Below are positions 1-34,489 of a stretch of DNA of 34,489 nucleotides, piece after piece (position 1 is the stretch's first letter; every line of letters starts with the position of its first letter). A program made the position numbers and the translations under genes. The stretch is from IMG/VR virus record IMGVR_UViG_3300031278_000006, positions 1-34,489 of that record; one strand, 5' to 3'. Under the pieces are notes generated by a model that worked only from the letters and a program-made list of their open reading frames with translations, was not told where the DNA came from and did not search any database. Source of the DNA: a virus.

Positions 1-299
1 CACATTATAATCAACAACTTACTTCATTTGTGCCAACTGTGGCAACCTTTGTATAGACCTTTTTTTAACAAGTTGGCACACATAAACACATTATAATCAA
101 CAACTTACTTCATTTGTGCCAACTGTGGCAACCTTTGTATAGACCTTTTTTTAACAAGTTGGCACACATAAACACATTATAATCAACAACTTACTTCATT
201 TGTGCCAACTGTGGCAACCTTTGTATAGACCTTTTTTTAACAAGTTGGCACACATAAACACATTATAATCAACAACTTACTTCATTTGTGCCAACTGTG
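1..299. repeat. 86-bp tandem repeat, three full copies and a partial fourth
   Basis: Copies begin at 1, 87, 173 and 259. The first three are identical. The fourth matches for 41 bases and diverges at 300. Each copy contains TGTGCCAACT followed about 34 bases later by its inverse AGTTGGCACA. The array touches the window edge, so the copy number is a minimum. Spacers as well as arms are identical, so it is a tandem duplication and not a CRISPR array. Confidence 0.95.
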
Positions 300-508
300 C
301 CAACTTTTTTAGTGTTTTTATATATACCCCTGATATATGAATGCACTATACTGTTACACCTATACTATATATATATATTATATACCCTTTTATAAAGAGA
401 AGTTGTCACAGTTGGCACAATCATATATAACTTATTCATTTTCAGATATTTATCCTGTGCCAACTTAGTGCTAAAAAGTTGGCACAAAGGTTGGCACAGT
501 TGGCACAG
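1..508. promoter_or_regulatory. TTGGCACA motif array, candidate replication origin or operator region
   Basis: This is non-coding DNA downstream of the primase-helicase gene. The octamer TTGGCACA or its complement occurs at 29, 73, 115, 159, 201, 245, 287, 296, 412, 456, 479, 491 and 500, with close variants at 39 and 403. Thirteen copies in about 500 bases, in both orientations and partly in tandem next to a replication gene, fit initiator iterons or a repressor operator array. A very AT-rich stretch at 350-400 could serve as an unwinding element. Origin function is inferred only; no initiator binding domain is identified. Confidence 0.55.
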
Positions 509-2800
509 TTAAAACGGTAAATCATCTGCAATTTTTTTACTTTTTATCTCATCAATGTCTTTGTTTTCAGTATCAGTATCAAAAAAATCACTAACTTCTT
601 TAAGCCAAAAACCTCTTATTTGACAGCCATCTATTCTTTGCCTGTCAACTACATAACCTATATTTTTTAAAGAGATACTAAGCTTCTGTTGACTTAATCG
701 AACGCCTGTTTTCTTTTCAATTATTGATCTAATTTCAGATGAACTTAAAAATTTCGCTCTAAATTCATTTATGTCTGCTTTCCTAAAATATTTTAAAGGC
801 AATTCCATTTCAGGTGCAACTTGTCTGGAATCAAAACAAACTTCATTTAGTCTTTCAATATCATTTTTACTTAAAAACCATCCTTTTTGATTTTTTCTAT
901 ACTTCCAATAAATTTCTATTAATAATGCTGTTTTATCAATTTCATTATATTTTTTTTCATCAATGTTATTTACCTGAATAGGAATAATTCTTCTATTTCC
1001 TGTCAAATCATTAATAACATGTTCATCATTTGACGTCCCACAAAGAACAGCAAGTCTTTGCATATCTTCAAAATAACGCTGGTATGGCATTCTTACGCTA
1101 AATTTATCAGTTGATATTAATTCCTTAAACTTCTTTTCATCTTGTTTAGATTTGCCGCCAAACTCATCGTCCATAATAATCCATTTGGAACACATTAGCT
1201 TCGCAACGTCTGCTTCCTTACCATCTAATTTATTTTGAACAAATAACCATCTTAAAGGCTCAGGCAATAAATCTCTGAAAAAATTAGTTTTGCCTGTTCC
1301 CTGTTCTTGTCCTGTGAATACTAAACATAAAATACTATATGTTCCGTGCGCACTAGCTATTAATGATAATAACCATTTTTCTAAAAAATAATAAACAAAA
1401 TCAGAATCTTTATAACTTAAATTTGAATCAATACATTCAGATAACTTTTTTATATTACCTTCTGTTTTTAAGCCTTTGTTTTTATCAAACCATTCTAATA
1501 TTGGATTGTATCTAGGGGTAAAATCTGAATGAATTAAATCATAAACTTTTTCTTTTGTAACTTTATTAGAAACAATCCTGAAAGCTTTTAGATATATTGA
1601 ATTAAAAATATAATCATTTGTTGGAAGATTATTAATCTCGACAATGTTTGTAATTTCGTTTAATCTGAAATTATAATTAGATTTTAAAAATACTTCAATG
1701 TCATGCAATAAACTTTCATCTTCTTTTAATTCTGATAAAGGTATTTTCCATATCTGATCTAAAACATCATCAACATCATTGCCAGAAATATTTTCAAACT
1801 CTTCTAAATATTGTTTCGCATCAGATTTGCCATTCACAATTGAACCGGAACTGTCAGTCTCTTCTTGTTTTCTTCTGATTTTTGCTATTGTTTTTATTTT
1901 AGAAGTACGTTCTGAAACTAAATTACACCCTGCTAATTTAGCATAATAGAAAAACGATTTAATTGAGGCTGATCCGTTTTTTGTTTCTTCAGAAGATAAG
2001 CAACGATCATATTGTTTGTCAACATTAATTTTTTGTTTGCCAGAATAATATGAAGAAATAATTTTAAAATAAATCCTTCCAGCTTCGCCAAACTTAGCAG
2101 CTAAACCGAACCCAATTCTTAACCAGGAGTAATAATCGGGCGCAATATTAACAGCCCTTTCTTTTATTTGATTAATAATATAATCAACATCATTACTGCT
2201 AAATATATGGTGAGCGTAAATATTTTTATTATTATTTTTATTTTTCTTTTCAAATATTTTCCATACTTCAGCAGCTAAATTTAAATAACAGTCAGGGTCA
2301 TAACTAACAAATCTTAAACGAGAAACATTTGAACAGGACATATCACAAACAACCCCGTAATCATTTGAAAGCATCTTTGTAATAGCTTCAAATGATTCAG
2401 TGTGTTTTGCTTTATTTATCTTAAAATAAACAGCAAGCCCTTTGCCTCTTAAACTATGATGGATAGCAAATATTTCAGGAACTTCTTTTAATTCATTCTT
2501 AATATCATTAATATTTCTATACTGATCCTTGTCGTCAATATCTATAACAATTAAACCGGAATGAATTACTAAACTTGAATCCGATCTTCCATTGAATAAA
2601 CCTGAAGCGGTAACAGCCGGAACGGATTTCTTTTTATATTCCTGTTGTTTTGTATTATCTTCAATGGCCCTGCATTTCAGCACTACATCTTGCCATTTTC
2701 CTTCGGTTATTCCTTTAAAATACTCTGTTAATGTTAATTGATTTTGTTTTTGTATTAGCACATTCGGAAAAATGCTAATCTTTTGGAGTTCTATTTTCAT
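509..2800 (-). CDS. Primase-helicase (BT4734-like N-terminus, PriCT-2, VirE ATPase)
   Basis: Replication protein expected to prime and unwind phage DNA. Residues 1-180 look like the BT4734 N-terminal primase-type domain, with acidic VIDIDD at 85-90 and a conserved SLRGKGLAVYFKI at 116-128. Residues about 200-290 resemble PriCT-2 (YYSWLRIGFGL). Residues about 430-690 match the VirE P-loop family: Walker A GQEQGTGKT at 497-505, Walker B IIMDDE at 541-546, and a later LTGNRRI sensor/arginine-finger-like motif. The extreme C-terminus is ADDLPF, like the tip of Bacteroidota SSB proteins, which normally recruits replication partners. The domain assignments are solid; the tip's role is inferred. It is the last gene before the iteron-like region. 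Confidence 0.9.
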   Translation of the reverse strand: MKIELQKISIFPNVLIQKQNQLTLTEYFKGITEGKWQDVVLKCRAIEDNTKQQEYKKKSVPAVTASGLFNGRSDSSLVIHSGLIVIDIDDKDQYRNINDIKNELKEVPEIFAIHHSLRGKGLAVYFKINKAKHTESFEAITKMLSNDYGVVCDMSCSNVSRLRFVSYDPDCYLNLAAEVWKIFEKKNKNNNKNIYAHHIFSSNDVDYIINQIKERAVNIAPDYYSWLRIGFGLAAKFGEAGRIYFKIISSYYSGKQKINVDKQYDRCLSSEETKNGSASIKSFFYYAKLAGCNLVSERTSKIKTIAKIRRKQEETDSSGSIVNGKSDAKQYLEEFENISGNDVDDVLDQIWKIPLSELKEDESLLHDIEVFLKSNYNFRLNEITNIVEINNLPTNDYIFNSIYLKAFRIVSNKVTKEKVYDLIHSDFTPRYNPILEWFDKNKGLKTEGNIKKLSECIDSNLSYKDSDFVYYFLEKWLLSLIASAHGTYSILCLVFTGQEQGTGKTNFFRDLLPEPLRWLFVQNKLDGKEADVAKLMCSKWIIMDDEFGGKSKQDEKKFKELISTDKFSVRMPYQRYFEDMQRLAVLCGTSNDEHVINDLTGNRRIIPIQVNNIDEKKYNEIDKTALLIEIYWKYRKNQKGWFLSKNDIERLNEVCFDSRQVAPEMELPLKYFRKADINEFRAKFLSSSEIRSIIEKKTGVRLSQQKLSISLKNIGYVVDRQRIDGCQIRGFWLKEVSDFFDTDTENKDIDEIKSKKIADDLPF

Positions 2801-2838
2801 AAAAAAAGTTTAAAGAAAGGGTTATCAATTTACAAAAA

Positions 2839-3213
2839 TTAATCGGTATTTTCTTTTAAAATTCTAAATTTATTACAATCATCATTAAGCATAATTCTAA
2901 ATTTAGGATTCTCAACAAACTTCCAAAACTCGTAAAAATATTCTGATGGAATAATATCAATATTAATCCAACCCATTTGCTTTTTAGAAAGCTCAATAAA
3001 TGTTAAAACTTTATTATATCCGTTTTGTCTGGAATTAAAAATCTCAATTACTTTATCTTTAAATTTATCTGATTTCAGTTCTTGTAAACTTATATTCATT
3101 ATAGTACATTCTATAATTATAACAAGCTCATCAAGAGATTTTTTCAATTCTTCTTTTGTAAACTCGTTATAATTATCACATATTTTTTCAATACATTTGT
3201 TTATTTCGCTCAT
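2839..3213 (-). CDS. Hypothetical protein
   Basis: About 124 residues beginning MSEINKCIEKICDNY. I chose the start at 3213 because it overlaps the upstream stop as ATGA. The longer reading from 3309 would overlap the membrane-protein gene by 100 bases and adds a Cys-rich hydrophobic stretch that looks like antisense-frame noise. The N-terminal half is predicted helical and charged. I recognise no motif. It is coupled to the membrane protein upstream and lies 38 bases before the primase-helicase gene. Confidence 0.7.
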   Translation of the reverse strand: MSEINKCIEKICDNYNEFTKEELKKSLDELVIIIECTIMNISLQELKSDKFKDKVIEIFNSRQNGYNKVLTFIELSKKQMGWINIDIIPSEYFYEFWKFVENPKFRIMLNDDCNKFRILKENTD

Positions 3214-3641
3214 CTTAAAGCAATCATTTGAACAGCAAATATATAAATTAACATTGGCAATAATATGCCAAAGAAAAAAGCTACCCAGTTTTGACGCCAA
3301 AATTTCCAAATACTTTGCCGTCTTAAATGTTTTCTATTGCTTTTTTCTTCGCTCCGGCTGCCAGCCTTTATTCCTAATTCAAAAAATGATTTTCCATAAT
3401 AATAGATGTTAATAATAATTTCTATTATTGCACCAGTCAAGGCAAGCTCTTCTTTTTTTATTAAAACAAAAGCAAGAATTGCAGCAGAAATAAGGCCGCA
3501 AAAAATTACTGATTGAAAAGTTTTAAGACTTCCTTCCAGTTGACTAAAAGATTGAAAAACAAACCAGGTATGGATTGTCTGGCTTACAATTGTTAAAATT
3601 GTAAGCACTAAAAAAAAGTTGTACATGTTAAGTAAATTCAT
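3210..3641 (-). CDS. Four-helix membrane protein
   Basis: 143 residues with four hydrophobic segments at roughly 8-28, 43-62, 66-84 and 118-139. A basic loop at about 90-115 (SNRKHLRRQSIWKFWRQNW) separates the last two. No catalytic motif is visible. Its topology suggests an integral inner-membrane protein of unknown role. I recall similar small membrane proteins in Bacteroidota phages but cannot name a family. It is translationally coupled to the next gene by ATGA. Confidence 0.75.
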   Translation of the reverse strand: MNLLNMYNFFLVLTILTIVSQTIHTWFVFQSFSQLEGSLKTFQSVIFCGLISAAILAFVLIKKEELALTGAIIEIIINIYYYGKSFFELGIKAGSRSEEKSNRKHLRRQSIWKFWRQNWVAFFFGILLPMLIYIFAVQMIALR

Positions 3642-3653
3642 AATTATTTAGTT

Positions 3654-3890
3654 TTAGTTATTATAATTCACATAAATAAATTTTTTGTTATCAATTTTTA
3701 TTCCTTTTAATTTACCTGAATCAAAAGCATTATATATACTTTTCAGACAACGTTTATTATCTATAAGTTCATAGTATTTTTCTGGTGACACAGGAACTAA
3801 ATATTCATTTACAATTTCTTGTAAAATAAAATGTAATTCTTCATTAGACTTGTTGTTTAAATAATTGTATATTGCCTCTGTATCTATCAT
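3654..3890 (-). CDS. Small protein with possible helix-turn-helix end
   Basis: 78 residues. The C-terminal part (KSIYNAFDSGKLKGIKID) resembles the recognition helix and wing of excisionase or MerR-like helix-turn-helix proteins, so a DNA-binding role is possible but weakly supported. The start codon lies four bases past the last cassette-type core site (GTTAGTA, 3894-3900), so this is either the first ordinary phage gene after the array or the last cassette. No matching core is seen at its 3' end, which favours the former. Confidence 0.65.
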   Translation of the reverse strand: MIDTEAIYNYLNNKSNEELHFILQEIVNEYLVPVSPEKYYELIDNKRCLKSIYNAFDSGKLKGIKIDNKKFIYVNYNN

Positions 3891-3893
3891 TAT

Positions 3894-3948
3894 TACTAAC
3901 TTTTAAAGTTTTACAAAATCTTGTATTGCGTATATCCGCTTGTTAGGC
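3894..3948 (-). repeat. attC-like site after the 3954-4202 gene
   Basis: Read on the minus strand it starts with GCCTAAC (3948-3942) and ends with GTTAGTA (3900-3894), 55 bases in all. The inner arms are weak (GCGGATATACGC, ACAAGATTTTGT). GCCTAAC/GTTRRRY matches the integron R''/R' consensus. The length is just below the usual range and it may be a degraded terminal site. Confidence 0.55.
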
Positions 3949-3953
3949 ACAAT

Positions 3954-4202
3954 TTATGAAATGGTAATCGGTTCTATAATAACCGTTGCACCATAACTTG
4001 CAAAATCAGTTGCTGTATATGTGCCATCTTTTCGTTCTCTAAGTTCTGTTTCTTTATGAAAGAATCTTGTTTTGATGTAGTTGATTGCAACTGATTTTGC
4101 TTCATCTAAATCAAACTTATAACCTAATTCTTCAAATACCATTTCATCTGGGTCTCTGGTTGTGTCTGCCAGATTTCGTTTTGTGTAAATTCTATATGTC
4201 AT
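3954..4202 (-). CDS. Cassette-borne hypothetical protein
   Basis: 82 residues, beginning MTYRIYTKRNLADTTRDPDE, of mixed alpha/beta character with no recognised motif. Its two ends are near-perfect inverted copies: 3940-3957 against 4204-4221 match at 17 of 18 bases. That makes it the clearest single cassette of the array. Cassette genes of integrons are typically small, promoterless orphans like this one; here the gene shares the phage transcription direction and is probably read through from upstream. Confidence 0.7.
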   Translation of the reverse strand: MTYRIYTKRNLADTTRDPDEMVFEELGYKFDLDEAKSVAINYIKTRFFHKETELRERKDGTYTATDFASYGATVIIEPITIS

Positions 4203-4212
4203 AATAAACTGT

Positions 4213-4334
4213 GCCTAACAATGTGTATAAGCAATAGCTGTTAGGCGTTTTAACTATTGCAGTTGTTTAATATTTAATTTTGTTTTTCTTTGTTTGGTTC
4301 GTGTAGGCTACTGCTCATACACTCAACGTTAGCG
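4213..4334 (-). repeat. attC-like site, 122 bp, complete arms
   Basis: On the minus strand R'' is CGCTAAC (4334-4328) and R' is GTTAGGC (4219-4213). The inner arms GTGTATGAGC and GCTTATACAC pair at nine of ten positions. A further perfect pair, GCAATAG/CTATTGC, lies in the centre. R'' supplies the stop codon of the gene at 4329. Size and layout fall within the range of integron attC sites. Confidence 0.7.
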
Positions 4335-4631
4335 GTCATTGCCGTGAAACATTATCAACTTATCAAGTAAATCGTTTATGAATCTTAAACCGCCTCTTGT
4401 ATGATTGTAAGTAGTGTATCCTGTTTTATGTAGCGAGTCTTTCAAGCCTTTTATTTCTTCAACATCTATCAAAGGCAACGAACCGCTAACATGCGGTAAT
4501 ACGGCATTATTTTTTACTACCCATACCGCAAATTTTTGCATATCATAAAAGTCTAACTCTTCATAATCTGCCGAATCCATTAATGGATATGTTTCCTTTA
4601 TCCATTTTATTAATAAATCATGTCCTGTCAT
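4329..4631 (-). CDS. Cassette-borne hypothetical protein
   Basis: 100 residues, starting MTGHDLLIKWIKETYPLMDS. It appears helical with a central proline/glycine-rich region and no motif I recognise. The stop codon is provided by the CGCTAAC core of the attC-like site that follows. Its 5' flank (GCGGTCGTT at about 4674-4666) resembles the inverse of its 3' end (GCGGTCATT) but lacks the GTTA of a core, so the upstream site is damaged. G+C is 22 of 60 bases at 4381-4440, above neighbouring phage genes. Confidence 0.7.
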   Translation of the reverse strand: MTGHDLLIKWIKETYPLMDSADYEELDFYDMQKFAVWVVKNNAVLPHVSGSLPLIDVEEIKGLKDSLHKTGYTTYNHTRGGLRFINDLLDKLIMFHGNDR

Positions 4632-4663
4632 AATATTAAATTTAGTGTTTCAAATCCGTAAAA

Positions 4664-4695
4664 AATAACGACCGCATACCACCATCCGTTAGCAG
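4664..4695 (-). repeat. Truncated attC-like site
   Basis: On the minus strand it begins CTGCTAACGGATGGTGGTAT (4695-4676). Sixteen bases of this, AACGGATGGTGGTATG, are identical to the left arm of the next site upstream (5225-5210). The right arm and R' core are missing, and the sequence runs straight into the leader of the following gene. A deletion between two cassettes is the simplest reading. Confidence 0.6.
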
Positions 4696-4703
4696 TAATA
4701 TTT

Positions 4704-5111
4704 TTAAACTGCCACCGCACTCAACGTTCTGCCAAAGCATTTCACTTTTTCACCATCTTTAAAATGATTTGCTTTTTCAAGTAATTCATTCATAATGTCG
4801 TTAATGTTGAAATGATGTGAGAAACCCATCTCTATTTTATAGTCGCCATTTCTATCAATATTACAACCCATTGCTTTTTCTACACTTTCCGTAATCAACT
4901 CACGATAAAAATCTTTATTAATTTTTAAATCCTTTACTAAAATATGGGTTGTAAACTTCCTGCTTTGAATACCACACATCGCTACTTCTGATGGGTTTCC
5001 ATTCCCTAATTGAAATTGCCCAAACATAAGCAAATCATTGTTATCACACCAATGGTAATCAGTTGGTGAGTTGTTTCCTTTTTCTCTTGTTTCTGCTACA
5101 AATACTTTCAT
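4704..5111 (-). CDS. Cassette-borne hypothetical protein
   Basis: 135 residues, starting MKVFVAETREKGNNSPTDYH, probably a soluble alpha/beta protein. No domain is recognised. It ends inside a 23-base inverted repeat: 4688-4710 is the near-exact inverse of 5150-5173, differing only around a two- to three-base gap. Both copies carry the GTTAGCAGTA core, so gene and flanks form one cassette-like unit of about 490 bases. Confidence 0.72.
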   Translation of the reverse strand: MKVFVAETREKGNNSPTDYHWCDNNDLLMFGQFQLGNGNPSEVAMCGIQSRKFTTHILVKDLKINKDFYRELITESVEKAMGCNIDRNGDYKIEMGFSHHFNINDIMNELLEKANHFKDGEKVKCFGRTLSAVAV

Positions 5112-5165
5112 TTTATATTTTTATTTGTTATTAAATCCTGCGCTCAAAAAGTTTAAAAATACATA

Positions 5166-5229
5166 CTGCTAACACGTGGTATAGTTCAGTTTCGTTCCTC
5201 AACCGAAACCATACCACCATCCGTTGTAG
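5166..5229 (-). repeat. attC-like site, 64 bp
   Basis: Minus strand: R'' is CTACAAC (5229-5223) and R' is GTTAGCAG (5173-5166). The inner arms are GTGGTAT/ATACCAC, then GTTTCG/CGAAAC around a nine-base loop. One side has a single extra base and the other has six (TGAACT). Unequal unpaired bases between two stems are typical of integron attC sites, where they set strand choice. Confidence 0.75.
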
Positions 5230-5243
5230 GTAATAAAAGCCTA

Positions 5244-5498
5244 CTACTTACGTGCATCAATTTTAGCTTTGAGTTCTTTTTTACGCCTGTCAAAATATGC
5301 TTTTACTTTCGGGTCATTTTTACTTGTCCAGTACCCACAAAAGCTGTTTGTACTAAAATTCTGCAAATGGTGTCCACAAGTGGTTAATTTTTCACCTTTA
5401 TCTGCATTGCTCCATTGGCAATTCATACAGCTTTTACCTTCTGGTTTCATTATGTTGTCAAGCTGTCTAATTTCGTTTTCTTCTTCTGTCCAAATCAT
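5244..5498 (-). CDS. Cassette-borne Cys-rich small protein, possible zinc ribbon
   Basis: 84 residues. A CMNC pair at 24-27, CGHH at about 41-44 and FCGYW at about 53-57 could together bind zinc; such a knuckle often marks a nucleic-acid- or protein-binding module. The C-terminal 25 residues are strongly basic and helical. Ends at 5223-5242 and 5528-5548 are inverted copies carrying GTTGTAGGTA and AAAAGCCT. Function unknown. Confidence 0.7.
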   Translation of the reverse strand: MIWTEEENEIRQLDNIMKPEGKSCMNCQWSNADKGEKLTTCGHHLQNFSTNSFCGYWTSKNDPKVKAYFDRRKKELKAKIDARK

Positions 5499-5541
5499 AT
5501 TTTTAAATTTAGTGGTTATTTGACCGCAGGCTTTTACATAC

Positions 5542-5594
5542 CTACAACACTAAATAAACCACATTAAAACGATGGTTTATTATTTACGTTGTAG
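5542..5594 (-). repeat. attC-like site with perfect 9-bp inner hairpin
   Basis: Outer cores on the minus strand are CTACAAC (5594-5588) and GTTGTAG (5548-5542). The inner stem AATAAACCA/TGGTTTATT (5553-5561 with 5573-5581) is perfect. Its loop at 5562-5572 is identical to the loop of the neighbouring hairpin at 5597-5607. Confidence 0.7.
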
Positions 5595-5616
5595 CACATT
5601 AAAACGATGCTACAAC
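5588..5616 (-). repeat. 9-bp hairpin sharing its loop with the neighbour
   Basis: GTTGTAGCA (5588-5596) pairs perfectly with TGCTACAAC (5608-5616). The 11-base loop CATTAAAACGA, read on the plus strand, is the same as at 5562-5572. It could be the body of a gene-less mini-cassette between two attC-like sites. Confidence 0.75.
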
Positions 5617-5647
5617 ATGGTATATAATCCATGCTTTCGTTTGTAGC
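5609..5647 (-). repeat. attC-like palindrome, 39 bp
   Basis: Plus strand: GCTACAA (5609-5615) pairs with TTGTAGC (5641-5647), and CATGG (5616-5620) pairs with CCATG (5629-5633). Seven unpaired bases lie on one side only. It overlaps the preceding hairpin arm. Confidence 0.6.
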
Positions 5648-5679
5648 TCGTTTCATCGTTTGTGCTAATTTGACCATAA

Positions 5680-6036
5680 TTAAATTTTACTTAGTTTATT
5701 CTCAGGCTGAAAATCATATTTATGTCCAATATTTTCTAATTGATATTCCCATCCATCAGCACCCCACCGCACATTCAAAATTTTAGGGTTGTGTATATAA
5801 CCCCCATTCCATTTCAACTTAAATTCTTCTTCATTACTAAATTTAGGCCATTTGTCTGGTTTTGGAATTTCTGTGAAGTTAAGTTCACCTTTTGCCATCT
5901 CAGGGTTGAAATAATTTTTATTGTATAATTTATCAATTTGTTCTAATGCCCATTTATCATCACGCCCTTCCCGCATTTCAAAATCAAACAAATGAGTTTT
6001 ACCCCAAAAACATCTATGTGTAAGTATCTGTATCAT
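5680..6036 (-). CDS. Orphan hypothetical protein, probable cassette gene
   Basis: 118 residues, starting MIQILTHRCFWGKTHLFDFE. It is rich in Trp and Asn/Lys in the second half (KPDKWPKFSNEEEFKLKWNG). No family is recognised. It sits upstream of the tandem palindromes at 5542-5647, but its own ends do not form a clean matching pair, so membership in the array rests on position and on the related non-coding flanks. Confidence 0.65.
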   Translation of the reverse strand: MIQILTHRCFWGKTHLFDFEMREGRDDKWALEQIDKLYNKNYFNPEMAKGELNFTEIPKPDKWPKFSNEEEFKLKWNGGYIHNPKILNVRWGADGWEYQLENIGHKYDFQPENKLSKI

Positions 6037-6126
6037 AAAATTTAATTATTACTATGTACCTCGTTCGATTGTCCGTAGTTTATTCTGCACGGCTCATATA
6101 CCTGTCCGTTACCAACCATGCAGGAA
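6037..6126 (-). repeat. Spacer with degenerate attC-like or shared cassette leader
   Basis: On the minus strand it starts GGTAACGGACAGGTATATGA and includes CAATCGAACGAG. It is related in layout to the spacer at 6454-6558 (ATAACGATA, GGGTATGTGC, GATAAAACGAG). The only obvious pairing is CCGT/ACGG. It may be a decayed recombination site or a shared leader. Confidence 0.35.
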
Positions 6127-6453
6127 TCAAAGTTCATGAGGGTAGGTAATATCATTCATCATATCTTCTTCACCAAGGCCGTTTTCTACCATAAAGTTTA
6201 GTAGTTTATTATCGGCTTCAAGTTTCTTTATCTTAAGCAGTAAAGCACGGTTGGTAACACTTTGTAAAGGTAATGCTGCGTTCTCGTCCGAACATTGCGC
6301 CAACCCACGCTCTATTGCTGTTAAGCTATTTTGGCTTAAGTTATGTAAGCTTTCACTACCTTTTACTACATCTTTTAAGTCCATATTTTCAAGCATCCAA
6401 TCAATTGTGCCTTTTATGTAAATCAAATCTTCTTTGTCAAATTCTAATGCCAT
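6127..6453 (-). CDS. Orphan hypothetical protein, probable cassette gene
   Basis: 108 residues, starting MALEFDKEDLIYIKGTIDWM, mostly helical with a coiled segment near residues 70-90. No domain is recognised. G+C reaches 28 of 60 bases at 6241-6300, compared with 9 of 60 at 6661-6720 in the phage exonuclease next door, which suggests foreign origin. It is the right-most gene with array-like flanks. Confidence 0.65.
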   Translation of the reverse strand: MALEFDKEDLIYIKGTIDWMLENMDLKDVVKGSESLHNLSQNSLTAIERGLAQCSDENAALPLQSVTNRALLLKIKKLEADNKLLNFMVENGLGEEDMMNDITYPHEL

Positions 6454-6558
6454 CGCTCGGTTATTTAAAGTTTATCACTCGTTTTATCTGTTGTGCAAAT
6501 TTGGTAGGCAGCACATACCCTTACAATTTATCGTTATAAACAAATAAAATTATTTCCA
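6454..6558 (-). repeat. Spacer with degenerate cassette-type flank
   Basis: The plus-strand segment ACTCGTTTTATCTGTTGTGC (6477-6496) with its extension matches GCTCGTTTCATCGTTTGTGC (5646-5665) at 22 of 28 positions. This links the right end of the orphan-gene block to the spacer at 5641-5675. No paired AAC/GTT cores are seen. Confidence 0.4.
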
Positions 6559-7452
6559 TTAATCCCAAATTTTTGCTTTTAATATTCCAAATTCGTTTTT
6601 TGATTCATCACTGTAACCACCATAAAAACCTGTTTTTTTAGCGTCAGCAATTTTCAAAAGTAAATTTTTCAACTGTTTTTCCTTTTTTATAATATCTTTT
6701 TTTGAAAATTCATAAATAGTAACATTGTAAGGAATAACTTTTTCGCATGAAATCCAAAAATAAGCTTCTAATTCATTTATTAAACCAGCTTCTTTGCATC
6801 CCCAAATTTGTAATAATGCCTGAATCCAATATTTTAGTTTATTAACATCATTACAAAATGAGTGAGGCGATCCATCTCTAGTCGTTTTAATATCAAGCAA
6901 AACACTTTTATTAAACTTACTTGCATCAGGTCTGGTTTTTAATTTTAATCCAGTTTCTTTATCAGTCCAAAAAATTGATACTTGTTTCTCAATATTTTTT
7001 AAAAGTTTACTTGATACTGATTCGCTGTTAAAAGATTCAATCATTTGTAATATTGTTTCAAAACTTTCAGTACCGTCTTTTTCAATAATATATTTATCAA
7101 CATTATCTTCATAAAAAAGTTCTTTAGATTCTTTATAGAATTTTGACATCGTTGGAACTTTTAAATCCGGTTTATTTTTTAAAGCTTCATCAATATATTT
7201 CTGAGAATCAAAAACAGCTATTTTGCCACCTGCTTTAAACTGTTCGGGTTCGAGCAAAGCCATTTCAAAAGCGTTCCCAAAATCAAAATGAGAACCTACT
7301 TTTTCAGGGAGTTTGCCATCAATATAATATTTAAATTCTTTTAGTGATTTATCAGCTATTAAAATAGCTGAAGCACTTAAATATTCATTCCATTTATCAG
7401 AATGATATTCATCTATTGACATATTGTCAAAAATTTGCACGTTGTTTTTCAT
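6559..7452 (-). CDS. PD-(D/E)XK exonuclease (DUF3799/RecE-like)
   Basis: 297 residues. It probably resects double-stranded DNA ends to give single strands for the annealing protein encoded just upstream. A nuclease core is visible: FGNAFEMALLEPE at 58-70, RPDA with D176, then LLDIKTT with D187 and K189, and YWIQALLQ at 208-215, the order D...DxK...Q expected for the YqaJ/RecE-like branch of PD-(D/E)XK enzymes. The start codon overlaps the DUF3820 stop (ATGA). Exonuclease activity is inferred from motifs and context. Confidence 0.85.
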   Translation of the reverse strand: MKNNVQIFDNMSIDEYHSDKWNEYLSASAILIADKSLKEFKYYIDGKLPEKVGSHFDFGNAFEMALLEPEQFKAGGKIAVFDSQKYIDEALKNKPDLKVPTMSKFYKESKELFYEDNVDKYIIEKDGTESFETILQMIESFNSESVSSKLLKNIEKQVSIFWTDKETGLKLKTRPDASKFNKSVLLDIKTTRDGSPHSFCNDVNKLKYWIQALLQIWGCKEAGLINELEAYFWISCEKVIPYNVTIYEFSKKDIIKKEKQLKNLLLKIADAKKTGFYGGYSDESKNEFGILKAKIWD

Positions 7453-7607
7453 TTTCTATAAGATTTAATTTCAGATTGTAAAACATCAAGATTGTCTTTT
7501 ATATATGCTTTTAAGTCGCCATAACATTTATTTGCATTATATAACCAGAGCAAATAATCAGCAGGAACATTCGCCAGTTTAAATCCTTTGAACTTACCAA
7601 ATGGCAT
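7449..7607 (-). CDS. DUF3820 family small protein
   Basis: 52 residues, starting MPFGKFKGFKLANVPADYLL. The MPFGKxKG...L..VP.DYLLWLY pattern is the DUF3820 signature. This family is often fused to, or beside, exonucleases in phages and bacteria. Here it lies exactly between the annealing-like protein (10-base gap) and the exonuclease (ATGA overlap), which suggests an accessory role in recombination. Its biochemical function is not established. Confidence 0.88.
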   Translation of the reverse strand: MPFGKFKGFKLANVPADYLLWLYNANKCYGDLKAYIKDNLDVLQSEIKSYRK

Positions 7608-7617
7608 TATACTATTA

Positions 7618-8232
7618 TCATTCATCTTTTAAAATATTTTTAAAACGTTCATTATCAAGTAAACTATCATAAGGAAGTAGGCTATTTCTGTTTAAATCTT
7701 TACCAAAAACACGCCCTATCTTATCAGCAGCATCACTAATAGCGACACTTTCTGCTTTTGGTGCTGCAATAGCTATTGCATAAGGTTTTATTTTATCAAA
7801 ACTACTAGCCTTTTCACCTGCTTCAACTTGTATAACAGCAGCACCTGTTCCATCTTGTTTATCGTACCAGTCCTCTTTTTTTCTAGTATGTTTTATTTTT
7901 ATTAATTCAGTTCTTAAGTTATCATCAGAAGTATTATTAATATCCTCTTGCAGTTCATCAATAATAGGCCTATAAAATAAAGTTATACTTGTTTCAATGC
8001 TATTACCAAACATTCTAACATTATTAATCCTGACAAACCAGTCATTAAAAATTTTAGTTAGTAAATATTCGATTTTATCAATAGGCAAATATTCTGAATT
8101 TCCTGCAAACTTGTTTGTTTTCAACCAGTCTTTCGGAGGTTGTTGATTTAATAAAACATTCAAGGCTGTTTGTTTTTCTGGCAAATCTAATTCACCAGAT
8201 ATTATTTGTTTTATTGTGGGTAGTTTATTCAT
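7618..8232 (-). CDS. Putative single-strand annealing recombinase
   Basis: 204 residues. The YLPIDKIEYLLTKIFNDW stretch at about 48-65, a predicted beta sheet region after it, a central GTGAAVIQ turn (about 128-135) and a late helix with AIAAPKAESVAISDAADKIG (about 153-172) resemble the fold order of Rad52/Sak-type and RecT-like phage annealing proteins. The neighbour is a RecE-like exonuclease, the expected partner. I am confident of a recombination role and less so of which superfamily. It overlaps the preceding gene by eight bases. Confidence 0.65.
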   Translation of the reverse strand: MNKLPTIKQIISGELDLPEKQTALNVLLNQQPPKDWLKTNKFAGNSEYLPIDKIEYLLTKIFNDWFVRINNVRMFGNSIETSITLFYRPIIDELQEDINNTSDDNLRTELIKIKHTRKKEDWYDKQDGTGAAVIQVEAGEKASSFDKIKPYAIAIAAPKAESVAISDAADKIGRVFGKDLNRNSLLPYDSLLDNERFKNILKDE

Positions 8233-8563
8233 AGGATTTATTTATTAAGTTATTTACTGATTTTGAATATCTAATTATTAACCATTTTAAGAGGTCTTTT
8301 TTAGTGTTAATTTTCTTAATGAGTTCTGATTCCATTATGAACAAGAACCCTTGTACATAGCCCTTTTTACGTTCATTTATCAATGTAATTTCATAATCTT
8401 GTATTATAAAAAAACACTTATTAACCATACTTAGCCAGAAGATATTTTTTTCATTTAGGTTAATATGATTTTTTACGTCAAAAATATCTTTTATCTCAAT
8501 TCTTTTAAAAGGTTCAAAGATTCTTAAATCTTTCATTTGAGGTTGTTCAGTCCAGTTTTTCAT
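8225..8563 (-). CDS. Hypothetical protein
   Basis: 112 residues, starting MKNWTEQPQMKDLRIFEPFK. It has a beta-rich middle (FIIQDYEITLIN) and a basic helical C-terminus. No family recognised. It overlaps both neighbours by a few bases, so it belongs to the recombination operon. Confidence 0.7.
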   Translation of the reverse strand: MKNWTEQPQMKDLRIFEPFKRIEIKDIFDVKNHINLNEKNIFWLSMVNKCFFIIQDYEITLINERKKGYVQGFLFIMESELIKKINTKKDLLKWLIIRYSKSVNNLINKSYE

Positions 8564-8934
8564 AATATTTCGCTTATAGTTAAAGAAAGGATTTCGATTT
8601 TACAATCACTAGTTTCAGGAACATTATGATCACCTTGCGAATTATCAATTGTTGTGTAAGTTTTAGCTTCGACTTTAAACATATCATGTTCAAACTCAAT
8701 TTCGTTAATCATTTCTGATTTTGCAGCTTCAAGTTCAATCTTGTCATAGATATTTCTTTTTTCTTTGAAATAAATGTCTATAATTTCAGCGCATTCCCTA
8801 TCAGATTCATTGATTTTGTCAAGTGAAACATGAAGAGTGTATCTTTTTCTGATTGTTTTTAAGAGTTCATCATGTTCAACACTCATAAGAGTGAAGATTA
8901 ACTCTTTTTGATTTGTCTTGATTAAATTTTTCAT
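8560..8934 (-). CDS. Hypothetical protein
   Basis: 124 residues, acidic and mostly helical between about 20 and 85, with a beta-like C-terminus (KIEILSLTISEIL). No family recognised. Its leader (minus strand AAAAAGCGGTGTTATG) is duplicated in front of the small ORF at 9147. First full-size gene of the recombination operon. Confidence 0.7.
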   Translation of the reverse strand: MKNLIKTNQKELIFTLMSVEHDELLKTIRKRYTLHVSLDKINESDRECAEIIDIYFKEKRNIYDKIELEAAKSEMINEIEFEHDMFKVEAKTYTTIDNSQGDHNVPETSDCKIEILSLTISEIL

Positions 8935-9032
8935 AACACCGCTTTTTAAGTTTATAATTTATTGTCTTGTACCCTCAAAAGAGCGTAGCCCGAAAGCATA
9001 CGCCCTTGCCTCACTAGTATTGCGGTGCTATG
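8933..9032. repeat. Inverted-repeat-flanked GC-rich element
   Basis: CATAACACCGC (8933-8943) pairs at 10 of 11 positions with GCGGTGCTATG (9022-9032), enclosing a patch with 32 G+C in 60 bases (8971-9030). The patch also has inner arms GCGTA/TACGC. A third copy, CATAACACCGC, lies at 9145-9155. It could be a structured RNA, an attenuator or a cassette-like recombination site. Confidence 0.5.
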
Positions 9033-9147
9033 TAAGGATATTTAAAGATTTATTTGCTTTATTGATTGTTTTTTGAATTTTTAATATTAATTCATCCGCA
9101 TTATTAATACTTTTTCTGCTTTTTTGTATTCTTTTTGAAGTTTTCAT
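9028..9147 (-). CDS. Small ORF, 39 residues, basic helical
   Basis: Starts MKTSKRIQKSRKSINNADEL and ends at a TAG inside the inverted repeat. It is Lys- and Asn-rich and helical. Its leader is nearly identical to that of the gene at 8934. Coding status is uncertain: the duplicated leader favours translation, but no homology is recognised. Confidence 0.4.
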   Translation of the reverse strand: MKTSKRIQKSRKSINNADELILKIQKTINKANKSLNILT

Positions 9148-9198
9148 AACACCGCTTTTTTAATGATTGTTTATTTAATTATACGCTAATGTAATAAT

Positions 9199-9221
9199 AA
9201 TGTTTCATTATTCCAAACATT
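9199..9221. promoter_or_regulatory. Operator-like inverted repeat
   Basis: AATGTTT (9199-9205) and AAACATT (9215-9221) are perfect inverse copies nine bases apart. Position between a terminator and the first gene of an operon fits a repressor site. No repressor gene lies in the window. Confidence 0.4.
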
Positions 9222-9228
9222 ATTTAAT

Positions 9229-9253
9229 AAAAAAGCCAGAATTTCTTCTGGCT
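9229..9253 (-). terminator. Rho-independent terminator of the late operon
   Basis: On the minus strand AGCCAGAA, loop GAAA, TTCTGGCT (9253-9234), followed by T residues down to 9229. Perfect eight-base stem, four-base loop and U tract, about 60 bases after the last late gene. Confidence 0.9.
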
Positions 9254-9312
9254 CTTCTCTGAATTAAACTTTAAATAATTATTATGAAAAAAACTAAACC
9301 CTAAACGTATTA

Positions 9313-9543
9313 TTATTTTTCGTTTGGTAACACTGCAAATATTGCATCAATAATTTCATAAACAATAGGTAAAACATCAGGGTATTTTTCAACCAACTGA
9401 GTTTTTAATCTTTCTAAACCTTGATTATCAGTTAATGTAATTGCAGGGCCGTCTAAAGCTTCTGCGATTCCTTTTGCTTTAATTAATAAATCGGCTTGTT
9501 TTTCTTGTTCTGGTGTTAAAAAACCTTTCCTTTCATCAGACAT
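9313..9543 (-). CDS. Conserved small late phage protein
   Basis: 76 residues, starting MSDERKGFLTPEQEKQADLL, with NQGLERLK in the middle and a helical acidic C-terminus. I recall similar proteins of about 80 residues at the end of late operons in Bacteroidota phages; no function is known to me. Last gene before the terminator. Confidence 0.75.
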   Translation of the reverse strand: MSDERKGFLTPEQEKQADLLIKAKGIAEALDGPAITLTDNQGLERLKTQLVEKYPDVLPIVYEIIDAIFAVLPNEK

Positions 9544-9605
9544 AATTTTGATTTTAATGTTAATTTTGACTTGAAATATACGAAATATTTTAATGATAAA
9601 AAATA

Positions 9606-9797
9606 TTATTGTCCTTTATCTGTTTTAAAATACCCCTTTTTAATATGATCTTTAAAGGCTATGCCTGTTAATAATCCAACAACTGAAATTAAAATTGTTT
9701 TATAAGGTTCTGGAATAGGCGTTATTACAAGTAGTGTAATTATGTTTGAGCCGATAATTGTTTTATTTCCATTTAACCGTTTCAATAAATTTTTCAT
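9606..9797 (-). CDS. Holin-like membrane protein
   Basis: 63 residues with two hydrophobic segments at about 14-29 and 33-47, a short positively charged N-terminus (MKNLLKRLNGNK) and a charged C-terminal tail. Size, topology and position beside the endolysin fit a class II-type holin that makes membrane lesions at the time of lysis. No sequence family is recognised, so the call rests on topology and context. Confidence 0.6.
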   Translation of the reverse strand: MKNLLKRLNGNKTIIGSNIITLLVITPIPEPYKTILISVVGLLTGIAFKDHIKKGYFKTDKGQ

Positions 9798-9799
9798 AG

Positions 9800-10207
9800 C
9801 TATTTAAATATTATTTGTGGTTTACCAGTCGAATCAAATCCTAAACTTTTTATTTTTCTTGCAGAATCAGCTTTAATAATTACATTTCCTTTTGATTCTA
9901 TTTTTTCAAATTGTTTAAACATATTGGCCCGCATAGTCTCTACCTGATATATTGCAGCGTTTCTATACTCATCAACTTCTTTTAGTGCTAATAATTTTAA
10001 AGAATCAATATCTTTAATAGTTTTTACTAAAGCATAATAATTAGAATAACAGTCCATTAATTCCTGATTTCTAATATCAAGATTTATTTTACAGTTATTT
10101 AATTCTTCTTTTATTTTTTCATTATCTGGATATTCACAGGAAATTAACGCAATGCACGTAATACCCAGCCAAAGAAAAACTTTTTTTGTTTTTTGTTTTT
10201 TTTGCAT
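9800..10207 (-). CDS. Lipoprotein, spanin-like candidate
   Basis: 135 residues. Basic N-terminus, hydrophobic helix and lipobox LISC (cysteine at about residue 24), then a long coiled-coil-like segment (about 30-110). A lipoprotein with a coiled coil overlapping the endolysin gene by 64 bases in another frame recalls Rz1/u-spanin arrangements that fuse inner and outer membranes at lysis. No C-terminal transmembrane segment is seen, so a unimolecular spanin is unlikely; an outer-membrane component is possible. Confidence 0.6.
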   Translation of the reverse strand: MQKKQKTKKVFLWLGITCIALISCEYPDNEKIKEELNNCKINLDIRNQELMDCYSNYYALVKTIKDIDSLKLLALKEVDEYRNAAIYQVETMRANMFKQFEKIESKGNVIIKADSARKIKSLGFDSTGKPQIIFK

Positions 10208-10740
10208 ATTTCAGTATAATGTTTAATTTTTTCTACTGTAAATCTTAATAAAAATAATTCAGGAATAACAGTATTTAAAGCTGTTAATGTTGTCTCTCCT
10301 ATAATGCGATCACCATTAATCCCTAAACATCTTTTTGTTATAATTATAGAAGTTCTTAATCCAGCATTAACAGCAAAATCAAATATTGAAATTGCAATTT
10401 CAATATCTCTAATCCTGTCACCATTTAACTTATTCCAGTAATTTTCTCTATAAAATAATTTAACCTGGTTATCGAGGGCCGGACTTGCTGTTATTTCATC
10501 TTTATTATCACAAGCATCAATTGTTTTCCAACCAATCCAGTCAGGATTATATTTTCTTGTTATTCCTTTGTATGTTTCACCTCCTAAATCATCGGGGTCG
10601 TTAACATAACCACCTTCATTTTTAAGAAGCTTTTCAATTGCAATATCAAAATTATTCATTCCTGTCATTTTTAAAAGGTAAAAAGCATTTTTAAAACCGT
10701 CTGTTAATTCAATAGCATCATTAAATAATTGTGTGTTCAT
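10144..10740 (-). CDS. Endolysin, GH108 muramidase with PG-binding domain
   Basis: 198 residues. Cleaves peptidoglycan at lysis. The GH108 signature NEGGYVNDPDDLGGETYKGI is at 41-60, with E42 the expected catalytic glutamate. The second half (FDFAVNAGLRTSIIITKRCL, about 113-132, then GETTLTALN) matches the peptidoglycan-binding domain usually found in these enzymes. The C-terminus is unusually basic (KKNKKQKKFFFGW) and has no signal peptide, so release depends on a holin. Confidence 0.92.
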   Translation of the reverse strand: MNTQLFNDAIELTDGFKNAFYLLKMTGMNNFDIAIEKLLKNEGGYVNDPDDLGGETYKGITRKYNPDWIGWKTIDACDNKDEITASPALDNQVKLFYRENYWNKLNGDRIRDIEIAISIFDFAVNAGLRTSIIITKRCLGINGDRIIGETTLTALNTVIPELFLLRFTVEKIKHYTEICKKNKKQKKFFFGWVLRALR

Positions 10741-10934
10741 TTTTTTATTTCAGCAAAATCTCTTTCTAATCTATGTATTTTTTCAGTATTCACAGCCTGA
10801 TCTTTTATAACAGTATTTAATTTTTCGTTCACATTAATGAGCAAAATTAAACTAAACACTCCAAAAATACTTATAAAACTTAATAATACTGTATTAAGAG
10901 TTTTGTAAAAGTCAGGGTTTTTTATTGTAATCAT
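10737..10934 (-). CDS. Small membrane protein of the lysis cassette
   Basis: 65 residues with a single transmembrane segment (about 14-35) and a C-terminal coiled-coil-like helix (KIHRLERDFAEIKK). It overlaps the endolysin start and the adaptor stop by four bases each. Topology recalls XhlA-type lysis accessory proteins, in reversed order; it could be a holin partner. Confidence 0.6.
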   Translation of the reverse strand: MITIKNPDFYKTLNTVLLSFISIFGVFSLILLINVNEKLNTVIKDQAVNTEKIHRLERDFAEIKK

Positions 10935-11446
10935 AATCTGAAAGTTAAAAAGTTAGATTGATTCATTTTTTCGCTTCCTATAAATAAAGGAAAATCATTA
11001 ATTTTTGTTTGAACATATTGAATAATATCATTAGAATATCTTGTCGCCGTTTCTAAATATTTTATGGCAGTCCTTTCTTTTTCTTTTGCAACCTCAAAAC
11101 TTTGCTGCTGATTATTATTAAACTGTATTGCGCCATGTGTTGACAAATATAAATCACTTTCCCTTAATGCTAATGATAACCACCAATAACAAAGAGTAGG
11201 TTTTAATCCATAATATTTAATTGTATTGCCTGAATAATCATAAGTTTCACCATCTCTTAATTTAACATATTTTCCAGCAGCAATATTTTCAAAAAAATCA
11301 TAATACATTGCATCACCAAGTAAGTCGCGTAAATTTTTTCGCTGAATTTCACTTGCTAAAGTATTAAATCTATCTTCATTGAATTTAGGATCGATTTTCC
11401 TATATTCCTGAACATCAGATATTGATATTAAAATACTTTCTGCCAT
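10931..11446 (-). CDS. Head-tail adaptor (DUF6712-like)
   Basis: 171 residues. The N-terminal ILISISDVQEYRKIDPKF and the helical bundle that follows, with a conserved LGDAMYYDFF, resemble the short adaptor proteins that sit under the portal in Bacteroidota phages. Location directly after the portal supports a connector role. The family name is from memory and should be checked by profile search. Confidence 0.65.
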   Translation of the reverse strand: MAESILISISDVQEYRKIDPKFNEDRFNTLASEIQRKNLRDLLGDAMYYDFFENIAAGKYVKLRDGETYDYSGNTIKYYGLKPTLCYWWLSLALRESDLYLSTHGAIQFNNNQQQSFEVAKEKERTAIKYLETATRYSNDIIQYVQTKINDFPLFIGSEKMNQSNFLTFRL

Positions 11447-11458
11447 TATAAAGGAGTT

Positions 11459-12634
11459 TTAACATTCGTTGTGTTCTCTTGTCACATATTTTTTAGGTAG
11501 TATTTCAAAAGCCTGAAATGAGCTTGCCCATATACTTGATTGTAATACTTTTTTTAATTCTTTTTCTAATTCTTTTCGATCCGTTTCAGTTGCTGAATTA
11601 TAATAATTAAAAGCATCTGCAAAAGAAGCTTCATTAAACATTCCTTGCGGTGATATTCCGCTTAAAATAGGAGGCTGATTAAAGGCAGCATAAATATTAT
11701 ATTTTGCCCTTTCGATTTGATTTGTATGTAAAGCATCAATATTACTTCTAGAAGTTGGAGTAAAGAATTTCCAATTAGCTAAATTCTCAGTTGGTAAAAC
11801 TGAAACAACTCTCACGCCTCCGGCATTAGCTGAACCTTTATCTTTTTGTAATTCTTCTTTTATTTCATCAACATCTTTTTTATCAACAAGATTTGTAGGT
11901 ATTGCAATAATTCCAGACAAAGAATAATCATTCTGAATATTTGATAAAGAATATAGTTTTACTTCTGCTTCAAGTTGTGCATCATCAAGAACAGAATCCC
12001 AGTTACATACACAGTAATAATCTTCAATGTTAGGTATAGAATAAAGGATTTGTCCTTTGTAGTTTTCTATGCCTCCGCATTCATTAATTTCTTTTATAAC
12101 ATTTTTAGGATTAAATGGATAATATTCTTCTTCTTCTTTTCGCCTTCTGTATCTTCGCGCCCAATCAGGATTAATAACAATTTTATCTAAATTTTTACTC
12201 CACCTTGCAAACTCAAAATTAACAGTATTAATCTCAGTTATTTGTCCTAATAAATTATAATTAAAATGTAAAACATAACCATCAAATAAGGCTTTTTGCT
12301 TAGAACAAAACTTTAATATATCCCAAATTGTATTCCCCTCTTTATTAACTATAATTTCATTTCCTTGAACACCTTCACCAATAATAAATTCGCTAAGTTT
12401 TTTAATAGCACTTTTTGTTGTTCCCGACCTTTGCGCAATAGACTTAATTTTATTTGGATAAAGATTATCAATATCATAAGGAATTATTCTATCAGCAGGA
12501 TAAGCAACGTTAACATATAACCTTTCAACAAAAAGAGTTCGTTGTATAGTATTAACGGCGACTTTAATGTCACCGTCAAATAAAAACTTTTCTCTTTTCC
12601 CTGTTATAGAATGATTATTTAATAAGTCACTCAT
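11459..12634 (-). CDS. Portal protein
   Basis: 391 residues. Forms the dodecameric ring at the packaging vertex. Typical portal features: an N-terminal clip/wing region with NLYPNKIKSIAQRSGTTKSA (57-76), a long stem with alternating acidic helices, and the near-C-terminal AAFNQPPILSGISPQGMFNE, followed by a Glu/Lys-rich helix, typical of HK97-like portals in Bacteroidota phages. It lies downstream of the capsid and tube genes, not upstream of the protease as usual. Confidence 0.88.
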   Translation of the reverse strand: MSDLLNNHSITGKREKFLFDGDIKVAVNTIQRTLFVERLYVNVAYPADRIIPYDIDNLYPNKIKSIAQRSGTTKSAIKKLSEFIIGEGVQGNEIIVNKEGNTIWDILKFCSKQKALFDGYVLHFNYNLLGQITEINTVNFEFARWSKNLDKIVINPDWARRYRRRKEEEEYYPFNPKNVIKEINECGGIENYKGQILYSIPNIEDYYCVCNWDSVLDDAQLEAEVKLYSLSNIQNDYSLSGIIAIPTNLVDKKDVDEIKEELQKDKGSANAGGVRVVSVLPTENLANWKFFTPTSRSNIDALHTNQIERAKYNIYAAFNQPPILSGISPQGMFNEASFADAFNYYNSATETDRKELEKELKKVLQSSIWASSFQAFEILPKKYVTREHNEC

Positions 12635-12636
12635 AA

Positions 12637-12978
12637 TTATTCAAAATAATAGCTGGAAACTCCTTTATTTTTTATTAAATTTTCAATTGATTTAGGAACA
12701 GGAACGCCCTCTACTAAAAGAGCTATTTCATTATTTATTGCAGCCCTCACTGTTTTGTTCGGAACTTTGCCTGAACACTTTTTTATCTCAGTTTCTAAAT
12801 CAAGCAATTCATTTTTATTCGCATCTTTTAATTTTACGCCTGATAATTCAAGGAATTTTAAAGATGTATATCTATCATATTTTCCTTGTTCGACCGCTTG
12901 TTTTTCTTTGACTGGTTGTTTCGGAACTGGATTCGCTGTCGATTTCTGAACTGGCTTCTTTTGATTCGATTGTGTCAT
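12637..12978 (-). CDS. Hypothetical protein with disordered N-terminus
   Basis: 113 residues. The first 30 are Lys/Pro/Gln-rich and probably unstructured; residues 35-113 are helical and charged (LKFLELSGVKLKDANKNELL). Its first 104 bases overlap the 3' end of the preceding gene in a different frame. It sits directly before the portal. No family recognised. Confidence 0.65.
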   Translation of the reverse strand: MTQSNQKKPVQKSTANPVPKQPVKEKQAVEQGKYDRYTSLKFLELSGVKLKDANKNELLDLETEIKKCSGKVPNKTVRAAINNEIALLVEGVPVPKSIENLIKNKGVSSYYFE

Positions 12979-13090
12979 TTGTATTATTTTTTGGTTTAGA
13001 CAAATTTAACAATTTTTCTTTAATAAAAGTAGGAAACGAATCAAATTCCACTCGCCTCCCTTTATGAAAGTATATTTTTAACTCAGCCAT
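12875..13090 (-). CDS. Hypothetical small protein with Ser/Glu-rich tail
   Basis: 71 residues. The N-terminal 28 residues look folded (MAELKIYFHKGRRVEFDSFP); the rest is Ser/Glu/Thr-rich and ends in a basic patch. Its start overlaps the stop of the tube-like gene by one base, which supports translation. The low-complexity tail shares 104 bases with the next gene in the +1 frame. Confidence 0.6.
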   Translation of the reverse strand: MAELKIYFHKGRRVEFDSFPTFIKEKLLNLSKPKNNTNDTIESKEASSEIDSESSSETTSQRKTSGRTRKI

Positions 13091-13638
13091 TATGTTTGCA
13101 ATAATGTTAATATATCAAAAGTGCTTGCAATAATATCAGGTGCATTAAGTTCAGGAGGATCATTTTCAGGAGTTTTAATAACCACTTGCATCGATCCACC
13201 TGTATCAGCATCACCAGGCATCATTTGAAAGTCACTTATTCGCATTCCAACACTACGTCCATAAAGTAAAGACTTACCGGAAGCCAGCGGAATAATAACA
13301 GCAACTTTTTGAAATCTGAGTTTTGAAACATTCTCAATACTTAATTGAGAAACGTCAAGAACTCTTATATCAACTTGATGATCGAAACCATCAATAGAGC
13401 TTACCGCCCTTAGTGGTGAAGTAGGTATAATCTGTGCCGAACCTTTTGAAGATTCGAATTTATAAGCATAAGTACCGGAATCAAGAGTAATTGTTTCTAT
13501 TTCCAAAGATATTTCATCTTCAGTTATAGCACCATTTGATAAATCTTCGTGATTTATCATTAAGGCATAATCCCCGATTCCTCCTTGTACTGTCGAAGCG
13601 CAATCAAATGCACTTCCTCTATCTATTTTACAACTCAT
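13090..13638 (-). CDS. Tail-tube-like structural protein
   Basis: 182 residues, starting MSCKIDRGSAFDCASTVQGG. It is beta-rich throughout with few charged helices, like phage tail-tube subunits. Cysteines at 3 and 13 frame a conserved-looking N-terminus that I associate with a family in Bacteroidota phages between capsid and portal. The assignment to major tail protein is an inference from size, composition and neighbours. Confidence 0.55.
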   Translation of the reverse strand: MSCKIDRGSAFDCASTVQGGIGDYALMINHEDLSNGAITEDEISLEIETITLDSGTYAYKFESSKGSAQIIPTSPLRAVSSIDGFDHQVDIRVLDVSQLSIENVSKLRFQKVAVIIPLASGKSLLYGRSVGMRISDFQMMPGDADTGGSMQVVIKTPENDPPELNAPDIIASTFDILTLLQT

Positions 13639-13641
13639 AAT

Positions 13642-14025
13642 TTAATATTTTAAAAAGTATCGTACATTAGTAATTATACAAGTATCACCAAGCGAACCAT
13701 CAGCCCAAAGCCTATAATATAAATATTTAGGTGGCGTTTGATAAAGTTCCCTATTTACAGGCGTTGTATTTTCTGCATTTATAGTGTCTATATTGTACCA
13801 AGCACCTGCTTTATAACAACCCTGCAAAATAAAATCAGCCGTGTCGTGGTCGGTTGTAAATGTAAATCCGGCAATCCCTTGATAAATATGTGATTGTTTA
13901 GTGCCTGTAAAATAGACATTTTCATCTCCGTGAGTAGTATCACTGGTAAATACCTGATTTGCTGCCTGCCCTTGTACTTTAACAAAGGCAAGCGCAAAGA
14001 TTAATATTATCAGGATATTTTTCAT
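13642..14025 (-). CDS. Exported beta-rich protein, paralogue of the next upstream gene
   Basis: 127 residues with a clear Sec signal peptide (MKNILIILIFALAFVKVQGQ), probably cut before Gln20. The mature part is beta-rich and shares QVF, DT..GD, Y.GI, QG, W, P..YL.YR and DT with the protein at 14022-14420, so they are tandem paralogues. Location next to the capsid gene suggests a decoration or fibre protein, but the signal peptide means it should leave the cytoplasm. Starts by ATGA overlap. Confidence 0.75.
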   Translation of the reverse strand: MKNILIILIFALAFVKVQGQAANQVFTSDTTHGDENVYFTGTKQSHIYQGIAGFTFTTDHDTADFILQGCYKAGAWYNIDTINAENTTPVNRELYQTPPKYLYYRLWADGSLGDTCIITNVRYFLKY

Positions 14026-14420
14026 CTTTTATAAATAAATAATTGGTTACTAAAAAAGGCAGTGTCTGAAATTTCATAGGCACGAAGGACTGTTCTATAT
14101 CGTAAATATTCCGCAGGATTATCTACAAGATGTTGATTCGCTGAAGTAGTACCTTGAATAAATGTTGTTGTACTTAAAGTCTGATAAGTAGTCCACGTAT
14201 CGTTACTACCCTGAAAATCAATATATATAGTGTCATCAGCCGCGTTTCCAGTCACAGTATAATCCCATGTTACGATCCCATTGTAAGGAACATTAACACT
14301 TGAAGTGTTTGTAACAGTGTCACCGTTAACAGTATCGTTATAAAATATTTGATACCCTTGTTGTGCGCTTAATGCCGATACTATAAAGGCAAATAAGCAT
14401 ATAATAAATAATTTTTTCAT
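14022..14420 (-). CDS. Exported beta-rich protein, paralogue of the next downstream gene
   Basis: 132 residues from the ATG at 14420, one base after the capsid stop. The longer reading from 14477 overlaps the capsid gene and lacks a reason. The signal peptide MKKLFIICLFAFIVSALSAQ ends in the A-Q cleavage site common in Bacteroidota. The mature part is a small beta domain related to the following gene product. Role unknown. Confidence 0.78.
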   Translation of the reverse strand: MKKLFIICLFAFIVSALSAQQGYQIFYNDTVNGDTVTNTSSVNVPYNGIVTWDYTVTGNAADDTIYIDFQGSNDTWTTYQTLSTTTFIQGTTSANQHLVDNPAEYLRYRTVLRAYEISDTAFFSNQLFIYKR

Positions 14421-14421
14421 C

Positions 14422-15363
14422 TTATGAAGGTGTATAAAGTAATAATTCTTCAGCAACTCGATAATTTGCATCAGCAAGAAAATCTAATCTCAAGAACCAT
14501 TGACGTGAATTATTTGCAACTTTGTCAACAACAACACTTTCAGAATCAGGGTCAACCCAAACACCTAAGTTTAGATTTGAATTATCATCATTTGTTGTTT
14601 TTGCACCGATTATATGATGGCGTGTTAATCCTTGGAAATGCTTAATCCTTTTCATTTGATACATTTCTTCCATTCCCATTCCAAAAACGCCAACAAAAGC
14701 TTCTTTTAATTTTGTGTTAGCAGCTTGCATTGTTTTCCAGTCAGTTGTATTGAAATGCAATACAAAATCAGGATCGTCAATAAATTTATCAGGAATAGCA
14801 GCCCAACAAGCAGCCAAAATATCTGCGAAATTCTGAGCAGTAATATTACCTGCTGGTGTAGGTTTAATAACATTTGCATCTAAAATGGCGCGTGTTATAA
14901 TTCCGTTAAATTTATTCATTGCATTTGCTGCACCCAAAGTTGTATCACCTTGCCAGAATAATTTTGACATTTGTGTGCCAATACCACTTTTATAAAGGTC
15001 AAGTATTGCATTTAACAACTGTGCATTAAGTTCAAGATTTGTAAAGTCACCGACAGATTTCCACATTTCCCAAATATCTTTAAAGGTAGTTGGTAAAAAT
15101 GTTTCGTAAACTGTCATGGTTTTCATTACAAGATCCCTTTCAGCATAAGTAGTTGTCGCCGTTTCTACACCAGGCACGCCAGCAGCATAATCACCAATAG
15201 GATTTTCTGTTTGTGACAACCTTGGCAAAGCATCTTTCGTGCTTATATCTGTTATAAGCTTTGCAGCCCCCTTTTCAATAACCTCGTTACCTACTCCGGT
15301 TACAACATAGAGATTTTTTAAAGTCTCACCGTTATAATTTGTGTTTGATAAAGTTAGTGCCAT
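14422..15363 (-). CDS. Major capsid protein (HK97 fold)
   Basis: 313 residues, starting MALTLSNTNYNGETLKNLYV. Long N-terminal arm, central alpha/beta P-domain and a beta-rich end (SRQWFLRLDFLADANYRVAE) fit HK97-fold capsid subunits of Bacteroidota phages. It follows the ClpP-type protease gene by five bases, the usual partner. Secondary-structure order, length and context carry the call. Confidence 0.85.
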   Translation of the reverse strand: MALTLSNTNYNGETLKNLYVVTGVGNEVIEKGAAKLITDISTKDALPRLSQTENPIGDYAAGVPGVETATTTYAERDLVMKTMTVYETFLPTTFKDIWEMWKSVGDFTNLELNAQLLNAILDLYKSGIGTQMSKLFWQGDTTLGAANAMNKFNGIITRAILDANVIKPTPAGNITAQNFADILAACWAAIPDKFIDDPDFVLHFNTTDWKTMQAANTKLKEAFVGVFGMGMEEMYQMKRIKHFQGLTRHHIIGAKTTNDDNSNLNLGVWVDPDSESVVVDKVANNSRQWFLRLDFLADANYRVAEELLLYTPS

Positions 15364-15368
15364 TTTAA

Positions 15369-16418
15369 TTAAGCTTTTCGAGATGCTACAATATTTTCAC
15401 GTATTTTTCCAGTGATTTCATTCACTGAAGCGGTAACTGATTTAGGTTTTTCTTTAGATGAATCTAAAGTACCCTTAGCAGGTTTATGCTGACTGGAAAT
15501 TTTGCCTAGTTTTTCATCAAATTCGGCTCTAATTTTTCCAATTTCGTCAACAACAACTTTAGTAACTGAAGCAATAAGAGCCTCAGTGTCAACAACAGCC
15601 TCAGGAGCAGCAACATCTTCCACCAATGTTATCTTTTGAACTCCATTTTCGTCTGTCATTATAGAAATTTTCCTTCCATCAGCAAGTTCGTATTCACCAT
15701 CTTCAAGTGATAAAGCACCAACAGGGGCAACTTCAACACCTTCAGCAAGCGTTTCTGCATTTGCCAAAAATTGCCCGTCTTTTAGGGCGTGAACAAAAAC
15801 CTGATCTGCAGGCTTGTCCTTTTTACTAAAAATGTTTTTCATTTTTGTTTCTAATTTAATTATTAATTGTTTGTTAATTGCTTTTTCAAGTAATATCTTG
15901 TCCTTATATGAAATATAAGCTGCTATTTTCATATTTGAAGGAATTATTTTATCAATAAAACCGTAATTTTTAGCTTCATCAGGTGAAAGCCAATCTTCTT
16001 TTCTCATTAATGAGATTATTTCACTTTCAGAAAGTCCTGTTTTATCTTTATAAATCTTAACCATAATAGCATCATTCTTCATTAAGTCCGATGCGGTTTT
16101 TTGAAAATCGTAAGTATTACCCTCTATTTTAGCAGAACTATTATGAATTAAAAATAAAGAATTATCAAGCATTGTAATTTCATCACATGCAGTGGCAATT
16201 ACAGTTCCAGCACTTGCAGTAAAACCGACAAGATTCGCGATCGTTTTTCCAGAATGAGACTTGATATAATTGTATATTATTATAGCTTCATTAAGAGAAC
16301 CGCCAAAAGTAGAAATATTAAATGTAATGTCCTGACCTTTATTGTTATTTAAAAATGTTTTTATAGAATCCGCTGTAATAGATTCACCTACATTTCCATT
16401 TAATTCAAGTTCTTTCAT
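15369..16418 (-). CDS. ClpP-like prohead protease with scaffold domain
   Basis: 349 residues. Residues 1-165 are a ClpP/S49-like serine protease: GFTASAGTVIA with nucleophile S69, and LFLIHNSSA with H92, 23 residues later as in ClpP; the third catalytic residue probably lies in the DWLSPDEAKNYGFIDK region (about 141-156). Residues about 200-349 are acidic, partly coiled and end in a Lys/Ser-rich tail, as expected of a fused scaffolding domain that is cleaved during prohead maturation. Precedes the capsid gene. Confidence 0.9.
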   Translation of the reverse strand: MKELELNGNVGESITADSIKTFLNNNKGQDITFNISTFGGSLNEAIIIYNYIKSHSGKTIANLVGFTASAGTVIATACDEITMLDNSLFLIHNSSAKIEGNTYDFQKTASDLMKNDAIMVKIYKDKTGLSESEIISLMRKEDWLSPDEAKNYGFIDKIIPSNMKIAAYISYKDKILLEKAINKQLIIKLETKMKNIFSKKDKPADQVFVHALKDGQFLANAETLAEGVEVAPVGALSLEDGEYELADGRKISIMTDENGVQKITLVEDVAAPEAVVDTEALIASVTKVVVDEIGKIRAEFDEKLGKISSQHKPAKGTLDSSKEKPKSVTASVNEITGKIRENIVASRKA

Positions 16419-16487
16419 GTTTGAAAATTATAAATAAAAAATTCCCTATCAAAGTAATTAATAAGTATGATGTAATGATTGCAGTAA

Positions 16488-16685
16488 TTATTTTTTTAAA
16501 TCGTTAAAAATTGTTCGCTCAGATACGCAAAAAATTGTTTGCAAAGCATTAATAACATCTGATGTATTGCGACAATTTTCTAAACCATTAGCTAAAAATC
16601 TCAACTGCTTTGCTGCTAATTTATTATTTTTTAATGCTAACTGACAAAATTTTGCCCTGTCTTTTATGTATTTATCTCTTTGCAT
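16488..16685 (-). CDS. Small basic protein with helix-turn-helix-like end
   Basis: 65 residues, strongly basic, starting MQRDKYIKDRAKFCQLALKN. The end SERTIFNDLKK looks like a helix-turn-helix recognition helix. Its ATG overlaps the tape-measure stop by one base (TAATG). Function unknown. Confidence 0.65.
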   Translation of the reverse strand: MQRDKYIKDRAKFCQLALKNNKLAAKQLRFLANGLENCRNTSDVINALQTIFCVSERTIFNDLKK

Positions 16686-19180
16686 TATACAGTACCAGCT
16701 TGTTTAACATTATTATAATCTGTTAAACCAGTTTCAATATCACTAACTTTAACAATTATCGGCGTTTGGCGAAGGCTATTCTGAATTGATTTTTCAATGT
16801 TTATTGTAGAAACTTCGCCACCATCTTGTAAATGTGATGATGGCTTGCTTGAAAAACTACGCCCTCCGTGACTTTCATTTATTGTGCTTAATGCTGAAAT
16901 TTCTGAGCTGGCATCTTTATTTAATACGAACATAGCCTCGCCTTTTTCAGTATTAAAAACCGAACCATCAGTTCCAAAAAAACTCGTGCCTCCTTGTGAA
17001 TGAGGCTTGCCACCTATAACGCCACCTTTTGCAAATACTTGATCGCTTGTGAAGTTCGGCTCTTTTTTAGAAGCTATTGCTGCAATTTGCGCGCCTCCTA
17101 AAATTCCTGACAATATAGAAAGCGGAATATTTGGCAATGATTTTGCAATAGCCAAGGCCGTAGCTATTCCGGCATCTATTGAGGCTTTCAATTTATCTTC
17201 TCTAAACTGTTTTCTTTTTAATTCAACAGCTTTTTTATTATATTTCCTGTTTATATCTTCTTGTAATGCAACGTTATCACCTGCTAGTTCGATTTCTTTT
17301 GCTCTTTTAACTTCCAAATCTGAAAGTTCATTTTCGTAACCTTTAGTAATAAGACTAGTCAATCCCTTGGCTGCCGAACCTATTTGAATAAAGGCATCTT
17401 TTGACGATTTTATTTCTTTGAAATTTATCGTTGAAATTTTAGAAAAAGCATCGGACATAACTGTCACTCTTTTATCAGCCATTCCTTCAGCAGCACCGAT
17501 AATTTGCTGCATTGAATTAAAAGATTCTTGTAATGCCTGTTCTCTTTGCGCTTTTATATTTGCCTGGTATTCAGCTTCAATAACTTCCAACCTTGCTCTA
17601 TGTTCGATTTCAGCAAGTTCAATTTCTTCATCAAGTATTCCTTTTTGTTCAAGCTTTAACTCTAAATCTTGATTTGCATTTTCAATTTGTACGCTCCTTT
17701 TTTCTTCATAATTTTTTGCATCAGCTTCAAGTTCTTGCTGTTTTAATTCAGCAAGTTTAGTAATGGCAATGCCTCTTCTTTTTAAAATTTCTGCTTGCGC
17801 TTTTTCATCTTCTAAATTTGCACCTGTGCTTGCTTCACCTTGTTTTTTTATTTCATTATTAATTTCCTTTTGTGCTGCCGATAATTGAGAAGTTAAAGAC
17901 ATCCTTTTTGTCGCATTTTCGCGCTGAACTCTATACATGTCAGCTTCAAGTTGAGCTTGTTCATTTAAATCTTCTTTAGTGGAATTGCTCAAAGCATTTT
18001 GTTGTTTCTTTAATTCAAATTTTTCTTTAGTTATTTTAAAATTAGTATCAAGAATCAATAATTCCGTATCAAGAGCCTCTTGTAAAAACTTTACCCTTTC
18101 TTCAGCACTATATTGTTCTTTATTAACAGCCTTTACCCTAGCTTCTGCAATTTGAGCTTCCAATTTTTCTCTTTCAACTAAAAATTTACGCTGAACTAAA
18201 TCCAGAGCAGCTTGTCTGTCAGCTAACATTTTAGCAATGGCAATTTCACGCTTCATTTCATCAGTTAATTCACCCATTTTATTTTTAGCTTTATCAATGG
18301 TATTTAAGACACCTGTTTGAAAATCAACAAATGAACTTCCTAAATCTTTAAATCCATCCTTCCAATCTTTTGAAAAAATCTTCGCAATAGCACCACCCAT
18401 ATTTTTCAAAGCTTCTAATCTGTTTTTTATTTGCCTATCTATTAAATCACCAAGTTCTTTTATGGCTTCTTTTGGTGAATTAAAAGCATCTACCAAAGTT
18501 TTACCGAATTTTTGTACAATATCACTAAGATTGCCTATAATTGTTTTAAAAACTAACATCACTTTATTAAGCGCGTTTTGTCCCTCCTCACTTCCTTTGA
18601 AATATTTTATTAAAGCTCCTAGTGCCAAACCTAAAACAGCAATAATTGCACCTATTCCAGTGGCAATAAACGCAATGGCTGCTTTTGTCATTCCTACAAT
18701 ACCGCTAATAATTCCACCCATTGGCCCAGGAATAGTTTGTAAATTATTACCAAATTTTGAAAATGCACCTGATGTTTTTCCAGTTTCAGTTTTTGCTGCT
18801 TTTAAACTTCCTTTTAACTCATTTATTTTATCATTATTCCTTTTTAACTCATCAGTTCCTTTTTTTGTGGTTAGATTTAACTTACTGTTTTGTATTTCAA
18901 GCTGTTTTATATTTGCTTTAAGTTCATTGACACTACCTTTCTCAGCATTTAATAATTGAACAGTGGATTTTCTTTCTGTATTTGCCTTGCTTGAAACTTG
19001 TTTGCTTTTTTCAATTTCCGTGCTATATTCTTTTTGAGATATAGTTCCCTTTTCAAGTTCGTCTTTCAACTTTGCTTGCATTACTTTTTCGCCTTCAATA
19101 GTTGAAGTTAAATTCTCAACACTTTTAACGGCTTCGTCAGTGTCATATTCAATTTTTACTATTACGGTTTTATCTGCCAT
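16685..19180 (-). CDS. Tape measure protein
   Basis: 831 residues, the longest in the window. Determines tail length and enters the tail lumen; at about 0.15 nm per residue it predicts a tail of roughly 125 nm. N-terminal coiled coils (20-130), a hydrophobic block at about 155-194 (ATGIGAIIAVLGLALGAL), long Glu/Lys/Gln coiled coils (300-620), and a Gly-rich end with FAKGGVIGGKPHSQGG, characteristic of tape measures in Bacteroidota phages. Confidence 0.92.
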   Translation of the reverse strand: MADKTVIVKIEYDTDEAVKSVENLTSTIEGEKVMQAKLKDELEKGTISQKEYSTEIEKSKQVSSKANTERKSTVQLLNAEKGSVNELKANIKQLEIQNSKLNLTTKKGTDELKRNNDKINELKGSLKAAKTETGKTSGAFSKFGNNLQTIPGPMGGIISGIVGMTKAAIAFIATGIGAIIAVLGLALGALIKYFKGSEEGQNALNKVMLVFKTIIGNLSDIVQKFGKTLVDAFNSPKEAIKELGDLIDRQIKNRLEALKNMGGAIAKIFSKDWKDGFKDLGSSFVDFQTGVLNTIDKAKNKMGELTDEMKREIAIAKMLADRQAALDLVQRKFLVEREKLEAQIAEARVKAVNKEQYSAEERVKFLQEALDTELLILDTNFKITKEKFELKKQQNALSNSTKEDLNEQAQLEADMYRVQRENATKRMSLTSQLSAAQKEINNEIKKQGEASTGANLEDEKAQAEILKRRGIAITKLAELKQQELEADAKNYEEKRSVQIENANQDLELKLEQKGILDEEIELAEIEHRARLEVIEAEYQANIKAQREQALQESFNSMQQIIGAAEGMADKRVTVMSDAFSKISTINFKEIKSSKDAFIQIGSAAKGLTSLITKGYENELSDLEVKRAKEIELAGDNVALQEDINRKYNKKAVELKRKQFREDKLKASIDAGIATALAIAKSLPNIPLSILSGILGGAQIAAIASKKEPNFTSDQVFAKGGVIGGKPHSQGGTSFFGTDGSVFNTEKGEAMFVLNKDASSEISALSTINESHGGRSFSSKPSSHLQDGGEVSTINIEKSIQNSLRQTPIIVKVSDIETGLTDYNNVKQAGTV

Positions 19181-19183
19181 AGT

Positions 19184-20947
19184 TTAAGTATTTAATGCCC
19201 TGCCATATTCTAAAAGTTTTACCTTCGTTGGTATATCAGGAATAAAATTAGAAATTTCAGTTACTATAAAAACAGTTTTAAAATAATCAATATATATTAA
19301 TTGCTTTTCGTGCCATGCCAGAACATCTAACTTTTTTAAGTTAAAACTTGCTGTTAACATTCGAACCCTTGAAAGCGCACCAAACAAATTTTTATAATAT
19401 TGATTGATTAATGTAATCCAGTGTAAATTGTCAAACACAAGCCTATCATCTTCTATTAAAAAAACTCTTTTATTAATTTCACGATCAATAACTCTACTTT
19501 CATCATTATATATTTCAACTTGCGCTATTAAATTACTATCAACAATAATGTCAATTGAAGAACCAAAATTTATGACTATATAATCACCTTCATCTTTTAA
19601 TGATTCGTTATCAGTGAAAAAATAACTTTCACCATAACTATACGCTACTGTAATATCATTTTCATAACGACAAATATTTTTTTTATATAATCTTGAATAA
19701 TTATTTTTTATTTGTTCAGATCCAATTACAAACTTTTCAGACCAGTTAACAGAACTTATTTTATTAAGATTTGAAAAACTACCGAATGAAAATGTTTTGT
19801 TTTTAATATTAATTATAGGATATTTATTAAATAAAATACAAATTAACCTATATAAATCTAAATAAGTCAAATCATCAGAAAGGTTATCATAAACTTTTAT
19901 ATAACTATCTAAAAAAGGATTCGTTGATAAGTCTGCATTATTTTCATCAACAATCTTATAAATCAAAACATCATCAAATGTAACTGAGCCAGTGCCGACA
20001 AGTGTGAAAGTTGTTGTCATTTCTTGCACTCCGTCATATATTTCACTTGTTACATAATCAAGAAAACCATTTTCAGGCAATTTAATTTTATTATAAATAG
20101 GCTTTGAGCTTGTCTGATCGATAGAATATATTTGCAAATAGATATTTTCACTTGATGTGAAAGTCCCTCTTATCCTGTAATTATGTTTCTGAATGCCTTT
20201 TACACTTCCATTAAGAGCAGTTACGGAAGCTGTTTTAAAATCGTATGTATCCCAGCCTGTTATTGCAAGAGTTCCCGAAGGATTAAAAGTCACATCAGAA
20301 AAAGATTTCTGATAATCTGTAAAATAAAACTGCTTATGATTGCTTGATATTGCTAAGTATTCGTCTGGTTCAATAAATGTATAACCCTCCGCATCAAGCG
20401 CACGTTTAAGCAAGGCATTAACATTGAACTGAGGGCGGCTATATTTACATCTGTTGTCTCCTGTTGTTTGATCTGTTTTGGTTATACTTGGATATGTATG
20501 ACAACACATTTTGCCCCAAATCCAACAATTGTCTGAATCGTATGTATCTTGTGCATCAATTGCAGCCTGTGTTAAAATCGTGTCGTTATCATCCCAGTTA
20601 ACAGCATTTAATTTTTTATTTAAAGCATTAAAAACGGCTTTTGAGTTATCAATTAACTGAAATGAAATAGTATTTTTGTCCGCACTGGTTAAAGTTCCAT
20701 ATCCTTTAAATATTAAAAATACATCATATAATTCAGCATCGAAATACTTATTAAAACTTTTGTTATTAGTTCCTATTCCTAACGGACTGTTAAATACCCG
20801 CCTGTTTTTTGCAGTATCAGGAAGGATAAATTTATTTGTATAATCAATAAAACGAGCTGAAGGGTTATTTATGTCAATAGATTTTTTTGTAATAGCAGGA
20901 GTGCTATTACCAATGTCAACTATTTGTCCATTTATTCTTAATTCCAT
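19184..20947 (-). CDS. Tail hub/tip-like structural protein
   Basis: 587 residues, starting MELRINGQIVDIGNSTPAIT. The early FIDYTNKFILPDTAKNRRVF and the final FIPDIPTKVKLLEY bracket a largely beta protein. Position immediately before the tape measure and the large beta-rich fold suggest a baseplate hub or distal-tail component. A carbohydrate-binding-like insert around residues 220-340 is possible (beta-rich, aromatic). Family known to me only as an uncharacterised Bacteroidota phage tail protein. Confidence 0.6.
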   Translation of the reverse strand: MELRINGQIVDIGNSTPAITKKSIDINNPSARFIDYTNKFILPDTAKNRRVFNSPLGIGTNNKSFNKYFDAELYDVFLIFKGYGTLTSADKNTISFQLIDNSKAVFNALNKKLNAVNWDDNDTILTQAAIDAQDTYDSDNCWIWGKMCCHTYPSITKTDQTTGDNRCKYSRPQFNVNALLKRALDAEGYTFIEPDEYLAISSNHKQFYFTDYQKSFSDVTFNPSGTLAITGWDTYDFKTASVTALNGSVKGIQKHNYRIRGTFTSSENIYLQIYSIDQTSSKPIYNKIKLPENGFLDYVTSEIYDGVQEMTTTFTLVGTGSVTFDDVLIYKIVDENNADLSTNPFLDSYIKVYDNLSDDLTYLDLYRLICILFNKYPIINIKNKTFSFGSFSNLNKISSVNWSEKFVIGSEQIKNNYSRLYKKNICRYENDITVAYSYGESYFFTDNESLKDEGDYIVINFGSSIDIIVDSNLIAQVEIYNDESRVIDREINKRVFLIEDDRLVFDNLHWITLINQYYKNLFGALSRVRMLTASFNLKKLDVLAWHEKQLIYIDYFKTVFIVTEISNFIPDIPTKVKLLEYGRALNT

Positions 20948-21357
20948 TTTGCAAGGTCACTTTGAATTAATTTTATTTCTACTTCATAACGACCATCTAA
21001 TAACCTATAACGATATGTGTTCGCTTCTGGTGCATATCGTTCAATCGTATCGTCTTTTTTTAATCTTGTTACAAATTTATTTGAAAATATTTGTAATATA
21101 ATATTTAAATCCGACAAGCTTAAATCATCAGCAAATAATGTGATACTTCTGTTTTCACTTGAAATTAATGCCTCAGTTTTGGCCTCATCTTCTGTATTAA
21201 TTATTTCATTGTTAATTTTTCGTTCAATCTCAGCATCATAAAACATATATATGTAATCAGAACCATCCCTTCCGATCCACCTTAACAAATATTCAAAATC
21301 TTCATAATCTGAATTTTGTATGCTTTTAGTTCTTATAAGTTCAAATATTCTACCCAT
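20938..21357 (-). CDS. Hypothetical tail-module protein
   Basis: 139 residues, starting MGRIFELIRTKSIQNSDYED. Acidic and mixed alpha/beta. It overlaps the hub-like gene by ten bases and sits among tail genes. No domain recognised. Confidence 0.65.
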   Translation of the reverse strand: MGRIFELIRTKSIQNSDYEDFEYLLRWIGRDGSDYIYMFYDAEIERKINNEIINTEDEAKTEALISSENRSITLFADDLSLSDLNIILQIFSNKFVTRLKKDDTIERYAPEANTYRYRLLDGRYEVEIKLIQSDLAKWN

Positions 21358-21360
21358 AGT

Positions 21361-22431
21361 TTAAGCTGTTACGTAAGAAATGCCAATATTTTTTAAAGAT
21401 TCTGCTACATCAATAGTGTCAATAAGAATATAAATAGTACCATCACTATTAATACAAATAGTGTTTACATCCCCTGTCAATGGACTTCTAACCCCACAAT
21501 TAACTCCTGCAATTGGGCGTAAATTAGCTGTTAATGTATAAGTTGCTAATGAAAACCCAACTTTAACACCACTAACATTAAAAATTCCTGTCACACATTT
21601 ACCTATACGATATAAAGTTAAATACCCGTATGTAGTTGATCCGACTATTAATGCTTGTGCAACTAAAGATGTTCTGTATAATGAATCAGTAAATATTTTT
21701 AATTGAGATGGAGGCACTACATACACATCACTATAATAATTATCTTTGCCAAGCTCTATTTCGTAAGCAGTCGCTTGTTTCGCTATTCCCATTTGAGAAG
21801 TTCCCATTTTAGGTATATTAGCAGGGACAACTGCCCTTGATGTATCAGTCAAATGATTAGTTTCAGCTTCAGTAGCAATTTCTATTAATCCTTTTTGAGA
21901 TGATGTTGATAGTGGAATACGCCCTGGAGTTACTATTTTATTTGTTGCAGATAAAGAATTACATTCAGCAACCGTCCCAGTTTCCAAAACACCTTCTCTT
22001 GTATCAGTTGCGGTTATTGGACTTTTTACCCATGCTTTTGCATAATAACTCGTTGATTTTCTTACAATCTCATATAAAACTTTGCTTTGTGCATTCGCAT
22101 TTTCTGGTACTGGCGTTACATCAGTAACACCTACAAAAGTAACAGCTTGTCCTGATGTTTTGGTTATAAGTAAATATTTTACTTCACCATCTTCAATGCC
22201 TGATAGTGTTATATTTAAAACGCCACCTGTCCTTGTTAAATCAATCCTGTCTTTATCAGTAAAATCAAGATTAATATTACTTGTCGTTGAAGTTTGCAGA
22301 ACCGCGACATCTTCTTTAAATACTAAATTGTCTGCTAGTTCATCATTTAACATTTCTGTTAATATAGCATTCGTAACAATAGGAACGTTTAACGTTAATA
22401 TGTTACTTTTTACGGTCGTTCTATTTGACAT
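21361..22431 (-). CDS. Tail fibre-like protein
   Basis: 356 residues. A repeated phage tail-fibre motif is visible: EGVLETGTVAECNSLS...KIVTP at about 145-170 and GLIEIATEAETNHLTDTSRA at about 180-199, with a third, weaker copy from about 211. The C-terminal 120 residues are beta-rich with Gly and aromatic residues and could be a host-binding tip. No signal peptide. Confidence 0.75.
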   Translation of the reverse strand: MSNRTTVKSNILTLNVPIVTNAILTEMLNDELADNLVFKEDVAVLQTSTTSNINLDFTDKDRIDLTRTGGVLNITLSGIEDGEVKYLLITKTSGQAVTFVGVTDVTPVPENANAQSKVLYEIVRKSTSYYAKAWVKSPITATDTREGVLETGTVAECNSLSATNKIVTPGRIPLSTSSQKGLIEIATEAETNHLTDTSRAVVPANIPKMGTSQMGIAKQATAYEIELGKDNYYSDVYVVPPSQLKIFTDSLYRTSLVAQALIVGSTTYGYLTLYRIGKCVTGIFNVSGVKVGFSLATYTLTANLRPIAGVNCGVRSPLTGDVNTICINSDGTIYILIDTIDVAESLKNIGISYVTA

Positions 22432-22442
22432 CTTTTTTGTTT

Positions 22443-23369
22443 TTATTCAGTTAAAAAATCAGGATAAGCGAAATCAGTTTCAGCAAAGTCAAATGAAACA
22501 TCTACATCGAAATTAAATTCAATATATTTTGTTTGTTCATTAACTTCAACATCTGAAGGCCATTTCCATAATATAAATCCATTTACATCAGAATCAAGTT
22601 CAGTTAATGAACCTGAATCAATTTCAGACTGCATTAAATCAAGTTCTTTATAAATTAAAGTCATTTTTGAACTTGCAGGATCAGCTTCTTTTAAAATAAC
22701 TAAAGCAGCCGGATAACCTAAATATAATTTAGGTGAATCAAATTGATTTAATATTATTTCACTTTCTGGCGTTTTAGTAGCATATAATAATATTATAAGT
22801 TTATTATTTATTAATGTAAAACTTTCAGAACTACCTTCATAAACTTGTCTGTATTTTACTTCAAATTCTTTTACACTTTCAGGAATATGACCTTCTGTAA
22901 TTACACCTCTTTGACTATTTAAATCATTAACTATCGTAACATCAACGGAAATATTTCCTGCTGAATCACCATCAGATTGTAAAGAAAATGGAAGTAAATT
23001 TACATCAGGTAAAGTAGGATTCACACATTGTAATTCTACATAATAATTTTTAAAATAATTTATATAACCACCTGTTGACACTTCAATGAATGGAATATCT
23101 ATTGTAATTGCAATAGCTGTTATCTCTAAAATTGTACCAGTGCCATCATAAGTATAATTAGTTCCTTCGGAATAAATATATACAGCGTCACCTACTGATA
23201 AATAACTTGTCAAATCAGAGCTTATATTTATTTTAACTCCACCAGTTCCACTTTCAGTATCGTCGACTTCTAAATCTTCACGCTTAAATAAAAATTTAAC
23301 AGGTAAAAACCCTGCAAAAACTTTACTGGCAGCACTGCCTACCGGATTTGTTAATAATGTTAAAGCCAT
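22443..23369 (-). CDS. Structural protein of the tail module
   Basis: 308 residues, starting MALTLLTNPVGSAASKVFAG, nearly all beta with acidic loops. Starts ten bases inside the connector-like gene. Probably a tail or tip protein because of its neighbours. No family recognised. Confidence 0.6.
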   Translation of the reverse strand: MALTLLTNPVGSAASKVFAGFLPVKFLFKREDLEVDDTESGTGGVKINISSDLTSYLSVGDAVYIYSEGTNYTYDGTGTILEITAIAITIDIPFIEVSTGGYINYFKNYYVELQCVNPTLPDVNLLPFSLQSDGDSAGNISVDVTIVNDLNSQRGVITEGHIPESVKEFEVKYRQVYEGSSESFTLINNKLIILLYATKTPESEIILNQFDSPKLYLGYPAALVILKEADPASSKMTLIYKELDLMQSEIDSGSLTELDSDVNGFILWKWPSDVEVNEQTKYIEFNFDVDVSFDFAETDFAYPDFLTE

Positions 23370-23776
23370 GTTAAAGCCTCCGCTGCTGCCTTGTCAGGCA
23401 ACTCTTTTAATAATTCTTTTAATGTCTCATCTACTAATTTATCTAGTTCAATACCTTTTGAATTATCTTTAAATATTTCAGTCCCTTCATTTGCAATTTT
23501 TCTTCCAACTAAAAAAGCGACCTGTTTTGATTCCGTTCCTGTCAATCCTAATTTACTTCGTACCCATTCTACAATATTATTTACAGGTGGAAATTTACCT
23601 GAACCGCGACCTTTGTCAAGATAATAAATATAATCATTACCAAGTAATTCATTTCCTGAAATTTCCAAAGAGTTTTCGGCATCACCTGTATTATCAAGAT
23701 TTTTAAACCTTAATACATCCCTAATTTTGTCTTTGAGATTATTTAAATGTTTATATGTTAATTCATCATAACTCAT
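23360..23776 (-). CDS. HK97 gp10-like connector/tail component
   Basis: 138 residues from the ATG at 23776 (MSYDELTYKHLNNL). A start at 23803 would add a hydrophobic stretch within the upstream gene. The region YYLDKGRGSGKFPPVNNIVE followed by W and a basic helix resembles the gp10-like family that stabilises head-tail joints or tail completion. Confidence 0.6.
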   Translation of the reverse strand: MSYDELTYKHLNNLKDKIRDVLRFKNLDNTGDAENSLEISGNELLGNDYIYYLDKGRGSGKFPPVNNIVEWVRSKLGLTGTESKQVAFLVGRKIANEGTEIFKDNSKGIELDKLVDETLKELLKELPDKAAAEALTWL

Positions 23777-24287
23777 AATCAAAAGTATAAATTTTAGAAT
23801 CAAAAGTTAAGATTTCAGAATCCCATCTGTATATTGGAACTGAAGAAACATCAGGCGTATATTCTAAATATTGAACCGTACTCGGTATTTTATTTTCAAG
23901 CTTCACAACAAAAGCCATTTCCTCTTGTGGTTTAAGATTACTTTCACGACAAAATAAAGGAGTGTTATAAAATTTCAAAGTACCATCATAAAATTCAACA
24001 AGAAAACACCAACCGTAAATTGACTGTTTTAATTGTGCTAAAAGATTATAGTTATCATTTGAAATGCCATATAAAAAAAAGTCCAAACTATATTCATGTG
24101 TTACATTTCCAGAATCAGATAATTTAAATTTAATGTCAAATTCAGGTCGTTGATTATTTTCAATAGTTAATATATTCCCTAATCCTGATAAATTCGTTAT
24201 AGCACGGATATTTAAAGCATCATAAAATTCAAATGATATTTGCTTATTCTCATAAAGAGTTATATTTTTTATCCCTGCTTGATACAT
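23766..24287 (-). CDS. Hypothetical tail-module protein
   Basis: 173 residues, starting MYQAGIKNITLYENKQISFE, beta-rich with many aromatic residues. Its start overlaps the esterase stop (TAATG). No domain recognised. A tail-tip role is possible from context. Confidence 0.6.
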   Translation of the reverse strand: MYQAGIKNITLYENKQISFEFYDALNIRAITNLSGLGNILTIENNQRPEFDIKFKLSDSGNVTHEYSLDFFLYGISNDNYNLLAQLKQSIYGWCFLVEFYDGTLKFYNTPLFCRESNLKPQEEMAFVVKLENKIPSTVQYLEYTPDVSSVPIYRWDSEILTFDSKIYTFDYEL

Positions 24288-25162
24288 TAATAGTATAATT
24301 TATCAATTATTTTATCTGAAATATTATCAAATCCATTTAAACTTATGTGAATTGAATCATTAATATAATCTAATCCATAATCTAAATCATTTATATTTAT
24401 GCTATAATACCAGTTATTATGAACATCATTATAATATTTTGCTTCTTGAATCGTATTTATTTGTTCTTGCGTTTCTAAACTTTTATTATCTGCTTGATTT
24501 GGAATTATGGAAATAACTTTCGCGTTATTTAAACTTGAATGATGATTGCGTAATGAATCAAGCATTTTTTTTTCATTAACTTGATATGCTGCTGAAAAAT
24601 CAGGCGCATCACTTTCACCTTGATACCAATATACAAATTCAAGATTATAAGTAATTGAATCCGATAATCTCGAATAAGCAGTATCAAAATAATGCTGTGT
24701 TGATAAAGTGTACCAATCATCATTTGGAGGCATCCATTGAGTTGCTAATATTGTACCGCCTAGTGCTGCTTTTACTATAAAAATATATTTATACCCAAAC
24801 TTTCTTAATTTCTGAAATAACTTCTCTGTTAAAAATGGTTCAATCCCATAACCTTGTGGGTATGCTGTTGATGTTGGATTCCATGTATTATCAGGAACTT
24901 TTAAAGTTTCCCATGTCCCATTATCAGCACTTGTTGACGCTGTTTTATAATATATAAAAACATCACTTCTGGCAGAATCATAAGGTGAATAAATCCCTGT
25001 TCCATATCCTACTGCATTTGATTGTCCTATTATAAATATAATTGCAACATCGGCCGTTACTCTTGGCTCGCCTTGTATTGACGCCCCATAAGCTTGTATA
25101 GGTTGTGCATTCAAACCAACATAAACAATTAACAAACTAATTATTATTAATATATTTCTCAT
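24287..25162 (-). CDS. Exported SGNH-type carbohydrate esterase (SASA-like)
   Basis: 291 residues with an N-terminal signal peptide (about 1-20, ending LNAQ). Block I FIIGQSNAVG contains nucleophile S48; YWYQGES at 179-184 is the conserved block of sialate O-acetylesterase/CE6-like enzymes; NDS.H at 268-272 provides the acid and base residues (D269, H272). Expected to remove acetyl groups from surface polysaccharide. Set among tail genes, it may help the phage reach its receptor. Export is inferred from the signal peptide. Confidence 0.85.
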   Translation of the reverse strand: MRNILIIISLLIVYVGLNAQPIQAYGASIQGEPRVTADVAIIFIIGQSNAVGYGTGIYSPYDSARSDVFIYYKTASTSADNGTWETLKVPDNTWNPTSTAYPQGYGIEPFLTEKLFQKLRKFGYKYIFIVKAALGGTILATQWMPPNDDWYTLSTQHYFDTAYSRLSDSITYNLEFVYWYQGESDAPDFSAAYQVNEKKMLDSLRNHHSSLNNAKVISIIPNQADNKSLETQEQINTIQEAKYYNDVHNNWYYSININDLDYGLDYINDSIHISLNGFDNISDKIIDKLYY

Positions 25163-25163
25163 A

Positions 25164-27404
25164 TTAATGATCTTTTCCAGTTGCTACAATAAATGTACTT
25201 AAACAATATATTAAATCATCCCTTCCATTTGCATCAACATAACTTTTCATAATAGCCCACAATCTTAAATCACCTGCATTTGTTTCAGATGGCGTTCCAT
25301 CAGTATTTATTTTCCCAACATAAATATCAATTGTTGGTAAATCCGGCAAAAATTCTGATACTGTATTACTCCCAACAAGATTTGTGCTGTCATACATCTC
25401 TTTATAAGTAGGTGAAGAGGCATGATATAACATTAATAATGCACTATCAGCAGGAGTTGTTAATGTTCCTGAAATTCTCCCTGAACTTGCAGAAGTATTT
25501 CCATAATCCAAATACATTGTAGTGCCTACTTTTACTGATCTCATCTGACTAGTTGCAGTTTCATTAACACCCCAATGTGAAGAACTGCCTCCTATTTTAC
25601 CATAATAAATAAATACTCTATTATAACCATTTACTGTATTATTAGCTAAATCATATTTTGTATCCATATATTCAGTTACTCCTATCTCAAAAATAGTTTT
25701 TGTGCTATCAAGTGCAGCCCCTGCTCCTAAAGTTGCTCTAAATGCAATATCTAAATTACGTGGATCTTTTAAATTTAAGAATGAACCTTCCCTATCATTT
25801 CCTATAACTAATATCATCTGGTCTATTGAATCCCATAAATTTGATGAATTTGGCGAATTACCCAACCCTTTTAAATCTTTTACAAGTTGATCGATTGCAG
25901 CTTCATTTACTGGACTTAATACTCCACCTAATGTTTCAACACTATCTATATAAGCTTGTGCATCTGCATCAACACCTGCAACTAAATTATTAGTCACTGA
26001 ACTATCAACTAAATTTACAGCATCATTACTTAATAAATCCTGAATAGGGTTAATCCCTTTTGTATAACTAATAAGTAAAGTATCTTCAGATGTAGCAGCA
26101 GTATCTATTCTCAAAGAAACTATTGTTGATGCAATAGAAACGTTTGTTATATCCCTAACATCACCGTTAAACTTATAACTAAAATCCGTTGTAACCGGAA
26201 TACTTGATTCATCTAATATTTCACTATATGTTAATTTTATTGTCGTATCGTTTTCACCTGTTATTACAGATGAAACATAATAAGGAATTGTTGTATCTGA
26301 TAAATATTGATATTGTATATTATAAAATACTTTACCTCTTTGTTGTGAGAAAATAGTTAAATTGCTCATATCACTTGTTGAATCGAATAAACTACCCTTT
26401 TGAATAGCAGCACCAAAGTTTAATATTTCACCTGCTCCAATAAAATTAATTGCAGCCGTTGTAACTGTTAATGCTGAATCATAATTATAAAATATTGTGT
26501 CAGGTGTGCTAACAGTATAATCATTATATTCAGTATGTAAGTAATTAAGGAATATTGTATCTGTAAAAGTTTGTTCTTTAATTATGTCTTTCCAATATGG
26601 TAAAGTTGCTACTCCACCAGTGCTATGTTCTTGAATATATGGAATTAATAAAGTATCTCTTATTTTAACGTCACCATTAAAATAAATTTCAAAAGCGTTA
26701 CTTCTCGCAGCATGTGAAGTTCCATTTCCTATTGAAAAAGCTCTGTTATCTATATGCCAATTAAGATCTCCAGTAGCTTTTGTATTATAATATCCTAAAG
26801 TTATTTCACCACCATCATAAGAATATAGTCCTAATCCACCTAAAGTTCCACCAAATGATGAATATATTGTGTCATAACGACCAGAGTTCCAGAAAGAATT
26901 AAGTCCTGACGAATAATTTGAATTACCTGCTCCAAAAAAACCATAATTAACATTATTGATATAATTATCTTGGCCACCACCCCCAAAACTCCAGTCTGCA
27001 TTATAATAATTACGCTGGCCCCCTCCGAATAAATTTCCGTATTTCCCATCAGGTATCGCATCCTTCCACCCACCAAGTAAAACGTTATAACTCCCACTTT
27101 CTATATGGCTTTCTCTTGAATACATTAAATTTTTTGTACTATTAGTCTTTTCAAAATTATATGTTGTTTCAGTGAATAATCCAGACGAAGATAAAATTTG
27201 TGCATCTGTATAATTCTTAGATGAATCAATTGCAAACTGAGTTGAATCACTAACCATAATTCCGACTTCACCAGAATTTAAAACCGTATCACTACGAACA
27301 TTAAAGTTTTCCGTTCCGGTTACGTTTCTTTTAGTTATATCTAATTGTCCGTAAACGCAAGTAAACGAAACTAAAAGTGTTATTAATGTAATTAACTTTT
27401 TCAT
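25164..27404 (-). CDS. Exported adhesin/tail-fibre-like protein with SwmB-like domain
   Basis: 746 residues from the ATG at 27404 (an ATG also lies at 27407; a longer reading needs a TTG and overlaps the next gene). Signal peptide MKKLITLITLLVSFTCVYGQ. Residues about 90-230 are Gly/Asn/Tyr-rich short repeats (GNLFGGGQRN, WSFGGGGQDN) like trimeric adhesin heads. Residues about 375-480 match a SwmB-like beta domain (KLTYSEILDESSIPVT). The end carries NLKDPRNLDIAFRATLGAGA, a motif of Bacteroidota phage tail proteins. Confidence 0.7.
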   Translation of the reverse strand: MKKLITLITLLVSFTCVYGQLDITKRNVTGTENFNVRSDTVLNSGEVGIMVSDSTQFAIDSSKNYTDAQILSSSGLFTETTYNFEKTNSTKNLMYSRESHIESGSYNVLLGGWKDAIPDGKYGNLFGGGQRNYYNADWSFGGGGQDNYINNVNYGFFGAGNSNYSSGLNSFWNSGRYDTIYSSFGGTLGGLGLYSYDGGEITLGYYNTKATGDLNWHIDNRAFSIGNGTSHAARSNAFEIYFNGDVKIRDTLLIPYIQEHSTGGVATLPYWKDIIKEQTFTDTIFLNYLHTEYNDYTVSTPDTIFYNYDSALTVTTAAINFIGAGEILNFGAAIQKGSLFDSTSDMSNLTIFSQQRGKVFYNIQYQYLSDTTIPYYVSSVITGENDTTIKLTYSEILDESSIPVTTDFSYKFNGDVRDITNVSIASTIVSLRIDTAATSEDTLLISYTKGINPIQDLLSNDAVNLVDSSVTNNLVAGVDADAQAYIDSVETLGGVLSPVNEAAIDQLVKDLKGLGNSPNSSNLWDSIDQMILVIGNDREGSFLNLKDPRNLDIAFRATLGAGAALDSTKTIFEIGVTEYMDTKYDLANNTVNGYNRVFIYYGKIGGSSSHWGVNETATSQMRSVKVGTTMYLDYGNTSASSGRISGTLTTPADSALLMLYHASSPTYKEMYDSTNLVGSNTVSEFLPDLPTIDIYVGKINTDGTPSETNAGDLRLWAIMKSYVDANGRDDLIYCLSTFIVATGKDH

Positions 27405-27414
27405 CATATATGTA

Positions 27415-27771
27415 TTATTGTTCAATTAATGCTATATACCCAAAATTCCCGACACTTAATGAAGTTATGGTGAAACCATCTTCATCTTGTGCGGTAACTT
27501 CTATACCTATCCCGTTATAATCTATTATTTGTAAAGCGTAAACCGTTACAAACTGAGTGCTGAAAGCAATAACCTCGTCAGCAGTTCCAGAACAAACTTC
27601 CGCAAGTTTAGATCGACAAAGTGAAGCTGCTGTTAATGCACTAGCCACTAATGATTGTACATCATTATATAGTTCGGTGAAATTATCATTTATCTTGTCG
27701 CCTCCTGTTTTTATGCCATCACCTGAGGCATCATTTGCAGCTAATCCGATATTTATTATTTGTTGTGCCAT
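27415..27771 (-). CDS. Short tail-fibre-type protein
   Basis: 118 residues. The N-terminal GLAANDASGDGIKTGGDKIN followed by DNFTELY is the motif seen at the start of many phage tail-fibre proteins (GTxPNDGTGDxLRxAFxKINxNFxELY). The rest is a small beta domain. Possibly a fibre or a fibre attachment base. Confidence 0.7.
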   Translation of the reverse strand: MAQQIINIGLAANDASGDGIKTGGDKINDNFTELYNDVQSLVASALTAASLCRSKLAEVCSGTADEVIAFSTQFVTVYALQIIDYNGIGIEVTAQDEDGFTITSLSVGNFGYIALIEQ

Positions 27772-27781
27772 AGTTTTAATT

Positions 27782-28222
27782 TTAACATGGTGGTAATGTA
27801 TTTTCGTTAATATTCATTTCAAGTGCTACGCCTGAAAGGTCGGTATTATAAATATGAAATAAAGGCGTAACTCTATATATTTGATTTCCTTGCGGACGTA
27901 CTTCTAAAAATAAATACAAATGAAACGCGACATAATCAGCCATTATTTCCATAGCTGCCTGAATAGCGTTTGTCTGCTCATCTGTATTATCAGGCGTGTC
28001 CTGGTTTAAGAACCACAAAACAACTTTAGTATCTTTAAGAATATTATTGTTTTTCTTAATCTCATTATTTTTCGGAAGTTCATTATCTAAAATTATTAAA
28101 GGCAATTCTTCTGGCTCTAAACTGAAACTATTTATGTTAGCTCTAAAACGCGAAGCCAGTGCATAAGTAGCATCAGGATATTTCGTTTCTATTAATGTTT
28201 TTATCTTTGCTTCTAATGCCAT
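27782..28222 (-). CDS. Tail terminator/completion-like protein
   Basis: 146 residues, starting MALEAKIKTLIETKYPDATY. Alpha/beta organisation with late TPLFHIYNTDLSGVALEMNI resembles tail-completion proteins of Bacteroidota phages. It starts directly at the stop of the frameshift product (TAAATG), so translation of the two is coupled. Confidence 0.5.
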   Translation of the reverse strand: MALEAKIKTLIETKYPDATYALASRFRANINSFSLEPEELPLIILDNELPKNNEIKKNNNILKDTKVVLWFLNQDTPDNTDEQTNAIQAAMEIMADYVAFHLYLFLEVRPQGNQIYRVTPLFHIYNTDLSGVALEMNINENTLPPC

Positions 28223-28932
28223 TTACTTACGTTTTAAGTCCATGTATGTTTCTTCGAAATTAATTCTTATTATGTTACTAAGCAATACTTTCGTGCAAAA
28301 AGTGTCATCAGTGCTTAATATTTTATCAAAATCACAGTTTAATAAATTGCTAAGTGTTTGCAGCTCATAGTAGTTAGCATACGGATTTAATTTATCAATT
28401 CCGGCTCTTTTTTTTGTAGTAATGTCCTTAGGAATCTTATTGTTCTTTTTAAAAAGTTCCGACCGTATTTGCTGCCATTGTTTAAAATCTTGAAGAAAAA
28501 AAAACCAGCCGGAAGAATTTCGTAAAATGGCTTGTCAAGATAATCATCTCTTAATTTATTAACATCATCTATATTCATTGACCTTGTTTGTGATACTGCA
28601 AGAATAAATACAAGTAATTCATAACCTGATAAATTAGATTCTTCTATTTGGTGACGCTGGCCCAACGTTTCAATAGTTTTTGAATAGTCAATATAATTTA
28701 ACTCTAATCTCTTTAACTTCTTAATATCAGGAATAACACCAATAGTTTTTTCAATAGACTTAGAGGTAACAGCAAAGAAAGCATCTTCAAGTTTTATATC
28801 AGCTTGCCAAGAAATATATTTAACAATGTTAATATCTTCAATGTTTGAAAGTTCAATAAACTCCTTTGTCGTAAGTTCATCAATAGACTTGATTGTATAT
28901 TTTTTACCGTTTATAGTTATAGGTATTTTCAT
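28223..28932 (-). CDS. Probable -1 frameshift product of the chaperone-like gene
   Basis: The -1 frame is open from upstream of the T run at 28504-28496 down to a TAA at 28225-28223, immediately before the next ATG. A slip at T-TTT-TTC (28501-28495) gives 236 residues whose tail begins LQDFKQWQQIRSEL and ends EETYMDLKRK. A slip at A-AAA-AAA-G (28414-28407) gives the same length with a shorter extension. No other gene explains the 164 bases before 28222. A homopolymer sequencing error would also produce this picture. Confidence 0.7.
28387..28932 (-). CDS. Tail assembly chaperone-like protein, zero-frame product
   Basis: 181 residues in frame zero, starting MKIPITINGKKYTIKSIDEL. Helical middle with GQRHQIEESNLSGYELLVFI, then a Phe run at 144-147. 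The layout (helical protein whose gene continues in the -1 frame past slippery runs) matches phage G/GT tail chaperones. Those normally precede the tape measure; here about 9 kb separates them. Function is inferred from the frameshift. Confidence 0.6.
   Translation of the reverse strand: MKIPITINGKKYTIKSIDELTTKEFIELSNIEDINIVKYISWQADIKLEDAFFAVTSKSIEKTIGVIPDIKKLKRLELNYIDYSKTIETLGQRHQIEESNLSGYELLVFILAVSQTRSMNIDDVNKLRDDYLDKPFYEILPAGFFFFKILNNGSKYGRNFLKRTIRFLRTLLQKKEPELIN
28408..28414 (-). promoter_or_regulatory. Slippery heptamer A-AAA-AAA-G
   Basis: Codons CAA-AAA-AAA-GAG in frame zero give the A AAA AAA G site, one of the most efficient -1 slip sequences in bacteria, 19 bases before the zero-frame stop. 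A second run T-TTT-TTC lies at 28501-28495. Confidence 0.65.
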
Positions 28933-28988
28933 GTTATTATATTAGTTCTGTTTTTGCTTGCCGTCAAAACCTTTTTATTTTTTTTTTT

Positions 28989-30182
28989 TTATACTGGCTT
29001 TATATTTTTCCTGTAAAAACGAACGCCATAACGAACAGCATCAATAATGTGATTGTTTTTATCTTCAGGAATATTCGTTGATTTATTTGTCTTTTTATCG
29101 ACAACCCATTTATATGTTGAAAATTCTCTAATAGCATCTTTTGAGTGTGAATATACAAAGATAAGAAATTCTTGCATCTTATCAATACCATCTATTATTG
29201 AACCTTCACCTTTTGTTGCTCCTAAAGCTCTCAGCCCTGCTTGTTGTAATTCAAAGATTTTATCCTTACGAGCAGAATCACATATTATTAAATTATCATC
29301 AATGTTAACTTCTTTTATCTTTTTTATTAGTTTGCTGTTTAATATTTGCGGTTGATAAATATGTTGTCTTATATAAAGCCTATTATTTTCACCATCAATA
29401 TTAATCTCTGTTAAAGTTGTTGGATCGTTACCTCCCCAGTCAATTACAAACAACCGAACAAGTTCAACATCTAAAGGAAGCATATTATAATTTTGCCAGT
29501 TATTAAAAATAACACCTTCAAGAACTCCTTTTTTACCTAATCCGTAAACTTGCCAGTAATTCCACCAATAACTTTTTTGCCCTCTTCGTTCTTCATCAAG
29601 TGCTTTTTTCCTTGCCTCTTTTAATTCTGTTAACTGCCCCTCAGTTAAGTTTTCAATGTTGTCATAAAAATTGCTATGTATTAAAGTGCAATCATCTCTA
29701 CTTTCAAAATCTTCAGTATAAAACCAAAATTCTTCTGATGGATTCCAGTCTAAAAATATTGTTTCGGTTGTTCTTTGAATAAGTTGATGAACAATATTAA
29801 AAGGCATTTTATTAGCTTCATTGACAAATAATATATCTCTTGCAGCTCCGAGTGCTTTTCCTGGACTGTCGAAGCCAACGAACTCATGCAGTGAATTATT
29901 TATCTTATATAAATATGGCTTTTTTGTTCTTACTGAATCAGGTGAAATTCCGCTCTCAGATATTATTTTGTCAAAATCTCTTATTGCACCACCTTCAAGA
30001 TGAGGTAATGAATAAGAAACCGTTGTTATTAATCGGTTTTTTTTACTCAAGTCCATTATTAACTTAAACAATTGAAGTTCACTAAATGTTTTACTTGAAC
30101 GAGTACCTCCGGAGTTGGCAATAATTCTTTTGCCTGAATAATATGCTTTTAATGTATCTGAAAATACTCTTGTTGTTTTCAT
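28989..30182 (-). CDS. terL: Terminase large subunit
   Basis: 397 residues. Packaging ATPase and nuclease. Walker A-like SGGTRSSKT at 24-32, Walker B ILFVNEAN, coupling motif FLDWNPS, then nuclease acidic residues in FVIDWGG, IICDSA and NHIIDAVRYG. These mark a PBSX/Terminase_3-type large subunit. The start overlaps the preceding small gene (ATGA). The stop is followed by a 13-base A run (minus strand). Confidence 0.95.
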   Translation of the reverse strand: MKTTRVFSDTLKAYYSGKRIIANSGGTRSSKTFSELQLFKLIMDLSKKNRLITTVSYSLPHLEGGAIRDFDKIISESGISPDSVRTKKPYLYKINNSLHEFVGFDSPGKALGAARDILFVNEANKMPFNIVHQLIQRTTETIFLDWNPSEEFWFYTEDFESRDDCTLIHSNFYDNIENLTEGQLTELKEARKKALDEERRGQKSYWWNYWQVYGLGKKGVLEGVIFNNWQNYNMLPLDVELVRLFVIDWGGNDPTTLTEINIDGENNRLYIRQHIYQPQILNSKLIKKIKEVNIDDNLIICDSARKDKIFELQQAGLRALGATKGEGSIIDGIDKMQEFLIFVYSHSKDAIREFSTYKWVVDKKTNKSTNIPEDKNNHIIDAVRYGVRFYRKNIKPV

Positions 30183-30394
30183 TGACCGTTATAATCATTA
30201 TAATCTTTTTCAGATAATTCAATGATATTCTGAATTGAAAGCACAATACAATTCATTTTAAATATTTCCTTATGAATAAATTTTAATGAAGGGTATTTGT
30301 TATTATCAGTAATTAGCGTAGATGATCCAAATACCAGCTGAGGACTTAATTTTGACCGACAAGTAAATGCAATAAAAAAGTATCTTTTTTTCAT
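30179..30394 (-). CDS. Small hypothetical protein between terminase subunits
   Basis: 71 residues from the ATG at 30394 (MKKRYFFIAFTCRSKLSPQL); a start at 30451 would overlap the small terminase. Ends IIELSEKDYNDYNGQ. The pattern FFIAFTC...FP-like...N..ELSE.DYN is one I recall in small proteins of Bacteroidota phages. Function unknown. Confidence 0.75.
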   Translation of the reverse strand: MKKRYFFIAFTCRSKLSPQLVFGSSTLITDNNKYPSLKFIHKEIFKMNCIVLSIQNIIELSEKDYNDYNGQ

Positions 30395-30404
30395 AAAATA
30401 AGTG

Positions 30405-30920
30405 TTAAGTATTTGTGTTTGGTGAAGCTTCAGGAGTTTCTTCAGAATCAAATTTTTCTCTTAACTTATTAATAATTTGCCTTTCATCTTCAGTCATTAC
30501 TATAACTTCTTGTGTAATTGTGCCTGTATTATTCTGATTTATATTATCTGCAAGCCCTAAATCTCTTGCTATAATGTTGGCATTAACAAGCTCTGCTGCT
30601 GCTAATGAGAACTTTTGCTCAGTGATTGCGTTTTTAATTAGCTTGATGATTTCAGAAAAATGTGAATCTTTTTGGTATTGACTAAGAGTTTCGTAAGTTA
30701 AACCAGCAAATAAACAAAAACCTCCAAATGTAGCAATATGAGGTTTTTTAAAATTTTCTTTAGTAACCTCACCCATATACGAATAACCTTTTTCTTGATA
30801 GTAAGGATTATCTTCGAGCCATTGTGCGAAGTCAATAAATTTCTGTAATATAGATTGTGGTGTATATTTTGCTGGTCTGCCGACTTTATTCTGTAATATA
30901 TGTAAAGCTAAGTTACCCAT
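30405..30920 (-). CDS. terS: Terminase small subunit
   Basis: 171 residues from the ATG at 30920 (MGNLALHILQNKVGRPAKYT). The ATG at 30959 lies inside a terminator and would add a hydrophobic leader, so I reject it. GRPAKYTP followed by a long helical region and YETLSQYQKD recognition helix is typical of small terminases that bind the pac/cos site. Directly upstream of the large subunit's partner gene. Confidence 0.82.
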   Translation of the reverse strand: MGNLALHILQNKVGRPAKYTPQSILQKFIDFAQWLEDNPYYQEKGYSYMGEVTKENFKKPHIATFGGFCLFAGLTYETLSQYQKDSHFSEIIKLIKNAITEQKFSLAAAELVNANIIARDLGLADNINQNNTGTITQEVIVMTEDERQIINKLREKFDSEETPEASPNTNT

Positions 30921-30924
30921 GAAG

Positions 30925-30932
30925 CAAATATA
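30925..30932 (-). promoter_or_regulatory. Possible -7 box of the late promoter
   Basis: TATATTTG fits the Bacteroidota TAnnTTTG -7 consensus and lies between a terminator and the first late gene. No TTTG box is seen at -33, and the start codon would be almost leaderless, so this is weak. Confidence 0.3.
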
Positions 30933-30949
30933 TAAAATATAAATGGAAT

Positions 30950-30980
30950 AAAAAAACATCCCCTGAGTTACAAGAGGATG
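30950..30980 (-). terminator. Rho-independent terminator before the late operon
   Basis: Minus strand CATCCTC (30980-30974) pairs with GGGGATG (30963-30957) with one G-U pair around a ten-base loop, then seven T (30956-30950). It separates early genes from the packaging operon. Confidence 0.85.
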
Positions 30981-31043
30981 CTTTAAAGTAGTGATTCCAA
31001 TTTCAATATGCCATTAAACAAATATACGAAAAAATATGACATA

Positions 31044-31445
31044 TCAAAAAGGTGTATCAAAGTTTTTATTTATTTTAGATGTTACAACGTTGTAATCCAT
31101 TTCGTGAGTTTCTTCATTGTATTTATAATTAAGATGTTTTTTAACATTCGCTGAATTTGTAAGTGTTTGTATGTTATCAATAGAATATCCTTTTGTTTCA
31201 TCAATTCTGTCAATATGTAAAGAAGTTGAAAAAATACCTTTCTTTTTATAGTATTTAGTTTCGATAGCGAAAGTTTTAAATTCTTCAAATGATAAATCGA
31301 ATTTTTTACCTCTTCTTTTTGCATTGCACCTAAGATTAAAGTAAGCTGCTTTTATAGGATTGTTTTTCCTATATTTTTTCATTTTACAAGTATTACAAAT
31401 TCTACCTTGTGTTACTTGATTTTTATTACAGGTTTTACAGAGCAT
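31044..31445 (-). CDS. HNH-type endonuclease
   Basis: 133 residues. Two CxxC pairs at C3/C6 and C17/C20 form an N-terminal zinc knuckle. SLHIDRIDETKGYSIDNIQT (74-93) with H76, D78 and N90 is the HNH-like core typical of small Bacteroidota phage nucleases. Such genes beside terminases often assist DNA packaging cuts, although a homing-type role is possible. Activity is inferred. Confidence 0.8.
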   Translation of the reverse strand: MLCKTCNKNQVTQGRICNTCKMKKYRKNNPIKAAYFNLRCNAKRRGKKFDLSFEEFKTFAIETKYYKKKGIFSTSLHIDRIDETKGYSIDNIQTLTNSANVKKHLNYKYNEETHEMDYNVVTSKINKNFDTPF

Positions 31446-31639
31446 GATGTGCTGGGTTTTGGTATTACTTTAATCGTTAAAGTTATTATTCCGCGTTTAC
31501 TGGTTTTATGTTCTGGTTCAAGAGAAAAATAACCATCAGGAGGTTTAATTGTTATTGAACCGTCAGTATCTTTTTTCACACGAAAAAACAAATAGTAAAG
31601 TTTGAATAATTGTTTGTATATATGTAATAGGTTTTTCAT
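31412..31639 (-). CDS. Small hypothetical protein
   Basis: 75 residues, starting MKNLLHIYKQLFKLYYLFFR. Possible membrane-associated N-terminus, then a beta-like part with GSITIKPPDGYFSLEPEHKT and a C-terminus rich in Lys and Pro. It overlaps the HNH gene by 34 bases. Nothing recognised. Confidence 0.55.
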   Translation of the reverse strand: MKNLLHIYKQLFKLYYLFFRVKKDTDGSITIKPPDGYFSLEPEHKTSKRGIITLTIKVIPKPSTSCSVKPVIKIK

Positions 31640-31641
31640 AA

Positions 31642-31758
31642 TTAAAAAAATGGTGCAAAGGCCCTAGATTGAGCCTTTGCATTATTTGCCACGAAAAACA
31701 TATTAAATACTAATAAAAGTATTAACGTGTAGATTTTATGGAAAAGTTTAGTTTTCAT
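31642..31758 (-). CDS. Tiny exported peptide, 38 residues
   Basis: Starts MKTKLFHKIYTLILLLVFNM and continues to a signal peptidase-like site AKA-Q, leaving about ten mature residues (QSRAFAPFF). Two bases separate it from the SSB-like stop and two from the next ATG. The terminator hairpin lies in its 3' part. The tight spacing and good signal peptide favour a real gene. Confidence 0.55.
   Translation of the reverse strand: MKTKLFHKIYTLILLLVFNMFFVANNAKAQSRAFAPFF
31644..31680 (-). terminator. Rho-independent terminator overlapping the tiny gene
   Basis: Minus strand GCAAAGGC (31680-31673) pairs perfectly with GCCTTTGC (31662-31655), ten-base loop, then ACCA and seven T (31650-31644). The last T is the first base of the stop codon of the peptide gene. 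It may act as an attenuator. Confidence 0.75.
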
Positions 31759-31760
31759 AG

Positions 31761-32132
31761 TTAGAAGGGTAACTTATCAAGTGAATCAGAAACTGGTGCT
31801 TTGTCAGCTTCGGTTTTTGATTTTTCACCGAAGTTGCGGAAATTACCTAAAATCGGGAGTTTAAATAATTCTTCTTTTTTAGCATCATCAGCAGCTTTCC
31901 ATATTTCTGGATCAGATTTTTGAGAAATAAATCCGTCTTGATCATGCTTATCAGGTTTGTCATGAATGACAACTCTTATAGGCATATAAACAGCCGATTC
32001 TTTTACTGTGAAATGGTTAAGCTCTAAAGGAATAAAAATACCTTTTACTGGTTGATCGTCTTTTCCTTTACCTTCGACAATAGTCGATTTTAATTTTGAC
32101 AGTGTTATACTGCCATCATAAATTGTACTCAT
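31761..32132 (-). CDS. SSB-like DNA-binding protein
   Basis: 123 residues, starting MSTIYDGSITLSKLKSTIVE. Beta-rich first 75 residues could be an OB-like fold; the tail is acidic/charged and ends SDSLDKLPF, close to the SSB tip D-D-x-x-P-F that recruits replication proteins. I propose a phage single-strand binding protein; the fold is not certain from sequence alone. Confidence 0.6.
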   Translation of the reverse strand: MSTIYDGSITLSKLKSTIVEGKGKDDQPVKGIFIPLELNHFTVKESAVYMPIRVVIHDKPDKHDQDGFISQKSDPEIWKAADDAKKEELFKLPILGNFRNFGEKSKTEADKAPVSDSLDKLPF

Positions 32133-32148
32133 AATTATTTAGATTTAT

Positions 32149-32763
32149 TTAATTTATAATATCAAACCATTTTTTTGCAATCTCAAAAGCAAATACTCTT
32201 AATTTAGATTTTTCAGAATTATCATCAGGAAATTCAGTTTCATTATTCCAAAAATTGTTTTCCCATTCTTCTAATGTTCTTGTAAAGCATCCCATTTTTA
32301 TATACTTAATATCGTTTTCATCAATAATAGCAATAACAATATATCTATATAACCCTGAAAATACTCTAATTTTTTTTATAATGATTTCATCACCTTTTGA
32401 ATCTTTTAATTTTGCGCCTCTCAAGTTTGCGCCTCTCAAGTATGCGCCTCTCAAGTTTGCGCCTGTCAAGTTTGCGCCTCTCAAGTATGCGTCTGTCAAG
32501 TTTGCGCCTCTCAAGTTTGCGCCTGTCAAGTTTGCGCCTGTCAAGTTTGCGCCTCTCAAGTTTGCGTCTCTCAAGTATGCGTCTGTCAAGTTTGCGCCTC
32601 TCAAGTATGCGTCTGTCAAGTTTGCGCCTCTCAAGTTTGCGTCTGTCAAGTTTGCGCCTGTTTTAACTGCTTCTAATAAAGTTTTTTTGATGGAATTATT
32701 ATCTGATTCATATTCAAATAATAAATTTTCTAATCTAGTTTTTATTCTAATTTTAGTTTTCAT
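32149..32763 (-). CDS. Pentapeptide-repeat protein
   Basis: 204 residues. About 17 A(N/Y)L(R/T)(G/D) repeats at roughly 35-120, folding as a right-handed quadrilateral beta helix. A separate alpha/beta C-terminal domain follows (about 120-204), ending EIAKKWFDIIN. Such proteins can mimic DNA or serve as scaffolds; no gyrase-inhibitor-specific feature is seen, so function is open. Confidence 0.85.
   Translation of the reverse strand: MKTKIRIKTRLENLLFEYESDNNSIKKTLLEAVKTGANLTDANLRGANLTDAYLRGANLTDAYLRDANLRGANLTGANLTGANLRGANLTDAYLRGANLTGANLRGAYLRGANLRGAKLKDSKGDEIIIKKIRVFSGLYRYIVIAIIDENDIKYIKMGCFTRTLEEWENNFWNNETEFPDDNSEKSKLRVFAFEIAKKWFDIIN
32411..32660. repeat. 15-bp DNA repeat encoding the pentapeptides
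   Basis: Units of TTTGCGCCTCTCAAG vary at only a few positions (T/A, C/T, C/G). Roughly seventeen units are present. The low divergence at silent positions points to recent expansion by slippage or unequal recombination. Confidence 0.9.
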
Positions 32764-32768
32764 AATAT

Positions 32769-33023
32769 TTATTTATAAAGTTTAAAATTTTCACAAAGTT
32801 TAGTAAATGCAGGATTCTTTTTCTGCATTTCCATTACATAATAATAATCATCAAGAGATATTTCAAGTAGCTTTAAAAAGTCATGAAGTTCTTCAATTAA
32901 CTTAGCAGCCTTAATAAATTTTCCTGTAAGATTATCAAGCATCTGCATTTCTTTAATAATAATATGACCATCTTTTAATTCTGAATCAGTAATTATTAAT
33001 CTTATTCGTGGATTATCAGTCAT
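32769..33023 (-). CDS. Hypothetical protein
   Basis: 84 residues, starting MTDNPRIRLIITDSELKDGH. A short beta start is followed by three predicted helices. It starts eight bases inside the VRR-NUC gene. No family recognised. Confidence 0.7.
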   Translation of the reverse strand: MTDNPRIRLIITDSELKDGHIIIKEMQMLDNLTGKFIKAAKLIEELHDFLKLLEISLDDYYYVMEMQKKNPAFTKLCENFKLYK

Positions 33024-33363
33024 GGTAATATTCTTTTACATAATTTAAAATATGTTCTTGAAATTCCTGTAAATTATAAATAACAAAATATTTATAACCA
33101 AAGCTTGAAATTAATAACGACCAATTCTTTTGTGGAATAGACAATTTTCCTTTTTCTGATTTAAACTCAAAAAAAACAGGTATTCCGTAAGGATTTAAAA
33201 AACAGTTATCAGCAACCCCTGCAATTCTACCAATAGCTTTGTGCTTCATTCCTGACTGAGCAGAGAAACTATTGTTATGTATTTCAAAATAAAGTCCACG
33301 CAACTCAGGAAAATGGTTATGAAACCAGATAAAAGCCTCTTGTTGTAATCTGTTTTCAGTCAT
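33016..33363 (-). CDS. VRR-NUC nuclease
   Basis: 115 residues. Compact VRR-NUC domain: N-terminal LQQEAFIWFHNHFPELRG, GRIAGVADNCFL with D52, FFEFKSEKGKLS with E66 and K68, and Q78. This is the PD-(D/E)XK variant often carried alone by phages, acting on structured DNA or in recombination. One-base overlap with the next upstream gene. Confidence 0.88.
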   Translation of the reverse strand: MTENRLQQEAFIWFHNHFPELRGLYFEIHNNSFSAQSGMKHKAIGRIAGVADNCFLNPYGIPVFFEFKSEKGKLSIPQKNWSLLISSFGYKYFVIYNLQEFQEHILNYVKEYYHD

Positions 33364-33554
33364 TACACATCAGTTTTATAAATTTTCCTAACAACATCAA
33401 AATATTTTGCAGTAAATTCAAGAGCAAAATTTATTATTACTTCTTTAGTTTTTCCATGAATTAATACTTTATTTTCTTCACGTATAAGTTTTGATTTTAT
33501 TTCTTCAATATTGGCTTGTGCCTCCTTTGAAAACTTCGGTAAATTTTTTAACAT
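33363..33554 (-). CDS. Small hypothetical protein
   Basis: 63 residues, starting MLKNLPKFSKEAQANIEEIK, helical and charged. Coupled to the VRR-NUC gene by a one-base overlap (TAATG). No family recognised. Confidence 0.65.
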   Translation of the reverse strand: MLKNLPKFSKEAQANIEEIKSKLIREENKVLIHGKTKEVIINFALEFTAKYFDVVRKIYKTDV

Positions 33555-33576
33555 GGTTGTTGTTTTAATGTTATTA

Positions 33577-34489
33577 TTACTTCTTAATATGGTTAACTAC
33601 TTTATCAATTAATAAACTTACATCTGCATACATCTTAGAATTTTTAGCAGATTTAAAAGAATATTTAGTTTTCAATGCTTCAAGGTCTGCAATTAAATCA
33701 TTTACTTTTGCAGCATCATCTTTATTTAGTTCAGTCTGTAATCTTGCAGCTTCATCTTCTTTAGCTTTTAATTCAGCATCTTCTTTGGCTTTTAATTCAG
33801 CTTCCAGTTTTTCACGCCTTGCCTTTTCTTCACGTTCAATCTTTTCTTTAGCGTCACGCTCTGTTTTTAATTTAGCCTCATATTCAGCACGTTCTTTGCG
33901 TTGTTTTTCTTCTCTTATTTTGCGTTCGGCTTCTTCTTTGGCTTTCCTTACTTGTTCAGCTTTTTCTCTTTTATCAACTTCTATTTTTGCTAAACGTTCA
34001 CGTTCTTCTGCCTCTTTTTTTAACTGTTCATTTTCGGCTGCAATCCTTTTTCTTTCTTCGACTTCGGCTTTTTCTTTTGCAATACGTTCTTCTTCGGCTT
34101 TTTTTTCTGCTGCAATTAAATCTTCTTGCTCTTTTTTCTTCATAGCAAGTAAAGCCTCAAATTCATCATCCGCAAGTTTAGATAAATTTCTTTCGTGTGC
34201 ATCTTCAACATAAGGTAAAAGCTTTTTAACCCTATCAGTTTGTAGTTTTTCAATCCTCTTTTGTTCCAGTATTTCAAAATAATTTTCTCTTTCTTTTAAG
34301 TTATCTTCTTTTTCTTTTACGGCCCAAACAAGGATGTTATGAATACCCATAATAGCCCTGTCTTCTAATTTGAGGTATTCTTTAGCTTTATCCTTTGCAT
34401 TTCCTGTATCTATTCTAACCTTACCAATATCAAGCCTTAATCTTTTATATTCTTTGGTTAAATCAATAGTAATATCATCTAAAGGTATT
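33577..34489 (-). CDS. DUF1351-like coiled-coil protein, 5' end outside window
   Basis: The reading frame is open through the right edge with no stop, so the ATG at 34350 is internal (upstream residues include KEYKRLRLDIGKVRIDTGNA). The visible part is a long Glu/Lys/Ala/Arg coiled coil (about 70-210 from that ATG) and a short helical C-terminal domain. Phage DUF1351 proteins have this build and lie among early recombination or replication genes. Function unknown. A partial gene. Confidence 0.7.
   Translation of the reverse strand, partial: IPLDDITIDLTKEYKRLRLDIGKVRIDTGNAKDKAKEYLKLEDRAIMGIHNILVWAVKEKEDNLKERENYFEILEQKRIEKLQTDRVKKLLPYVEDAHERNLSKLADDEFEALLAMKKKEQEDLIAAEKKAEEERIAKEKAEVEERKRIAAENEQLKKEAEERERLAKIEVDKREKAEQVRKAKEEAERKIREEKQRKERAEYEAKLKTERDAKEKIEREEKARREKLEAELKAKEDAELKAKEDEAARLQTELNKDDAAKVNDLIADLEALKTKYSFKSAKNSKMYADVSLLIDKVVNHIKK

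Follow-up and report, generated by a model that had tools for sequence, protein, structure and literature searches.

A row of small genes in a tailed phage, read on the minus strand at 3943-6500 of a contig from IMG/VR, is very probably a cassette array that belongs to an integron-like recombination system found in Bacteroidota phages. The contig (the window hereafter, meaning the whole 34.5-kb stretch of DNA that was analysed) has the array and an attI-like site but no recombinase, and we therefore regard its phage as a non-autonomous member of that system. Comparison of sequences establishes gene-specific cores, sharp unit boundaries, a common terminus, and the gain and loss of cassettes between isolates of the Polaribacter phage Freya.

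Integrons are known as bacterial devices. Earlier phage cases have been read as captured pieces of them; here, it seems that phages operate a version of their own. In the mechanism that we propose, each mobile unit would consist of an attC-like hairpin and the gene downstream of it, with RYYYAA|C at both ends. Units would be gained and lost beside an attI-like site, AAC-N6-ATATACGCA, toward which the 3' ends of the genes point and which, in other phages, adjoins a XerA-like tyrosine recombinase. Movement of the window array may depend on a co-infecting phage or prophage acting in trans, or the array may be a frozen relic; that it can still move is an inference. The window phage is represented by a single contig, and no cassette variation was seen in it. 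With less assurance, we also consider it probable that Bacteroidota phages possess an autonomous integron-like system, in which a XerA-like recombinase and an attI-like site go together with inverted cassettes that retain attC upstream of the gene, whose cargo is exchanged between lineages, partly in trans, and whose incoming cassettes are sometimes fused to an attC-encoded N terminus.

Layout of the window array

All main genes of the window (terminase, portal, protease, primase, and exonuclease) lie on its minus strand, and the array is read on that strand too. In its regular part (3943-5588), GTTxxxxxx stands before each gene and xxxxxxAAC after it, and hairpins with an R''-L''-L'-R' layout separate neighbours. 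The genes at 3954-5498 are enclosed by gene-specific inverted cores (GTTAGGCACA, GTTAGCGGT, GTTAGCAGTA, and GTTGTAGGTA). The array reaches past the originally annotated genes, to a putative attI-like terminus just below 3942 at one end and to a gene-less unit and a further core pair at the other.

The terminus (3918-3944, minus strand) reads, in the sense of that strand, TGCCTAA|C-AAGCGG-ATATACGCAATACA, with the crossover between 3942 and 3943. Next to it, unit 1 (3943-4328) combines an attC-like site of 122 nt (4213-4334) with an 82-aa gene without a family match (3954-4202), and its cores, GTTAGGCACA/TGTGCCTAAC, lie at 4219/3942. This site, composed of R'' CGCTAAC, a 16-bp L''/L' stem, and R' GTTAGGC, gives the top-scoring arm pairing of the array. 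Unit 2 (4329-4688) has an attC of about 203 nt (4690-4488), and its 100-aa gene (4329-4631) starts inside the attC loop and reads in frame through R'. Unit 3 (4689-5223) pairs an attC at 5166-5229 with a 135-aa gene at 4704-5111 that belongs to DUF7715 (PF24831, E=1.7e-11), with cores at 5173/4688. Unit 4 (5224-5588) has an attC at about 5546-5590, an 84-aa gene (5244-5498) with no above-threshold family match, and cores GTTGTAGGTA/TACCTACAAC at 5548/5223. Unit 5 (5589-5639), of 51 bp, is gene-less and is delimited from its letters alone (GCTACAAAC ... GTTGTAGC ... GCTACAAC). Beyond it, the array is older and less regular (5640-6500): a gene at 5680-6036 has no clean core pair, another at 6127-6453 lies within a core pair at 6258/6108, and a 34-nt repeat occurs at 5639-5672 and 6470-6503. 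Also, a 15-nt sequence, CATCGTTTTAATGTG, occurs twice in 5567-5640, as the body of the gene-less unit and in the loop of the neighbouring attC. An Rfam scan of the window returned no family, and Pfam and PHROGs searches of its cassette genes returned nothing above cut-off other than DUF7715.

The excess of inverted cores was assessed by comparing the 2,680-nt window array with 1,000 dinucleotide shuffles. Exact 9-mer GTT..AAC pairs numbered 5, against a mean of 0.38 in the shuffles, none of which reached 5; exact 10-mer pairs numbered 4, against 0.11, and again no shuffle among the 1,000 reached this count. For 8-mers, the excess was weaker (5 versus 1.4, with 13 of 1,000 shuffles as high). 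The three top attC-like arm pairings of the array fall exactly at 4330-4217, 4690-4488, and 5225-5171. Hairpin scores by themselves were just moderately higher than those of shuffles, and so it is the cross-phage comparisons that carry the case. Judged by eye, the stems are paired without a clear bulge, no single extra base is obvious in the L'' arm, and the R''/L'' side has the longer spacer.

These results confirm what the initial annotation observed. The four same-strand genes, the AAC/GTT cores, and the palindromes were found where it had placed them. Its claim that the 3' core of a gene is the inverse of the 5' core of the same gene agrees with both the paired cores and their excess as 9-mers and 10-mers. 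It had also noted that no integrase lies nearby, which can be extended, as no tyrosine recombinase (PF00589) was detected anywhere in the window.

Cassettes in related phages and between isolates

The nearest relatives of the window (G001 and G003), whose capsid proteins are 82-84% and primases 63-66% identical to its own, lack the array between the exonuclease and a small membrane-protein gene. The exonuclease is of another type in the window (6559-7452) than in L030/L032 (DUF3799 versus YqaJ-like). On this comparison, the window array is an insertion.

Pieces of the array recur in other phages. The 122-nt attC matches a site in Cellulophaga phage phi18:3 at 92% identity across 124 bp, and its core is also present, with different genes around it, in three metagenomic phage contigs (L003, L005, and L006). 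The exact core pattern had 0 matches in 84,980 bacterial and archaeal genomes; among plasmids, the 122-nt attC had weak matches only (E >= 0.1), and the attC of contig L037 had none. Relatives of the DUF7715 cassette (4704-5111) occur at 80-89% in eight other viral contigs, none was found in INPHARED by tblastn, and no close relative was found in the same 84,980 genomes, where the search covered exact patterns or close relatives only. A DUF7715 gene in L040 (1962-2360) lies outside any cassette, with a tRNA-like sequence just downstream.

The edges of these shared pieces are sharp. In L033/L034, 90% DNA identity to the window starts at 5172, the first base past the G|TT crossover. L037, L038, and L039 each have in common with the window a block consisting of the upstream attC and the gene, which ends at TAAC; the sequence beyond differs in each. 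The otherwise unrelated contigs L035 and L036 share a two-cassette block of 789 bp at 99.9%, and L036 is missing exactly one attC-plus-gene unit, the one beside the terminus in L035. Since the crossover must, from these boundaries, lie at AA|C, each attC goes with the gene that follows it, and the mobile unit would thus be attC plus downstream gene, the reverse of a classical cassette.

Five Freya isolates (1, 5, 8, 9, and 10) have identical backbones of 42,063 bp, with 4 mismatches in Freya 2 and 1 in Freya 6. What sets all seven apart is whole cassettes, with the cuts exactly at AAC: isolate 1 has none, isolate 2 has U1, isolate 5 has U1 and U2, isolate 8 has U1, U3a, and U3b, isolate 9 has U1, U2, and U3a, and isolate 10 has all of them. 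Isolate 6 has U1 and U2 together with a 472-bp unit at the attI-like site that none of the other six carries. Where junctions were examined, they lie at AAC and have 3-4 nt of identity, which is too little for ordinary homologous recombination. Genome sizes of 44.0-48.9 kb are given for Freya in the isolation paper, with no cause stated in the passages found (PMC8776804). Freya and its sister species Danklef have a 1,169-bp, AAC-bounded unit in common at 99.6%, with different flanks.

Danklef itself has a truncated recombinase gene in 5/5 isolates. Comparison of records L079 and L080 with L081-L083 revealed an AAC-bounded adenine-methylase unit of 781 bp that is present in Danklef 1 and 5 and absent from Danklef 2-4. 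Given this difference despite the truncation, either a recombinase would have acted in trans, so that an adjacent recombinase gene may not be strictly required, or the change may be older than the loss of that gene. A third possibility, an array frozen by the broken recombinase, is ruled out by the same difference.

Some genes start in an attC-like loop and continue in frame through the R' core. Examples are the window genes at 4329-4631 and 6127-6453, phi18:3 gp034 (L002), L003 12494-12734, and genes in L053, L070, and L075. The read-through junctions are often ...V-S... (ALPH|VSGSLP, IHV|VSESTYP, LPN|VSGQLP, and IPV|VSFELP). Insertion would in such a case join the incoming cassette to an N terminus that the attC encodes. 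At L005 about 10550 and 9390 and upstream of 6627 in L052, this N terminus resembles a lipoprotein signal peptide (IKQIAVYSFCTLLVCVSC; AFAYVLLVAVIFCGC), and we posit that attC might supply export signals. DNA methyltransferase-like genes are recurrent in the arrays of L046, L050, L053, L002, and L079, which suggests anti-restriction cargo; that the cargo helps the phage against its hosts is inferred. The architecture is not uniform. In L055 (about 500-2700), it is the other arm of the repeat that holds the genes, in loops of AAC...GTT arms between near-identical 48-bp hairpins (GTTAATTGCAGGC...GCTTGCAATTAAC), and this array, despite its different form, ends in the attI-like motif of the others.

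The terminus, the recombinases, and other readings

Past its last gene, the window reads GTGCCTAAC-AAGCGG-ATATACGCAATA. The array thus ends in AAC-N6-ATATACGCA, which has the same offset in L039, L053, L055, L048, and Leef_1; it is also present in L054, a contig that starts at this TAAC. A search with the terminus pattern from the window and L039 yielded three further viral contigs, 2 with the pattern at an array end and 1 starting there. Leef_1 was found independently, and its array ends in AAC-GCCCCT-ATATACGCA directly before the recombinase gene. ATA lies six bases past AAC in all compared arrays except that of G020, where the terminus motif is in reverse complement and slightly further on. 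In the window, AAC-N6-ATA has no integrase gene beside it, whereas a recombinase adjoins in Leef, Freya, and Ingeline. We read the conserved terminus as a putative attI-like site facing the 3' ends of the genes, although its function is untested. The idea that it is half of a last attC was dropped, since the constant offset in arrays abutting a recombinase makes attI the better reading. The GenBank records of Freya_1 and Freya_2 (L072 and L078) start at or one base from the attI-like AAC, as though the variable array had interrupted the assembly.

G020, the 64-kb phage of L050, encodes a tyrosine recombinase of 273 aa directly past its array. This protein scores 187.9 bits on the XerA model (cut-off 220) and matches the IntI model TIGR02249 only in part, at 142.4 bits (cut-off 265), with profile positions 180-237 unmatched. 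It had no relative but itself in viral contigs; a tblastn search of INPHARED gave the flavophages Freya, Leef, and Ingeline, whose recombinases are 31-35% identical to it and each abut an array at its terminus end. By inspection, the catalytic residues are present in the G020, Leef_1, Freya, and Ingeline proteins. On the IntI model, the phage recombinases reach 92-142 bits, versus 508.6 for an IntI1 control. Being far below the cut-off, they fail as members of the IntI family, but integron-like working does not fail with it. We infer that the adjacent recombinase performs the exchange and, from the hairpins, that its substrate is a folded single strand, as for IntI. Separately, phi18:3 encodes a 428-aa tyrosine recombinase, gp037 (L002 4260-5546), beyond the gene-3' end of its array; it is not close to the XerA-like ones, and a second kind of recombinase may serve such arrays.

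Could the array instead be an attC cluster taken from a bacterial integron by illegitimate recombination and dependent on a host IntI for any movement? We consider this unlikely. Clusters of attC sites are on record in phages, and class 1 IntI1 recombined 5/6 of the phage sites tested, including one of Polaribacter phage P12002L (Qi et al. 2023, PMC9892861). Nevertheless, neither the exact attC core pattern nor a close relative of the DUF7715 cassette turned up in the bacterial and archaeal genomes searched, the units are inverted relative to classical cassettes, and related phages encode a recombinase of their own where the array ends. An ordinary hypervariable region, with terminators between small genes and reshuffling by homologous recombination, is a far weaker candidate: it is general knowledge that small accessory genes of phages are often swapped and that intergenic hairpins can terminate transcription, but it would leave unexplained gene-specific inverted core pairs, Freya junctions that are always at AAC with so little identity, and differences that are in every case whole units. 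Least credible of all is a shufflon- or inverton-like cluster whose genes are flipped by inverted repeats. Inverted repeats do flank the genes, and relatives have a tyrosine recombinase close by; however, the genes in the arrays read here all have one orientation, and what distinguishes the isolates is loss or gain rather than inversion.

The phage-borne integron-like array remains the preferred reading, as the initial annotation had proposed; it is supported by relatives without the array, by a cassette gene that recurs elsewhere with sharp core boundaries, and by whole-unit changes in Freya. Identical genes in all related phages would have refuted it, and relatives without the array and the Freya gains and losses argue against that outcome. 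Two points need amendment: the rarity of phage-borne arrays, taken up below, and the need for a bacterial integron. The annotation spoke of integron cassettes, and a cassette array stands, but a bacterial integron is unnecessary, given that related phages encode their own recombinase beside the array. The layout is integron-like as described but inverted, with each gene preceded, at its 5' end, by its attC.

Freya, a laboratory-tractable phage on Polaribacter, offers cassette turnover between near-identical isolates. Three questions thereby become open to experiment: can a recombinase as short and Xer-like as these use folded attC sites, by what route do phages obtain small genes such as those for anti-restriction, and do bacterial integrons and phages exchange cassettes?

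Comparison with integrons and earlier phage cases

The phage arrays resemble chromosomal and mobile integrons in their GTTRRRY/RYYYAAC cores, attC hairpins, and small genes, and in insertion beside what is here only read as an attI-like site. The window sites have the attC end pattern, RYYYAAC ... GTTRRRY with an L''/L' stem, and precise gain or loss at the core is met in Freya, Danklef, and L035/L036. The window also meets the CALIN criterion (at least 2 attC within a few kb and no integrase), on layout and not on the published attC model. In contrast, no IntI-type integrase (TIGR02249 above 265 bits, with the IntI-specific insert) was found in the window or its relatives, and the phage recombinases are XerA-like proteins of 263-287 aa, with the stretch around 180-237 of the IntI model lacking in that of G020. 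The classical cassette order, gene then attC with the gene 5' end facing attI, is not met either: across arrays, common and variable units alike run attC then gene, with the gene 3' end facing the attI-like site, and N-terminal coding sequence can sit in the attC loop.

The initial annotation held phage-borne arrays to be rare, which is partly outdated. Work by Qi et al. 2023 described 17 attC clusters in phages (PMC9892861). These CALINs are alike in having attC-like sites and small cassette genes in phages, some of them flavobacterial, and the study reports bacterial-type integron components in temperate phages; in the sections read, it describes neither a recombinase of phage type that has its own attI nor inverted polarity, and it does not compare isolates. 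A phage-encoded recombinase-attI-cassette system was not described in the open-licence literature on phage integrons and on these phages, and a report elsewhere may exist. For Freya, Leef, and Ingeline, the isolation paper reads the recombinase as an integrase suggesting temperate life and uses neither the word integron nor the word cassette (PMC8776804).

The phi18:3 array (KC821620, gp032-gp037) has the same 122-nt attC as the window and a tyrosine recombinase, gp037, beyond the gene-3' end; its cassette genes differ from those of the window, and gp037 is a phage-type integrase that matches XerD weakly. In Polaribacter phages Freya and Leef and Cellulophaga phage Ingeline (PMC8776804), the array abuts a recombinase, unlike that of the window phage, and in Leef, ATATACGCA has the offset seen in the window.
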